Shown in pieces: positions 1 through 64,000 of a stretch of DNA of 64,000 bases. The DNA lies in assembly GCF_014132355.1 (NCBI RefSeq), contig NZ_BLZO01000177.1, positions 1-64,000 on the forward strand, read 5' to 3'. The stretch's first letter is position 1; each line of letters starts with the position of its first letter. This DNA comes from Okeania sp. KiyG1 (lineage in GTDB: Bacteria; Cyanobacteriota; Cyanobacteriia; Cyanobacteriales; Microcoleaceae). Made by a program: the position numbers and the translations under genes. A model generated the notes under the pieces. The model ran no database searches and was not told the origin of the DNA. It worked only from the letters and a program-made list of their open reading frames with translations.

Positions 1-714
1 CTCCTGTTTTAATCACATTCCCATCAGCATTACACCAACGTAATCAAGTACCACTAAGATTTTCGGCGTTGCTGAATTGAAGTATGAATGCGCGATTGTT
101 TGGTTCTGGTAAAGCCCCCGCGCATCCCCCACGCATTGGGGGACTTTTAGAGTTTTATTCCCCCCACGCATTGGGGGGTTAGGGTAGCTCTGCATCATAC
201 CCAGAATCAGCAATGCCAGATTTTCAAATACACCATTCCAAAGAGTTAATCCTAAATTTACATCAGCAAACCAAGCATCATTTTTAGGAATATAAGAAGT
301 ACCTTGAAGTTGAAACACTTGGAGAAAAGTTTCACTTAGTTTTTGCAGAGGGTCATAGACAAAATAATAAGGAATTCGTAACTGTGCATAGTCTATTAAT
401 TTACTTCCTAATTCATTGCCGGGAGTGGGAGAAACAATTTCAATCACTATATCTGGAGATTTGCAAAATTCCCAGAATAAATAAGAACGAATATTACATT
501 TCCACCATTTTTCGCCACCAGGAATATTTAAACTTAAAAACACATCAGGTACAATTCCTGAATCTCCGACATAAGAAAATAAACCCACATTAGCTGCCAC
601 GATAAAAGGAACATTTATTCCTGTTTCAGCACCACCATAAAAAACAGTTGTCAGCAGACGTTGTTGTTTCTCATGAATAAAACTATCCAAGGGAGTATCA
701 TCCTCCAGAATCAT
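1..714 (-). pseudogene. Uma2-family endonuclease-like gene, interrupted and cut by window edge
   Basis: The first ~150 residues match the cyanobacterial Uma2 (DUF820) family, a PD-(D/E)XK nuclease-like fold of unknown role: VPDVFLSL, then DIVIEIVS, then an LIDYAQLRIPYYFVYDP stretch. After NGVFEN the reading frame enters about 150 bases of repeat DNA (roughly 60-215), including two copies of the palindrome CCCCCACGCATTGGGGG. Past the insert, bases 1-50 read in another frame as LRWCNADGNVIKTG, the family's normal C-terminal motif (compare LRWCDDSGNILLTG in the Uma2 gene at 7774-8592). An insertion has therefore split the gene and the apparent 233-aa product has a junk tail. The true C-terminus lies outside the window. 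Confidence 0.75.
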
Positions 715-1310
715 ATTACTGGTGTCGTAAGCATTCAGCCGTCAGCCATCAGCTATCAGCTATTGCTTTTAGAGCTGATTTATGAACTGAGTTGAAACTC
801 CTTTCTCGCATGGGTTTGCGGAAAATTATGCCTGGCGATCGATAGTGTCGAACCCTTACACTGTAAAGCATTTATCCTCTTAATATTTACTTTATAAATC
901 AGCTCTTAGTTTAGGATCAAAGCAATATTTAACTGTCTTACTACAAAAGTTGCCTCCCTTGCCCTTAAAGTCAGTTGTTAATTTAAACACTGTCCTTAAG
1001 GAGAGAGTCTTGTTGCTGATAGCTGACAGCGAGCTAGCTGAATGCTTACCTGGTGTCTGGATATTCATGGGGCAGAAGTGTCATTTCAGTTATCAGTTAT
1101 CAGTTATTAGTTATTAGTTATTAGTGTACCTTACTTATCTAACAAACTTTATATAGAAAATAGGAATTTGTGTTCAAAGCAATAGCTGATAGCTTACTGC
1201 TGTTTGCGCAGCATTCCGCAGGAAATACTTACAGTTATTCTAAATTCATAGAGCAAATTACTGGAATATGTTTAAATTATAATAGCAGTTAAATTCAGGA
1301 ATTAACATAC
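715..1310. repeat. Repeat-filled intergenic region
   Basis: No gene is seen. It holds AAGCATTCAGC/ATCAGCTAT-type dispersed repeats (about 728-765 and 1018-1060), a family L element (771-906), a short (AGTTATC)n heptamer run near 1085-1120 and a family G repeat at about 1201-1230. The last ~70 bases are AT-rich and are the likely leader of the gene starting at 1311. Confidence 0.6.
771..906. repeat. MITE-like element, family L (copy 1)
   Basis: Terminal inverted repeats AGAGCTGATTTAT and ATAAATCAGCTCT bound a 136-bp segment. A second copy lies at 41493-41636, and a run of about 39 bases (AACCCTTACACTGTAAAGCA onwards) is identical between the two. There is no coding capacity, so it looks like a non-autonomous element. 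Confidence 0.6.
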
Positions 1311-2426
1311 ATGGCCACCAGACTAATTCAACTGGAAGATGGGATTTTCGTTGAAGCTGAAGTTCCAGATAATGAAGCAAAGCCGATTTCTACTAATACT
1401 GTTAAAGATGTTAAATCTAGTTTTGCACAAGTTAAACCTGTATTAGTTAGTATTAGTCGTCCTATTGCTGAAGCTTGGCAAGAAATTAATAAAGATATGG
1501 AAATTGAACAAGCTGAGGTGGAAGTAGGTTTTAATTTTGAGGGGGAAGGTAATATTTATATTACTAAAGGAAAAGCAGGTGCTAATTTAAAAGTGAAGTT
1601 AGTATTGAAACCAATTGCACCAAAACCATTTGATGTAATAACGGTAAACAGCAAAGGTGAAGAAATTAATCGTAGTTCCCATGAAGCAGTATTTTTTACT
1701 GAAGATTTGGGTAAAGGTATAACGTTGGAAATGGTTTCTATTCCTGGAGGTAGTTTTGTTATGGGTTCCCCAGAAAATCAAGTAGAAACAGATAATTCTG
1801 AAACTCCTCAACATGAAGTTACTTTGCAACCTTTTTATATGAGTAAATACCCTATTACTCAAGACCAATATCAAGCTATTATGGGTGAAAACCCCTCTCA
1901 CTTTAAAGGAGGAAAGCGCCCTGTAGAAACTGTAACATGGCACAACGCTATAAAATTTTGTCAAAAGTTATCCAAAAAAATGGGGAAAACTTACAAACTA
2001 CCTAGTGAGAGTCAATGGGAATATGCTTGTCGCGCTGGTACAACCACACCGTTTTATTTTGGGGAAACTATAACGACTGATTTAGTTAACTATAATGGCA
2101 ACTATACCTATGGCGATGCTCCTAAAGGTGAATATCGAGGAGAGACAACTGATGTGGGAAGTTTTCCTCCTAATGCTTTTGGTTTATATGATATGCACGG
2201 GAATGTGTGGGAGTGGTGTCAGGATATTAGACACGATACTTATGAAGGTGCGCCTAATGATGGTAGTGCTTGGGAGACTGGAGGAGATAGTAAGATACGA
2301 ATGCTTCGTGGTGGGTATTGGGAGGATGAACCTTGGAATTGTCGGAGTGCTTTCCGTCTCTGGGGGGATGCCGACTTCTGCAATAATAACAGAGGTTTCC
2401 GTGTGGTTTATTTGCCTAGTTTATAG
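1311..2426 (+). CDS. Trypco1-like domain fused to FGE-sulfatase/C-type-lectin-fold domain
   Basis: 371 aa. Residues 1-102 (LIQLEDGIFVEAEVPD ... EVEVGFNFEGEGNIYI ... GANLKVKLVL) resemble the CU044_2847/Trypco1 domain (trypsin-co-occurring domain 1), known from bacterial conflict and signalling proteins. Residues 130-368 are an FGE-sulfatase (SUMF1) domain: MVSIPGGSFVMGSPE, PVETVTWHNAIKFC, LPSESQWEYACRAG, GLYDMHGNVWEWC, RMLRGGYW, NCRSAFR, NRGFRVV. Real formylglycine-generating enzymes have two active-site cysteines near the C-terminus. Only one is visible here (NCRSAFR), so enzymatic activity is doubtful and a ligand-binding C-type-lectin role is more likely. The last ~37 residues have the layout of a DGR variable region. 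It stands alone, with tandem repeats directly after the stop. Function is inferred, not known. Confidence 0.8.
   Translation: MATRLIQLEDGIFVEAEVPDNEAKPISTNTVKDVKSSFAQVKPVLVSISRPIAEAWQEINKDMEIEQAEVEVGFNFEGEGNIYITKGKAGANLKVKLVLKPIAPKPFDVITVNSKGEEINRSSHEAVFFTEDLGKGITLEMVSIPGGSFVMGSPENQVETDNSETPQHEVTLQPFYMSKYPITQDQYQAIMGENPSHFKGGKRPVETVTWHNAIKFCQKLSKKMGKTYKLPSESQWEYACRAGTTTPFYFGETITTDLVNYNGNYTYGDAPKGEYRGETTDVGSFPPNAFGLYDMHGNVWEWCQDIRHDTYEGAPNDGSAWETGGDSKIRMLRGGYWEDEPWNCRSAFRLWGDADFCNNNRGFRVVYLPSL
2301..2412 (+). other. Candidate DGR variable region within the C-type-lectin domain
   Basis: Between the framework motifs LRGG and GFRVV, positions that are often Asn in template repeats of cyanobacterial DGRs are here Y, E, D, E, W, F, L, W, G, D, D, F and C. 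Many use codons ending in C or T (TAT, GAT, TTC, CTC, GAC, TTC, TGC), as expected if AAY codons had been mutated at adenines. Three AAY codons (AATAATAAC) remain just before the invariant GFRVV end. No reverse transcriptase or template repeat is present in the window, so this is a candidate only. Confidence 0.35.
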
Positions 2427-3427
<1,001 letters not shown>

Positions 3428-4279
3428 TTAAAGAAGAATTTGATGTTTCAACCACCCATACCAATCATTTAAACCTTCCCCACTTGTGGCAGAAACCTGG
3501 AAAATCTTAATATTAGGATTTACCTGTTTTGCATATTCAATACAACGATTAACGTCAAATTGTACATAAGGCAATAAATCAATTTTAGTCAGAATCATTA
3601 CCTGACTTTCTCGAAACATATAGGGATATTTTATTGGTTTATCTTCCCCTTCAGTAACTGATAGAATTGCGACTTTAGAATTTTCACCCAAATCAAATAA
3701 AGCTGGGCAAACTAAGTTTCCCACATTTTCAATCATTAAAACTGAATTTAAAGGAGGGTTTAATTCTGTATAACCTTTCTCTACCATTCCCGCTTCCAAG
3801 TGACAGCCTTTGCCAGTATTAATTTGCACTACTTTACAACCAGTTTGGCGAATTTTTTCTGCATCATTAATAGTTTCTTGGTCGCCTTCTATGACGCTAA
3901 AATTCAATTCAGATTTTAAATCATTAATCGTCCGAGCTAATAAAGTAGTTTTGCCAGAACCAGGAGAACTAACTAAATTTAATGCCAGAATATTTCGACC
4001 TTTAAACCAACCTCGGTTTTGAGCAGCTATTAGGTCATTTTTCTGTAAAATTTTCTGTTCTAAACTAATAGTATTTCCGTGCATTTTGGCATGAAATTCT
4101 GCTGTTTCCTGATGATTATGTTCAGGAGTATGATTATCAGAATGAGTATGAGTAATAATAGTTCCATCTGGGAGAGTATGAGTATGGGAATGATGCTTAT
4201 CTACTGTCATTTTTTCTCCTGTTTGAGAATTAGTAATAGTAATTTCATTATTACCGGAACAACCGCAAGTTACACACAT
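3428..4279 (-). CDS. hypB: Hydrogenase nickel incorporation GTPase HypB
   Basis: 283 aa. HypB is the SIMIBI-class GTPase that, with HypA, loads nickel into the large subunit of [NiFe]-hydrogenases. The N-terminus MCVTCGCSG is the high-affinity metal motif (CxxCGC). Residues ~28-58 are a histidine-rich stretch (HHSHTHT, THTHSDNH, HNH), a nickel store. The P-loop SSPGSGKTTLL follows near residue 105, then EGDQET, the dimer-interface metal region TGKGCHLEA, LMIENVGNLVCPA, and the guanine-specificity motif LTKIDLLP. Length is normal. A GGAGAAAG sequence lies upstream of the ATG. It is the last hyp gene in transcription order, separated from hypA by a pentapeptide gene and a pseudogene. Confidence 0.97.
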   Translation of the reverse strand: MCVTCGCSGNNEITITNSQTGEKMTVDKHHSHTHTLPDGTIITHTHSDNHTPEHNHQETAEFHAKMHGNTISLEQKILQKNDLIAAQNRGWFKGRNILALNLVSSPGSGKTTLLARTINDLKSELNFSVIEGDQETINDAEKIRQTGCKVVQINTGKGCHLEAGMVEKGYTELNPPLNSVLMIENVGNLVCPALFDLGENSKVAILSVTEGEDKPIKYPYMFRESQVMILTKIDLLPYVQFDVNRCIEYAKQVNPNIKIFQVSATSGEGLNDWYGWLKHQILL

Positions 4280-4740
4280 GATTTTTCTTTCTCCATTTCT
4301 TTGATTTTTTGTTTTTGAGATTTGATTATAAGTAGGTCATTTCAGTTAGCCTCCTGTGGTCGGAGCTACGCTAGCCTCTTTCAGAGGAACTACGTTATCA
4401 GTTAGCCTCCTCCGGAGGAACTGCGTTAACAGTTATCAGTACTTCCGACTTAACTCGGAGGCTTGAAATACTGAGTTATACCAAATCCGGGTTAAAAAAA
4501 AGGTGTATATATATAGTTAACACCTTTTATTCTATGCGGATTTGATATTAAACATTTTTTTCATCCCCTTAAAAGGTGGAGGCTTTGGACTTCATTTTTT
4601 GGTAAGTGGGAAAATTTACAAGTACGTCATTGCGACTGTAACGAAGTGGAAGGAAGCAATCTCAAGGGTTGATACTGCACCAACATTTGGTTATATAGTG
4701 AAGTTTATTCGCGTCTACCTACTTAATTAAATTAAAAAAA
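4280..4740. repeat. Intergenic region with dispersed repeats
   Basis: The segment 4340-4470 consists of GTCATTTCAGTTA and GTTAGCCTCC-type repeat pieces. The segment 4478-4550 is a short inverted repeat (ATACCAAATCCGG ... GCGGATTTGATAT) around GGTGT/ACACC arms, distantly like family B ends. No gene was seen in 4560-4740. Confidence 0.45.
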
Positions 4741-4985
4741 TTAATCTCTATTTTCAGTCAATTTTGCTAATCTTTGAATTTCCTCTAAAGACAAATCTAA
4801 ATATTCAGCAATAATCTTTAAAGTTAAACCTAAACGAATCATCTTAGATACAGATTTTAAGTGGGCTTTTTCTTTGCCTTCAGCTTCGCCTTTAGCTTCA
4901 CCTTTAGCTTCGTTATTTGTCAGTTATTTGAGCAAAATGTTCCATTAACATTCGGTGGATAAACATGTACCCACCACCTACTTTT
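4741..4985 (-). pseudogene. Remnant of an Rpn/PD-(D/E)XK transposase-like nuclease gene (C-terminus)
   Basis: Reading leftwards from 4919, one frame gives NNEAKGEAKGEAEGKEKA, then LKSVSKMIRLGLTLKIIAEY, then LDLSLEEIQRLAKLTENRD and a stop at 4741. This charged EAKGEAEGKEKA linker plus short helical tail is typical of Rpn-family (recombination-promoting nuclease/putative transposase) proteins in cyanobacteria. It is preceded directly by a stop. A neighbouring frame (about 4922-4985) gives FIHRMLMEHFAQITDK, apparently the preceding part shifted by one base. The nuclease core is missing, so this is a 3' relic. Confidence 0.55.
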
Positions 4986-4993
4986 TGGATCGA

Positions 4994-7183
4994 CTATGAA
5001 GCTTCTGCCTCAATCCAACCTTTGACTATTTCAATGGGAATTCCAATTGGACCAAATAATACTTTCAATGCTTCGATTCCTCCTTCTTTGAAAGCGTTAA
5101 CTAATCTAGCTTTCAATGTAGGATTTTGCTGAATTTCTTGTTGTAAAGCACTCTGTTTTTCAATTTTTGTTGCATTTGGAGAATTTTGTTCGAGTTGTTG
5201 TAAAAGCTGTTGAATTTCTGCTGCTGCATCTGCTAAGTTTTGCTTTTGTTCGGCAGGATAATTGTTAATTATTCCGCCTACATGGTTGGCATAAGTTGGT
5301 CCTCCTACTTGGTTACTTTGAGATTTATTAGTATTGACAAATCCTCCAGAAAAATTTCCACCGCTAAAGTCATTGTTAGTGGTATCAGCCATAACAGTGT
5401 CTCCTTTATTTTGATAATTTTCTATTTCTATATGATAACTAGGACGCCGTAGCAATATCTGTACGGTATTTTCTACAAATGTTTGTATTGTATTCTCTAA
5501 AGTAGAAATTCTATTATCTTGTTCCGCTAAAAGTTTCTTTTGTGCCTCAGCTAAAGCTTTTATTTCGTTATACATCTGGAAATATTCATCATGTAACGGA
5601 GAAAGGTCAGCCCCAAGAGCAGTAGCTAGACGCAGTAGAAGATTATCTCGTCCCCTTTTCTCCATCGCTACTATTTCTAACTCTGCTCCTGGATGATTTT
5701 CAGCTAACCGCTTAAGTGCAATAGCAATAGCGCGAGGGTCAACCTCCGGGTCGTGGTAAAGGTCGAGGGTATCAACTATGGGTTTAATAAAGTCGGCAAA
5801 GTCTCCATCCTTAAATTCTTTCTTCCGGTCATCTGGTTTGCGACGAGGTTCATCATCTTCTTTTGTGGGTAAGTGCATGAAGACATAACGACATCTCACG
5901 CCATCTAATTTTGTATGTCTAGTGATACCCCAATCTTCTATAGTAGCTCCGGTGAGTATTGCTCCTGTTAGGTTTGCTTCATCTAATTGGGTTTGTACTA
6001 ATTTGGCTCTTGATAAGTCAGCATCCTGGAGGTTGGCTTTACTCAGATCGGCGCCTTTAAAACTAGCATTAGCTAAGTTTGCACCTTGTAAATTAACACC
6101 CCGTAAGTTTTGGTAGTCAAAGTTTTGGTTTTCCCCGTCTCCTTTAATTAGTAATTGCCGTACTCGCAGATTTTTAAGATAAGAGCCTTCAATACGGGAT
6201 AACTCAATTTTTTTAACACCATGCAGGTAAACTCTTACAAGTTTAGCTTCATTAAAATTTGTATTTTTAAGTATTGCTTCCTCGAAATTTGTATCTTCTA
6301 GGTTAGCCTCCTCAAATTTAGTACCAAATAAACAAGCTATAAAAATGATTACAGACCGAGTTGCTGACCAGGTTTCATCTTCCTTTAAAGCTTTCCAGCC
6401 AGCATTTCCTCCCATTACAGACGCTATAATATTAACTGTTATACCTATCGTTCTAAAACCTACCCTGTCTATAAATTCAGATTTTGCTGCGACGACTCCT
6501 CCCAAGACAGCAAATGCTACAGCTATTAAGCCTGATAAATCACAAGAGATAGAGATTACTCCAGCCACTGCCAAAGTTAGCCCCACAGCATAAGCAGAAA
6601 TAAAAGCAGCTACCAGAGTAGTTGCAACAGACACACCTATAAGTTGATTGCTGTTAACAAAAATGAAGTTGAGTAGTGTTGCAATTACAATCGTAGCTAA
6701 AGATGTAGCTGCAGCAACAGCTCCGTAGGTGGATAAAGTTACGGAAATAGCTCCATACAAAGACTGGAATACGTTGCGAGAATCAAACCTTAGACTTTTA
6801 CGAATAGTAGCAACAAAGAAAATTGATAAAACAACCAGGATAACTAATCCAGGAACTAAAATTAAAATTTGAGTATTTTTAGGGATTAAAATACTTGTTG
6901 TATAGAGACAAGTTATAGTTGTAATAAATCCTAGTAGTGCGGAGAGAAACCATGTCACAACAAGCAATAAAGTTATCCAATAATTTTGCAATCCAGTTTT
7001 TTTAAGCCTACAAAATTTTGCACCTTTAAGATTAGCTTTAGTAAAATCTGCTCCTCTAATATCCGCTCCACTAAAATCTGCCTCCGAAAGGTTTTGTCCT
7101 CTGAGAGATTCACCCCTGAGTTTTACCCCTTGGAAGTTTCTTTCACCTTCTCTATATTGCCTCAGTAATTCACTAGCTTTCAT
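4994..7183 (-). CDS. Pentapeptide-repeat membrane protein with conserved cyanobacterial C-terminal tail
   Basis: 729 aa. Residues ~15-58 are A(D/N)LXX pentapeptides (GVKLRGESLRGQNLSEADF). Residues ~65-285 hold about six or seven hydrophobic segments. A second pentapeptide block follows (~290-420: EEANLEDTNFEEAILKNTNF, then GVNLQGANLANASFKGADLS), which would form a right-handed quadrilateral beta helix. After a PRRKPDDRKK linker comes a helical region with a coiled coil (AQKKLLAEQDNRISTLENTI), a Gly/Asn-rich segment (NNDFSGGNFSGGFVNTN) and a helical tail ending GPIGIPIEIVKGWIEAEAS. I recognise that tail from other cyanobacterial multidomain proteins but cannot assign a function. It sits between hypA and hypB on the same strand as an insertion into the maturation cluster. 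Membrane location is inferred from hydrophobicity. Confidence 0.85.
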   Translation of the reverse strand: MKASELLRQYREGERNFQGVKLRGESLRGQNLSEADFSGADIRGADFTKANLKGAKFCRLKKTGLQNYWITLLLVVTWFLSALLGFITTITCLYTTSILIPKNTQILILVPGLVILVVLSIFFVATIRKSLRFDSRNVFQSLYGAISVTLSTYGAVAAATSLATIVIATLLNFIFVNSNQLIGVSVATTLVAAFISAYAVGLTLAVAGVISISCDLSGLIAVAFAVLGGVVAAKSEFIDRVGFRTIGITVNIIASVMGGNAGWKALKEDETWSATRSVIIFIACLFGTKFEEANLEDTNFEEAILKNTNFNEAKLVRVYLHGVKKIELSRIEGSYLKNLRVRQLLIKGDGENQNFDYQNLRGVNLQGANLANASFKGADLSKANLQDADLSRAKLVQTQLDEANLTGAILTGATIEDWGITRHTKLDGVRCRYVFMHLPTKEDDEPRRKPDDRKKEFKDGDFADFIKPIVDTLDLYHDPEVDPRAIAIALKRLAENHPGAELEIVAMEKRGRDNLLLRLATALGADLSPLHDEYFQMYNEIKALAEAQKKLLAEQDNRISTLENTIQTFVENTVQILLRRPSYHIEIENYQNKGDTVMADTTNNDFSGGNFSGGFVNTNKSQSNQVGGPTYANHVGGIINNYPAEQKQNLADAAAEIQQLLQQLEQNSPNATKIEKQSALQQEIQQNPTLKARLVNAFKEGGIEALKVLFGPIGIPIEIVKGWIEAEAS

Positions 7184-7250
7184 TACATAATATTTGACAG
7201 TTATTTTTCCGAGCTTCCAAATATAATATTACTTACTTTTTCCCTTGATA

Positions 7251-7595
7251 TTAAACACATAATTCTTCTACCTCCATTTCCTTAATTTTAAGTTCTTGAC
7301 CTTGAATAATATCTATTTCCACACTGTTACAAACATGACAAACACCGAATGGTTGCTCTAGGGAAAATTCTGCTCCACATTGACGACATTTTCCTAAACC
7401 GGGAATTTTAATAATTTCTAATTTTGCACCTTCTAAAACAGTACCTTTACTACAAACGTCAAAACAAAATTCAATCGCATCAGACATAATGGCAGAAAGT
7501 TCGCCTATTTCTAAGGTGACTCGTTTGACTGATTTATCCTTAGCATTTTCAGCAACTATGGCAACAATATTTTGAGTAATTCCTAATTCGTGCAT
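7251..7595 (-). CDS. hypA: Hydrogenase nickel/zinc chaperone HypA
   Basis: 114 aa, the normal family length. HypA binds nickel through the N-terminal MHEL motif (His2) and zinc through two CxxC pairs, here CRQCG and CHVC at about residues 73-92. It delivers nickel to hydrogenase precursors together with HypB. The sequence starts MHELGITQNIV and has the GELSAIM and FCFDVCSKGT segments expected. The stop is about 70 bases upstream of the pentapeptide gene on the same strand. I see no strong Shine-Dalgarno. Confidence 0.96.
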   Translation of the reverse strand: MHELGITQNIVAIVAENAKDKSVKRVTLEIGELSAIMSDAIEFCFDVCSKGTVLEGAKLEIIKIPGLGKCRQCGAEFSLEQPFGVCHVCNSVEIDIIQGQELKIKEMEVEELCV

Positions 7596-7773
7596 ATTTA
7601 CAAAATTTTTCCAGTTTTTCAGGTAATTTTTTAGCTAAAAGTTAGAAGATACGGAGAGAACTTTCAGCATCAAAAATTTAGTTTGAGACTATCTTATCTT
7701 GACCGATCAAAGAACTATTTTCTCTCTCCTAAAAAAATGTCAGTAGTAGGCGATCGCCCACCAGATTTTTTAA

Positions 7774-8592
7774 CTACAAAACTTCATCAGGGTTAATACC
7801 TCTTTCCCTGAGAAGTTCTGCTAGTCGGTCTGCTCGTTGTTTTTCTTGTTCTGCTCGTTGTTTTTCCTGTTCTGCTCGTTGTTTTTCCTGTTCAGCACGT
7901 TGTTTCTCCTGTTCAGTTCGCTGTTTCTCCTGTTCAGCTCGTTCATCTCCAGTTAACAGAATATTCCCCGAATCATCACACCAGCGCAACCAATCATATT
8001 CTTTTCCTTCAAAAATACCATGCCAAATTGTTAAACCCAATCCCACTTGAGACAAATAGAAATTTCCTAGCTCTACATAACTATTACCTCGTAATTCATA
8101 TACTCGTAAAATAGTTTCTCCAAGTTGTTTAAGTGGGTCAAAAACTACATAATAACCAACCGCTGCAAAAGCATAATCTTGTAATTTACTACCCAACTCA
8201 TTACCGATTTTATTAGAGACAATTTCGATAGCTACTTCTGGAGGTTTGCCAAAATACCAAACAAAATAAGAACGATTCTGTTTTTGACTCCAATATTCTG
8301 GTACTTGGACTCGTAAACTGAGGAGAACGTCTGGTACGAGTGGTGGTATTTTATTGCCGTAAAAAAGCCCGACATTCGCAGTTGCTAAAAATGGTAATTC
8401 TGTTGAAAAAGAACTGTATAAAGTAGTAGTTAATAGTCGTTGTTGTTTCTCAGTAATTAAATTATCCACAGGAGTATCATCCTCAGTAATAACATCACTA
8501 ATATCTGGTTCTACAAATTCAAAATCTTCTGGTTGATTTTTGAAACTTTTGGGGGATGATTCAATATTTGTTTGTGTTGGTAATGTAGACAT
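7774..8592 (-). CDS. Uma2-family endonuclease-like protein with heptad-repeat tail
   Basis: 272 aa. The Uma2/DUF820 core (residues ~35-200) has LVPDVLLSL, PEVAIEIVS, KLQDYA and YYVVFDPL, matching the PD-(D/E)XK-like layout, and ends LRWCDDSGNILLTG. The C-terminus is a coiled coil of near-identical EQEKQRA heptads encoded by 21-nt tandem repeats (about 7835-7945), followed by LAELLRERGINPDEVL. Such genes occur in dozens of copies in filamentous cyanobacteria and their role is unknown. An AAGGAAAAAAATT sequence precedes the ATG. It separates hypE from hypA. Tandem heptads can change number by slippage without breaking the frame. Confidence 0.85.
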   Translation of the reverse strand: MSTLPTQTNIESSPKSFKNQPEDFEFVEPDISDVITEDDTPVDNLITEKQQRLLTTTLYSSFSTELPFLATANVGLFYGNKIPPLVPDVLLSLRVQVPEYWSQKQNRSYFVWYFGKPPEVAIEIVSNKIGNELGSKLQDYAFAAVGYYVVFDPLKQLGETILRVYELRGNSYVELGNFYLSQVGLGLTIWHGIFEGKEYDWLRWCDDSGNILLTGDERAEQEKQRTEQEKQRAEQEKQRAEQEKQRAEQEKQRADRLAELLRERGINPDEVL

Positions 8593-8682
8593 AATTTTTT
8601 TCCTTATTTGTGATTAAATCAAAAGAGAAAATTCTAATCAATTAGATTCTTTTCTACTGCAAAAATTTTCAGGTTTTACAGA

Positions 8683-8985
8683 CTACCACAAAGCATCAAC
8701 TTCATCAGATGTATAAATCTCTTCAGTTGTTAATTCCACAAAATCTTGTAAACGACGATTTAAAAAAGTTCTAGCAACTTTAATTATTTCTGCTTCTGGA
8801 TAATTAGAATGAACCCAAATATTAACTTAAAACGAATTTATTCCCCCTGACTGGAGCAAGAACTTAACTAGATGATACTTACCGGAAAATCCTGGACGTT
8901 CTTGATACTTATTAATTTCTATAATCTCAATTTTAGCATCAAAAAAGTTTTCATATTCTTTAAATATTCAGGTTGTGAACTTCAA
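8683..8985 (-). pseudogene. Broken hypothetical gene in two frames
   Basis: Leftwards, one frame reads DAKIEIIEINKYQERPGFSG, then KYHLVKF and soon a stop. A second frame then reads NIWVHSNYPEAEIIKVARTF, LNRRLQDFVELTTEEIYTSD, EVDALW and a stop at 8683. Together they look like the two halves of one small protein separated by a short insertion (about 8826-8860). I do not recognise the family. The codon pattern looks protein-like, and no start is evident. Confidence 0.45.
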
Positions 8986-9079
8986 CCATTAATATAGACT
9001 TGATGTTAACAGAAAACTTGTCTTCTCTAAAAATGGCAAATTTTCCTAATTTCAAGCCTCCTTATTGCAGAGGTACTAA

Positions 9080-9380
9080 TAGACATCTCCAATAATAAAA
9101 AATCGGCGTTGGTAAAGCGCGTGTATGATATTAATCTTAATTATTTAGGAGTCAGGAGTCAGGATGAAAGAAAAAAGAAGAAAGAGTAGTAGAGGGAGAA
9201 AGTTTTTTGTTTACGCTCTTATCCGGATAAGATATCATACCTTTTTTCACCAACGCCAAAAAATCAAATCAATTATCCCACATAAATTATCAATTCTTTC
9301 CCCCTACTCCCTTTTTCCCCTCCTGGGAGGGGTTCGGGGTGGGTCCCTACTCCCTACTCCCTCTTTTCTGAAGATGTCTA
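9080..9380. repeat. MITE-like element, family A (long copy)
   Basis: TAGACATCTCC at the left and GATGTCTA at the right delimit about 300 bp. The copy is larger than its relatives (2562-2676, 12327-12441, 15080-15203, 37970-38065) because the interior has gained GGAGTCA repeats, a CTTATCCGGATAAG segment resembling family B and CCCTACT repeats. No convincing coding sequence. Confidence 0.55.
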
Positions 9381-9436
9381 ATAGTCGTTGAATTTTAGGA
9401 GGGGTTGCTCATCCCCTTTTCGTTCCGGAATAGTTT

Positions 9437-10525
9437 TTAACAAATTCTCGGAAGTTGGTCTCCTACTAACATATCCACAATACGCTCGGTGCCGAAGGTA
9501 GTTTGCAACAACAAAATTCCTGGAGGAGAAGCAATAACTTCCCCCACAATAGCAGCATCAATACCCGCAGGATGAGATTTCATTGCTGCCAAAACAGTTT
9601 CCGCTTTTTCTCCCGGAACCACCGTCACTAACTTACCCTCATTGGCAAAATATAAAGGGTCGAGACCGAGAATTTCACAGACTCCCTGCACCTCCTCCCG
9701 CACTGGTAGGGAAGATTCAAAAAGTCGTATCCCTACTTCCGAACTCATGGCAAATTCATTTAATACTGTTGCTACACCCCCACGGGTAGCATCTCGCATT
9801 GCCCTAACTTCCGGACAAACATCCAGAATAGTATCAACCAAACCATTCAAAGGTTGAGTATCGCTTTTAAGTTCCGTTTCTAAATCTAGATATCCACGGG
9901 CAACGGTAATAGCTGCTCCATGGTCGCCTACATAACCATTTACAATAACGGCATCCCCTGGTTGAAGATTTTGGGCAGAAATAGAAACACCAGAACGAAT
10001 TACACCAACCCCCGCAGTATTGATAAATAATTTATCTGCAACACCTCGGTGAACAACTTTTGTGTCTCCAGTGACAATTTTAACTCCGGCGACATCTGCT
10101 GCAGTTTTCATACTTTTTGCTATTTGTCGGAGGGAGTCAACAGGGAAACCTTCTTCAATAATCATTCCGCAGGAGAGATATAAAGGTTTTGCTCCACTCA
10201 TCGCTATATCGTTAACAGTCCCGTTGACTGCAAGTTCGCCAATATTGCCTCCAGGAAAAAAGATGGGGTCAATTACATAGGAGTCGGTGGTAAAAGCAAG
10301 TCTGTCTCCTTGAGCGGTGAGAGTTGCTAGGTCAAATGTTGCTTGGTCTTCGAGTTGGGAGAGGGTGGGGTTGTCGAAGTTGCGGACAAAAATATCTTCT
10401 ATGAGGTCGCGCATTGCTTTACCACCGCTACCGTGGGCGAGGGTAACGTTGGTGTCGCGCACTTTTGTCGGGCGACGTCGCGCTTGTTCGATTTTTTTAA
10501 ATAAAGGATTTTGGATGGGTGTCAT
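9437..10525 (-). CDS. hypE: Hydrogenase expression/formation protein HypE
   Basis: 362 aa, normal length. HypE dehydrates the thiocarboxamide made by HypF on its own C-terminal cysteine to a thiocyanate and passes the cyanide to iron on HypC-HypD. The chain ends in PRIC, the required C-terminal Cys. The PurM/AIRS fold is clear: LAHGSGGKAMRDLI, FTTDSYVIDPIFFPGG, GTVNDIAMSGAKPLYLSCG, IVTGDTKVVHRG, RDATRGGVATVLNE. The start ATG directly abuts a heptamer repeat array (10526-10590), and no Shine-Dalgarno is visible, so initiation may be altered. Confidence 0.97.
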   Translation of the reverse strand: MTPIQNPLFKKIEQARRRPTKVRDTNVTLAHGSGGKAMRDLIEDIFVRNFDNPTLSQLEDQATFDLATLTAQGDRLAFTTDSYVIDPIFFPGGNIGELAVNGTVNDIAMSGAKPLYLSCGMIIEEGFPVDSLRQIAKSMKTAADVAGVKIVTGDTKVVHRGVADKLFINTAGVGVIRSGVSISAQNLQPGDAVIVNGYVGDHGAAITVARGYLDLETELKSDTQPLNGLVDTILDVCPEVRAMRDATRGGVATVLNEFAMSSEVGIRLFESSLPVREEVQGVCEILGLDPLYFANEGKLVTVVPGEKAETVLAAMKSHPAGIDAAIVGEVIASPPGILLLQTTFGTERIVDMLVGDQLPRIC

Positions 10526-10590
10526 TTCAGTTATCAGTTATCAGTTATCAGTTATCAGTTATCAGTTATCAGTTATCAGTTATTAGTTAT
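10526..10590. repeat. Short tandem heptamer repeat (AGTTATC)n abutting the hypE start
   Basis: About eight copies of the 7-mer AGTTATC, degenerating to AGTTATT, lie immediately upstream of the hypE start codon. Heptamer STRRs are a known feature of filamentous cyanobacteria. The same junction GTCATTTCAGTTATCAG also occurs near 1078, so the repeat unit itself carries the bases that form the hypE ATG. Confidence 0.85.
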
Positions 10591-10772
10591 TAGCTAAATT
10601 AAATTATGTAGACATAATTTTTTTTAATTACCTTTTCTTTTGCGAGTTTAATACCCTACCATTAACGATAGTGCTTAAAAATGTTTGGGGTTATAAGACA
10701 TGAATGTGGCGTGTCGAAGACTATCGATAAGAATTTTCCCTTCTGCCTTCTGCCTTCTGCTTCCTGCCTTCT

Positions 10773-11237
10773 TCAATGAATTTCCAGGCGACATAATCTC
10801 ACCTTTTCTATTATCTTGGCTCCCATTTTTTCGTAAAAATTAATGCCTTGAGAATTATTAATATTCACAGTCCAATCAATTCTACCGCAACCTGTTTCTT
10901 CAGCTATTTGATATAGACGAGTCATTAAAGCTTTACCAATTTTTTGACCTCGGTATTCTTCTTTTAAATACAAATCATCTAGCCAAATACCAGGTTTAGC
11001 TAAAAATGTAGAATAAATTCGATGATAACTAGCAAAACCTACAGTTTTACCCCCTACTTCTGCTAATAAAATAGAAGTAAGAGGAGTTGTACCGAATAAA
11101 TCGTTATTTAGTTGTTCGGTTGTTGATTTGAGAGATTCGGGACAGCCGTCAAATTTTGCTTTTAGATAGAGTAATTCCATAATTATTTTTATGTCACTGG
11201 GAACTGCTTCTCTGATTATTATTTCTGTATGAAGCAT
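10773..11237 (-). CDS. GNAT-family N-acetyltransferase
   Basis: 154 aa. Single GNAT domain: IIREAVPSDIKIIMELLYLK at the start, WLDDLYLKEEYRG and the acetyl-CoA pyrophosphate motif RGQKIGKAL in the middle, then INFYEKMGAKII near the end. The overall pattern resembles diamine (spermidine/spermine) acetyltransferases, but the substrate cannot be told. It lies between the tautomerase and hypE on the same strand, with repeats on both sides, and has no obvious link to hydrogenase maturation. Confidence 0.85.
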   Translation of the reverse strand: MLHTEIIIREAVPSDIKIIMELLYLKAKFDGCPESLKSTTEQLNNDLFGTTPLTSILLAEVGGKTVGFASYHRIYSTFLAKPGIWLDDLYLKEEYRGQKIGKALMTRLYQIAEETGCGRIDWTVNINNSQGINFYEKMGAKIIEKVRLCRLEIH

Positions 11238-12044
11238 AATTTTTAGATTGCTATTTATTTCTAAATAATTAGAATTATACCAAATTTAAAAAAGGATGTT
11301 ACAAATACACTGGCTAGTAAATAATTAATAATTTACCGAAAAATTGTGGTTTAAAGCCTCCCCTTTTAAGGGGATAATAAAGAAAAATTTTCATTATTAG
11401 TCAATCCTCTTCTTTTCAAGGAGAGGTAATTATTAATTATTAATTATTCATTATTAATTGTTGAATGCGCCACCTACCACCTACCACCTAACACCTAGAA
11501 AGTTATTTGTAGCAAAAATTTATCAATTTGGTATTATATAGCAATTCCCAAAAAGCGTGAGGTACAAAATTTTAGGTTTGAGGGAACACCGGATCTAGGA
11601 ACAGGAAACAGGGAATAAAAAGATAAAAAGATAACTTTACCTCACGTTCTTGGGAAACGCTATACCAGTCCCTATTACTATTAGGATATTCTCGCTTCTC
11701 TCAAATTTAGTTTTTGCTGCAAATTTAGGGAAAAATGGAAATTCGCCCCTACTAATTTTTGACTTTAGCTATAACTGCTTACGTAAGCATTCAGCAGTCA
11801 GCTATCAGCTATCAGCTATTAACTTATTATCTTAGAAGGAGAATTCAAAATGATGTTTATGCAGCATTCACTAGGAAAGAAAAAGGTAACAAGCTAACTT
11901 TACTATATTACATTACGCTCAAAAGCTGAATGCTGTTTGCGGAGCATGACAAACGGAAATGCTAATAGCTGTTTGCGCAGCATTCCGCAGGAAATGCTTA
12001 CCTGCTTACTTAATGATAGCTACTGTCAATTTTTACCAGCAAAA
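11238..12044. repeat. Intergenic region with several repeat families
   Basis: A family F element at about 11337-11463 begins after TTAC with CGAAAAATT and a TTTAAAGCC/CCCCTTTTAAGGGG hairpin. It ends in AATTATT heptamers. An inverted-repeat element at about 11537-11664 starts TATAGCAATTCCC and ends GGGAAACGCTATA, with a relative at 35994-36096. AAGCATTCAGC/CAGCTATC repeats and two family G copies follow (about 11930-11955 and 11969-12000). No gene seen. Confidence 0.55.
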
Positions 12045-12269
12045 TCAACTATTATTTTCTACTTTTTCTGCATGACGACCGGGATGTTTATCAATATGAA
12101 GTTGACCGCCAACTGCCCAATTTTCTCGACTAAATTCGTCGATATGAACTGTTACCCATTCTGGTTTTGTTCCTAAAGTAGAAACAACAGTATCAGTCAC
12201 AGCTTTTGCTAGTTTGCGTTTTAATTCAACCGAATGACCATCAGCAATTTGAATAGTTATAAATGGCAT
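12045..12269 (-). CDS. 4-oxalocrotonate tautomerase family protein
   Basis: 74 aa. It starts MPFITIQIADGHS, so removal of Met exposes the N-terminal Pro used as general base by 4-OT tautomerases. The rest (LAKAVTDTVVSTLGTKPEWV, HIDEFSRENWAVGG) matches the family, and the length fits the small homohexameric type. AGGAG lies 7-8 bases upstream of the ATG. It sits between hypD and hypE. From memory, a small tautomerase gene is also associated with the hyp cluster of Nostoc PCC 7120. No role in hydrogenase maturation is established, and the true substrate is unknown. Confidence 0.88.
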   Translation of the reverse strand: MPFITIQIADGHSVELKRKLAKAVTDTVVSTLGTKPEWVTVHIDEFSRENWAVGGQLHIDKHPGRHAEKVENNS

Positions 12270-12326
12270 GGTTTTTTACTCCTATTTTACTAATACTAAT
12301 ATATATAGAACCATTATTGAATCTAT

Positions 12327-12441
12327 TAGACATCTCCTCCAAAAGAGGGAGTAGGGACGTTGTATGCAACGTCCGTACAGGGAAATAATTGATAATTTAT
12401 GTGCGGTAATTGATTTTATTTTTGATTATTGGAGATGTCTA
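12327..12441. repeat. MITE-like element, family A
   Basis: TAGACATCTCC ... GGAGATGTCTA inverted ends bound 115 bp. The interior has a near-palindrome GTAGGGACGTTGTATGC and its complement, then AATAATTGATAATTT, which is shared with the copies at 2562, 15080 and 37970. The element appears to be flanked by or to end in TA. Confidence 0.65.
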
Positions 12442-12524
12442 TTTGATATTATAAAATTAAATACTTTATCTTCTTCCTTCTTCCCTCTTCCTTCTTCCTT
12501 CTTCCTTCTTATCCTTATTTGATA

Positions 12525-13688
12525 TTAAATACTCAATACCTTATCTTCTTCCCTCTTCCTTTTTCCTTCTTCCTTCTTAAACAACCTTCCATATTTATAA
12601 TAAGCAGCACAAGCACCTTCAGAGGAAACCATACAAGTACCGATCGGATTTTCTGGAGTACAAGCAGTACCAAATACTTTACATTGCCAGGGTTTCAAAA
12701 CACCTTTGAGAATTTCCCCACATTGACAAGCTTTAGCATCAGCAACTTTTTTATTCGGCACACAAAACTTAATTTCCGCATCAAAACAAGCATAAGCATC
12801 AGTAATTTTTAACCCAGACTCAGGAATATCTCCCAAACCTCGCCACTCAAACTTATCCCGAACTTCAAATATTTTGCCCATTGCTTCCAGCGCTACCTTA
12901 TTACCACCTTCCTTAACCACGCGACTATATTGGTTTTCCACCTCACAACGACCTTCTAGCATTTGCTGTAACAACATCCAGATAGACTGCAAAATATCTA
13001 GAGGTTCAAATCCTGATACGACCAAAGGTTTCTGATATTTTTCAGAAATTACCCGATATGGTTGAGTACCAATAACCATACTCACATGACCAGGCCCGAC
13101 AAAACCTTGTAATTCTAAATCTGGGTTACTCAGTAATGCTTCTAAAGCAGGTACAACCAAAACATGATTACTAAAAACGCTAAAGTTGTTGATGCCTTCC
13201 GCTTCTGCTTGCAAAATAGTTAATGCTGCACTGGGAGCAGTAGTTTCAAAACCTAAACCAAAGAAAACCACCTCTTTGTCTGGATTTTCCTTAGCTATTT
13301 TCAAACTATCCAGGGGCGAATAAACCATCCGAATATCTGCACCTTGAGCTTTTGCCTGCAACAAACTTTTTTGAGAACCAGGCACCCGCATCGCATCGCC
13401 GAAAGTAGTAAAAATAACGTTAGGTTTTTCCGCCAGAGCGATCGCATCATCTAATCTACCCCGTGGCATTACACAAACTGGACATCCAGGGCCATGTATT
13501 AGTTCAATATTATTAGGTAAAACCTCCTCAATGCCATATTTGAAAATAGAGTGAGTGTGACCGCCACAAACTTCCATTATTTTGAGTGGGCGATCGGTGG
13601 TGTATCCTAATTTTTGGCTGAGTTCATCAATTCCTTTAACTAAACCTTGTGCTTTGTGGGGGTCGCGAAATTCTTTAATGTATTTCAT
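12525..13688 (-). CDS. hypD: Hydrogenase formation protein HypD
   Basis: 387 aa from the chosen start. HypD is the [4Fe-4S] scaffold which, with HypC, carries Fe(CN)2CO before transfer to the hydrogenase large subunit. Motifs: MEVCGGHTH, HGPGCPVCVMPRG, GFETTAPSAA, VSGFEPLD, then the cluster-binding cysteines in ACQCGEILKG, QCKVFGTACTPENPIGTCMV and SSEGACAAYY. An upstream ATG at 13757 would add 23 residues encoded by IS sequence. The ATG at 13688 has AGGAG close upstream and the typical MKYIKEFRD start. A lysine/glutamate-rich tail (EEGKRKREEDK) runs into repeats. An IS end lies about 15 bases upstream, so the native link to hypC is broken. Confidence 0.97.
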   Translation of the reverse strand: MKYIKEFRDPHKAQGLVKGIDELSQKLGYTTDRPLKIMEVCGGHTHSIFKYGIEEVLPNNIELIHGPGCPVCVMPRGRLDDAIALAEKPNVIFTTFGDAMRVPGSQKSLLQAKAQGADIRMVYSPLDSLKIAKENPDKEVVFFGLGFETTAPSAALTILQAEAEGINNFSVFSNHVLVVPALEALLSNPDLELQGFVGPGHVSMVIGTQPYRVISEKYQKPLVVSGFEPLDILQSIWMLLQQMLEGRCEVENQYSRVVKEGGNKVALEAMGKIFEVRDKFEWRGLGDIPESGLKITDAYACFDAEIKFCVPNKKVADAKACQCGEILKGVLKPWQCKVFGTACTPENPIGTCMVSSEGACAAYYKYGRLFKKEEGKRKREEDKVLSI

Positions 13689-13702
13689 ATATTTTCTCCT
13701 AT

Positions 13703-15065
13703 TTGACATCCTCCCGAGGCTGCTCTCACGAGACAGCGCGGGATTCCTTAACATCACTGTTAGGGGCTTTCTGTTTCAATGCACCCGCCTTCCGAGATTT
13801 ACTCTCAGATGGTCTTACAGTCGCTCCACAGACTGACACTGCGAGTCCCGCAGCCAAAATATTTACCGCAGCGTTTATGTCCCTGTCATGGTGACTACCA
13901 CATTCTGGACAATCCCACTCTCTAATATTTAGAGGCAATTTTTCTACTATATGCCCGCAATTAGAACAACGCTTAGAACTAGGAAAATATCTATCAATCT
14001 TGATTAATTGACGACCATACCAATCAGCCTTGTACTCTAATTGCCTGACTAATTCGGACCAGTTGGCATCACTTATTGCTTTTGCTAACTTGTGATTCTT
14101 GACCATATTTTTCACAGCTAAATCCTCAATCACTATCGTTTGATTTTCTCTGATTAGTTGAGTGGTTAGCTTATGGGTGTAATCAAGCCTTGAATCTTTA
14201 ATTTTTGCATGTATCCTGGCTAATTTCAGTCTGGCCTTTTGATAGTTATTAGATCCCTTGGTTTTTCTCGATAGAGACTTCCCTGCTAATCTCAGCTTTT
14301 TGTGTAATTTGTTTATATTCTTAGGGTTAGAAATTTTTTCTCCATTACTGGTAGTAACTAAACTGGTAATTCCGCGCGTCAATACCTATTTGCTTTTTGA
14401 CTGGCTTGAGCAATAAATTTCTAGTGTCGTTGACTCTCAAGGATATAGACCATCTGCTACTGGGGTCAAGTTTGACTGTAATTGTAGTTGGTACACAACC
14501 AAGTGGTAGTTGCCTGCTCCATCTGATAGGTAGTGGTTCTGCACATTTAGCTAAATATACTTGACCATCTTTCCACTTAAATGCAGACTTTGTAAACTCT
14601 GCACTACCACCATTACGCTTTTTCTTGAAGTTAGGATATTTAGCCCGTCCACTAAAAAAGTTGGTAAAAGCAGTCTGTAGATGTCTTAAGCCTTGCTGCA
14701 ATGGCACACTACTTACTTCAGTCAGAAAATCTAAATCTTCCTGCTTTTTCCATAAGGTAAGCATGGCTGAAGTTTGCTTGTAACTTACTCGCTCTTTGTT
14801 CTCATACCAGGCAGTAGTTCTAGCTGCTAAAGCTTTGTTGTAGATGAGGCGTACACATCCCAACGTTCTGCGCAACAGACTTTCCTGCTCTGGAGTTGGG
14901 TAAAATCTAAATTTATACGCTTTTTCCACCATCTACTGACTAATTTTCAACATTTACATTCTCACAGATTATTTGTAAACCCGCAATATTGATTGGTTTT
15001 TCCTCCGGAATGCTACGCAAACATCCCGGTGCTCCCCTACGGGAGAGCGCGGGTCTTCAACCAAC
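13703..15065 (-). mobile_element. IS200/IS605-type element carrying only tnpB
   Basis: The right end begins at TTGACATCCTCCC (TCAA on the tnpB strand, a right-end cleavage signature of IS608-like elements) followed by a GC-rich hairpin. The left end is near 15025-15060, where CTCCCCTACGGGAGAGCGCG forms a hairpin also seen at about 60243-60262. No Y1 transposase gene is present. The left end contains an extra 21-nt family G unit (15002-15022) relative to the 60 kb copy. The exact left boundary is uncertain. Confidence 0.7.
13726..14932 (-). pseudogene. tnpB: tnpB (RNA-guided nuclease of IS200/IS605), one frameshift
   Basis: Two overlapping frames: 14932-14345 gives the N-terminal half (MVEKAYKFRFYPTPEQESLL ... 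KKQIGID), and 14382-13726 gives the rest ([15 protein letters not shown] ... [11 protein letters not shown] ... CSNCGH ... [19 protein letters not shown]). A one-base insertion just after GID explains the break. The RuvC residues D (GID), E (IEDL) and D (DRDINAA) and the CxxC/CxxC zinc ribbon are all present, so decay looks recent. The 3' end overlaps the predicted guide-RNA (omega/reRNA) region at the right end. The guide would be read from the sequence next to hypD. Confidence 0.85.
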
Positions 15066-15442
15066 GTTTTGATAAATAATAGACATCTCCTCCAAAAGAG
15101 AGAGTAGGGAACCCACCCCTAACCCCTCCTCCTCCCAGGAGGGGAATAATTGATAATTTCTGTACAATAGTTGATTTTATTTTTGATTATCAACAGATGT
15201 CTAATGGATATGCTGGGTTTCTTTCTTCAACCCAACCTACATAATAGTAGACCAAATATGTTGGGTTTCCTTCCTCAACCCAACCTACATCTAATATCAT
15301 GTCCGGTTGAATAGTTATAAATAAATGACGGAGTCCTCAGGAGTCAGTAGGGAAGAAAGAAGGAATAAGCAAGAAAAAAGAGGAGGAAAAGGAGAAAGTT
15401 TTTTGATCACTAATTATCCGGACATAATATAACACCTACGTT
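15066..15442. repeat. Repeat block upstream of hypC stop
   Basis: Family A element 15080-15203; two tandem hairpins of the GTTGGGTTTC...CAACCCAAC type (about 15210-15290); family B element 15294-15430 with ATATCATGTCCGG and CCGGACATAATAT ends. No gene is seen. Confidence 0.6.
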
Positions 15443-15691
15443 TTAATTCATCACCGCAGCGACTTCCTGCAATAACTTCAAAGTTTCTGTTGCTTCTTCC
15501 TCATCTAAACGGTTCATGGCAAAACCAACATGAACTAACACCCAGTCACCAATACAAGACTCAACCGGATGTTCCTCATCAACTATACAGGCAATATTCA
15601 CCTCTCGTTTCACCCCACTAATATTAACTGTTGCCAATTTATTGACAATATCCGTTATTTCAATAATTTGACCAGGAATTCCTAAACACAT
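15443..15691 (-). CDS. hypC: Hydrogenase assembly chaperone HypC
   Basis: 82 aa from MCLGIPGQ. The essential Cys2 (after Met) is in the conserved MCLGIPG start, so the ATG at 15691 is chosen over the one six codons upstream (MINLRK). HypC binds HypD and the large-subunit precursor during Fe(CN)2CO transfer. Other family motifs: GVKREVNIACI, GDWVLVHVGFAMNRLDEEEA. It follows hypF on the same strand, separated by about 260 bases that contain a family C repeat. Confidence 0.95.
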   Translation of the reverse strand: MCLGIPGQIIEITDIVNKLATVNISGVKREVNIACIVDEEHPVESCIGDWVLVHVGFAMNRLDEEEATETLKLLQEVAAVMN

Positions 15692-15794
15692 TTTTCTTAA
15701 ATTAATCAACGTTTAATTAAAATTAAAACAAATTTTTTTATCCATTTTTGAGTTGCTAGAGAGTGCATCAATATAGTGTAGGCAATATTTTAAC

Positions 15795-15910
15795 AGAACT
15801 TACGCAAATTCTTAGACGATACGCTATCGGTAGGGGGCGCCATTCGGAGCTTTGCGGAGCGCAAATGCCATTCGCCCCTACTAGATATGGCGCTTGGTGC
15901 GTAAGTCCTG
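15795..15910. repeat. MITE-like element, family C, between hypF and hypC
   Basis: Ends AGAACTTACGCA and TGCGTAAGTCCTG form an imperfect terminal inverted repeat. The interior carries the TAGGGGGCGCCATTCGG ... CATTCGCCCCTA palindrome also found in the copies at 25334, 51952, 53980 and 58300. Confidence 0.65.
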
Positions 15911-15950
15911 TTTAATTTCACCTCCCCTACTCCCCTACTCCCCTACTCCC

Positions 15951-18302
15951 CTACTCCCTGGCCGCAGCAATAACAACTTGACCCAGAGATAAACCACCAT
16001 CATTAGGTGGAACCTGACTATGAGTCAAAACTTCCAACCCCATTTTAAATAGACGATCGCTCACTCCAGAAAGCAACAACTTATTTTGAAATACCCCACC
16101 GCTCAAAGCCACTTGATTAAACTCACAACTCTGATGTAACTCAGCCACCATCTCAGAAATAGCGATCGCTAATCCTTGATGAAACCTCGCTGCCATCAGA
16201 GCCGGAGAAGCACTTTGTTTTATGTCTATCAGTAAGGATTGCCACATTGGCTGTGGCTCCAGATAAGTAAGAGGGAATTTACTATCTGTATCTAACTTGA
16301 GCATATTAAATTGATAACCTTCTATTTCTTTAGCATCATTTAATAAATACTCTGTTGCTAAAGCCTCCATATTTATCGCTGCTTGGCCTTCATAACTACA
16401 AAATTCTCGACAAATTCCCATCGCAGCAGCCACCGCATCAAATAACCGCCCACAAGAAGAAGCTAGGGGAGAATTAATCCCTTTTTCCATCATTTGATTC
16501 AAGGTGGCCAGAGGTTTTGTTTGGAAAAAATTAAATAATTCTAAATCTTCGTAATCCTTAAGAAAATCTAAACCAAAAGCAGTGACTAAATGGGCATAAG
16601 TATTGCGCCAAGGTTGATAAATAGCTTTTTCTCCCCCAATCATTGCCACAGGTTTAAAAGTTCCTAAACGTTCAAACCCGCGATAATCTGCCAATAAAAA
16701 TTCTCCACCCCAAATACTTCCATCCTCTCCATAACCCAACCCATCCAAAGCAATTCCTAAAACTGGCTTACAATCAATATCTAAACCATTTTCTGCCATA
16801 CAAGCTGCAATATGACTATGATGATGCTGCACTTCAATCAATTTTAAATTATTAGCTACAGCTAAATCTTTTCCCAGTTTTGTTGATAAATATTCCGGGT
16901 GTTTATCCACAACAATTGTATTTGGTTCAGCCTCCAATAAACCTAAAAAAAGATTCAAAGTTTTTTCATAAGCTGTAGCAGCCAAATTATTTTCTAAATC
17001 CCCAATATGTTGAGACAAAATAGCCTGCCCATTACGCAATAAACAAAAGGTATTTTTCAACTCACTTCCCATCGCTAAAATCGGAGAAATATTTGCAAAT
17101 CCCGCAGGCAAATTAATAGGTGCTGGCGCATAACCACGGGCGCGACGTAACACTTGCGGAACTTCCTTAATAACTCGCACCACCGAATCATCAACTCGAT
17201 TAAAAATAGGGCGATTATGTATTAAAAAATAATCAGCAATTTCTGATAGTTTCTCCCGCGCTTCTTCATTATCAATACACTGAGGTTCGTCAGAAAAATT
17301 GGCACTTGTTAATACTATGGGAACATCCAAACGACGCAACGCTAAATGATGCAATGGCGTATAGGGAAGCATAAAACCTAGAGTATTTTGTCCTGGTGCA
17401 ACACTAGGTGCTAACTGTTGTACAATAGTTTTCTGCAACAACACAATAGGAGCAGCAACACTTTCTAATAATTTCTGTTCCGCATCAGTAATATGACAAT
17501 ATTCAGAAATAACTTCAATATCTCGCGCCATCAAAGCCAGAGGTTTATCCGGACGGCGTTTGCGATGACGTAACTTTTGCACCGCCTCCTCATTAGTGGC
17601 ATCGCAGGCAATATGAAAACCCCCTAACCCTTTAATAGCAACTATCATACCCCGTTGGATAAGAGTACAGACCGCATCTACATCATCCAACATTGAAAAC
17701 ATATCGGCAGTTACAGGTTTACCATCCGCTCTTTCTAACCAAGCTTTCGGTCCGCAAACATGACAAGCGGTAGGTTGAGCGTGGAAGCGACGGTTAAGTG
17801 GTTCGGAATAGTTTTCCTGACATTCCGAGCAAAGGTGAAAATTTGCCATAGTAGTATTTTGGCGGTCGTAAGGTAATTTTTTGATAATGCTCAGACGAGG
17901 TCCGCAATGGGTACAGTTAGTAAATGGGTAGCGATACCAGCGACTCATGGGGTCGAATATTTCGCTTTTGCACATCGAGCAAGTGGCAGCATCGGGAGCT
18001 ATTTGGGTACTAACTGTATTGGTGGTGCTGGGGGCAATGATAAAATCCGCGAAATTTTGGTTGGGGAGTTGGTGTCTAGTGATGGTTTCGATGTTTGCCA
18101 GGAGAGGACGTTCAGAATGAATTTTTTCAATAAATTCGTCAATGGTTGAGCGATCGCCCACAACTTTGATTAAGACACCTTGTCCATCGTTACTGACTTC
18201 ACCGCGCAACCCCAATGTTTTAGCAATGCGATAGACAGTAGGGCGAAAACCGACACCTTGCACAGTGCCATAAACTCGAATTTCTTCTGTTATTTCAGAC
18301 AT
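15951..18302 (-). CDS. hypF: Carbamoyltransferase HypF
   Basis: 783 aa from MSEITEEIRV. HypF makes the CN precursor by transferring carbamoyl from carbamoyl phosphate, via carbamoyl-AMP, to the C-terminal Cys of HypE. Domains in order: acylphosphatase (~1-90, VQGVGFRPTVYR), two zinc fingers (~105-190, CSMCKSEIFDP, CTHCGP, CSECQENY, CHVCGP), a YrdC-like domain (~200-380, IKGLGGFHIACDA, KRRPDKPLALM, VLTSANFSDEPQ) and a Kae1-like domain (~395-783, HHHSHIAACMAENGL, LDGLGYGEDGSIWGGE, LSGGVFQN). Length and motifs look intact. It is first in the hypF-C-D-E-A-B order. The next codon-frame Met upstream (18317) lacks support. Confidence 0.97.
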   Translation of the reverse strand: MSEITEEIRVYGTVQGVGFRPTVYRIAKTLGLRGEVSNDGQGVLIKVVGDRSTIDEFIEKIHSERPLLANIETITRHQLPNQNFADFIIAPSTTNTVSTQIAPDAATCSMCKSEIFDPMSRWYRYPFTNCTHCGPRLSIIKKLPYDRQNTTMANFHLCSECQENYSEPLNRRFHAQPTACHVCGPKAWLERADGKPVTADMFSMLDDVDAVCTLIQRGMIVAIKGLGGFHIACDATNEEAVQKLRHRKRRPDKPLALMARDIEVISEYCHITDAEQKLLESVAAPIVLLQKTIVQQLAPSVAPGQNTLGFMLPYTPLHHLALRRLDVPIVLTSANFSDEPQCIDNEEAREKLSEIADYFLIHNRPIFNRVDDSVVRVIKEVPQVLRRARGYAPAPINLPAGFANISPILAMGSELKNTFCLLRNGQAILSQHIGDLENNLAATAYEKTLNLFLGLLEAEPNTIVVDKHPEYLSTKLGKDLAVANNLKLIEVQHHHSHIAACMAENGLDIDCKPVLGIALDGLGYGEDGSIWGGEFLLADYRGFERLGTFKPVAMIGGEKAIYQPWRNTYAHLVTAFGLDFLKDYEDLELFNFFQTKPLATLNQMMEKGINSPLASSCGRLFDAVAAAMGICREFCSYEGQAAINMEALATEYLLNDAKEIEGYQFNMLKLDTDSKFPLTYLEPQPMWQSLLIDIKQSASPALMAARFHQGLAIAISEMVAELHQSCEFNQVALSGGVFQNKLLLSGVSDRLFKMGLEVLTHSQVPPNDGGLSLGQVVIAAARE

Positions 18303-18428
18303 TATGGATAAATTCAAAATTCAAAATTCAAAAGTCAAAAGTCAAAAGTAAGATTTTAGAGTTTTTCAACCTCAACTTTCTCAAAAGATACCAAATGGGT
18401 TCTATCATAACTGATAAAATTGATTTGG

Positions 18429-18434
18429 TATAAT
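18429..18434 (+). promoter_or_regulatory. Possible -10 box for the small antitoxin-like gene
   Basis: TATAAT lies 16 bases before the ATG at 18450 in the divergent gap upstream of hypF. A clear -35 is not evident. If used, the 5' leader would be under 10 bases. Confidence 0.3.
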
Positions 18435-18449
18435 GAAGTCTGAAAAATT

Positions 18450-18657
18450 ATGACATTTAATGATGTAGTAGAAATAATCAAAGGTCTTTCGACAGATGAA
18501 AAGGAAGAAATTCAATCGTTGTTAAAACAATACATCCGGGAAGAAAGACGCGACAAAATTTATAGTAATTTCAAGTTGGCTCAAGTTGAACAACAAAAAG
18601 GAGAACTGAAGTTTTTCTTCAAATGTTAACGAATTCAGGAAACTCATAGAGAAATAA
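18450..18657 (+). pseudogene. Small antitoxin-like protein, frameshifted near its end
   Basis: The open frame reads MTFNDVVEIIKGLSTDEKEE, then IQSLLKQYIREERRDKIYSN, then NFKLAQVEQQKGELKFFFKC and a stop at 18629. Cyanobacterial small antitoxins of this type usually end with GxLKFSSxxxEFxKL. Removing one T from the run at 18612-18616 restores exactly KFSSNVNEFRKLIEK with a stop at 18657. I infer a one-base insertion, real or assembly error. No toxin gene (MazF, RelE or PIN type) follows. The antitoxin assignment rests on resemblance only. Confidence 0.5.
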
Positions 18658-18739
18658 TTGTGGAATTAAGTTTTAGTTTTTCGTTTAAACCTGCCTTAAA
18701 AAGTTTGATTTATAATAGTCAATAAAGTTTGTATGCTAT

Positions 18740-20476
18740 ATGTGCAAAATGATGAAATTATTGCCAAACATTAATCAGATATTCAACAGATTTTTCCAGC
18801 GTTGGAAATTTCATTTCTATGCAATTTTACCTCATCCCACTGAAGCTAAAATTTTGATGCTATCCGATGAAGAAAATAGTTGTTTTCTACCCAATATTTG
18901 TATAAATGAAGATATACACCTTAACTGTAGTAATGGTAATTTTTCTAATCCAGAAAGAAGTGCGCTTGTTGCTCAGGGTATACAAGCCAAAGATGGTGTT
19001 TTTCTGGATGATGGTTTTCACGCTGAGGGTAGAGTAAATCTATTTGGGGCTACCATTGGTAGTCAACTTAACTGTATGAAAGGTCATTTCTCTAATCCAA
19101 AAGGAAATGCGCTTGTTGCCCAAAGTATACAAGTCAAAGATGGTGTTTTTCTGGCTGATGGTTTCCAGGCTGAGGGTGAGGTAAATCTATCTGGAGCTAC
19201 CATTGGAGGTCAACTTAACTGTATGAAAGGTCATTTCTCTAATCCAAAAGGAAATGCGCTTGTTGCCCAAAGTATACAAGTCAAAGATGGTGTTTTTCTG
19301 ACTGATGGTTTCCAGGCTGAGGGTGAGGTAAATCTATCTGGAGCTACCATTGGAGGTCAACTTAACTGTATGAAAGGTCATTTCTCTAATCCAAAAGGAA
19401 ATGCGCTCAATGCTCAGAATATAGAAGTCAAAACTAACATCAGTCTAACCAATGGCTTCAAAGCTGAAGGCACAGTAGATTTAACAGCAGCAAATATCAA
19501 AGGAAATCTTGACTGTAGGAATGGCAACTTTTCCAACGAAAAAGGCAATGTTTTATCTGCCGAAGGAATCAATGTTGACGGAGATATTTTATTAGATAAA
19601 GGAACTTTTCAAGGAAAAATTTACTTAGTTAGTGCCAGAGTTGACGACACATTAAGTATGCTTCAAATTCAAGAATCTAAGCAGATGAAATTAGACCTAC
19701 AATTTGCCAGAATAGGTCGCCTTAGAGACGACGAACAAAGCTGGCCTCAAGAAAACAACCTCAACCTTGATGGTTTCATTTATCAGAAATTTGGTGGAGA
19801 TGATAATATTCAAGTTCCCAAAGATAGCGAAACCCGCCTCAAATGGCTCAGACTTAAACCAGAGAACGAATTTTTTCCTCAAACTTATGAACAACTAGCT
19901 GAAGTTTTAAAAAAAGAGGGCGATACAGATGCCGCTAGAAAAATTTTAATTCATAAAGAAAGAGATATTAGACCAAAACTAAACTGCTTAAGTCAATTTT
20001 GGAATTTCATTCTAGACATAACAATTGTCTATGGCTATAAACCTACAAGAGCTTTACTTTTGAGTAGTCTTTTTATATTAGCTGGTGTTTGTTTCTTTAA
20101 TTCAGGTTATGAAAATTGTGCAGAATTAATATCTAATGATAAATGCCTATTTTCACCATCTTCTAGAATCCGTCCATACATTGAAGATGAAGAAACTAAC
20201 GACAATAAAAAAATTGATATAGACTATCCAGAATTTAATTCCTTGTGGTATTCATTAGATACATTTATTCCAATAGTTGACCTACATCAACAAACATATT
20301 GGCTACCAAATCCTAAAAAAATTGGAAAAGTTCCATTAATATTATTCAAAGTAAAAATATTTAATATATCTATATCTAGTAACTGTTTAAGATGGTATTT
20401 ATGGTTTCACATAATCTTTGGTTGGATATTAACATCCCTCTGGGTAGCAGGTTTTAGTGGTTTAGTTCGTGGCTAG
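18740..20476 (+). CDS. Repeat-containing membrane protein of unknown function
   Basis: 578 aa. Residues ~45-290 are built of ~49-residue units of the form GFQAEGEVNLSGATIGGQLN followed by CMKGHFSNPKGNAL and VAQSIQVKDGVFL, likely forming a beta-helix-like or bactofilin-like solenoid. A middle region follows (LRDDEQSWPQENNLNLDGFI, then ETRLKWLRLKPENEFFPQTY, then AEVLKKEGDTDAARKILIHK), and two hydrophobic C-terminal segments (ALLLSSLFILAGVCFF; WYLWFHIIFGWILTSLWVAG) anchor it. Cyanobacteria carry several such proteins and I know no proven function. The two middle units are almost identical at DNA level (147-bp period). The start MCKMMKLLP is the only nearby ATG. Confidence 0.8.
   Translation: MCKMMKLLPNINQIFNRFFQRWKFHFYAILPHPTEAKILMLSDEENSCFLPNICINEDIHLNCSNGNFSNPERSALVAQGIQAKDGVFLDDGFHAEGRVNLFGATIGSQLNCMKGHFSNPKGNALVAQSIQVKDGVFLADGFQAEGEVNLSGATIGGQLNCMKGHFSNPKGNALVAQSIQVKDGVFLTDGFQAEGEVNLSGATIGGQLNCMKGHFSNPKGNALNAQNIEVKTNISLTNGFKAEGTVDLTAANIKGNLDCRNGNFSNEKGNVLSAEGINVDGDILLDKGTFQGKIYLVSARVDDTLSMLQIQESKQMKLDLQFARIGRLRDDEQSWPQENNLNLDGFIYQKFGGDDNIQVPKDSETRLKWLRLKPENEFFPQTYEQLAEVLKKEGDTDAARKILIHKERDIRPKLNCLSQFWNFILDITIVYGYKPTRALLLSSLFILAGVCFFNSGYENCAELISNDKCLFSPSSRIRPYIEDEETNDNKKIDIDYPEFNSLWYSLDTFIPIVDLHQQTYWLPNPKKIGKVPLILFKVKIFNISISSNCLRWYLWFHIIFGWILTSLWVAGFSGLVRG
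19010..19420 (+). repeat. 147-bp tandem repeats inside the 18740-20476 gene
   Basis: Units starting GATGGTTTCCAGGCTGAG at 19157 and 19304 are nearly identical over 147 bp (49 codons). Diverged units flank them on both sides. The near-identity suggests recent duplication or gene conversion, in frame. Confidence 0.85.
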
Positions 20477-21112
20477 GGAAGAAGGCAGAAGGCAGAGGGC
20501 AGAAGGCAGAAGTTACAGCATATTTCAGGCAGATGAAAATATTGTAGTGCGGGCATCTTGCCCGCGACGGGTGTACCTCACGCTTGAAAGCATGATAAAA
20601 CTAGGTTTTGCTGTACCCATAGCTCCGCTAAACGCTGACGCGATAGAACTCCGTTCCGCTTTCCTACGGAATGCTACACAAACGCGATCGCACTCCCACT
20701 CACTTATTCTTATTATCTTTATTTTTCATTTTAATAAGCACCTACGCAGAGCGAATAACTTACTTCAAAAATACACCAAAATTTACTTCAAATCAATACT
20801 GATGTATTCCTTACATATCAATGCTTTTGAGGAATGGCCTAAAAAGCGCGATAACTACGTTTTGCTGTGCTATAACAGCCTATTTTTGCCCCTAAATAGC
20901 TCATTTGAACTTTTTTTGGAAAATTCAGTTTAAATTCCAAATATATTTGACAAAAACATAAGCTTAACTAATATCAATTTTTTTGACCCACTGTTGGACA
21001 TAAATTGTCCATTCTTTACCGAATAATTAAGGTAAAATTCCTCTCCTTGAAAAGAAGAGGTAATTATTCATTACTCATTATTAATTATTCATTATTAATT
21101 ATTAATTATTAA
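20477..21112. repeat. Intergenic region with repeats
   Basis: Contains GAAGGCAGAAGGCAGAG tandem pieces (20470-20515), a palindrome GCGGGCATCTTGCCCGC near 20550, a family G-like unit (about 20671-20695), a family F fragment near 21017 (TACCGAATAATTAAGG) and AATTATT heptamers. A 154-codon open frame across it has repeat-derived, non-protein-like sequence and is not called. Confidence 0.5.
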
Positions 21113-21943
21113 TTATTCATTATTAATTGTTGAACCCCTACTCCCTAAAGTTTGAACCACAATTAAATCCATATACCACTGAATTATTGGCGCCAATAAA
21201 CTATGGAATTTATCCAGCAAAGTCATTTCCAAACCAGGAGCGATCGCGAAAGTTTTCTTCTTCATTCCCCGCACAATTTCAACAGCCATATCTTCAGTAC
21301 TCCAGACACCAGAAGTTGCAGTAATACGTTTAGTTTCTAAAGGCTTAGTTTTATTCTCTACTTCCAACTGTGGCGTATCTGTATCTGGTGGATAAACTAC
21401 AGAAACAGAAATTCCAGACAACTTCAACTCTCCACGCAGAGACTCTGCCAAACCTCTAATGGCAAATTTACTAGGGCAATAAGGAGTATAACCATAAATC
21501 CCAATCAAACCAGCACCAGAAGAAATCATCACAATATGCCCTTTTTTTTGTTGTTCCATCATTGGTAAAACCGCCCGCACGCAATAGAGGGAACCAAAAT
21601 AATTAATTGCCATAGTCTGCTCAAAAATTTCTATTGGCAACTCTCGAAAATAACCAGGGTGGGAAATACCAGCAGCAGTAATCAATAAATCTGGCGTACC
21701 TATTTCTTTCACTGCTTGATGGATGGCAGTTTCCGTTGCTTCCCGGTGCGCAACATCTGTGGAGATAGTAATAATTTTTTGTTCTGGGTTAAGGATAGTA
21801 GCAGTTATTTCCGCTTTTGCTGCCTCAAGTTTTTTCCGGTTACGAGCAATAATTGATATATTGCTTCCTTCTGTAGCAAGTAGTTTAGCAATTTCTTTAC
21901 CTATACCACTAGAACCACCCGTGATAATTGCGTGTTGCCACAT
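21113..21943 (-). CDS. SDR-family oxidoreductase (3-ketodihydrosphingosine reductase-like)
   Basis: 276 aa. Classical short-chain dehydrogenase/reductase: dinucleotide motif TGGSSGIG at residues 8-15, IIARNRKKLE (NADPH-type Arg), NYFGS around 115, catalytic Ser in MISSGAGLIGIYG and YTPYCPSKFAIRG (YxxxK) near 155. A hydrophobic C-terminal helix and the PPDTDTPQLEVENKTKP segment resemble KDSR/FVT1-type reductases, so lipid substrates are plausible but unproven. The last codons run into AATTATT heptamers, so the annotated C-terminus (RGSTINNE) may be repeat-derived. Confidence 0.85.
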   Translation of the reverse strand: MWQHAIITGGSSGIGKEIAKLLATEGSNISIIARNRKKLEAAKAEITATILNPEQKIITISTDVAHREATETAIHQAVKEIGTPDLLITAAGISHPGYFRELPIEIFEQTMAINYFGSLYCVRAVLPMMEQQKKGHIVMISSGAGLIGIYGYTPYCPSKFAIRGLAESLRGELKLSGISVSVVYPPDTDTPQLEVENKTKPLETKRITATSGVWSTEDMAVEIVRGMKKKTFAIAPGLEMTLLDKFHSLLAPIIQWYMDLIVVQTLGSRGSTINNE

Positions 21944-23778
21944 AATTTTCTAGTAAATCTTAACCATAAAATTAGATTTTACCACAGTACTTTTAAAGAC
22001 AGTATTTAAGGCTAAAAATTCAATATAAAATCAATAAATTTGTTCTTTTTGTACTCAATTTTACTAAAATTAGCATTGGATTGATTATAATTATTCTGGT
22101 CATACTAAATATGGTGTAAATAATTAACAAACAACTTAAGTGTAATTTTACAATTAGTAATTTGTTAATTTCATCTGTCATAGATATAGATATAGAACAT
22201 TTAGAGCATGACTCAAATTCAATAATAAGCATTCAGCGGTCAGCTAGCCTCATAAGGTCGGAACTGCCTCTTGCAGAGGAGCTAACGCTTACGTTAACAG
22301 CTATTAGCGGAACTTACACAAAAAAGCAGCAAAAAATAGGCTCAAATAATAGATAACCAGAGGCTTTTACGTCGAAAAGGTATAATTCCTTTATTACCAA
22401 GGGTTCTAGCCATTTTTAGGGCTTTGACGTAATTCCCTTGCCTAGACTGACTTTTCCTGCGGAATGCTGCGCAAACAAGCATTTTTCTGCCCAGAAAATG
22501 TGTAAGTCCCATTAGCTATCAGCTATGAGTTATTAACTCATAATTTTGGCAGGAATAATTAGTCTCGAAAAAGAATAAAAAGTTATTGATGAAATTGGTC
22601 ATCAGCAAACCTTAGTCGTTGCTTGATTCTTTCAAAAGCTGAATGCGAGCGCATTCCGCAGGAAATGCTAAATGCTAATAGCTGAATGCTTACTGAATAA
22701 TTAATAATTAATAATTAAGAGTTGATAGTTAATAATTATTCATTCAACAATTCACGCCTTGAAGCCTCCCCTTTTAAGGGGATAAAGCGGTCGAGGGATG
22801 GCGAGGTTTCCTCACCATATCCAATCGACCAAGAGAATCAAAAAAAATCCTTTTAGTTAATCCTATCCGTTTTAAGAAGAGTTCAAGAATTTAGAATTAA
22901 GAATGCGCGAATTTAGAATTACCTCTCCTTTAAAAAAAGAGGATTGACTAATCATGAAAATTTTTATTTATCAAAATAACATGGGTCTAAAACCCCGCCT
23001 TTTAAGGCGCAATATTTTTGGAGCGCGGCTCAAATCTCCGTTACAAAAATAACTTCTGACTCTCTTGGTGCGCGTTCCCTTGCGACTGGCGTCGTCGCGG
23101 GGTCGCACCGCTTCTGACTTCTGACTTCGTTAATATCCCCTTAAAGGGGAGGCTTTAAACCACAATATTTCGGTAATTATTAATTGTTAATTGCTGAAAT
23201 CAATATTTATTGGTATTATGACTCTATGAAATTAATTTGTAATCTAGCTGGAATAATAAATGTGAGCGTTAATTTTTACTACTTATATCTTTTACCTTTA
23301 ATTAAGGGATACCTACTTATAGATAGTATTAAATAGACATTTAGTAAAAAATAAATAAGCATTTTATTTAACCATTTTATCGAACAACAATAGAGGTGTA
23401 AAATTCACAAAATCAATCATTTTTCCTAGTCTTGTTCCTCAAAAAAATATCTTACCGAATAATTCAGGTTTAAAGGAGAGGCTTTAAAGGAAAAAAGGGG
23501 TCGATCTTCGGAGCTTCCTGGTGAGGTCTCCTCGCTGGCCGACCATCGACCAAGAGAAAAGAAAAATTTTCACGCTCCGCGTCAATCCTATCCATTTTCA
23601 AGAAGAGGTAATTATTAATTATTAATTATTAATTATTAATTATTCCCTATTTCCCAATTTCAAGATGTTTTATGTACGACTAAAATCAGACCTCTATATG
23701 CTATATGCCTGAAAGATTTATAAATTAATGGTATAAATGTCTAATTAAACAAAAACTATTAGTAGGTAAAGTTAAAAT
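21944..23778. repeat. 1.8-kb gene-free region made largely of repeats
   Basis: 22220-22310 holds CAGCGGTCAGCTAGCC/GTTAACAGCTATTAGC repeats. 22309-22510 is a family C-like element (GGAACTTACACA ... TGTAAGTCCC) with a family G unit inside (22454-22478). Another G unit is near 22637-22668. Family F copies lie at about 22697-22965 and 23455-23645. The second has the hairpin partly replaced by CTTCGGAGCTTCCTGG. 22975-23180 has further inverted copies (AACCCCGCCTTTTAAGGCG). 23220-23440 shows only AT-rich sequence. 23640-23778 is the leader of the symporter gene. Confidence 0.5.
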
Positions 23779-25287
23779 ATGAAAAGACAAACTTGGCTAT
23801 ATATACTCCTATTTCTATTAATACCAACTGTTGCCTTAGCCCAAGAACCTGAAACAGGACAAACTTTTATTGAAACCATCGATCAAACCTTTTCAAGTTT
23901 CGTAGGTGTAATATTTAATATTCTTTTCTTTAAAATTGGCGGCTTTCCCTTCATAGTTTTATGGTTAATTGTTGGTGCAATATTTTTCACCATCCGAATG
24001 CAATTTATTAATATTCGAGCCTTTAAACACGCTATTGATATTGTGCGTGGAAAATATGACGACCCCAATGACCAAGGAGAAGTTTCTCACTTTCAAGCTT
24101 TAGCAACAGCATTGTCTGGAACAGTAGGATTGGGTAATATCGCAGGTGTAGCTGTAGCTGTAAGTATCGGTGGCCCTGGTGCCGCATTCTGGATGACAAT
24201 TGCTGGTTTTTTTGGCATGACCAGTAAATTTGTCGAATGTACTTTGGCTCAAAAATATCGCATTGTTCAACCAGACGGTACTATTTCTGGTGGCCCAATG
24301 CGTTATTTATCGGCAGGTTTAGCAGAAATGGGACAGAAGACTTTTGGCCGAGTGTTAGCTGTACTATTTTCTATTTTGTGCATTTCTGCTGCTTTCGGTG
24401 GTGCGAATATGTTCCAGGCAAATCAGTCTTATGGTGCAGTTGCTAATGTATTACCAGGTTTGCCTAATTGGGTTTATGGTTTGGTGCTGGTAGTTTTAGT
24501 TGGATTAGTAATTATTGGTGGAATTCAACGCATTGGTATGGTGGCAGGTACTCTTGTGCCTTTGATGTGTTTGCTATATGTTTTGGCTTCCTTATTTATT
24601 CTGTTGGTTAATATTACAGAAATTCCTGGGGCGATCACTACTATCATATCTGGAGCTTTTGCTCCTCAAGCAGTAGAGGGTGGTATTATTGGCGTAATTA
24701 TTCAAGGGTTTCAGCGTTCCGCTTTTTCTAATGAAGCTGGTGTGGGTTCGGCAGCGATCGCTCACTCTGCGGCCAAAACTGATGAACCTATTCGCGAGGG
24801 TCTAGTAGCATTGTTGGAGCCATTTATTGATACTATTGTGGTCTGTAATATGACTGCTTTGGTAATTGTAATTACTAAGGTATATAGTGCAGATGAATTT
24901 GCTGCTTTGCGGGAGGCCAAGAAAGGTGCCGAATTAACTTCGGCTGCTTTTGGTACTGTTTTGGCATGGTTTCCAGTTTTATTAGCGATCGCTGTTTTCT
25001 GTTTTGCCTTTTCCACAATGATTTCTTGGAGTTACTACGGCGAACGTTGTTGGGATTATTTGTCTGGTGGTAGAGGGTTAATTATTTACAAAATCTTGTT
25101 TTTGGTTGCTGCTTTTATTGGTTCGGTATCTAACCCTTCTTCAGTAATTGATTTTAGTGATGCGACTCTTATTTCGATGGCTTTTCCTAATATCTTGGGG
25201 GGCTATTTTTTATCCGCTCAAGTAGCAAAGGATTTACAAAATTATATGGATCGTCTTAGTCAAGGAGAGATGAAACCTGCTAATTAG
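23779..25287 (+). CDS. AGCS-family sodium:alanine symporter
   Basis: 502 aa inner-membrane transporter with about 11 hydrophobic segments. Family signatures: ALSGTVGLGNIAGVAVAVS (the GxxGTGN-like substrate/Na+ region) near residue 115, GGPMRYLSAGLAEMGQK, AAFGGANMFQANQS, SNEAGVGSAAIAHSA and REGLVALLEPFIDTIVV. The first ~21 residues (TWLYILLFLLIPTVALAQEP) look like a cleavable signal or an extra TM segment, as in many cyanobacterial and proteobacterial members. It imports alanine, glycine or a D-isomer with Na+. The substrate is not determinable here. Three HIP1 sites lie in or near the gene. Confidence 0.95.
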   Translation: MKRQTWLYILLFLLIPTVALAQEPETGQTFIETIDQTFSSFVGVIFNILFFKIGGFPFIVLWLIVGAIFFTIRMQFINIRAFKHAIDIVRGKYDDPNDQGEVSHFQALATALSGTVGLGNIAGVAVAVSIGGPGAAFWMTIAGFFGMTSKFVECTLAQKYRIVQPDGTISGGPMRYLSAGLAEMGQKTFGRVLAVLFSILCISAAFGGANMFQANQSYGAVANVLPGLPNWVYGLVLVVLVGLVIIGGIQRIGMVAGTLVPLMCLLYVLASLFILLVNITEIPGAITTIISGAFAPQAVEGGIIGVIIQGFQRSAFSNEAGVGSAAIAHSAAKTDEPIREGLVALLEPFIDTIVVCNMTALVIVITKVYSADEFAALREAKKGAELTSAAFGTVLAWFPVLLAIAVFCFAFSTMISWSYYGERCWDYLSGGRGLIIYKILFLVAAFIGSVSNPSSVIDFSDATLISMAFPNILGGYFLSAQVAKDLQNYMDRLSQGEMKPAN

Positions 25288-25693
25288 GGAGTAGGGGAAA
25301 CAATTAATAATTAATAATTAATAATTAATAATTACAGGAATTACGCAGAACTACCATATCTAGTAGGGGCGAATGGCATTCGACCTCTACAAATAGGGTA
25401 TTGTCTAAGAATTTGCGTAATATCAAATCCGTTTAATTGGGCATAAAAAAATTCTTCAATCGTCATAACTACGCTAATCTTTATGATTCTCTCTCCTCCT
25501 GAGGACTGAGGACTGAGGACTGACTCCTCCTTGCTTAACCAATCTATAACTGTTTAATAGGATTTGATATAAGTCCTGATGGTATAAGTCCAATGCTAAT
25601 GATGACTTTTAGACTAGGCAATGTTTTTCCCACTGTTGCCTGTTACCTTTTCCCTGCTATATAAAATTCTTCAGTTTATCCATCATAAATATA
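25288..25693. repeat. Intergenic repeats before the usp gene
   Basis: AATTAAT heptamers at 25300-25333, a family C element 25334-25422 whose right end lacks the final GTCCT, then an inverted pair ATATCAAATCCG ... GGATTTGATAT (25420-25570) resembling a diverged family B element with (GAGGACT)n inside. Confidence 0.5.
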
Positions 25694-26122
25694 ATGAATA
25701 TATTTTCCAAAAATTCTGTACTTGTTCCCATAGATTTTTCTGATAAATCTGTTGAAGCGATCGATGTAGCTCTAGAATTTGTTCAAGATCCTTCTTATTT
25801 ATGGATTCTTCATGTGCTGCCTCGTCTTAATCCTACTGAACCAGGAGTAAGGTGGCATACTGTCGATGACCAGAGTCGCAAACAGCACATCGAAAAAGTA
25901 TTTCACGAACGGGTTCAAGGTGCTAAATATGAAGGTATTAACTTTAGTGTGGCCATCGGAACTCCTAGCTCAGAAATTTTGGATTATGCTCAGGAAAAAA
26001 AAGCAGAGTTGATTGTCATTCCTTCCCAAGGAAATAGTGGTCTTGGTAGATTTTTACTAGGATCGGTTGCTGAACGAATTGTCAGGTATTCTCATTGTCC
26101 TGTTTTAGTTCTACGAAATTGA
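25694..26122 (+). CDS. Universal stress protein (UspA family)
   Basis: 142 aa, one Usp domain. It begins VLVPIDFSDKSVEAID and has the nucleotide-binding motif GNSGLGRFLLGSVAERIV (G-2x-G-9x-G(S)) at about residues 113-130, ending HCPVLVLRN. ATP binding is therefore likely. Function is probably stress- or transport-linked. It lies 400 bases downstream of the AGCS symporter, but the gap is repeat-filled and co-transcription is doubtful. Confidence 0.92.
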   Translation: MNIFSKNSVLVPIDFSDKSVEAIDVALEFVQDPSYLWILHVLPRLNPTEPGVRWHTVDDQSRKQHIEKVFHERVQGAKYEGINFSVAIGTPSSEILDYAQEKKAELIVIPSQGNSGLGRFLLGSVAERIVRYSHCPVLVLRN

Positions 26123-26297
26123 CATATAGCAGAAGAAGGAAGGATGAAGCAAGAAGCAAGAAGGAAAAATCTTGCGTTCTCTGAGTTTTAAGCTTTTAAT
26201 ATGTCCTAATCTTTGCTTCGACTTCTATACTATCCTGCAGTCATATATAATGCGACTGATTAGTTATTGTATGAGTAGAGGGAGTAGGGGAGGGTTT

Positions 26298-26555
26298 TTG
26301 ACATCCTCCCCGGCCTAAAGGCACGGGGATTCCTACTGAGCCGTAGCTCCTCGGCGGGTTGACGCTTTGCTTCGCATAGCTGTCGCTAACACAGGGTGCT
26401 GCTTCCTTGGCGGTAGTCTAACGCTTCCCTCCACATCCGTTTAGAGTTTCCGAGTGCCCCCCGGCAACTAATAAAAGTGTACCACATATTCAATTCACTT
26501 GCACATAAAATAAAAAGTCGCCCTACAAGGGCGAGGCTTTAAACCCAATTTTTCG
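26298..26555 (-). mobile_element. MITE derived from an IS200/IS605 tnpB element, both ends kept
   Basis: The right end (TTGACATCCTCCCCGGCC, GGCACGGGGATTCCTAC, GAGCCGTAGCTCCTCGGC) matches the copy at 43122 for about 170 bases, including the 3' tail of tnpB and the predicted guide-RNA scaffold. The left end (AAAAAGTCGCCCTACAAGGG hairpin, then AATTTTTCG) matches 44445-44484. The tnpB body is deleted. On the element strand it is preceded by TTAC and ends in TCAA, the cleavage signature of IS608-type transposition. It is about 258 bp and non-coding. It also contains a short insert (TTCGCATAGCTGTCGC) absent from the longer copy. Confidence 0.75.
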
Positions 26556-27114
26556 GTAACTGTTAGCTATAATCTTGCCTCCATAAGAAAAATCTGGTTT
26601 CTTTAAATTTTAATTTATTATTTATTAACTTTAATTAAGAGGACTAACCTAAATGATTCGTCAGGAGATTAGAATAATTATATAGAGTTATCTTGATAAA
26701 ATAGGGGAGTAGGAAATATGTTAAGAGCTCCTACATTTCACGTCAATCAATACCAAGCATTCTTCCAAAGTCTCAAGCAAACTATTCTATATTGGCTGAA
26801 ATCTTTTTGGAAATTTAGTCTATTTTATGGTAAATATAATGCTTCTCCACCTTGGCAAAAAACTATTAATCTGAATTGACATAATTAACTATAGTTTTTC
26901 AGTAGTTTTTCAGGTGTATCTATTGGCTAGATAGCTGGGTTTTTAGAACGGTTTAAATACCTTGATCGCTTATCGCTTTTCGGATTAAACACAAAGTCAA
27001 CCTTTTCAGCCTAATTATCAAGAACCGTAATCATTTTCAGAACTTTATATTAGGCTCCAATTCTGTTAAAATTATTTTGGTTGGTATTACAGTTTATCGG
27101 TAAAACAACTAAAT
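26556..27114. other. Intergenic stretch containing one small possible gene
   Basis: Apart from the small reading frame at 26718-26879 I see no repeat family or gene signal. The sequence is AT-rich. Confidence 0.4.
26718..26879 (+). CDS. Possible 53-aa small protein
   Basis: ATG to TGA, 53 codons: begins MLRAPTFHVNQYQAFFQSLK and continues QTILYWLKSFWKFSLFYGKY before NASPPWQKTINLN. The centre is rich in aromatic and basic residues and could form an amphipathic helix. A weak GTAGG lies upstream. I recognise no family. It may be chance, but it differs from the surrounding repeats and looks protein-like. Confidence 0.3.
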   Translation: MLRAPTFHVNQYQAFFQSLKQTILYWLKSFWKFSLFYGKYNASPPWQKTINLN

Positions 27115-27382
27115 AGGGTTTGCTGAATAAAGTATGAGTGGTAGGGGTAGGAGACAGGATACAACCGACCCCTAACCCCGACCGTGGAGGGGAGGGGAAG
27201 ACAGGAGAAATGGGAATTATAGAGGAGATAGTAGAAAGAATCATCCCTTGATTTTTCTGCCCAACTCTTGACCAAAATCCTAAGATTTTGAACCTGAGTC
27301 GCCTAAAACCTCGCACTTTTTGATACTTAAAAAGGCACAATCCTTTATCTGTAAAAACTTTGAGATTTAATCAGCAAGCCCT
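27115..27382. repeat. MITE-like element, family D
   Basis: Inverted ends AGGGTTTGCTGAATAAA and TTTAATCAGCAAGCCCT. The interior (GTAGGAGACAGG, TTTTTCTGCCCAACTCTTGA, TGATACTTAAAAAGGCAC, CTTTATCTGTAAA) is shared with 33756-33984 and 37694-37963, and in reverse with 2680-2895. Flanks AAATA suggest a short AT target duplication. Open frames across it are repeat-derived. Confidence 0.75.
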
Positions 27383-27575
27383 AAATATCTTTAGTACATG
27401 AGAATGGGTATTTTAGCAATACTTATTTAGATGAACAGGAGCAATTGGTTTGGAGTATTGCTCCTGAAATAAACTATTAATCTTGAAAAGCTTTGAGGTT
27501 AAAAGCTTTCATGCTTCATTGTTATTGTTGTTTGAGTAACCCCATCAGCGTCAGCAATGAAGCTAAGTTTTATTT

Positions 27576-28067
27576 TTAATAGAAACCTAAAGCTTCTCTA
27601 GTGTGACGTCCAACAATTCCATCTGGCCTTAAGCCATGATCGCGTTGGAATGCTTTAACCGCACGCTTAGTCTTAGGGCCAAAGTAGCCTGTTGCACGAT
27701 GATGATGAAAATAGCCCATCATTCCTAATTGGTGTTGCAACTTAGATACTTTGTGTCCACGACTACCATAGCTCAAATAATATACACGATGACGGCGATG
27801 TCCCTTGTAAGAAGCATGACGATACTTGGGGCGATGATAACCTTTGCCATAATGGCGAGCGCGGCCATAACCACCACAAGGGTTCTTGTAGTAACATGCA
27901 GCAGCAGAATTAGCAGTTGCGCTGATAGCACCTAGAATAGTAGCGGCTGATAGAAGACCCATCATACCTAATGTAGAGAACTTTTTCCAGTTCACTCCTT
28001 CAAAGGTTGGTTCAACTATAGAACTTTCTTCGGCGGTAGCTAGATGGGAATACGCTAATGTTTCCAT
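27576..28067 (-). CDS. Secreted peptidoglycan-binding-domain protein
   Basis: 163 aa from METLAYSHLATAEE. An ATG 28 codons upstream is open, but AGAGGAG lies directly before METLAY and the paralogue at 28511 starts the same way. After a ~33-residue polar leader comes a hydrophobic stretch LGMMGLLSAATILGAISATA ending NSAAA, a likely signal peptide with an extended N-region. Then a Tyr/His/Gly/Arg-rich linker (HYGKGYHRPKYRH) and a PG_binding_1 domain: HKVSKLQHQLGMMGYFHHHR, ATGYFGPKTKRAVKAFQRDH, GLRPDGIVGRHTREALG. It probably binds cell-wall peptidoglycan. Confidence 0.88.
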   Translation of the reverse strand: METLAYSHLATAEESSIVEPTFEGVNWKKFSTLGMMGLLSAATILGAISATANSAAACYYKNPCGGYGRARHYGKGYHRPKYRHASYKGHRRHRVYYLSYGSRGHKVSKLQHQLGMMGYFHHHRATGYFGPKTKRAVKAFQRDHGLRPDGIVGRHTREALGFY

Positions 28068-28510
28068 AACTCCTCTGATTAGTAATGTTTTACAACTTTT
28101 TTTACTAAGTGTCTTACCCACTTGCTTTACACCTTCTAAAAATCTAGACAATCCTAGACACGCTCTTCATCGGTGACTAAGAGCGATTTTCTGGCTCACC
28201 TGTCCATAAGTCTACTGGCAAAGAAGGTTAATGTTCCGCTCAAGCACATTGAGTTTAGGATTCCCTCTGGGGTTTTCATCCTTATGAAAAGTCGAGTCCA
28301 AAACACCCCATAATCGTTGCTAAAATCCTCTAATTTTAGCATACGTATGCGATAATAACACAAATTAATGGCGTAAAAACATAGACACTTTGTAGATATT
28401 AAGTCTTGTATTGTCTATGTTTTTCAGCTCTAGGAAGCAACAGAATATTCAAAAATTTTTCAAGGTCTACAACTTTGAAATAATTGAATACTTAGAGTCT
28501 GTTAAAAACT
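28068..28510. other. Gap between the two leader-sharing genes
   Basis: 28155-28335 is GC-richer than its surroundings and contains several short inverted segments (GACACGCTCTTCATCGG, GGGGTTTTCATCCTTATGAA, AAAACACCCCATAATCG). Part resembles 29100-29160 (AGTCAAAACGCCCC). It may be an IS200/IS605-derived relic or a structured RNA, and I cannot decide which. The rest is AT-rich. Confidence 0.3.
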
Positions 28511-28897
28511 TTAGTAGTAGCAGTCACCATCGTAGCCACCATAGCCACCATAACTACCACGACGACCATAGCGATTGTAGCGACCATAGCTACCATAGGA
28601 ACGGCTGTAGGAACGGCTAACAACTTTCTTATAATAATGGCCAGAGACACGACCATAGCTACCATAACGACCAGAACTACCGTAGGCACCATAGCTACCG
28701 TAGCGACCATAGCCACCACCGTAATAAGCAGAAGCAGAATCAGCAGTTACGTTCATGCCTACAGCTAAAGTAGCAGCAGATAATAAACCCATTGCTCCGA
28801 CACTAGATAGCTTTTTGAAATCTACACAAGCAGTAAACTCTTTGTTTGCAGAGTCTTCTTCGTTGAAAGCTAAATGGGAAAATGCTAATATTTCCAT
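28511..28897 (-). CDS. Secreted Gly/Tyr/Ser-rich protein sharing a leader with its neighbour
   Basis: 128 aa. The N-terminus MEILAFSHLAFNEED ... FKKLSSVGAMGLLSAATLAV is clearly paralogous to METLAYSHLATAEE ... WKKFSTLGMMGLLSAATILG of the adjacent gene. After the signal-like segment (TADSASA) the mature part is low-complexity GGYGRYGSYGAYG repeats with two KVVSRSYSRS-type basic stretches. CAGAGGAATTC precedes the ATG, similar to the neighbour. It is likely secreted or surface-associated. Function is unknown. Confidence 0.8.
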   Translation of the reverse strand: MEILAFSHLAFNEEDSANKEFTACVDFKKLSSVGAMGLLSAATLAVGMNVTADSASAYYGGGYGRYGSYGAYGSSGRYGSYGRVSGHYYKKVVSRSYSRSYGSYGRYNRYGRRGSYGGYGGYDGDCYY

Positions 28898-29008
28898 GAA
28901 TTCCTCTGTTTAGTTAAATTAAATAAAATCCCGCAGAACAACAATTAGCCTGCGTAACAACTACATCTTTGATCCGCCTCTGAAGCTAGGCAATAAATTT
29001 AGGATTTG

Positions 29009-29295
29009 ACTTCTCCCCGCGCTAAATCGACGGGGATTCTAAAAGGATACTGCGCAATGGGTTAAAACCGCATTGGGTAGTGTCTTTATTAGCTGACCTG
29101 AATTTTTACTTCAGGGGACGAGTCAAAACGCCCCTAGACACTCGACTTAAATCAAAATTAAGTGTCGTGCTTACGAATTAATTCAGTGCACGGCTTTTCC
29201 CAAGAAAGAAAAAGATAGGATGGATTAAAATCCATCGAGTCGCATTTCATCCATCGCTTCAAAGACGATGGCTTTCATGCTCCCGTGTTAATTTG
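29009..29295. mobile_element. Possible IS200/IS605-type MITE or structured RNA
   Basis: It starts at TTGACTTCTCCCCGC with a CCCCGCGCTAAATCGACGGGG hairpin, the usual right-end form of another cyanobacterial tnpB element. It ends GATGGCTTTCATGCTCCCG ... TTTG followed by GTAAC, i.e. TTAC on the opposite strand. The interior has paired segments (CTTGACTTAAG-like, GAGTCG...CGACTTAA). No coding frame. Boundaries fit TTAC/TCAA, but I have no second copy in the window to confirm. Confidence 0.4.
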
Positions 29296-29561
29296 GTAAC
29301 AGTTGTTTTTGGGGTTGGCTAGATGCACGAACCTTACTATGCCAAAACTTTTATAATAAGGTTTAAATTGGCATATGTATGTTATCACATAAAATTAAGT
29401 TATTCAGGTCAAATTGTCAAAAAAACTTGTCTGGCCTCTACACAGAATAAATGGACTTCTATACTAAACCAAATTTTGCCTAAGACTTGACTTAAAATGT
29501 TTCTATCATAGCTAAACAACTAAAAGCAAGTTTTTTTCATTAATTATAGAAATCTCATATT

Positions 29562-31313
29562 TTGAAACACAATATTAAGTTTGATTTCTTGAAACCTAGA
29601 TCCAATTATTGGAAGCTTTTACCCTATATCTATGACCATTGGCCTACCATTGTCAAAGCATTAGGTTGTACATTGGCCTTTACAATTTTTTGGCCGATTT
29701 TAGCATGGCTATTGGGTGAAATGGCAGGTCATATTGGTAGGGGAGATGTAGGGGCGATCGCTCAACTAGCAGGTCTTGCAGCTATTATTTTCCTGATTAA
29801 AGGAGTGGTACAGTATGGTCAAGATACCTTAATGGCAAAAGCTGCTTTTACTATTGCTTTAGACTTGCGGAAGGAAGTTTATTCTCATTTACAAAAACTC
29901 AATATTAGTTACTTTGAAAAGTCAAAAACAGGAGACCTTTCTTATCGACTGACAGAAGATATTGACCGTACTGGAGAGGTTGTAAATAAATTTTTTCACC
30001 AATTTGTTCCTTGTATTTTACAGTTGATAGTTGTGCTTGGTTACATGACTTATCTTAACTGGCAATTAACTGTTGCGACTTTGGTAGTTGCACCGTTAAT
30101 GGCGTTGTTAATAGGTTGGTTTGGAGAATTATTACTTTCTTTTTCCCACCAAAGTCAAAATCGGACTTCTAATTTATCGGCTTTAATAACGGAGGTATTT
30201 AGTGGTATTAGAATAGTACAAGCTTTTGCTGCTGAGGAATATCAAATTGCTATATTTTCTGTGGAAGCTGAACAAAATCGACAAGCAAAATACATGGCAG
30301 AAAAGGTCAAAGCACTTCAGTTTGTAGTGGTGGGTTTTTTGGAAGCAATGAGTGTGGCTTTTTTATTTTTTTTGGGGGCGTGGCAAATATCTGAAGGAAA
30401 CTTGTCTGGAGAAGGTTTTATTAGTTATTTAACAGGTGTGGCTTTGTTAATCGATCCGATTTCTTTAACAACAAGTAATTATGGTGAGTTTAAACAAGGA
30501 GAAGCGTCTTGTGACCGGATTTTTGAACTTTTAAATATTCAACCTCAAGTTACAGAAAAGTCAGATGCTATTGTTCTTCCTCCGGTAGTGGGAAAGGTAG
30601 AATATAAAAATGTATGTTTTTCTTATCAGTTAGAAAAAAAGGTTTTAACAAATCTAAATTTGTTGGTAAATTCAGGAGAAATAATTGCTTTGGTAGGAGC
30701 TTCTGGAGCAGGTAAAACTACGCTGGCAAATTTGTTACCTAGATTTTATGATGTTCAGTCAGGGGAAATATTAATTGACGATATAAATATTAAGGATGTT
30801 ACTCTTACAAGTCTCAGAAGACAAATTGGAATTGTACCTCAAGAAGTAATTTTATTTTCAGGAACTATCTCGCAAAATATTGCTTTTGGTCAGCTAGATT
30901 ATAATATTGATGCAGTAAAAAAAGCAGCTAAGGTTGCTAATGCTCATCAGTTTATTACTAAGCTGCCAAAAGGTTATCAAACTTGGGTCGGAGAAAGGGG
31001 TTTTAATTTATCTGGAGGACAAAGACAAAGAATAGCGATCGCTCGTGCAATATTAGAAGACCCGAAGATATTAATATTAGATGAAGCTACTTCTTCTCTT
31101 GACTCTGAATCTGAATTTTTAGTACAAGAAGCGTTAGAAAGATTGATGCAAGGAAGAACGGTATTTATTATTGCTCATAGACTAGCTACGGTACGTCGTG
31201 CTAATCGGATTTTGGTTATGGAAAATGGTGAAATATTAGAATCAGGAACTCACTCAGAATTATTGGAGAAAGGTACGCTTTACGCTCGTTTTTATCAGCA
31301 ACAGTTTAGTTAA
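29562..31313 (+). CDS. ABC exporter, fused permease and ATPase (MsbA/HepA-like)
   Basis: 583 aa half-transporter acting as a homodimer in the inner membrane. Residues ~25-330 are the type I exporter TM domain (six helices, e.g. LQLIVVLGYMTYLNWQLTVA). The ATPase follows: Walker A GASGAGKTT ~377, Q-loop VPQEVILF, signature LSGGQRQRI ~482, Walker B ILILDEATSSLDS ~502, H-loop IAHRLATV ~536. All catalytic residues are intact. The start is TTG at 29562 because a stop lies just upstream and the next Met is inside the first helix. No Shine-Dalgarno is visible. Family members export lipids, polysaccharide or peptides. The substrate is unknown. Confidence 0.93.
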   Translation: MKHNIKFDFLKPRSNYWKLLPYIYDHWPTIVKALGCTLAFTIFWPILAWLLGEMAGHIGRGDVGAIAQLAGLAAIIFLIKGVVQYGQDTLMAKAAFTIALDLRKEVYSHLQKLNISYFEKSKTGDLSYRLTEDIDRTGEVVNKFFHQFVPCILQLIVVLGYMTYLNWQLTVATLVVAPLMALLIGWFGELLLSFSHQSQNRTSNLSALITEVFSGIRIVQAFAAEEYQIAIFSVEAEQNRQAKYMAEKVKALQFVVVGFLEAMSVAFLFFLGAWQISEGNLSGEGFISYLTGVALLIDPISLTTSNYGEFKQGEASCDRIFELLNIQPQVTEKSDAIVLPPVVGKVEYKNVCFSYQLEKKVLTNLNLLVNSGEIIALVGASGAGKTTLANLLPRFYDVQSGEILIDDINIKDVTLTSLRRQIGIVPQEVILFSGTISQNIAFGQLDYNIDAVKKAAKVANAHQFITKLPKGYQTWVGERGFNLSGGQRQRIAIARAILEDPKILILDEATSSLDSESEFLVQEALERLMQGRTVFIIAHRLATVRRANRILVMENGEILESGTHSELLEKGTLYARFYQQQFS

Positions 31314-31820
31314 TATCTTTTCAAGAATTTAGAATTTAGAATTTAGAATTTAGAATTACCTCTTTCAGTATTGAGAGTGTGAATTCTCATGGGTCATTTC
31401 AATTATCATTACCTCATGGAATAGGGAGGCTAGAAATGCTGAATTTTCTTTTTCAGCAAGGGGATAAAAAGCGACCTCCTTGTTTTAATAAATGTAAACA
31501 AATAAACTTCTTTGGTGGCAGTTTTAATCTACTTGCGTTAAATTTAGGTTATAGGGTAAGAGTAAGTATTAGGTCGATGCCTGTTACTTTCAAGTTTAAA
31601 GTTAAAGCTAATAAAACTTAATAATTAGCAATAGACGAAGTAATCTGAGTATATCAATTTCTTAGAGAAAAATATATGGGTTTATACCCTTCAATTAATA
31701 GGTAAAAATCAAGGAAATAGAGGAATCATAATTACTGTATCAAGAGATAAAAAATCTGGGGAAGCTCTACCAAAAAATAGCAGATTAAGATTAGAAGTAT
31801 CTCAGAAGGAGAAAAATACT
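31314..31820. other. Intergenic region
   Basis: Begins with a (GAATTTA)n heptamer run (31325-31360) and an AATTACCTC family F-like end. The remainder shows no gene. An 80-codon open frame (31379-31621) has no protein-like features. AGAAGGAG at about 31804-31811 is the ribosome binding site of the next gene. Confidence 0.4.
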
Positions 31821-32213
31821 ATGATGGAAATTATACCTCTAGCAAATCAGAACATCATTGGTCTTAGTATTGATGGCAAAATTGAAATAAGTGACATTGA
31901 AAAAATCAAAAATTTAGTTGAAGAAAGATTAAAATCTCAACCTAAATTACGAGTTTATATTGAAGTTAAAAGTTTTCAAGGAATATCTGCGGAAGCTTTA
32001 TGGGAAGATTTAAAATTTGGTCTAGGACATCTGAAATATTTTGATAAAAAAGCAGTTGTATGTGACGCAGCTTGGGTAAATAAATTGACTATTGCTGGTA
32101 ATAAAATTTTTAGTAATATAACCCATCTAGAGGCAAAATGTTTTTCTTGGTCAGAAAAAGACCAGGCTTTAGAATGGATAATAACTGACACTCCACGGAC
32201 TCAAGTCGCGTAA
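31821..32213 (+). CDS. SpoIIAA-like (STAS/SEC14-fold) protein
   Basis: 130 aa. The pattern IIGLSIDGKIEISDIEKI, RVYIEVKSFQGISAEALWED, HLKYFDKKAVVCDAAWVNKL and EAKCFSWSEKDQALEWI matches the SpoIIAA-like family (PF11964), a STAS-related fold of unclear role seen near stress and transport genes. The start is either of two adjacent ATGs (31821 or 31824), both behind AGAAGGAG. It is a single gene without a clear operon. Confidence 0.85.
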   Translation: MMEIIPLANQNIIGLSIDGKIEISDIEKIKNLVEERLKSQPKLRVYIEVKSFQGISAEALWEDLKFGLGHLKYFDKKAVVCDAAWVNKLTIAGNKIFSNITHLEAKCFSWSEKDQALEWIITDTPRTQVA

Positions 32214-32799
32214 ATTCTGTTTTGCTCCGTGACATGAAAAACGTCAACGTTGGGAAGCAAAAATTGTTAAGACAGGGGATAAATTCACCTGTCTTAATTT
32301 TTCATCAGTTTACTGAAAAATTATGCCAAATTTCTTATATCATGTCCGGATAATTAGTGATAAAAAAAACTTTCTCCTTTTCCTCCTCTTATTTCTTGCT
32401 TCTTGTTTTTTTCTTCCCTCCTGACTCCTGACTCCTCCGTCATTTTATTTATAAGTAATCAACCGGACATAATATTATGCCAAATTTTGTCAAAGTTTAG
32501 ATAGAGCGACTATATAATTTTAATTAATCTAGTTGTAAAAGTATTTACACAAAATGAAGATTTTTCCACTAGACATTTCCGGAAACTAAGTTTTTGGCTA
32601 GTAAGTTTAAATTTGAGATTAATTTTTGGAGAGGTCTACTAGATATAGTCTAATGTTAGCAATACTAACGCTATAGCATTTCTCAAGTTACTGAAGTAGA
32701 GTTGTTCTTCTTCTTTTTTATTCCCTACTCCCTACTCCCTACTCCCTACTCCCTACCTCAACAAAAAGACTTTTTCAGCAAACCCTAATTAGCATAACA
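32214..32799. repeat. Convergent intergenic region with family B element
   Basis: Family B element 32337-32475 (ATATCATGTCCGG ... CCGGACATAATAT) carries the pyrimidine-rich interior TTTCTCCTTTTCCTCCTC and GACTCCTGACTCC. Near 32670 a TATAGCATTTCTCAAGTTAC segment is shared with 59112. CCCTACT tandem repeats and a lone family D end (TTTTTCAGCAAACCCT, about 32771-32786) precede the next gene's stop. Confidence 0.55.
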
Positions 32800-33708
32800 T
32801 CAAGATGTTGCACCAATAGCCCATAAAACTAAAGGCAAAGTTAAAAAAGACAACAATGTTGAAATTACTACAACTCTAGAAGTTCGTGGTGCATCCCCAC
32901 CAAATTCATTAACTATAATAAAAGATACTAAAGCACTTGGCATGGCACTTTCTAAAACTAACACTTGTAAATCAAGCATCTCTAAACCCATAAATTTACC
33001 AACTAAATAAGCAACTATCGCTCCTCCTAATAAACGCATTAAACTAGCACCCAGTTCATAATTACTAGGTTGAAAACGATTATTGGCTATTTGTATTCCC
33101 ATTAATAACAAAGAAATTGGAATTGCAGCTTCTCTCAAAAGATGTAAACCATCATCAAGTTTTAGAGGTAGTTGAATATCAAATGAGTTTAAAATTAAAC
33201 CCAAAATCATTCCCCAAATTATGGGTAATTTGAGAGTAAAAATAATAGAAGACCAAATACCTCCTCCTCTGAGAATTGCAGGCATTGTACCTAGTACGAT
33301 TAAATTAAAGGATATTAAATATATTACCGCCCTTTCTAACCCAGCTTCTCCTAATGCAAATAAAGTTACAGAAAGACCCATATTTCCAGCATTTGGTAAA
33401 GCTGTTGTTGCTACTAAACTCTTTTGTACAGGCACAGAAAAACCTAATTTCCATCCTATTCCCCAAGCTATTAAACAGAGTAAAATATAAGTTAGCCCAA
33501 AAGCTACAAACATTTCAATTGCTTCTTCAATACTAATAGTAGTCCGATACATTATATCTGTTAGTAATGCCGGAAATAACACATATAAAGCTAGTCGAGA
33601 AAGTGTGGGTTCATCAATGGAAAATTTTTTGGCAAATATAAAACCAATTAAAACAATACATCCCACTGGCAAAACAGCAGATACAACCGAAAATAAAATC
33701 TCAATCAT
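32800..33708 (-). CDS. AEC-family transporter (auxin efflux carrier fold)
   Basis: 302 aa with about ten hydrophobic segments in two five-helix halves. Family motifs: GCIVLIGFIFAKKFSID, ALPNAGNMGLSVTLFALG (the broken-helix region), PIIWGMILGLILNSF, ESAMPSALVSFIIVNEFGG. AEC carriers export small carboxylates or amino-acid derivatives. The substrate here is unknown. Intact length. The gene is isolated between repeats. Confidence 0.92.
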   Translation of the reverse strand: MIEILFSVVSAVLPVGCIVLIGFIFAKKFSIDEPTLSRLALYVLFPALLTDIMYRTTISIEEAIEMFVAFGLTYILLCLIAWGIGWKLGFSVPVQKSLVATTALPNAGNMGLSVTLFALGEAGLERAVIYLISFNLIVLGTMPAILRGGGIWSSIIFTLKLPIIWGMILGLILNSFDIQLPLKLDDGLHLLREAAIPISLLLMGIQIANNRFQPSNYELGASLMRLLGGAIVAYLVGKFMGLEMLDLQVLVLESAMPSALVSFIIVNEFGGDAPRTSRVVVISTLLSFLTLPLVLWAIGATS

Positions 33709-34390
33709 AGTTGAAAAAAATATGAGTCAATCATTTTACCGAATAATTAATAATTAGGGTTTGCGCTCAAAAGTCTTTTAGTAGGGGTAGGAGACAGGTG
33801 ACAGGTGAAATGGGAATGAGTGAGGAGGTAGAAGTAAGAATTGTAAGAATAATTTTTCTGCTCAACTCTTGACTAAAATCCGCTCCTAATTGAACCATTA
33901 CCATCTAAAACCTCGCAATTTTTGATACTTAAAAAGGCACTTACCTTTATCTGTAAATACTTTTATATTTAATCAGCAAACTCTAATTAAATAATTCTAG
34001 TTTAAAGCCTCCCCCTTTTAAGGAAAAAAAAGCGGTCGAGGGATGGCGAGGTCTCCTCGCCATATCCAATCGACCAAGAGAAGAAATAATATTTCCTTAT
34101 ATTCAATTCCGTAACAGTTTTAATCAGAGGTAATTATCAATTATTCATTATCAATTATCAATTAATGAAATAAATAATTCTGGTTTAAAGCCTCCCCTTT
34201 TAAGGAAAAAAAGCGGTAGTTAGCGCAGCTTCCCGAAGGGTGGGATGGATGGGTTTCCTAACCATATCCAATCGACCAAGAGAAGAAATAATATTTCCTT
34301 ATATTCAATTCCGTAACAGTTTTAACCAGAGGTAATTATCAATTATCCATTATCAATTATCAATTAATGAAAAAGTTATTTTCCAGATAT
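33709..34390. repeat. Family D element followed by two family F elements
   Basis: Family D copy 33756-33984 inserted next to a TTACCGAATAATTAATAATTA stretch. Two family F copies (about 33997-34165 and 34172-34370) are near-identical over their right halves (GAAATAATATTTCCTTATAT, CAATTCCGTAACAG). The first has the full hairpin GGTCGA..TGGCGAGG/CCTCGCCA..TCGACC. In the second the left arm is replaced by GTTAGCGCAGCTTCCCG. Confidence 0.7.
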
Positions 34391-35686
34391 TTATTGGTTC
34401 TGAATTTCTGTCGCCACTTTTTGTACTTCACTAAAAACTCTCATTAAGTTTCCACCCCAAATTTTTTGAATCTCCTCTTCAGTATATCCCCGTGCTACTA
34501 ATTCTTTTGTAATATTTGGCATTTCTGAAACATCATTCATTCCTCTAACTCCACCACCGCCATCTAAATCTGAACCAATGCCAACATGATTGATACCCAT
34601 AACTTTTACCATATAATCTATATGGTCTACTACATCAGCAACAGTGGGTTTATTTTTAGGATATTTCTGATTAATTTGATGATATTTTTCTTTGAGTGCC
34701 TCTATTTTTGCTCGGCTGAGTTTTCCCTTTCTCAAGGCAATTATTTCTTTTTCAATTGTTTTCATTGCTTTTTTTCTTTCTGCTGTCTGGGGTAGTTTTT
34801 TTATATAGGTATCAAAAATACAAACCTGTACAACCCCACCATTTTCTTTAACAGCTTTTAACATTTCATCACTCATATTTCGAGGATGATTTTCTAGTGA
34901 CCTAGCACTAGAATGAGATGCAATTATTGGTGCTTTTGTTACTCTAATTACATCCCAGAATGTATCATCATGGACGTGAGAAATGTCAACCATAATACCC
35001 AAACGATTCATTTCTTTGACAACTTTTTCTCCGAAATCACTTAATCCATTCCATTCTTGTTTTTTATCGGTAGAAGAATCGGCTAGTTCATTATTTTTGG
35101 AATGAGTTATTGTTATATATCTAATACCTTGGTCGTAGAAAAATTTCACATTACTAATATTTTTACCAATAGGATAGCCATTTTCCATACTCATAAATAT
35201 TGCTATTTTCCCCATTTTATCCAGGCGTTCAGCATCCTCTGGATTTAATGCTATTTCAACTTTATCTGAATTTTCTTCTGCCATCTTTTTGGTAATTTCA
35301 ATCATTTTAATGGCTTTTGCTTTTGCCTGTTTGTGCCCTTGACTATCGCGTTCTCTTTGAGGAGTAAATATTGACATAAAGACAGCATCTAATCCACCTT
35401 CTTCCATCCTAACAATATCCCATTTACCACTATCTAATTTTCCTGGTTGATGTCTGATATTAGGTTGAAAATCAGGATATAAAAATTGACGATAAGGCCA
35501 ATCAATATGACTGTCAATTGTTAAAACTTTTTCGTGTATTTCTTCAGGAGTTAATACTTTTTGTTGCTGCTCTTGAGTTGCTTCAGGGGATGGTGGTAAT
35601 TTTTTGTTAGAGATAGTACATCCATGTACTGTTAAAGAAAGTAGAATTATTGACAATGATAAGACTGGATTTTTTGATAAATTCAT
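34391..35686 (-). CDS. Membrane dipeptidase (peptidase M19), lipoprotein
   Basis: 431 aa. The N-terminus MNLSKNPVLSLSIILLSLTV ends in the lipobox VHGC, so it should be a periplasmic lipoprotein. The M19 metallo-dipeptidase core is a TIM barrel: metal motif TIDSHIDWPYR (HxD), bridging Glu in MSMENGYPIG, MVDISHVHDDTFWD, IASHSSARSLENHPRN and GIGSDLDGGGG near the end. It should hydrolyse dipeptides, often with broad or D-residue specificity. A GAGGTG sequence lies upstream of the ATG. Complete length. Confidence 0.93.
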   Translation of the reverse strand: MNLSKNPVLSLSIILLSLTVHGCTISNKKLPPSPEATQEQQQKVLTPEEIHEKVLTIDSHIDWPYRQFLYPDFQPNIRHQPGKLDSGKWDIVRMEEGGLDAVFMSIFTPQRERDSQGHKQAKAKAIKMIEITKKMAEENSDKVEIALNPEDAERLDKMGKIAIFMSMENGYPIGKNISNVKFFYDQGIRYITITHSKNNELADSSTDKKQEWNGLSDFGEKVVKEMNRLGIMVDISHVHDDTFWDVIRVTKAPIIASHSSARSLENHPRNMSDEMLKAVKENGGVVQVCIFDTYIKKLPQTAERKKAMKTIEKEIIALRKGKLSRAKIEALKEKYHQINQKYPKNKPTVADVVDHIDYMVKVMGINHVGIGSDLDGGGGVRGMNDVSEMPNITKELVARGYTEEEIQKIWGGNLMRVFSEVQKVATEIQNQ

Positions 35687-36641
35687 CTAGATTACACCTC
35701 AAAATTAGGATGGCAAAAAAGTAGGCTTCAATAATTAATAATTAACTATCCTTACAATAAGATGATTGACCGAAATGTTTTTTTCTTTTTCCTCCTTACA
35801 AGGGGAGGTTTTAGACCTTGATTATTTGGTAAACAAGTAATGATAAGTATTAGCAAACAGGGAACTTATCTCTTATGAAGCTCCCAGTAATCAGGAATAG
35901 GGAATATCAGAGTCACTGAATAGTTCTGATATCCTTACTATTTTAGAACTACTAAAAAAATATACTCTCTTGATTTTATAACAATTCTCTATATAGCAAT
36001 TCCCATAGTGCTTAGATACAAAATTCTAGGTTTTAGGGAACAGGTAATAGGGAGTAAAAATACAAGTTTACCTCATGCTTACGGAGAAATGCTATAAAGT
36101 CCAACTTGATATTTAAAATAAATAATGCCAAATCTAATTCATATTGGCTATATATCTAAAAAAAAGCGGTATGTGTTATACCAATACCATCTTTAAAAAG
36201 TAATGCTATATTTTATAGCTGGGAAAAATAACTACAGTTACTGAATATCAAGTATTTACTCTAGCAAATAAAATTGTATAGCAAGACTTTTGAGAATTAG
36301 TATAAGGATAGAAAGTTAAGAAAATCATCAAAATATTTACTATTTAGAGATAAGTTTCAAAGTATCGACGTTCCAACTATTCTGAATCTAACTACTCTAT
36401 TCTTACTACTAGAATTTTCTCAAGTTTTGTCTTTTCAGCTTTATAATAATAGCTAGATTAAGATACTTTCTTGAACTGCCAGAGTCAAGGTAGTCCTTGA
36501 AAAAAATTATATTGATAAGTTGAGACACTTACTTGGAAGACAAAAGCAGAAAACAAACAACGGATAAAATTTAATGGTTTATTCCTTAACTTGAAATTTT
36601 TACAGTACTCGTAACTCCAACAACTCCAAAACAAAAAAAAT
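35687..36641. other. Gene-free AT-rich region
   Basis: A family F fragment lies around 35740-35830 (inverted CTCCTTACAAGGGGAGG). An element at 35994-36096 (TATAGCAATTCCCA ... GAGAAATGCTATA) is related to 11537-11664. From 36100 to 36641 I see no repeat or gene. It is AT-rich and includes the leader of the next gene. Confidence 0.45.
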
Positions 36642-37695
36642 ATGAATTTTGGTCAATGGTTAGGCTTTTTTAGTTTGCTTATTTCTCTATATATTCTTTG
36701 GGAAATTAGACAACTCGTACTATTAGTATTTGCTGCAATAGTTCTGGCAACTGCTTTAAATAGATTGGTGCAAAAATTCAATAGATGGGGTATTAAAAGA
36801 AACTTAGCTGTAATTGTCACTCTGAGTTTAGCCACATTAATTATTCTGCTATTTTTGTTGCTAATTGTACCGCCTTTTACTACCCAGTTTCAAAAATTGC
36901 TTGCCTTAATACCTGATGTTTTTACAGAAGTTCGCTCTCAACTTGTACAACTATATAGACAACAACCTGATTTATTTCCTCCTCCACCTAGTGCAACTGA
37001 TATGCTTGTACAAACACAATTATTAAGTACTCAGTTATTTAGCAACTTTTTAAGATTTTTCTAATACTTTTATAGTCTTCTTGCAAGTACTTTTAGTGTT
37101 CGTATTAACAATAATGTTTTTAGTTAATACTCAAGCTTATCGACAAGTAGGATTACTTTTATTTCCTTCCTTTTATCGACGACGTGCAGATGAAATTCTA
37201 TCAAAGTGCGAGGTAGCTCTAGGAAATTGGTTTGGTGGAATAGTAATTAATTCTATTTTTGTTAGTACCCTTAGTGGTCTTGGTTTATGGGCGTTACAAA
37301 TTGATTTAGTTTTGGCTCACGCTTTGTTGGCAGGTTTACTCAATTTTATTCCTAATATTGGTCCGACTACGAGTGTAGTTTTTCCTATTATGATTGCTCT
37401 ATTAGATGCTCCTTGGAAAATAGTTGCCGTGGGAATTTTATATCTTATTATTCAGAATCTTGAAAGTTATTGGTTAAGCCCAATTGTTATGGCAAAACAA
37501 GTTTCTCTTTTACCTGCTGTTACTCTAGCATCTCAAATTTTCTTCACTACATTTTTTGGAATTTTAGGTCTAATTTTAGCTTTACCTTTAACAGTAGTAG
37601 CTAAAACTTGGATAGAGGAAACATTATTTAAAGATATCTTAGACCCTTGGAAAAATTCTTTATCCACTGAGACTATTTCCACAGTTGATAATTAG
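36642..37695 (+). pseudogene. AI-2E/PerM-family transporter with one frameshift
   Basis: Frame 1 (36642-37064) encodes MNFGQWLGFFSLLISLYILW through FSNFLRFF. The next frame continues, with no missing residues, as SNTFIVFLQVLLVFVLTIMF and on to 37695 (ALLAGLLNFIPNIGPTTSVV, PWKIVAVGILYLIIQNLESY, ILGLILALPLTVVAKTW). The break is exactly at a T5 run (37056-37060), so one base is gained or lost. Joined, it gives ~350 aa with the usual eight TM helices and the conserved LNFIPNIGP and NLESYWLSP motifs. Everything else is well preserved, so this may be a sequencing error or a very recent mutation. Family members export small molecules or act as Na+/H+ antiporters. Confidence 0.85.
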
Positions 37696-38241
37696 GGTTT
37701 GCTGAAAAAGTCTTATGGGTGAGGGTAGGAGACAACCCACCCCTCGCCCCTCCCCGACCGTCGAGGGGAGGGAAGACAGGGGAAATGGTTACGAGCGAGG
37801 AGGTAGGAGTAAGAATTGTAAGAATGATTTTTCTGCCCAACTATGCGCCTAAAATACGCTCCATGGATGAGGGTTTTAGACGTGATACCAGGCACTTTTT
37901 AAAGGCCCCAAAAAGGCTAAAACCTTTATCTGTAAATACTTTTAGATTTAATCAGCAAGCCCTAATTAATAGACATCTCCAGAAAAGAGGGAATAGGGAA
38001 TAGGGGGAAATAACTGATAATTTCTGTACGATAATTAATTTTATTTTTATTTTTGGAGATGTCTAATAGAAATCGTAAGCATTCAGCAGTCAGTTATCAG
38101 CTCTTGATAAACATCTACTATTTTCCGCCACATAATTGCATGAATTGAACTCAAACTCGTCGTTCTTGTGGTTCATTCTCTGATGAAAAATGTAATTGTT
38201 AATTATTAATTATTAATTATTAATTATTAATTATTAATTGT
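37694..38241. repeat. Family D element, family A element and heptamer array
   Basis: Family D 37694-37963 begins at the stop codon of the AI-2E gene (GATAATTAGGGTTTGC). Family A 37970-38065 follows within seven bases (CCTAATTAATAGACATCTCC). AAGCATTCAGC/CAGTTATCAGC repeats come next, then (AATTATT)n at about 38197-38240 running up to the stop of the next gene. Confidence 0.7.
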
Positions 38242-38451
38242 TTACTCATCTTCTGGTTTTAAAGATCGTACAGTTTCTTGAATTGACCCTATAACAAATC
38301 CCATAATTGCACCTACTGTTGCATAAGTACGAGGTGCTTTTGCACTGCTATAACCTTTATCTACTTTCGTAAAATTACAACATTGATAACGACTTTTACT
38401 CATCTCAGCAGCAGCTAATCCAATTACTGAGCCGATCAAAGCCATCATCAA
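38242..38451 (-). CDS. Small two-TM membrane protein, hypothetical
   Basis: 69 aa. ALIGSVIGLAAAEMSKSRYQ forms a first hydrophobic segment, TYATVGAIMGFVIGSIQETV a second, with CCNFTKVDKGYSS between them and an acidic end KPEDE. The upstream frame stays open for about 16 codons without ATG (VIFSGLMMALIG), so a TTG start just upstream is possible. I do not recognise the family, but the composition looks like a real small membrane protein. The 3' end abuts a heptamer array. Confidence 0.6.
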   Translation of the reverse strand: MMMALIGSVIGLAAAEMSKSRYQCCNFTKVDKGYSSAKAPRTYATVGAIMGFVIGSIQETVRSLKPEDE

Positions 38452-39543
38452 GCCAGAAAATATTACTAACTTTAAATTAATTGTTTTTCTTCCATTACTA
38501 ATTAACCTCCATAATTGAAATTAAAATTGTTGATATATTATATAGTGTTTTTATTTGAGATATAAATATAGATGGAGTTTTTGTCTTTTTTCTTATAAAA
38601 AAGTGTTAAATTTAGTACCTTATCTCCTTGTATTTACTGATTTTAATATTGTTTTCCTTCCTTAACTACCCCTATTCCCTTTTTCATAGTGCTTGGTCTT
38701 AAAATCCTAGATAAAAACACTTATATGGCATTTTTATTTGATACTCAATCCGGCGATAGATAGAACTAATATTTATGAAGGTAAGAAAGAAGGATTAGAG
38801 ATAAAGGGCGAAAAAAGTGATGCATAATAACTGGATTTGGTATGATATATTAAGCTAGATTGAGGCTTTTTCTGATAAAAAAAGCGCCTCGAAGGATTAC
38901 CGAATTATTAATAATTAATAATTAATAATTAAATAATTCGCGCCTTAAAGCCTCCCCTTGATCGGGGAAAAAGCGGTCGAGGGATGGCGCCATTCGGAGC
39001 GGCTCTGTCAAGAGCGGGTCTCCTCGCCATATCCAATCGACCAAGAGAAGAAATAATATTTCCTTATATTCAATTCCGTAGCGGTTTTAACCAGAGGTAA
39101 TTATCCATTATCAATTATCAATTAATGAACAGATATCCTTGTGCTTGCTAACATTTAATGCTGTTTTTCCTCCTTGTACTATTCCCTAGAACCTCCAGAC
39201 CTTTTTCATAGTACTTGGTCTCCACATCCCAGATAAAAGTTTTATAGTAAGCATTCAGCGGTCAGCGGTCAGCGGTCAGCTAGCCTTCTATGGTCAGAAC
39301 TGCGTTATCAGCTTTATTACCTTTAGTGGACAATTTAAGCTCGTTGTTCTTGTGCTTCAATTCTTTGTTCAAAAATGCAGTAGAAGTTAAGCAAATACTT
39401 GCTTCATTCATTTTTATTGCCCTCGAGCTGACTGCTAATAGCTGTTAGCTCCGCATTCCGCAGGAAATGCTTACATTTTATATTTTTTTCTAGCATAATT
39501 TCGACTATTTTCAAATATTAAAAGTAAAAAAATTAATCAAAAT
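38452..39543. repeat. Intergenic region with family F element and dispersed repeats
   Basis: 38460-38880 is AT-rich without gene signal, apart from a direct copy TTTTTCATAGTGCTTGGTCT (38681, again near 39202). Family F element at about 38898-39125. Its hairpin loop carries an insert GCGCCATTCGGAGCGGCTCT, as does the inverted copy at 45512. 39245-39480 has CAGCGGTCAGC repeats and a family G unit (about 39448-39474). Confidence 0.55.
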
Positions 39544-40158
39544 TCAATCAATGTTACAGGCATTAAGTCTGGCTAAAAAGTATACTGCTAGTTTAGCTCC
39601 ATAAGGAGAGTCCCACCAAGCAACAGGAAAACAACCTTTAGGTGCTTCTAGACTAAAATTCAGTTTTTCATAAGGTATCCATTTATTATTTAACAGCAAT
39701 CCCAGTCGTTCACAAGTCTTATTCAAAACTTTCATATCTATATTAGAAATATCATAAGTTCCTCCCATACTTTCATAGATTTTCTTTTGTATACTAAAGC
39801 CAAAATGACCTTTACTATAATTAGTCCAAAGCTGGTCGATTAAATTTATTACGCTACATGGAAATTTGATAACATCATCAGGAGTCAGTTTTTCTTTGTC
39901 AGTTTGACCAGATATTTCTAACATGACTTTTGCAGTTTCTTGGTCTGCTTCTTTCCATTTTCCTGCGGATAGTAAATCTCTCAATTTGCCATAGCGGTAA
40001 ATATCAGAAATTAACATTAGTGCTTGGTCTAATTTTTCTTCTAATTGAGCCACTCTTTCTGATAATTCTAATTCCCTTGAATTCTGTTGTGATGAGAAAT
40101 ATTCATCAGAGGAAGTAGTAGATTTATCGTTCTCTTTATACTCTATTTCGTTAGCCAT
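39544..40158 (-). CDS. GUN4-domain protein
   Basis: 204 aa. Residues 1-55 are polar with a short coiled coil (LSERVAQLEEKLDQALMLIS). Residues ~60-200 are a GUN4 domain: LRDLLSAGKWKEADQET, IDQLWTNYSKGHFGFSIQKK, IYESMGG, LNFSLEAPKGCFPVAWW. GUN4 binds porphyrins and stimulates Mg-chelatase. Cyanobacteria also carry extra GUN4-domain proteins fused to other modules, and this one with an N-terminal coil is probably such a paralogue, possibly a haem or bilin-binding sensor. AGGAG lies 5 bases before the ATG. The C-terminus (LAVYFLARLNACNID) is complete. Confidence 0.9.
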   Translation of the reverse strand: MANEIEYKENDKSTTSSDEYFSSQQNSRELELSERVAQLEEKLDQALMLISDIYRYGKLRDLLSAGKWKEADQETAKVMLEISGQTDKEKLTPDDVIKFPCSVINLIDQLWTNYSKGHFGFSIQKKIYESMGGTYDISNIDMKVLNKTCERLGLLLNNKWIPYEKLNFSLEAPKGCFPVAWWDSPYGAKLAVYFLARLNACNID

Positions 40159-40478
40159 AATTACTCCTATAATAATTAATAATTAATAATTAACAAATAC
40201 ATCTCCTTGAGAAGAAGATTGATGCAGTAGGGAAAATTTTTTTCTTATCTTAGTCGATTGGAGACCCGCTCTTGAGAGAGTCGCTTTTCCTTACAGAATA
40301 CTATCGCAAACGTAGTCCGCCATCCCACCCTATGGGAAGCTCCGCTTTATATGTTGCGTAGCAAAACGACCACTTTTTTCTCCTTTAAAAGAGAAGCTTT
40401 AAACCTTAATTATTCGGTAATAGTTTGTGACTTTATTATTTGATAGTCTTGAACTTTTGAAAGATTCTCCACAGATTT
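40159..40478. repeat. Family F element in inverted orientation
   Basis: From AATAATTAATAATTA (40170) to TTCGGTAATAG (40425): inverted copy with CTTAGTCGATTGG, a loop replaced by GACCCGCTCTTGAGAGAGTC and other G-like pieces, then the CCTTTAAAAGAGAAGCTTTAAACC hairpin and TTCGGTAA (TTACCGAA inverted). Confidence 0.6.
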
Positions 40479-41411
40479 CTATAATTGATTCTGCTCTAGA
40501 ATTGATTTACTAATTACTTCACTAATAACTAGATTACCTTTAGGACTTAAATGAATATGGTCTCGATATAAACTATCTGATTCTGAGACAGATTTAAAGA
40601 TAGGCAGTAAATCTAGAAATAAAATATTCTCTGCCTGAGTAAATTCTGCTAAACGTTTACGAGTTTTAATTTCATAATCGCGGGGTCCAGGTTCACCTAC
40701 TTCCCGTAGTAAAGGAGTCATTGCTAGAATGAATTTAGCATTGTTTTGATTAACCAATTCATGAATTTTTTTAATTGCCACTAAATTAAAACCAACCCGG
40801 TCGCCTTCTTCTTTAATTTCAGGAACTTTTGGAGCTTTTAAAAAATAACGATTTATCAATTCTGCAATAGCTGAAGGAGGTTTTTTATCTGGATAATTCC
40901 GGTCTAGTCCTACTACTAATGAACTAGGTGCTTTAGCAAATAAATCATCAGTATTAATGAGTAATATTACTATTTGAGAATTAAACAAACCAAACTTTTC
41001 TAGATAAGCCAATTCATTTCTCGGACCCCAAGAATTAGCTGAGGCATTAAGAACTTCAACGATTTTATCTTTACCTAATTTTTCACTTAAAGAATTCTCT
41101 ATAATTGCGGAAACTGTATCATTTTGGTCAGTCCACCAATTACCATTAGCTACAGAGTCCCCTACTAGAAATATTCTCAATGTAGTATTTTCTTTTGACT
41201 CCTCTATTGGTTTTGACCGCATAGAATACTGATTGATTTTTATGCGATTTCCAAAGCGACTAACATTTTGATTTGGTGCTAAGAGATAACCAATTTGATT
41301 ATCTGCAATATAAGTGAGAGGATTACCAAAACCCACTATAACTCGGAGTCCTATTTCCAATATTCCCAATAACCCAAGTATAAGTGCTGAAATTATAAGT
41401 AGAATTTTCAC
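40479..41411 (-). CDS. SGNH/GDSL-hydrolase-family protein, membrane-anchored
   Basis: 310 aa. N-terminal hydrophobic anchor (LLIISALILGLLGILEIGL). The SGNH blocks are recognisable: block I FLVGDSVANG (nucleophile Ser), NASANSWGPRNEL for the Gly/Asn blocks, VILLINTDDLF, and block V DHIHLSPKGN with the catalytic Asp/His pair. The fold hydrolyses esters, often acetyl groups on polysaccharides, and the membrane anchor suggests an envelope or exopolysaccharide substrate. That last step is inference. ILFLDLLPIFKS precedes the last block as usual. Confidence 0.85.
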   Translation of the reverse strand: MKILLIISALILGLLGILEIGLRVIVGFGNPLTYIADNQIGYLLAPNQNVSRFGNRIKINQYSMRSKPIEESKENTTLRIFLVGDSVANGNWWTDQNDTVSAIIENSLSEKLGKDKIVEVLNASANSWGPRNELAYLEKFGLFNSQIVILLINTDDLFAKAPSSLVVGLDRNYPDKKPPSAIAELINRYFLKAPKVPEIKEEGDRVGFNLVAIKKIHELVNQNNAKFILAMTPLLREVGEPGPRDYEIKTRKRLAEFTQAENILFLDLLPIFKSVSESDSLYRDHIHLSPKGNLVISEVISKSILEQNQL

Positions 41412-42184
41412 TAATCTAAATTAAATTAATTAATCAATTTTATTTTCAATGATTTGGCCTGTAGTCTTGAGGCTAGTAAATATTTTTTTAAAAGAGTTGA
41501 TTTATCAACTGAATTTAAACCTATTTCTAGTAAGGTTTGTAGAAAATTATGCCCTTGGAGGCATATATATATAGTGCAAAACCCTTACACTGTAAAGCAT
41601 TTATCCTCTTAATATTTACCAGATAAATCAGAGCTTATAAATTACCGAATAATTAATAATTAATAATTAATAATTAAATAATTCGGCTTTATTAGCCTTC
41701 CCTTTCAAGGGGAAAAAAATAATTTTTTTCCTTTTAGTCAATCCTCTCCCTTTTAGGGAGAGGTAATTATCCATGCTCCATGCTCCATTAATGAAATACA
41801 TTATTATTTACTAATTAATTTTATTTCTATAAATAATGAATAAAATCAAGTAAAAATTGCTAAAATTCCTGCCGATCAAAATATCCTATAAGTTCCAAAA
41901 TCCACAAAAATTACAACTAAAATTAAATTTATTATGGATATAGCAATCACCGAATCAGATGTGAGAATTGAGATATTCCTTAAAAGGATACAATATAGCA
42001 GTTATCTTATTCTTATGTATTCATTTTTTCTTCTTCTCTGTTACCATAAAAAGTTTTAAAATGATGATGACCAACAATTGACAATATAGTAGCAGAGTCT
42101 AGATAATAGATATATTCTAGGCCATAATTTCTCATGTAAATTCTGTTATGTTATTGCCAAATAACCGTGGTTTCAGGTAAACCC
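41412..42184. repeat. btpA upstream region with family L and F elements
   Basis: Family L copy 41493-41636 (AGAGTTGATTTAT ... ATAAATCAGAGCT) is followed within ten bases by a family F copy (about 41645-41790, TTACCGAATAATTAATAATT). From 41800 to 42160 no gene or repeat was identified. This part should contain the btpA promoter. Confidence 0.55.
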
Positions 42185-43054
42185 GTGGACTTAAAGCAAA
42201 TATTTAAAACCAGACATCCAATCATTGGGGTAGTACATTTACAGCCTCTGCCAACCTCACCCCGTTGGGGAGGCGACCTCCAAGCTATTATTAGTAGAGC
42301 AGAAAGAGAAGCCACAGCCCTTGCATCAGGTGGCGTAGATGGCATTATCGTAGAAAACTTTTTTGATGCTCCTTTTGTCAAAGACCAAGTTGACCCGGCC
42401 GTAGTTAGTGCCATGACATTATTAGTACAAAAGATTATGAACTTGGTTTCCCTACCAATTGGAATCAACGTTTTGCGTAACGATGGCCAAAGTGCGATGG
42501 CGATCGCTTCCTGTGTGCAAGCCCAATTTATTCGTGTTAATGTCCTAACCGGAGTTATGTCTACGGATCAAGGGTTAATTGAAGGAAAAGCACATCAACT
42601 TTTACGCTATCGTCGAGAATTGGGTAGTGATGTCAAAATCTTTGCAGATGTTCTAGTCAAACACGCCCAACCATTGGGCGAACCCAATTTAACTACAGTT
42701 GTCCAAGAAACTATTGAACGTGGTCTAGCTGATGGGATAATTCTCTCCGGTTGGGCTACGGGAAGTCCCCCTACATTGGAAGATTTAAAATTAGCTAGTG
42801 CAGCAGCATCAGATACACCTATATTTATTGGCAGTGGTGCTAACTTGAACAATATTTCTACTTTGATGCCGGCTGTAGACGGTGTTATTGTCTCTAGCTC
42901 GTTGAAGCGACATGGCCAAATTGAGCAGCCAATAGACCCTATTCGCGTGAGTCAGTTTGTGGAAGCTACTCAGCGAAGTTTGTCAAATCAGAAACAAGAT
43001 AATGAAAATTGGCAAAAAGAAACTAATAATTTGCCTTCTCCTCTAAAAAATTAG
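42185..43054 (+). CDS. btpA: Photosystem I biogenesis protein BtpA
   Basis: 289 aa from the GTG at 42185 (MDLKQIFKTRHPIIGVVHLQ), which matches the family start. An in-frame GTG six codons upstream (42167) is also open. BtpA is a peripheral thylakoid protein needed for stability of the PSI reaction-centre proteins PsaA/PsaB in Synechocystis, and it has a TIM-barrel fold. Conserved pieces: PLPTSPRWGG, GGVDGIIVENFFDAPF, PIGINVLRNDGQSA, FADVLVKHAQPLG, LADGIILSGWATGSPP and PIFIGSGANLNNI. It stands alone, with repeats upstream and an IS right end about 70 bases after the stop. Confidence 0.94.
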   Translation: MDLKQIFKTRHPIIGVVHLQPLPTSPRWGGDLQAIISRAEREATALASGGVDGIIVENFFDAPFVKDQVDPAVVSAMTLLVQKIMNLVSLPIGINVLRNDGQSAMAIASCVQAQFIRVNVLTGVMSTDQGLIEGKAHQLLRYRRELGSDVKIFADVLVKHAQPLGEPNLTTVVQETIERGLADGIILSGWATGSPPTLEDLKLASAAASDTPIFIGSGANLNNISTLMPAVDGVIVSSSLKRHGQIEQPIDPIRVSQFVEATQRSLSNQKQDNENWQKETNNLPSPLKN

Positions 43055-43121
43055 GAATCAAAAATATAAATGTAAATTATGATTCACTGAAACTCTAACT
43101 TATGGATGAAGCGGTGGTCTA

Positions 43122-44484
43122 TTGACATCCTCCCCGGCCTGAAGGCACGGGGATTCCTACCGAGCCGTAGCTCCTCGGCGAGTTGACGTTTCATTGACTG
43201 CTGCTGCCTTCGCGGTAGTCTTACGCTTGCCTCCACGTCCGTTTAGTGTCTCGGACTGCCCGCCCGCGACTAATATATTTATTGCTGCATTCTCGTCTCT
43301 ATCATGTTTTGCACCACAGTTTAGGCACTCCCATTCTCGCACCTTCAGGTCTAGCTTCCCACCTTTAAAGCCACAATTTGAGCAAACTTGGGATGTTGGC
43401 TCAAGGGCGACTAATTATTCTGAAATCGCGACCATATTTTTCTGCTTTTCCTTCTAAAAAAGTCCTGAATGTTCTCCAACCTAAATCAGAAATTGTTCTG
43501 GATAATTTGCGATTTTTCATCATTCCAGAAACATTGTCATACTTCTAAAACTATTACTTGGTTTTCGTTAATAATTTCAGTAGATAATTTATGTAGAAAA
43601 TCTGTTCTGGTATCTTTTAACTTGGCATGAAATTTAGCAACTCTCAATCTGGCTTTTTCATAACGATTTGTACCTGTAGTTTTCTTAGATAATGATTTGC
43701 TTAACTTTCGATACTTCTTAATTCGTTTTTTCAGTGGCTTAGGAGCATCAACCTTTGTACCGTCACTAAATGTAGCAAAGGTTTTGATACCTAAATCTAA
43801 ACAAAACTGAATTATCAGTTTTAGGTAAGGTTTCTGGTTGTATTTCTACTACAAAACTTAAGAAATATCTATTAGCTGAATCTTTGATTACTGTTACTGA
43901 TGATGGAGTAGCAGGTAACTGTCACGGGCGAAACTATTTTTAGTTTCCCAATTTTAGCTAAATAAACTTTATGCTGACCAACTTTAAAACCACCTTTTCT
44001 AAACCTAGCAGTTTGCTTTGACTTTCTAGTTTTGAACTTAGGAGGCTTTATAGTTCTACCTTTGTGTTGACCTTTAGTTGATTTAAAAAAGTTTTGATAA
44101 GCTTGGTTTAAATCATTTAAAGATTGTTGTAGTGGTATATTAGAAACTTCCGATAACCACTCTCTATCTTCAGTCTTTTTGGCTTGAGTAATAAACAGTT
44201 TTTGTAGCTCGGAGTTAGTTGGCTTCTTCTGTCCTAATTTATACTTTTCTTGGCAGCAAGCTAGACTATCATTCCAAACAACACGTTCACGAAGTGTTGC
44301 GACAGCAAACACAGCCAAATAGCTTGGCTAATCGGTACTTTTGTCCTGATGTTGGATAGATACGATACTTAAATCTAGATTTCATAACCTGACTTTTGCT
44401 CCTAACAATATGGTAACATACTTATCAACAAAAATCAACTAAAAAGTCGCCCTAGAAGGGCGAGGCTTGAAACACAATTTTTCG
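43122..44484 (-). mobile_element. IS200/IS605-type tnpB element, decayed
   Basis: The right end TTGACATCCTCCCCGGCC (TCAA on the element strand) with hairpins GGCACGGGGATTCC and CCGAGCCGTAGCTCCTCGGC. The left end is AAAAAGTCGCCCTAGAAGGG with AATTTTTCG at 44484. The flank before the left end is TTGAC rather than the TTAC seen at the 26.3-kb MITE, so the left target may have changed. There is no Y1 transposase. This is the parent type of the MITE at 26298-26555. Confidence 0.75.
43157..44385 (-). pseudogene. tnpB: tnpB of IS200/IS605, multiply frameshifted
   Basis: The start at 44385 reads MKSRFKYRIYPTSGQKYRLA, then KLFGCV, where a short repeat insert (about 44285-44310) breaks it. Frame 44318-43872 gives RVVWNDSLACCQEKYKLGQK, then PLQQSLNDLNQAYQNFF and KTRKSKQTARFRKGGFKVGQ. 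Several broken segments follow (SLSKKTTGTNRYEKARLR-like), and the end reads [20 protein letters not shown] with the last RuvC Asp, up to 43157. At least four lesions are visible, so no active nuclease is expected, though the guide-RNA region overlapping the 3' end is well preserved. Confidence 0.8.
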
Positions 44485-44844
44485 GTCAAATTATGGTGGC
44501 GATCGCCACCATAAGTGTACTGGAGAGTCTATTTAACTATCGTCAAATTATCATTCATTTGTTATGAGCCATAAGTTCACAGTTAATATAGCAATATGAT
44601 TAAGGGAAAAGGGGATTTTAATGAATATAGACTGTTGAGCGCCAGCTTTTATAGTAAGTATAAATTATGACTCAATTAGTAAAGCTTTTATCTAAAATTA
44701 AAAGCAATAGCTGAAGTCCGCAGTTCCTCCGCAGGAGGCTGACTGAAGTCCGCAGTTCCGACCTTATGAGGCTAGCTGACGGCTGAATACTACTATTGAA
44801 ATTAGTGAAGTTATATATTTTAATGTGTCGCTGCTACATTATTT

Positions 44845-45246
44845 GGTTGTGCAGAGCGTAAAGTGTGGGATAAGTAAGTAGGGCAGGCCTATATAATCTA
44901 AAAGCACTGATATATAAAGCCTTAGCGCATTTTTGTCGCGAAGGGGGTGCAAATTTTTCAGCCTTTAAGACTAAAAAGTTAGGACGGGTGAGAGACACTT
45001 TCCAAAAAGATACAGGTACAATTATTCCTCCTACTTTCGAGCGTCTTCCCACGCTTCTCACATTCCCCTCCACGGTCGGGGGAGGGGCGAGGGGTTGGTC
45101 CCCACCCTCCCCACACTTCTTTGACGCACTACCAATTATTCCTCCTACTTTCTCAGCTCTCCCCACCCTCCCCACATTCCCCTCCTGGGAGGGTTAGGGA
45201 TGGGTCCACCCTCCCCACAGGAACCACACTTTCTTGACGTACAACC
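44845..45246. repeat. MITE-like element, family E (copy 1)
   Basis: GGTTGTGCAGAGCGTAAAG at the left and the complement of GGTTGTACGTCAAGAAAG at the right form ~24-bp imperfect inverted ends, both continuing AGTGTGG. An inverted copy at 51680-51950 shares the interior (AAAGCACTGATATATAAAGC, GATACAGGTA, ATTCCTCCTACTTTC). This copy is longer through duplication of the TCCCCTCC-rich part. Open frames across it are artefacts. Confidence 0.7.
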
Positions 45247-46173
45247 CATTATTTTTAGGTAATCTATTCATCTCTTCAAACTATTTATACAGTAATAAAT
45301 CTGAAGTTGCACATCTAAAATCAGCTCATTACTTAAGAGAAATATATACTAAAAAGTAAGCAAGATTTTCTCGCCTCATTGCAAAAAAATGCAATTTTTA
45401 ACAAAAAAACTTTCAATATTAACGCCTATTGTAGCAGACAAATCAATAGCAACTTTTATTCATACTACAGACTTTAGAGCAGATAAAAATTTTGTCTAAC
45501 GATCGGGGAATTCATTAATTGATAATGGATAATTGATAATTATCTCTGGTTAAAACCGCTACGGAATTGAATATAAGGAAATATTATTTCTTCTCTTGGT
45601 CGATTGGATATGGCGAGGGGACCCGCTCTTGACAGAGCCGCTCCGAATGGCGCCATCCCACCCTACGGGAAGCTGCGCTACGACCGCTTTTCCCCTTAAA
45701 AGGGAGGCTTTAAACCAGAATTATTTAATTACTAATTATTAATAATTAATAATTCTGTAAAGTTTTAAAAACTAGATTTTGAGCATCAACTCAAGTAAGC
45801 AGTAAAAACTATAATATTAAGATAATAGTAAATATATATTGTTACTCTGCCGAAATCAAACAGAGAAGATTTGTTGTAAATACTGATAGGCTATAATATA
45901 AGGTGAATAGATAATAATCCTTAACTGTCTGGATAGACAGCTAGTTTATTCTTGGAGCGGGCTTGTTAAATAAATTTAAAACTTTGACTAATCATGGTTT
46001 TGAGAATTATTAAAGCCTCATAAAGTTTAATAAATAAGCTTTATATAGTATCAAAATCAATATACCCATTGAAAATAAAGCAGTAAAACAATGAAATTAA
46101 AATGATGTCAAAATTTTACCTTTTTCCCTGTTCCCTAAACTAATGCTTAGGAACTTTTCAACAGATAATACAT
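45247..46173. repeat. Upstream of the diguanylate cyclase: family F element, then AT-rich leader
   Basis: Inverted family F copy at about 45512-45745 with the full hairpin (TTGGTCGATTGGATATGGCG) and a loop insert (GACCCGCTCTTGACAGAGCC, GGCGCCATCCC). 45250-45510 and 45750-46173 contain no recognised gene or repeat. Confidence 0.5.
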
Positions 46174-48369
46174 ATGTTATTTTTTTATTTATATTACATA
46201 CAGATGTTCAAACTTTTCGGTACACATCAAAATACCATTCTCAAGAATATTAAACACTGGCTAATAGAAAACCGTCGATTATTACTAACAGCTTCAACCT
46301 CAGCAGGTATCGTAATACTTTTACGCTCATTAGGTCTTTTGCAATCTTGGGAATGGACACTTTACGATTATTTTTTTCGCTTACGTCCAGGAGAACCATT
46401 AGATCCACGCATAGTAATTGTAGGAATTGATGAATCAGATATACAAAAGTATGGCTATCCTATAAACGATCAATCGATGGCTGAAATACTACAAAAATTA
46501 CACTATCTTCAACCTCGTGCTATTGGCCTAGATATATATCGTGATTTTCCTAGAGAACCTGGCTATCAAAATTTCGTAACAGCTCTAGAAAATATTCCTA
46601 ATATAGTTGGTATTGAGAGAATAGGAATAAAAGATAGTTTAGGAATCAAAGCACCTGAAATTTTGGTTCAAAAACAAGAAGTAGGATTTAATAATATACT
46701 AACAGATGCTGATGGAAAAATTCGCCGTGGCTTCCTCTATATGCACTTAGAAGATGGCAACTTTCGGAAAAGTTTTCCACTTAAGCTCGCTTTAAATTAT
46801 TTAAAAAAGAAGGAATAGAGCCAAAAGCAGGCAATAAAGCTAACGATTTGCAATTAGGTCTAGCTGTATTTCACCGTTTGAAAAGAAATGATGGAGCTTA
46901 TATTAGAGTTGATGCAGGTGGCTATCAAATTTTAGCAAACCCCAGAAAAATATCAGATAGTTTTCATATAGTTTCCATGAATGATTTACTATCTGGAAAC
47001 ATAACTCCAAACTTATTTAAAGACCGAATAATTCTCATTGGTTATACTGCAACTAGCGTTAAAGATTTTCATAGAAATTCTTACAGTAGTAGTTTATTTA
47101 ATGCTCCCAAAGAAGTATCTGGGGTAGAATTACAAGCTAATTTTTTGAGTCAAATTTTGAGTTCAGCACTGGATGGTAGAGTTAATATTAAAGTTTTTCC
47201 TGAACCTATAGAATGGTTATTGATTATTACTTTTTCTTACATAGGTGCTAACCTAAGTTGGCAATTATTATTACCAAAAATCAATTATCACGATATTATT
47301 TATTAGTATTAGTTTGATGGGATTTTCTTATATTGTCTTTGTTGATAGTGGTTGGTGGTTTCCGATAATTCCCTCAATATTTGCCCTTAGTAGTTCTGCT
47401 GTTATGATTATGTTTCATCTTGCTCACTTAAAAGAAGAATGGCAAAAATCCACAGAATTTTTACAGTCAGTTATTAATGCAATTCCTGACCCTATATTTG
47501 TCAAAGATAAATATCATCGCCGCATTGTTTTGAATGAAGCTTATGGTAAATTTATTGGTTATTCTGTAGACGATCTACTTATCAAAACAGACTACGAATT
47601 ATTTCCTCAAAATGAAGCTAATATATTTTGGCAACAAGATGAGTTAGTATTTCACACAAATCAACAGCAAGAAAATGAAGAATATTTTACAGATGCTCGT
47701 GGAATGACTCATATAGTTGCGACGAAAAGAACTCTTCATCAAGATGCAGCAGGAAATTTATTTTTAGTAGGAGTAATTAGAGATATTACTGAACGAAAAA
47801 AAATTGAGGAAAATCTGAAGGAAACAGCAACAAGATTAAAGATAGATAATGACAAACTCAAACTTTTAGGAGATTCTTTACATCATCAGGCTAATCACGA
47901 TCCCCTCACCGGATTACCTAATCGTAAGCAATTTCATGAGCGTTTAAGTCAAGCTATTGAGTGGGCAAATATGAATGAACAAATGGTTGGTTTACTATTT
48001 CTAGACCTCAATGGATTTAAAGCTGTTAATGATACCCTGGGTCATAACATAGGAGACTTACTATTAAAATTAGTAGCACAAAGATTACAAGGGTGCTTAA
48101 GAGGAAGTGATACAGTGTCCCGGCTTGGAGGTGATGAGTTTACTGTGATTTTACCAGGTATACCAGGACAACTAGGAGCTTCTAGAGTAGCTGACAAAAT
48201 TCGCAATACAATTAATAAACCTTTTCAATTAGAAGATCATATTGTGCCAGTGGGAACCAGTATTGGTATTAGTCTATATCCTCTTGATGGTAGAGACATT
48301 GACCAACTAATTCATCACGCTGATACTGCTATGTACGAAGACAAGAAACAGCAGAAGAAACAACGATAG
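46174..48369 (+). pseudogene. CHASE2-PAS-GGDEF diguanylate cyclase, two frameshifts
   Basis: Three consecutive frames make one ~720-aa receptor. Part 1 (to 46818): TM helix then CHASE2 (LYDYFFRLRPGEPLDPRIVI, GIDESDIQKYGYPINDQSMA). Part 2 (to 47306): rest of CHASE2 (FKDRIILIGYTATSVKDFHR) and a TM segment. Part 3: TM helices, PAS (SVINAIPDPIFVKDKYHRRI, VGVIRDITERKK) and GGDEF (HDPLTGLPNRKQFHERL, RLGGDEFTVILPG). Active site GGDEF and inhibitory RxxD (RGSD, five residues before) are both intact, so an active product would make c-di-GMP in response to an extracytoplasmic ligand. The shifts are at A6 (46803-46808) and A5 (47276-47280). MFKLFG at 46204 is an alternative start. Confidence 0.85.
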
Positions 48370-48573
48370 ATAGGAACAACGATAATTTTACCCAGGAATA
48401 TATTACTGACTTGGAAATCACGCTCTGAGTTGGTTAACAATTCGGCTGAAGTATATCCTCGGTCTACCAAATGTTGCTCAGGCAGAAGGTCTTTTTCAGC
48501 AAGCCCTAAGTATTTGTGATTCTCTCTCCTCCTGACTCCTGTTTCCTGCCTCCTGAGTCCTGACGATAACTAA
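48370..48573. repeat. Short intergenic region with a family D end
   Basis: TTTTTCAGCAAGCCCT (about 48491-48506) is a lone right end of family D, followed by GACTCCTG-type tandem repeats. No terminator was identified. Confidence 0.4.
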
Positions 48574-50049
48574 TTATTCTTGTAACCAAACAGAAACTGA
48601 CCCGCCATTACATCGAAATTTAGCCCAACCAGACTCGTTAGTACAAATGGGTTCCTGAATATGCTCCGTGAGGTCATAAAACTTAGCATTTGCCTGACCC
48701 ACTTTCATCCACTTGTAACCTGGATAGCTATCGCTCATAATTACAGCCATTGCTTTCGGGTGTTCCTCATTACCCAAACGAGTCCAACCAACAGTATTAT
48801 AATGATCGAAATAATCATATTGCTCACCATAAGCATAGTATTTGCGGGCAAAAAGTAACTTATCAATTATCCAACGGTGGGATGGTAAGAAAATCTGGTA
48901 ACGGTTACCATCTTTTCCATAGTCTTCATACTCTGTACCATAATAGTCAGCATAAAAAACACAAGGGTATCCTTCACTACGTAACAAAATAATGGCATAA
49001 GCTAAAGGTTTGAACCAAGATTCAACAGGAGCTTCCAATGCTTGTAAAGGTTGTGAGTCATGGTTTTCCACAAAAGTTACAGCATTAATTGGACGTTCCT
49101 GCATCAAAGTACCATTGAGAATATAGCGCATATCATAATGTCCGCTCGACTTACTCGCATAGTAAAAGTTGTAATGTAGGGGAACATCAAACACAGACAT
49201 TTTGCCACGAACTGAATTGATATACCAGTGCAGGGTATTAATATCGTTGAACCAATATTCACCCACCATAAATAAATCTTTCTGAAAATACTCCTCTAAT
49301 AGATCGATCCAAAAAGGAAAAAACCAAGAAGAAATATGTTTAATAGCATCAAGTCGAAAACCATCAACCCCAGTAGTTTCCAGATACCATTTACCCCAAC
49401 GTATCACTTCATCGCGAACTTCTCTACTCTGGAAATCAATATCACATCCCATCAGATAAGCGTAGTTGCCATTTTCTAACGCTACATAATCATCAAAGCT
49501 TTTCCTTTCAAATAAATAAATTGTATTTTGCTCTTTGCTGTAGTCATCATAATCAACTGCATCAAAATGCCACCAATGCCACTCGAAGTCAGAATACTTT
49601 TTTTGCCGACCGGGAAACGCGAAATGAGTATAAGCTTTAACTTCACGCATTCCTCCCTTGGGATAAATACGGTTATTTTTGGCAAAAGGAGTTGCTTTGA
49701 CAATTTCAGTTCTATCAGCACCCATGCGGTGATTGAGAACTCCATCAGCATAGACTTGGATACCAACATTATGTAAAGCTTGAATGGCATCTAGATATTG
49801 TTGGCGATCGCCATATTTTGTCCTAACAGTACCTTGTTGGTCAAATTCCCCCAGGTCATACATATCGTAAACCCCATATCCCACATCATAAGTGCCGCCT
49901 ATACCTTTATAAGCTGGTGGTAGCCACATCGCGGTAAATCCTGCATCTGCTAATTCTTGGGCCTTAGTTGCCACTTGATTCCACAGAATCAAATTTGGGT
50001 CAATATACCAGTGGAAATATTGCATCATTACGCCGTTAATTTCTGCCAT
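48574..50049 (-). CDS. Alpha-amylase, GH13 (cytoplasmic AmyA type)
   Basis: 491 aa, no signal peptide, so probably cytoplasmic glycogen/maltodextrin degradation. GH13 regions: I ADGVLNHRMGAD; II GFRLDAIKH with nucleophile Asp (~233); III FMVGEYW with acid/base Glu (~263); IV FVENHDSQ with the third Asp (~331). The start GVMMQYFHWYIDPNLILWNQ and GYGVYDMYDLGEFDQQG are typical of the GH13_5 liquefying amylases, as is the C-terminal beta domain ending GSVSVWLQE. GAGGA lies upstream of the ATG. It appears complete and is isolated from other glycogen genes here. Confidence 0.94.
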   Translation of the reverse strand: MAEINGVMMQYFHWYIDPNLILWNQVATKAQELADAGFTAMWLPPAYKGIGGTYDVGYGVYDMYDLGEFDQQGTVRTKYGDRQQYLDAIQALHNVGIQVYADGVLNHRMGADRTEIVKATPFAKNNRIYPKGGMREVKAYTHFAFPGRQKKYSDFEWHWWHFDAVDYDDYSKEQNTIYLFERKSFDDYVALENGNYAYLMGCDIDFQSREVRDEVIRWGKWYLETTGVDGFRLDAIKHISSWFFPFWIDLLEEYFQKDLFMVGEYWFNDINTLHWYINSVRGKMSVFDVPLHYNFYYASKSSGHYDMRYILNGTLMQERPINAVTFVENHDSQPLQALEAPVESWFKPLAYAIILLRSEGYPCVFYADYYGTEYEDYGKDGNRYQIFLPSHRWIIDKLLFARKYYAYGEQYDYFDHYNTVGWTRLGNEEHPKAMAVIMSDSYPGYKWMKVGQANAKFYDLTEHIQEPICTNESGWAKFRCNGGSVSVWLQE

Positions 50050-50191
50050 TTTCGGAAATCCTCAGAGTTGCTAATTATTATTATGGCTGTTTAGTGTGGG
50101 TGAAGCAATAGTTGTGTTGTTGGGGGTAATTAACAGCTTGACATAATCTATGATTATCTACTATAATCTGCAATTATCTATATTTGATTTG

Positions 50192-51590
50192 ATGCTACTA
50201 GGATTTAAAACTGAACTACATCCGAATAACCAGCAAAAAACATTGCTGGCTAAACACGCGCTTTGTAGTTTGCTGGCGCAAAGCTTTCCTATCGGAATGC
50301 TACCGCAAACGCTAACGCCATGCCTATAATTGTGGACTATGGTTAACGAGGAACATTCTTAATCACAATTCTAATAATCCTGGTAGTAAACTGAAATTTC
50401 CTACCGCAATCGACCTGCATAAGCTTTTGATAGCAATGGTTAGACCCAAAAACTCCTGGTATTATGAAGTATCTAAAACAGCGCCTCAATACGCTTTGAG
50501 GTATTTATCAAATGCTTGGAAGCGTTGCTTTAGTAAAGTGTCTGGTCAACCTAAATTTAAGAAAAAAGGTAAAGACGATAGTTTTCCTGCGGAATGCTAC
50601 GCAAACACTTTAGATGGTTCAATATCAGTAGGTGTGTTTCATATAAAACTGCCCCGAATTGGATGGATTAAAACTTATGAAATACTGCCAGATAATGTAA
50701 CTCCTAAATCTGTAACTATAACTAAAAAAGCTGATAGATGGTTTGTCAGTTTCGCTCTGAGAAACAGAATCTCAAATTACTGAGAAATCAGTAGATGTAG
50801 TTGGTGTAGATTTAGGTATAAAATCTCTAGCTACGTTATCCACTGGTGAGGTATTCCCTGGAGCTAAATCTTACAAAAAGTTAGAAGCTAAACTCTCTCA
50901 ACTGCAATATTTAAACAGACACAAAACTAAATTCTCTAATAACTGGAAAAAGGCTCAACTGAAGATAGCTCAGTTACACAACAGGATAGCTAACATCAGA
51001 AGAGATACATTGCATAAACGCGCCTACTTACTTGGCTAAAAACCACAACCCACCCCCATCCCCTCCCGGGAGGGGAGCTAGAGGGTGGGTGAAGACCTTA
51101 ATGTATCAGGAATGATGGCAAATCATAAGTAGGGGCGCCATTCGTCAGCTATGCGTCAGCAAACGGCCGAAAGCTTGCGCATAACTATCGTTAACGCCCC
51201 TACGAAGGCAGTTGCTGACATGGGTTTTTACGAGTTCAGAAGACAGTTAGAGTACAAATGTAAATTATTAGGTTGCTGAGTTAATCATCGTTGATAGATG
51301 GTTTCCCAGTTCTAAAACCTGCAGTAGGTGTGGAACTGTAAAAGAGTCTCTGTTGTTATCAGAGCGCGTAATCAAATTGCGAACACTGCAATTTTAGTTG
51401 TGATTGCTCCGCAACGCTAGCGCGAACGAGACTTGTTTGCGTAGCATTCCGTAGGAAATGCAGCATTAAATTTAGCTCAGGCGGTCAGTTTGCTCCGCAA
51501 CGCTAGCGCGTTTCGCGTCAGCGTTGCAAAGCAAACGACCGTGACAGCTTGTGGACTGGACAGGCGCCGACGTTACCAGCAATAGGGAAC
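50192..51590 (+). pseudogene. tnpB: tnpB relic carrying many short repeat insertions
   Basis: The original gene can be followed in pieces: MLLGFKTELHPNNQQKTLLA; an insert at ~50268-50315 (family G-like); HAYNCGLWLTRNILNHNS; frame 50427-50783 (SWYYEVSKTAPQYALRYLSN, GWIKTYEILP) containing an in-frame G unit at 50586-50606 read as PAECYAN; then DVVGVDLGIKSLATLSTG; DTLHK..TYLAKNH; a GGGAGGGG palindrome insert (~51048-51095); EDLNVSGMMANHK; a 75-nt GTAGGGGCG palindrome (51129-51203); ADMGFYEFRRQLEYKCKLLG; CSRCGTVKE; and a final part split by more G-type units (~51400-51545). RuvC Asp, Glu and zinc-finger traces remain. It cannot be functional. Confidence 0.8.
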
Positions 51591-51679
51591 AGAAATAGAC
51601 TAAAAATCAGATAATCATAGATTTTATGAGATTTTTGTAGATTTCTGGGAACGGTTAACAACAGTATTAAAATAACTTA

Positions 51680-51950
51680 GTTGTGCGTCAAGAAAGTGTG
51701 GTTCGTGTGGGGAGGGTGGACCCACCCTAACCCTCCCAGGAGGGGAATGTGGGGAGGGTGGGGAGAGCTGAGAAAGTAGGAGGAATAATTCTACCTGTAT
51801 CTTTTCCTAACTTTTTGGTCCAAGAAGCTTAAATATTTGCACTTTTTTCGCGATCAAAATGCGCTCAAGCTTTATATATCAGTGCTTTTAGATTAGATTC
51901 GCACTTTTGCCAACCTTACTTATCCCACACATTACGCGCTCTGCACAACC
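51680..51950. repeat. MITE-like element, family E (copy 2, inverted)
   Basis: TTGTGCGTCAAGAAAGTGTG at the left and GCGCTCTGCACAACC at the right. Reverse complement of the 44845-45246 copy over most of its length but shorter. Directly followed by a family C element. Confidence 0.7.
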
Positions 51951-51951
51951 A

Positions 51952-52064
51952 CAGGACTTACGCACGGACACTAAATCAAGTGAGGGCGTTAGCGGAGCTT
52001 GGCGCTAGCCAATGCCATTCGCCCCTACATATAAGGTTTTCAAGATGAATTTGCGTAAGTCCTG
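51952..52064. repeat. MITE-like element, family C
   Basis: AGGACTTACGCA ... TGCGTAAGTCCTG inverted ends around GAGGGCGTTAGCGGAGC and GCCATTCGCCCCTACATATA. The inner part is shared with 58300-58390. Confidence 0.8.
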
Positions 52065-52122
52065 AACCAATAACTTGAAAAAGTTAGATATTATTAGATA
52101 TTTATTGTGATATAATAGATTT

Positions 52123-52731
52123 ATGTCTAATTTATTAACGGTATCTGAAGCAGCAAAACTGCTAGGAGTGTCAACAAAAACAATTAGACGATGGGATACT
52201 GAAGGACGGATCAAATCAATCCGTACCGAAGGCGGTCATCGTCGTTTTACTATCACTGACTTGATAGGTAATAAACAAGATAATTCTTTGACCGTTGCCT
52301 ATGCTAGAGTCAGTAGTCATGAGCAAAAAGATGAGTTAGAGCGCCAAAAAATAGTTTTACAAGCTTACTGTGCTAAACAAGGTTGGTCATTTGAAGTTAT
52401 ATCAGACCTGGGTAGTGGTTTAAACTATCGCAAAAAAGGACTGATTAAGTTAATCAAATTAATTTGTTCAGAGCAAGTAGAACGATTAGTTTTAACTCAT
52501 AAAGACAGATTACTGAGATTTGGTAGTGACTTAATATTTACTTTGTGTGAAATATTTGCTACAGAAGTAGTTATTATTAATCGTTCTGAGGATTCTACCT
52601 TTGAGGAAGTCTTAGCACCAGATGTTATAGAAATAATTACAGCTTTTTCTGCCAGACTTTATGGTTCAAGAAGCAGCAAAAATCAGCAAATTGTCCAACA
52701 ATTAAAAGAGGTAGCTGACCAATTGAAATGA
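52123..52731 (+). CDS. tnpA: IS607-family serine transposase TnpA
   Basis: 202 aa. Residues ~4-50 are a MerR-like helix-turn-helix (LLTVSEAAKLLGVSTKTIRR, GGHRRFTITDL). The rest is a small serine recombinase catalytic domain with YARVSSHEQKDELERQK (nucleophile Ser near residue 64), LTHKDRLLRFGSDLIF and TAFSARLYGSRSSKN, which is the IS607 arrangement. TATAAT at 52111-52116 is close to the ATG. The protein looks intact. Its usual partner tnpB overlaps the stop (ATGA) but survives only as a stub. Confidence 0.93.
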   Translation: MSNLLTVSEAAKLLGVSTKTIRRWDTEGRIKSIRTEGGHRRFTITDLIGNKQDNSLTVAYARVSSHEQKDELERQKIVLQAYCAKQGWSFEVISDLGSGLNYRKKGLIKLIKLICSEQVERLVLTHKDRLLRFGSDLIFTLCEIFATEVVIINRSEDSTFEEVLAPDVIEIITAFSARLYGSRSSKNQQIVQQLKEVADQLK

Positions 52732-52775
52732 AATTAATCAAGACTAAACTTCGAGTATCATTTCCCCTCGGGTAG
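52728..52775 (+). pseudogene. 5' stub of the IS607 tnpB gene
   Basis: ATG overlaps the tnpA stop codon. The frame reads MKLIKTKLRV, the usual start of IS607-type TnpB, then diverges at SFPLG and stops after 15 codons. The remainder was lost, with repeat DNA following. Confidence 0.6.
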
Positions 52776-53103
52776 CGCAATAGAACCCCGTTCCACGTTG
52801 AGAACGTAAAATTCTTATAAATAAATCGAAATCTCCTTTCAAAGAGGGAGTAGTGGGTCGCGCAACCCCGTCTTTTAAGGCGAAATATTTTTGGCTCCTT
52901 GCTCAAATCCCCGTTACAACAATAACTTCTGTACGGGTGCCATTCGGCAGCTTTGCGTCAGCAAATGGCCATATAGCCTGACGGCATGGGCTTCGCAAGG
53001 ACGCCCCTACTGACTTCTGACTTCTGACTTCGTTAAATGCCATGATTTGATAAATGAGTTAAAGTTGTTCAAAGTAATATTAGTTAAGGTATGCTGAGAG
53101 CCA
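52776..53103. repeat. Intergenic region with mixed repeats
   Basis: Contains an AACCCCGTCTTTTAAGGCG hairpin segment also near 22995, a GGGTGCCATTCGGCAGC ... GGACGCCCCTAC inverted element (about 52925-53010) and CTGACTTCTGACTT tandem repeats. A near copy of this combination lies at 23000-23130. No gene. Confidence 0.5.
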
Positions 53104-53874
53104 ATGAACCCACTAAATCGGTTTTCTGATCGAGCCAAAGATTACGCTCAGTATAGACCAAATTATCCAAAAGAAGCGATCGCTTTAATGATTTCTGGAT
53201 TTGAAAATCCTTCTGAATTAGTAGTAGCAGATATTGGAGCTGGTACAGGAATTGGTTCTAGAATGTTAGCTGAACAAGGTATTAATGTAATAGCTATTGA
53301 ACCAAATATTTCAATGAAAAATGCTGCTCAATCTCACCCTTTAATAAAGTTTAGAGAAGCAACAGCAGAAGCGACTAATCTTCCTAATGAATCAGTTGAT
53401 TTAGTGACTTGTTTTCACGCTTTTCATTGGTTTAATCTCGAACCTACTCTACAGGAATTTCACAGGATTTTAAAACCATCTGGCAAATTAGCACTTTTAT
53501 GGAATAACTGGAATAGAGAAGATGGATTTACCAAAGAAAATAGTAACTTAATGAAGGAGATATCTAAACATCATCCAAACACTAAAAAAAAGCGACACTT
53601 TTCAATTGCTTCTATAGAAAAAAGTTCCTATTTTGTCAATTTCCAACATTCAACATTTGCTCACAGACAAGAGTTAGATTTACCAGGATTAATAGGTCGT
53701 ATTATGAGTTCTTCATCAGTGCCAAATCAAGGTTATGAACGAGAACAAATTACGGCAAGTTTGAAAGGATTATATGAGCGATGGGTAGATAAAAAAGGTT
53801 TAGTTTATTTAGTCTATCGTACAGAACTATATATTGCTGAACCCAAGTTAATAATTACTCCAAATCAGTTTTGA
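53104..53874 (+). CDS. Class I SAM-dependent methyltransferase
   Basis: 256 aa. Rossmann-fold methyltransferase of the UbiE/Methyltransf_11 kind: motif I VADIGAGTGIGSRMLAEQG (~39-57), acidic EPN at the end of beta2, motif near 100 SVDLVTCFHAFHWFN, then ILKPSGKLALLWNNWNREDG. The FSDRAKDYAQYRPNYPKEAI opening is typical of a cyanobacterial and bacterial group acting on unknown small molecules. The substrate is not predictable. Complete, single gene. Confidence 0.9.
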   Translation: MNPLNRFSDRAKDYAQYRPNYPKEAIALMISGFENPSELVVADIGAGTGIGSRMLAEQGINVIAIEPNISMKNAAQSHPLIKFREATAEATNLPNESVDLVTCFHAFHWFNLEPTLQEFHRILKPSGKLALLWNNWNREDGFTKENSNLMKEISKHHPNTKKKRHFSIASIEKSSYFVNFQHSTFAHRQELDLPGLIGRIMSSSSVPNQGYEREQITASLKGLYERWVDKKGLVYLVYRTELYIAEPKLIITPNQF

Positions 53875-55256
53875 TATTCAATCCGCCTAATTGCATATAG
53901 ATCCTATTAAGATAGTAGGGGAGTAGGGTAGAAATTGAGATAAATCCTAGATTGCCACCCTGTTATAAAGTAATATCATCAGGACTTACCCAGAGACTCT
54001 ACATACAGGGAGAGGGCGAATGGCATTTGCGCTCCGCAAAGCTCCGCTTTATATGGCCCTCACTGGATTTAGTATCCATGGGTAAGTCCTGTTAATATAG
54101 ATTTAATATGAGATAATATATCTTATTCTTGTAGCTATCCTTTCAAGAGCTAGTAGAAAAAGCAATGGATTATCTCAGTTCATAAATATTAACTATGATA
54201 TGTTTTAACTATCAATACACAGTGGCAAATAAACTACACATTTAGTTTGCTTGTAAGCATTTCCTGCGGAATGCTGCGCAAACAGATAGCTCGCTGTCAG
54301 CTCTCAGCTCTCATGAGGGGTTTTAAATGAATATAGACTGTTTCAGCCGACTTTGGTAGTAATATCATGTCCGGATAAGAGCGTGATGAAAAAATCTTCT
54401 CTTTTTCTTCCCTCTTTTTCTTCCCTCCTGTAGGGGCGTTAACGATAGTTATGCGCAAGCTTTCGGCCGTTTACTTGCGCATAGCTCCGAATGGCGCCCC
54501 TACTCCTGACTTCCTGACTTCCCTCCACCGGAGGGGTTAGGGGTGGGTTGGGAGGGGAGGGGCGAGGGGTGGGTTGACTCCTGACTCCTCTATCGTTATT
54601 TATAACTATTCAACCGGACATAATGTAAGTATAAATTCTGCCTCAATTACTAAAGCTTTTATCTAAAACTAAAAGCAATAGCTGAACGCTGTTTGCGTAG
54701 CATCCCGCAGGAAAGCGCTGACGGCTGTTTGCGCAGCATTCCGGAGGAAATGCTTACGTTTGCTTCTTATTTTTAGTCACTGTAAAAGTGCAAAATTTAC
54801 TAAATCTTTCTATTTTTCTAATACGCTTTTAGCAATATATGCAAATTAAATGTTCAATTACTGATTTAATATTTTGATTTACTTTATTATAAATTGACTA
54901 AAAAATCAGTATAAAACGATGCAAAAAGTAAATTAACACTCTGACATACTGAAATTATAGTATCTCCAAAGGCACTTTCAACAATTAATAATTAATAATG
55001 AATAATTAATAATTAACAATTACCTCTCCTTGAAAACAAATAGGATTGACTCAAAGGAAAATTTTTCTTCTCTTAGTCGATTGGATATGTAGTTATATAG
55101 AATTATTCCTCCGATAAAGCAATAATTTCTTAGGAGATAGTGTATTTATTTGTCTAGCATTAACAACTTTAGGGTTAGTATGTTTTATCGAAAAGCAGTC
55201 ATAGGCAACTGAAAAATCATTAATTAATTCTAGGAGTAATTAGGAGTAAAATAAGA
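53875..55256. repeat. 1.4-kb repeat-rich intergenic region
   Basis: Family C element 53980-54091; a family G unit at about 54242-54272; family B element 54362-54625, which itself contains a 74-nt GTAGGGGCG palindromic unit (54430-54503) that is close to the reverse complement of 51129-51203; two more G units (about 54688-54760); a family F fragment (about 54978-55090, ending CTTAGTCGATTGGATATG). The last ~150 bases are AT-rich leader with AGGAGTAAAATAAGA before the next start. Confidence 0.6.
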
Positions 55257-56978
55257 GTGAAAAATAAAGTATTTCCAGCAAAAAAAACAAACAAGAAAAA
55301 ACGCGATTTTTCTACTTTGAACCATTGGTTTAAATCTCTAACCCTAAGTATAATACCTGCCCTTTTAACTGCTTTACCAGTAAATGCAGCAAAGCAGATT
55401 TCTGTTGGTCACAAAGGTCTAAATATTTTTATTCCTGTATCAGCATTAGAAAATTATGCCAAAAGTGGAGAAATTAGCTATGAACTAGCTAGTTATATGC
55501 TACTGTTAGAAGCTGAAAAAGAAGATAAATATCGGGAACTATTACAAAACCGTTATAATTTTCCTCCTCAGATAGTCTCTCAATTTATCAACTCGCCTAT
55601 GGGAGAATTATTCGTCAGAAATTTAGGGCAAGTAATCAAAACTTCATCAAGTTCTGAAAATGAGAATTTAACTGCTGTTGAAAATGGTGCTGAAGAAATT
55701 AGAACTGCTTTATTAAAGGCCGCTCATGATACTAACGGCTTAAGTATCATCAATTTTATCCGTCATTTTCCCAGTGATACAATCTGGCTAGATACAAAAG
55801 AAATTTTGGCTGTAACTGAAAAAATCACTGCTGTACAAGAAGACACAAAAACTTTTATAGAAACTGTAGCAAATCTCACACAAACAGAAGCTTACAGAGA
55901 AGAAAAAGTAGATTTTTCTCGGTTACCAGATATTAGGAAAAAAGGACAATATCGCTTTTCCAAGCAACAAATTATCCTGGAAGATGAAGGGCGCGATCGC
56001 CGTTTTTCAGTACAACTTTATTTACCCAACATCTCTTCAACAGAAATATCAATTCCTGTCGTTGTAATTTCTCACGGTTTAGGTTCCAATGGAGTTAATT
56101 TTGAAAGTTTAGCTAAACATTTAGCTTCTTATGGATTTGCTGTTGCTCTACCTCAACACCCAGGTAGTGATTATGAATATATCCAGAAGTTTTTAGCAGG
56201 TAAAACTCAGGAGATGTTCAATGGCAATGAATTTATTGACCGTCCCTTAGATATTTCTTTCTTATTAAATGAATTAGAGCAGTTAAATCAATATCAATTC
56301 CACAATCAATTAAACCTGAAAAAGGTAGGTATATTTGGTCATTCCTTTGGTGCTTATACTGCCTTTGCTTTAGCAGGTGCAGAGATTAACTTTCAGCAAC
56401 TAAAACAAGACTGTGGCCCACAAATGGAAGTGTTGAATATGTCGCTGCTGTTACAGTGTCGTGCTTTGGAATTAAAGCCTCAAAAATATAACTTGAAAGA
56501 TGATAGAATTGGAGGAATATTTGTACTAGATCCAGTCAATAGTAGTTTATTTGGAAAAGCTGGTTTAAGTCAGATTGAGTTACCTGTGTTGTGGGGAAGC
56601 GCAAGTGAAGATAAAATTACTCCTATTGTTTTAGAACAAGCAAACTCTTTTACTTGGTTGACAACTCCTGATAAATATTTGGTCTTAACAGAGGGAGCAG
56701 ATCATATCAATATTGATTTTGAGGCAATTAGAGAAAATAGTTTTACTTCTCTAGCAGAGTTAATTCAACCAGATCCAGAAGTAGTCAATGGTTATGCTAA
56801 CGCTTTTGGTTTAGCATTCTTCCAAACCCATGTCGCCGATCGCCCTGAATATAGTTCATATTTGCAAGCATCTTATGCTCAGACCATCGGTGAACAACCT
56901 TTTAATCTGAGTTTTGTACGGTCTTTATCAGAAATTCAGTTAAGTAAAACATTGAAACAGGCAAGAAAAACTAATTGA
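55257..56978 (+). CDS. Exported alpha/beta hydrolase with N-terminal DUF1400
   Basis: 573 aa, GTG start preceded by AGGAGT. Residues 1-45 form a basic N-region and signal peptide (SLTLSIIPALLTALPVNAAK). DUF1400 spans ~46-170 (KGLNIFIPVSALENYAKSGE, NRYNFPPQIVSQFINSPMGE). An alpha/beta hydrolase of the PAF-acetylhydrolase/dienelactone type follows: oxyanion region VVISHGLGSNGVNF, nucleophile elbow FGHSFGAYTA (Ser ~362), catalytic His in LTEGADHINI (~481). This two-domain form is typical of cyanobacteria. Substrate unknown. It is probably periplasmic. Confidence 0.9.
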   Translation: MKNKVFPAKKTNKKKRDFSTLNHWFKSLTLSIIPALLTALPVNAAKQISVGHKGLNIFIPVSALENYAKSGEISYELASYMLLLEAEKEDKYRELLQNRYNFPPQIVSQFINSPMGELFVRNLGQVIKTSSSSENENLTAVENGAEEIRTALLKAAHDTNGLSIINFIRHFPSDTIWLDTKEILAVTEKITAVQEDTKTFIETVANLTQTEAYREEKVDFSRLPDIRKKGQYRFSKQQIILEDEGRDRRFSVQLYLPNISSTEISIPVVVISHGLGSNGVNFESLAKHLASYGFAVALPQHPGSDYEYIQKFLAGKTQEMFNGNEFIDRPLDISFLLNELEQLNQYQFHNQLNLKKVGIFGHSFGAYTAFALAGAEINFQQLKQDCGPQMEVLNMSLLLQCRALELKPQKYNLKDDRIGGIFVLDPVNSSLFGKAGLSQIELPVLWGSASEDKITPIVLEQANSFTWLTTPDKYLVLTEGADHINIDFEAIRENSFTSLAELIQPDPEVVNGYANAFGLAFFQTHVADRPEYSSYLQASYAQTIGEQPFNLSFVRSLSEIQLSKTLKQARKTN

Positions 56979-57170
56979 GACGATCTCCAATTGGGTATCT
57001 CAAGAGTGTGGTGTGAGCTATAGGAAATAATATGAACAAACCTAAATCATTCCGCACATTATGATCATAGTAATACACATTCAGATGGTCAGAAAATTGT
57101 GGCCTGCTCTACATGAATGCGCAATCAGTTTTTTGATTGCCTATTGCCTGAGTAATATCATGTTCATTTA

Positions 57171-58214
57171 CAGCGCTTTTCAGATGAGTGAACCACAAAA
57201 GTGTAAAATGTAACTAAAGACAAAATAGTTATCTAGAGCGATCGCCAAACGAAAAAATGGCCAGACCATATTCACCAGATTTACGTCTTCGTGTGATTAG
57301 AGCCTATCAAAACAAAGAAGGTTCTCAACGTCAAATAGCACAAAGATTTCAAGTTAGTTTGACTTTTGTCCGTAATTTCAGAGCGGCATTATCGAAACAC
57401 AGGAACTGTGAATCCAAAACAACATGGAGGAGGACCCAAGACTAAAATTGAAAATTATTTTGATTTTTAATGAGCGCAGAAAATTCAACAAAAACCAGAT
57501 ATTTTACTTTGTGAATTATGCCAGTATTTTCAAAGTAAGACAGGAGTAAAAGTTAGTGTATCAACAATGTATCGAACGCGTGAAAAACTCAATATAACTA
57601 GAAAAAAAAGTATTTGTGCTTCGGAACAAGAGAGAGAAGATATTAAGCAAAAACGCTACGAATATCGAAAATGGTTGGATTTAATAGATATACATAATTT
57701 AGTATTTGTTGATGAATCAGGGGTTAATTTAGGCATGACTCGTGCTTATGGCAGAGGAACAAGAGGAGAAAGAGTAGTCACAAATACTCCTAGAAATCGA
57801 GGTCGCAATACAAGTGTATTAGGGGCATTAAGTATAGATGGTTTAATTGCATCAATGACAGTAATTGGCAGTACAAATAAAAAAATATTTGAAGTATATA
57901 TTGAACAAATTTTAGTACCTCAATTATGGCCTGGAGCAATTGTATTGATGGATAATTTAAGTATTCATAAAGGGCCAAGAATTGAAGAATTAATTAACTC
58001 AGCAGGAGCAAAATTAATATTTTTACCAGCTTACTCTCCAGATTTGTCACCTATAGAATTATGCTGGTCAAAATTTAAAAATTTCCTCCGTTCTTATGAG
58101 GCCCGAACTTCAGAACAATTGGATCGAGTTATTAGTTTAGCGATCGCTCAAATAACTGAAGATGATGCCGTGGGTTGGTTTGAACATTGTGGTTTATTCA
58201 TATGAAAACCGCTG
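57171..58214 (+). mobile_element. IS630-family insertion sequence, ~1.04 kb
   Basis: Terminal inverted repeats of about 30 bp: CAGCGCTTTTCAGATGAGTG at the left and the complement of CAGCGGTTTTCATATGAATA at the right, both continuing into AACCACAA. The target duplication is TA (57169-57170 and 58215-58216), as in IS630/Tc1-mariner elements. Confidence 0.88.
57257..58205 (+). pseudogene. IS630 transposase, frameshifted
   Basis: The start MARPYSPDLRLRVIRAYQNK through VSLTFVRNFR is the N-terminal helix-turn-helix. The next segment, in another frame, reads YRNTGTVNPKQHGGGPKTKI. After further shifts the frame from 57567 gives LVFVDESGVNLGMTRAYGRG, VLMDNLSIHKGPRIEEL and LPAYSPDLSPIELCWSKFKN, the DDE catalytic core (D, D, E all present). 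At least two frameshifts lie between 57370 and 57500, so the element is probably immobile unless complemented. The C-terminus AVGWFEHCGLFI lies inside the right inverted repeat. Confidence 0.88.
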
Positions 58215-58299
58215 TAATAGCGCTATAGAACTCCGTTCCGCTGACGCGACAAAAAAACTTTCTTCTTTTCCTCCTCTTTATTCTTGCTTCTTTCTTGAT

Positions 58300-58390
58300 C
58301 AGGACTTACGCACAGACACTAAATCTAATGAGGGCGAATGCCATTCGCCCCTACATATAGCGCTTTCAAGGTAAATTTGCGTAAGTCCTG
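58300..58390. repeat. MITE-like element, family C
   Basis: AGGACTTACGCA ... TGCGTAAGTCCTG inverted ends, 91 bp, with GGCGAATGCCATTCGCC palindrome inside. It is inserted in a family B interior. Near-identical to the outer parts of 51952-52064. Confidence 0.8.
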
Positions 58391-58556
58391 TTCATTTCTT
58401 CCCTCCTGACTTCCCCTCCCCTCCTGGGAGGGGTTAGGGGTGGGTTGGGAGGGGAGGGGCGAGGGGTGGGTTGACTCCTGACTCCTGACTCCTGACTTCT
58501 GACTCCTTCATCGTTAATTTATAAGTATTCAACAGGAGATGATATAAAGCACCATA

Positions 58557-58997
58557 CTACTTATTTTTTGTGAGTTTACCTTTTAATTGATATCTGACTG
58601 TGGAATAAACTGCTTTGTAGGAAGCATTGATATCATATTCTTCTTTCAACCATTTTTGAATTTCTCCATAACTCTGAAAACCATTATCGGGGTCGTTAAG
58701 TCGTTTTTGTAACCCATCTCGTGCTGCTGGTGGAATTGCTGGTTTGCGCCCCCCACTTTGTTTGACCTGCAATAACCCCGATAATCCTTCCTTGCGATAT
58801 TGTCTCAACCACCTTTGTACTGTAATCCGATTTACCCCTAAAGTAACTGCCAATTCTTTGACAGTTGACACTTGACCAATTTTAAATAGATATAGTGCCT
58901 GAATCTTCTGAAAGCCACTAGCAGTTTTTTGGCCATTTAGCAATGTTTTGAGTTCTGGGACTGTTTCTGTAATTTCTATTTTACATACCCCGGCCAT
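58557..58997 (-). pseudogene. IS630-type orfA (helix-turn-helix) remnant
   Basis: 146 aa open frame: MAGVCKIEITETVPELKTLL, then GVNRITVQRWLRQYRKEGLS and SYKAVYSTVRYQLKGKL. This matches the DNA-binding first ORF of two-frame IS630 transposases, in which the sequence normally continues KLKVPRPVS into the catalytic half. Here it ends KLTKNK next to the family B right end at 58545, and no DDE half follows. It is possibly an orphan transcriptional regulator now, but more likely a truncated IS. Unrelated in sequence to the IS630 at 57171-58214. Confidence 0.7.
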
Positions 58998-59346
58998 ATT
59001 TATTTCCTCTCAAGTCCATACTGCTGTTATCTGATAAAAATCTTTTCTATAATATCTGTAGCATACAAAAAGTAAATTATTCTGATATTTTTTTAATGAA
59101 AAGCAAAGAATATAGCATTCCTCAAGTTACTGAAGTATAGTTGTTTTTCTTCTGTTCTCACAGGAGTGCGCTACCAGGTGCGTGTGTAGCACCCCAAGGG
59201 GTTGCACCCCTATTCCCAATTTGCCGAATTATATCATGTCCGGTAGCAAAGGAAGAAGGAAGAAGGAGGAAGGAAGAAGGAAGAAGGAAGAAATTAGAAA
59301 AACCTGACCCAACTCTTCTCTACTGCCTACTGCCTAAAAATAATGT
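58998..59346. other. Intergenic region
   Basis: 59112-59150 is TATAGCATTCCTCAAGTTAC, shared with 32670. 59180-59230 has a GGGGTTGCACCCC hairpin. A single family B left end ATATCATGTCCGG at 59231 is followed by (GAAGGAA)n purine repeats. No gene seen. Confidence 0.4.
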
Positions 59347-60178
59347 TTTATCTGTTGACATCGTACTTTCTAACTAAATCAGTTGATAGTTTGTGCAGAA
59401 AATCAGTCCTAATATCTTTAATTTTTCCATGTTTGCGCAGCATGACCTAGGAAAGCTTACCTATTTTTAGTCTAGGTTTTTCACCGCGTTTACTACCTAG
59501 TTCAGTTTTGACAAATTTACGTTGAAACTTAGCTAATTTCTTAAGGTTATTTTTGAGAGGTAATGATAGCTTAAATTTCTCGCCATTACTCAATGTTGCA
59601 AAAGTTGAAATACCCAAATCAATACCTATGGAGTTTCCAGTTTTAGGTAAATTTTCAGCACAATTTTCTACAACAAAGCTAGCAAAACAACGATTAGCTG
59701 CATCTCTGATGATTGTCACAGAAGTAGGTTTACTAGCTAATGGTCTTGACAAAACTATTTTTATTCTGCCTACTTTTGGCAAGTAAATTTTATCTTGACT
59801 AACCTGATAGTTATCTCCTACAAATCTAGCTGTTTGTCTAGACTTCCTTAACTTAAATTTAGGAGGCTTTACTTTAATTCCTTTACGTTTACCTTTACAA
59901 CTATCAAAGAAATTTTTGTAAGCTTGGTCTAAATCTTTTAGAGATTGTTGCAATGGAGTGGATGCTACTTCTTTTAACCAAAGTAATTCTTTTTTGGCTT
60001 GAGTTATAAATTGTTTAGTTAAATCAACATAGCTAGGTTTCTTTTCACCATTAGTATACAGTTGATTACAATGTGAATCGCGATTGATTCCAAACGTACC
60101 TACAACAACCAAATAGTTGATTTAGTTTAGTTATTTGAACATGGCTTGGATAGATTCGGTATTTGTACCTGGCTTTCA
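59347..60178 (-). pseudogene. tnpB: tnpB relic with a repeat insertion
   Basis: Leftwards from about 60178: LKARYKYRIYPSHVQITKLN, QLFGCCRYVWN, then a frameshift, then frame 60112-59447 (CNQLYTNGEKKPSYVDLTKQ, PLQQSLKDLDQAYKNFFDSC, SIGIDLGISTFATLSNGEKF) up to RLKIGKLS and a stop. Beyond the stop the same frame resumes KHGKIKDIRTDFLHKLSTDL and VRKYDVNR to about 59347. The interruption (about 59428-59458) is a family G unit in reverse orientation that keeps frame but brings a TAG. The C-terminal RuvC and zinc part is missing. A left-end-like hairpin CTCCCCTGCGGGAGAGTGCG lies at about 60243-60262. Confidence 0.75.
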
Positions 60179-60351
60179 ATTTTATCGACCTGCTACTAAT
60201 ATTAACTGCTATATTATACCATGGGTTGGTATTCATCCTGACGCTCCCCTGCGGGAGAGTGCGGGTCTTCTACCAACATCTAGATAAAAAAAGCTAACGG
60301 CTAATACATGATGTGCTAATTGCTTTACTGATGAAATTGAAAGGAGCAACT

Positions 60352-61373
60352 ATGGGTCAGAAAAACCCAGTCAAAGTTATTATACTTATCCTGTTTTTAG
60401 GTTATGGCATTTCAATTTTTTGGCTAAATAATGTACAAAAAAAATCCATAGCTCTAGCTCAAGCAAAGATAGCTAATTTAGGAGATATTAATCAAGATTC
60501 TGATGTTAATAAACTTAGAGCTGCTCTAACTCAATTGCCAGAAGCAATAGATACTTTAGAACAAGTTATTCAACTGCCTGGTGTACCTTTACAACCTGTA
60601 TCTAGAGAAATAACTAAACTAAATTATCAACTTATTGCAGTCAAGCGAAAACTCTATTTAGCAGAACATGGATTAATCTATTTAAGGTTAGCAAAACAAT
60701 CTGCAATGGCAGCAGCTTTATTAGTACAAAATCCTCCTCATCCTGTTGAGACTTGGTATCAAGCGCAGCAAAAATGGCAATACGCAATTAATTTATTAGA
60801 AAAATTCCTGAAGAAAGTTTGTCATATCCAGAAGCTAGAGAAAAATTAAAGCTTTATCGAGAAAATTATCAAGTAATAACTAAAAGATTTAATTTTGCCA
60901 AACAGGCAATTAATCTAAATAATCAGGCTAAACAAAAGATGGAGGCAGGAAATTATCAAGGTGCTATTAAGGATTTAAATAAAGCTATAAGTCTTAATCC
61001 TGGTCAAAGTGAATCTTACTTAAGTAGGGGAGTTGCTTATTCTCAATTGGGAAGGAGAATAGGAGCGATCGCTAACTTTGACCGGGCGATAGAAATTAAT
61101 CCTGAAAATGCTCAAGCTTATTATTATCGAGGGGATGAATATCTACAAATAGGAGAGCAGAAAAAGGCTCTTCAAGACTTAAATAAATCTATCAAAATTG
61201 ATGCTAATAATCCTAGGTCATACTTTAATAGAGGCATAGTTTACTACTTAATTGGAAATCAAAGTGAGGCGATGGAAAATTTTCAGCAGGCAGCTTTTTT
61301 CTTTGGGTTAGATGGCGATTCTGATAATCAAAAAATTGCAGTAGATATGTTAGATAAATTTCAACAAAATTAG
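60352..61373 (+). pseudogene. Membrane-anchored TPR protein, one frameshift
   Basis: ATG at 60352 follows AAGGAG by five bases, so an upstream GTG (60313) is not used. Part 1 (to 60849): TM segment VKVIILILFLGYGISIFWLN, then a helical region to YAINLLEK. In the next frame the chain continues IPEESLSYPEAREKLKLYRE to 61373 with three or four TPR units (AGNYQGAIKDLNKAISLNPG, RRIGAIANFDRAIEINPENA, GEQKKALQDLNKSIKIDANN). The break is at an A5 run (60800-60804). Joined, it gives ~340 aa. TPRs mediate protein-protein contacts. The partner is unknown. It may be intact if the indel is an assembly error. Confidence 0.8.
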
Positions 61374-61834
61374 ATTTAATTGGAGGAAGAGGAATCAGGA
61401 GTCAGGTAGGGGAGTAGGGAAGTGAGGGAGAAGTAAACATAATAATAATTAATGCACTCCTAGGGTGCAAATTATCAAAAAGGTGATTATGTCTGTATTA
61501 TTTACTTAATAATTGAAGTGCTACCTAAGTTAAACATTAATGCATGGTAATTGGTATGATACCAGTCTAAGGAAAGGTTAGAACAGATCAAAAGCTTCAA
61601 ACTCAGACAAAGTCATTTTTTTCCTTCGGCATTGCTGAACCAAGAGATGAATCTTTGCAGAAAAGGTAAATCTCATCTTTATACTTCCTCTTTACTCTAA
61701 AACTATAATTCCAATGCGCAAATATGCAACGCCCCCAAACTCTCCACACTAATTCCAATGCGCAAATATGCAAGCCATATTTTTCCTTCTTCCCTCTTCC
61801 CTCTTCCCTCTTCCTTCTTCCTTCTTTTTGTAAG
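61374..61834. other. Intergenic region
   Basis: GGAGTAGGG and GGAGTCAGG repeat pieces at 61380-61430. A direct pair AATTCCAATGCGCAAATATG (about 61709 and 61751) and CTTCCCT tandem repeats (61785-61825) lie before the next gene's end. No gene recognised. Confidence 0.4.
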
Positions 61835-62068
61835 TCATAGCAAGTACTCCCAAGCTTCACTAAGAATCTGACTTAGCAGTTGTCTTTGGGCCATATTTAA
61901 TAAATGATCGTCTGCTAGAACCTCCTCCTTAAGCTCCTCTATGGACTTCCCTTGAGAACGAGCAACATTAACTACGCCAGCTATAGCTAGAGCAATAAGT
62001 TCATCGTTAACTGGTTGTTGTCGCAAAGCAATTACTTCTCGATCGCTTGTGGGTACAGGATAATTCAT
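61835..62068 (-). CDS. Small conserved cyanobacterial protein, function unknown
   Basis: 77 aa: MNYPVPTSDREVIALRQQPV, then NDELIALAIAGVVNVARSQG, then KSIEELKEEVLADDHLLNMA and RQLLSQILSEAWEYL. Soluble, helical and slightly acidic. The composition and clean start fit a real small protein of a type I associate with cyanobacteria, but I cannot name the family. It is transcribed away from the CruA/CruP-like gene, with a 304-base gap. Confidence 0.65.
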   Translation of the reverse strand: MNYPVPTSDREVIALRQQPVNDELIALAIAGVVNVARSQGKSIEELKEEVLADDHLLNMAQRQLLSQILSEAWEYLL

Positions 62069-62226
62069 GTCAACTCCCTTACTGTCTTTGAGATTTTGTC
62101 ACTACTCTACTTATTGGGGCTAAACTATTTTGTAGGCTTGAGCGATGTTTACCAATTTGAAGATAGCCATCTAGAGACAGATTTATCTTTACCTATCAAA
62201 AGAGAGTAGAAACTTAAAAAGATACT

Positions 62227-62251
62227 ACCCAAAGAAAAATTTTTCTTGGGT
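62227..62251. terminator. Strong A/T-rich hairpin in the divergent gap
   Basis: ACCCAAAGAAAAA and TTTTTCTTGGGT are complementary arms with almost no loop. It could terminate upstream transcripts or act in the divergent leaders. It lacks a GC-rich stem, so a classical intrinsic terminator is uncertain. The rest of 62069-62372 shows no gene. Confidence 0.4.
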
Positions 62252-62372
62252 ATACTTAATAGTAGAAAATATTGTAAACTTTTATATTAGATAAAACTTT
62301 AATCTAATAAGCATAGCATACATTAAAATATTGTCAACTTTAAGATTAAAAATTAATTCCCAAAAAACACAG

Positions 62373-64000
62373 ATGAAAGAAATTCTCTATTTAGAAGTAC
62401 CAACGCCAGATACAAAAACTGTTTGTCAATGGTTACAGCATAAATTTCAGTCGGGATTAGGTGATAAAATTCTGACTTCAGATGGTTTTGTTGTGAAATT
62501 TTCTCAAGATCCTACTCAAGAACTTTCTGTATTTACCTGGTCATTACAACGAACTACTTATCTCAAAGTTTTTGCTCAAGGAAATGTATCTTCAATACAA
62601 AAACAATTCATTTCATCTTTGACTAGCAACTTGAGAAAAGAATTTCCTTTAAATTATCCAGAACCTCCCATAATTGACCTATCAAATCAGTCAATTTTTA
62701 CAGCTTTAGCATCTGATTATCCTCTGACTGTAAAATATTTTCAAAAAATGCCTCAAGGGGAATACGATCTTAAACGTTTATACTGGTGGGAAAAACGTTG
62801 GCGCGAATCAGTTAAAAATCCTCAAACACCAAAACAAGTAGTGTGGAAAAAGGAGTTAGGAACAAATAATAATTCTGTTGAATATGACCTAATTTATGTT
62901 GGTGGTGCTCTGGGAGTTATTCATGCAGCTGTCATGGCAAAATTGGGGTACAAAGTATTATTATTAGAACGTTTGACTTTTGGTAAAATGAATCGAGAAT
63001 GGAATATTTCTCGCTCCGAACTACAAAGCTTAATTGACTTGGGTTTATTTACTGCTGCAGAAATAGAAGGTTTAATTGCTAGAGAATATCAAGACGGATT
63101 TAACAAATTTTTTGATAGTAATAACCCTGACTTTGCTAAAGCTGCAATTCTTCATACTCCTACAGTTTTAAATGTGGCATTAGATTCAGAAAAAGCACTC
63201 ACTTTATCTGGGATAAAACTACAAGAATCAGGAGGAAAAATTGTAGATGAAACAGAATTTATTAAAGCTGAAGTTGAACCAGAAAAAGTTGTAGTTTATA
63301 CTCAAAATCTATCTAACAAAACTGAACAAGTTTTCTCTGGGCGTTTGTTAGTAGACGCTATGGGTAGTGCTTCTCCCATCGCTTGGCAATTAAATGGTAA
63401 ACGTGCTTTTGACAGTATCTGTCCAACAGTTGGAGCAGTAATTAATGGTGGAATTGAACCAGAAGTTTGGGATTCAAATTATGGAGATGTTCTCAACAGT
63501 CATGGCGATATTTCTCGTGGCAGACAATTAATTTGGGAGTTGTTCCCTTGTGCTGGTAATGAGTTAGCAATTTATTTATTTCATTACCATCAAGTTCATC
63601 CTGAAAATCCTGGTTCTTTGTTAGAAATGTATGAGGATTTTTTCGCAATTTTGCCAGAATATCGACGGTGTGACATGGATAAATTAGTCTGGAAAAAGCC
63701 AACTTTTGGTTATATTCCTGGGCATTTTAGTATCAAAGGTAGCGATCGCCAGGTAGCTTTTGACCGTTTAATTTGTATCGGTGATGCTGCTTCTCTCCAG
63801 TCTCCTTTAGTATTTACTGGTTTTGGTTCTTTAGTCAGAAATTTACCTCGTTTAACCGATCTTCTAAATACTGCTTTAAAACATGATTTACTCAGTGCGA
63901 ATCACTTAAATCAAATTCGTGCTTATCAAAGTAATATTGCTGTTACTTGGTTATTTTCTAAAGGCATGATGGTACCAACTGGAAAGTTTTTACCTCCTCA
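62373..64000 (+). CDS. FAD-dependent oxidoreductase, CruA/CruP lycopene-cyclase-like (3' end outside window)
   Basis: 542 codons are visible, open to the window edge. Residues 1-160 are a cyanobacterium-specific N-terminal region (FTWSLQRTTYLKVFAQG, YPLTVKYFQKMPQGEYDLKR, LYWWEKRWRES). A flavoprotein Rossmann motif follows near residue 174 (YDLIYVGGALGVIHAAVMAK), then LLLERLTFGKMNREWNISRS, whose MNREWNISR I associate with the CruA/CruP family, then LLVDAMGSASPIAWQL and the second FAD motif RLICIGDAASLQSPLVFTGF. CruA cyclises lycopene in some cyanobacteria and green sulfur bacteria. In others its role is disputed, so the call stays at family level. The start ATG is AT-flanked with no clear Shine-Dalgarno. 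Confidence 0.75.
   Translation, partial: MKEILYLEVPTPDTKTVCQWLQHKFQSGLGDKILTSDGFVVKFSQDPTQELSVFTWSLQRTTYLKVFAQGNVSSIQKQFISSLTSNLRKEFPLNYPEPPIIDLSNQSIFTALASDYPLTVKYFQKMPQGEYDLKRLYWWEKRWRESVKNPQTPKQVVWKKELGTNNNSVEYDLIYVGGALGVIHAAVMAKLGYKVLLLERLTFGKMNREWNISRSELQSLIDLGLFTAAEIEGLIAREYQDGFNKFFDSNNPDFAKAAILHTPTVLNVALDSEKALTLSGIKLQESGGKIVDETEFIKAEVEPEKVVVYTQNLSNKTEQVFSGRLLVDAMGSASPIAWQLNGKRAFDSICPTVGAVINGGIEPEVWDSNYGDVLNSHGDISRGRQLIWELFPCAGNELAIYLFHYHQVHPENPGSLLEMYEDFFAILPEYRRCDMDKLVWKKPTFGYIPGHFSIKGSDRQVAFDRLICIGDAASLQSPLVFTGFGSLVRNLPRLTDLLNTALKHDLLSANHLNQIRAYQSNIAVTWLFSKGMMVPTGKFLPP

Follow-up and report, generated by a model that had tools for sequence, protein, structure and literature searches.

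The Trypco1 domain owes its name to its co-occurrence with trypsin-like peptidases in vWA-MoxR systems, and the FGE domain of these systems (there called FGS) is related to the FGE domains of DGR targets, as stated in the available part of PMC7159879. In multicellular bacteria, Trypco1 genes adjoin DGR targets, which have been proposed to be antigen sensors (PMC10907252, accessible sections). For remote DGR targets, the accessible text of PMC7517822 applies a 50% identity rule and also reports that a paralog from Nostoc with no reverse transcriptase (RT) nearby retains traces of homology to a template, so that relict DGR targets as such are already known.

We have analyzed a window of 64,000 nucleotides of Okeania sp. 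KiyG1 (contig NZ_BLZO01000177.1, here C177) from an assembly of 10.98 Mb that is 92% complete. Its forward strand carries an open reading frame (1311..2426) for a protein of 371 amino acids in which a Trypco1 domain is fused to an FGE domain. Full-length orthologs are present in all six genomes of our genus sample, i.e., the window's own genome (G000) and five sisters (G001 to G005). To our knowledge, what Trypco1 does at the molecular level has not been established.

Domain architecture and surroundings of the fusion gene

The original prediction of a Trypco1 N-terminus followed by an FGE/C-type-lectin C-terminus is borne out by Pfam matches above cut-off for both domains, which lie on the forward strand like all features described for this gene. 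Trypco1 (PF19493) covers residues 7-98 (1329..1604; 41.1 bits against a cut-off of 24.6, E 2.8e-10), with NCBIfam NF041216 also over its cut-off, and FGE-sulfatase (PF03781) covers residues 140-366 (1728..2408; 183.4 bits against 23.3, E 8.1e-54). The predicted framework LRGG-W-NCRSA-R-GFRVV is present as well. Residues 331-366 (2301..2408), referred to as the tail, are the equivalent of a DGR variable region: they form the 3′ end of the C-type-lectin domain, in a position and with a framework like those of the Treponema DGR variable protein 2y3c and of recent DGR targets of the genus. Besides 2y3c, the solved relatives of the FGE domain by sequence include PvdO (5hha), which ranks on top (3e-38), followed by structures of formylglycine-generating enzymes. 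None of the PADLOC families matched the window protein.

Two active-site cysteines have a catalytic role in formylglycine-generating enzymes. The claim that one of them is missing is correct for the first cysteine, which is absent from the window protein in either alignment, while the state of the second depends on how it is aligned: phmmer sets C344 against a tyrosine and the second cysteine against a gap, whereas counting from the GG motif puts C344 at its spacing. Judged from these alignments, the window protein would not carry the cysteine pair of a formylglycine-generating enzyme, and we agree with the earlier view that the lectin-type domain is probably non-catalytic and that the protein is connected to conflict systems.

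Within C177 we found no match to RVT_1, to a second FGE domain or to a second Trypco1 domain, and a scan for motif patterns (not a profile search) in window frames of at least 90 amino acids gave no trypsin (His or Ser), RT or Walker-A motif, in agreement with the prediction that the window holds no RT. Beside the fusion gene, the window has no gene that we recognized as encoding a protease, VMAP or AAA. Its neighbors are Uma2-family and pentapeptide-repeat open reading frames as well as genes that we take to be hypB and hypA, and each ortholog in the genus lies within ca. 4 kb of what is presumably hypA or hypB. In sister G001, an AAA gene follows ca. 1 kb downstream of the ortholog. Short direct-repeat runs of GGAGTCA-type and CCCCTACT-type are located just 3′ of the fusion gene (approximately 2437-2485 and 2815-2870).

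The window protein thus resembles the VMAP (vWA-MoxR) ternary systems in having a Trypco1 domain above the Pfam cut-off but differs from them in the fusion of this domain to FGE and in the lack of any recognized protease, VMAP or AAA gene at its side. Elsewhere in the same genome, a locus on contig C39 (L102, G000:C39:54000-68500, 6473-12720) encodes Trypco1, a trypsin-VMAP protein, an AAA ATPase (weak MoxR match) and FGE in a row, arranged as in a ternary conflict system.

Relation to the trypsin-FGE gene pair and rarity of the fusion

Sister genomes contain a pair of genes in which the same domains are encoded separately. In G003 and G004, a Trypco1 gene of 107 amino acids overlaps by 8 bases with a gene of 476-478 amino acids for a protein with Trypsin_2 and FGE domains (in L219 of G003 and at L220:11671-13101 of G004, which has another trypsin-FGE gene without such an overlap at L220:4359-5789). 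The second gene of the same pair is interrupted in G002, a contig end truncates the pair in G005, and remnants of it are left in G001. We did not see it in the window's own assembly, where Trypco1 (C55) and trypsin-FGE (C85) are encoded apart. In local alignments, the window gene, together with the 33 bases that precede its start codon (1278..1310), matches the Trypco1 gene of G003 through 1612; from 1628 onward it matches the part of the G003 trypsin-FGE gene that follows the trypsin domain, with the joint between both homologies at 1613..1627. The fusion and the sister pair have in common the Trypco1 part, the flank 5′ of it and the linker that comes after the trypsin domain in the pair; the pair differs by its Trypsin_2 domain and by divergent tails. 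The trypsin-FGE protein of G003, which matches the PADLOC LmuA model (2.5e-11), is identical to the Trypco1-overlapped copy of L220 at 77% of the backbone and 39% of the tail and to the other L220 copy at 91% and 52%, respectively, though the compared genes are possibly paralogs.

In a phylogenetic tree, the five fusion rows form one clade with a support of 100/99 (the G003 protein being identical to that of G004), while the tree singles out no FGE protein, trypsin-FGE proteins included, as the nearest neighbor of this clade. The FGE part of the fusion reaches at best 74-75% identity to trypsin-FGE proteins; with tandem-FGE proteins, to which it aligns over part of its length, the identity goes up to 76%. 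Trypco1 had 119 matches in 63 of 386 cyanobacterial genomes (with one member of the genus among them), all in frames of no more than 195 amino acids except for the window's frame of 377. Within the order, residues 1-140 were matched in 18 of 291 genomes, and the fusion occurred only in the two genus members of that sample. By these counts, Trypco1-FGE is a rare architecture, which among the sampled genomes is limited to the genus. Three further loci with promising coverage (L107, L125 and L183) were rejected as additional fusions because their translations have other N-termini when inspected by eye. A frame of 322 amino acids on the genome's own contig C144 with 53% identity to residues 73-140 was dismissed as well, given that it has no PF19493 match and an N-terminus resembling the trypsin-FGE linker. 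Limited literature searches found neither a report of a Trypco1-FGE fusion nor a paper that joins DGRs and Okeania. What is new here is the fusion itself.

The tail compared with DGR templates and across the genus

The window's own genome has 36 RVT_1 matches, and our DGR motif scan of 29 loci covered 33 of these 36 places (C153-C155, with scores equal to that of C152, were left out); its group II motif was too strict and matched one RT only. A single DGR-type RT was found, encoded on C43 and split by a DDE transposase, though a second one is possible in an assembly that is 92% complete. The C43 locus (L021, G000:C43:48000-66000, 6600-10961) comprises an FGE variable protein, Avd (PF22296), the two-piece RT with a DDE_Tnp_1 open reading frame in between, and a template; of the 15 differences between this template and the variable region, 14 are at adenines. 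With nearly all differences at adenines, this DGR appears to have been active recently despite its split RT. Another locus on C11 (L022, G000:C11:52000-66000, 1853-6812) has kept a variable protein and Avd, with no RT seen beside them, and shares its neighborhood, including a gene that we take to be menD, with contig C2 of G002. In the DGR of G002 (L257, G002:C2:233000-247373, 4555-9630), the RT appears intact, and the genes for Avd and RT are flanked on either side by a template. Two further targets of G002 on contigs C24 and C250 agree at 97-98% of non-adenine sites with its template T1. Only G000 and G002 among the six genomes encode an RT more than 32% identical to that of C43, and the weaker matches in the sisters carry a group II-type QG..SP motif.

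The original prediction regarded the tail as hypervariable on the grounds that its diverse positions are mostly encoded by codons differing from AAY only at adenines. Every codon ending in C or T qualifies for this description, and such codons account for 25/36 of the tail vs. 179/330 of the rest of the gene (Fisher p 0.11). Measured against the sole DGR template found in the window's own genome, 3 of 12 AAY codons can be reached by adenine-only change and the other 9 cannot. The gene is 65% identical to this template (81/124 aligned bases), with mismatches at 25/88 non-adenine sites (28%) and at 18/36 adenines (p 0.037), an adenine bias that fits remote DGR ancestry or simply ligand-contact positions. 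The genome search proposed earlier did turn up a DGR, and its C43 locus includes a template. However, the transposase splits the RT of this locus, and the gene contradicts the template at these non-adenine sites, on which ground we rejected the fusion as a target of the C43 template.

We also compared 65 VR-like stretches, three of which are the templates themselves, with the three templates; the set does not include every FGE gene of the sisters, some of its rows rest on short alignments, and its search pattern misses CRST tails, which leaves the G003 and G004 orthologs outside those tables. Non-adenine mismatches to a template are as low as 1-3% in four clear recent targets, of which G000 has one and G002 three (two of the latter on contigs other than that of the RT). 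A middle class with ca. 8-13% non-adenine mismatches and a strong adenine bias, e.g., L025 on contig C171 of the window's own genome (20/30 adenines and 10/82 others), may derive from templates that are older or different. The window gene, with its 25/88 non-adenine mismatches to the best of the three templates, and its orthologs, with 24/88 to 27/99 (26/101 for those of G003 and G004), lie near the diverged end of the list. In four of the six orthologs the template alignment passes the stop codon; it stops there in the window gene and in G005. A DNA-similarity search of the own genome and the five sisters for a template matching the tail gave the orthologs and otherwise weak matches only, which speaks against a hidden template in these six genomes. 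Compared with DGR targets as described in the accessible sections of PMC10907252, the window protein shares the C-terminal FGE/C-type-lectin framework and the 65% identity to a template of its genome but differs by its 28% non-adenine mismatch, by the lack of a matching template and by a tail that is fixed across species. In the genomes searched, the tail is not a current DGR target.

This fixation is apparent from the orthologs. The five sister proteins, all full-length, are 92-95% identical to the window protein, and those of G003 and G004 are identical to each other, so that the six orthologs represent five distinct proteins. Tail identity is likewise 92-95% in each of the five sister comparisons, on a par with the rest of the protein. 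Over 15 pairs (Nei-Gojobori), dN/dS is 0.192 for the whole gene, 0.266 for Trypco1, 0.157 for the core and 0.162 for the tail, which suggests that purifying selection acts on both halves of the fusion. Amino acid changes within residues 331-366 are confined to positions 331, 342, 347, 355 and 358, and the invariant tail residues include E338, D339, E340, F348, L350, W351, D353, F356 and C357. The comparison of this locus among sisters therefore gave only ordinary synonymous-biased variation in place of adenine-specific changes, and the prediction of a hypervariable tail is not supported in these six species. With a dS of 0.155, close to the 0.165 of the core, the tail has the same age as the core and no sign of recent overwriting, ruling out recent homogenization by gene conversion or homing.

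As a control, the variable protein beside the presumed menD gene was compared between G000 and G002, with an identity of 89% in the backbone and 62% in the tail. The trypsin-FGE proteins of C85 and G005:C219, which are possibly paralogs, are 91% identical in the core and 59% in the tail. Tails that are 88-100% alike between species also occur in around seven further FGE paralog groups, with many of the paralogs encoded in frames that have a kinase motif. Fixed tails are therefore common among FGE paralogs of the genus, and fixation does not mark a special role for the fusion. Long tandem-FGE proteins (L262, L263, L264, L198, L208, L233, L251 and L252) also contain many variable-region-like tails that are near-identical across species and represent fixed lectin-type repeats.

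Competing explanations and what the fusion may mean

On balance, we think that the gene probably encodes a sensor-adaptor of fixed specificity that would work with, or restrain, proteases encoded elsewhere. The tail, the equivalent of the binding face, is nearly identical in six related species, which argues for a fixed sensor and not for one that is still diversifying. The gene unites Trypco1, which elsewhere stands alone, with an FGE lectin-type domain of the DGR-variable-region kind and lacks the protease domain located between them in the sister pairs. It presumably arose once, when a Trypco1 + trypsin-FGE pair lost its protease domain. The FGE domain would then recognize one constant ligand, and Trypco1 would bring in, position or restrain trypsin-like proteases made elsewhere in the cell, with the trypsin-FGE protein of C85 and the trypsin-VMAP protein of C39 as candidate partners. 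That Trypco1 is joined to a sensor domain hints at joint action of the two, and we tentatively favor recruitment or positioning of the protease over its blocking. A decoy or brake, i.e., a protease-less Trypco1-FGE protein that competes with the intact Trypco1 + trypsin-FGE pair and dampens it, would account for the protease being exactly the part that is missing, for the retention of the fusion in sisters that have the pair, and for purifying selection on both halves; we nonetheless consider this rather unlikely, considering that no such pair was seen in the assembly to which the window belongs.

Diversification in trans as an active or recently active remote DGR target is exceedingly improbable. 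The tail is homologous to DGR variable regions, its template mismatches are more frequent at adenines, the genus has a DGR with targets on other contigs, and the 65% identity passes the 50% rule for remote targets in the available text of PMC7517822, but clear recent targets differ from a template at 1-3% of non-adenine sites vs. 28% here, the tail is conserved in six species, the six genomes yielded no template for it, and the genome's own RT is interrupted. An ordinary enzyme of the formylglycine-generating or PvdO-like kind with an accessory domain would explain why PvdO and FGE structures are the closest solved relatives, yet it is very unlikely given that the protein's 173.3 bits are far below the PvdO equivalog cut-off of 500 bits and that at least one active-site cysteine is unmatched.

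Beyond the fixed sensor-adaptor that we prefer, it is conceivable, though doubtful, that the fusion captured a binding surface which a DGR had sampled in the past and that this surface then became fixed. By losing the protease that separated Trypco1 from a diversified lectin, the pair would have given rise to a constant, germline-encoded receptor-adaptor under genus-wide selection, i.e., an innate receptor derived from an adaptive one. If this were true, the fusion would point directly to Trypco1 as the element that couples sensor and protease. More generally, a natural fusion of Trypco1 to a sensor domain that the same conflict systems contain is a testable clue that this domain links sensor and protease. 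Calls of remote DGR targets based on loose identity, such as the 50% in the accessible text of PMC7517822, can take in sensors that are fixed throughout a genus. As around seven other FGE paralog groups behave alike, truly hypervariable proteins may be fewer than counts suggest.
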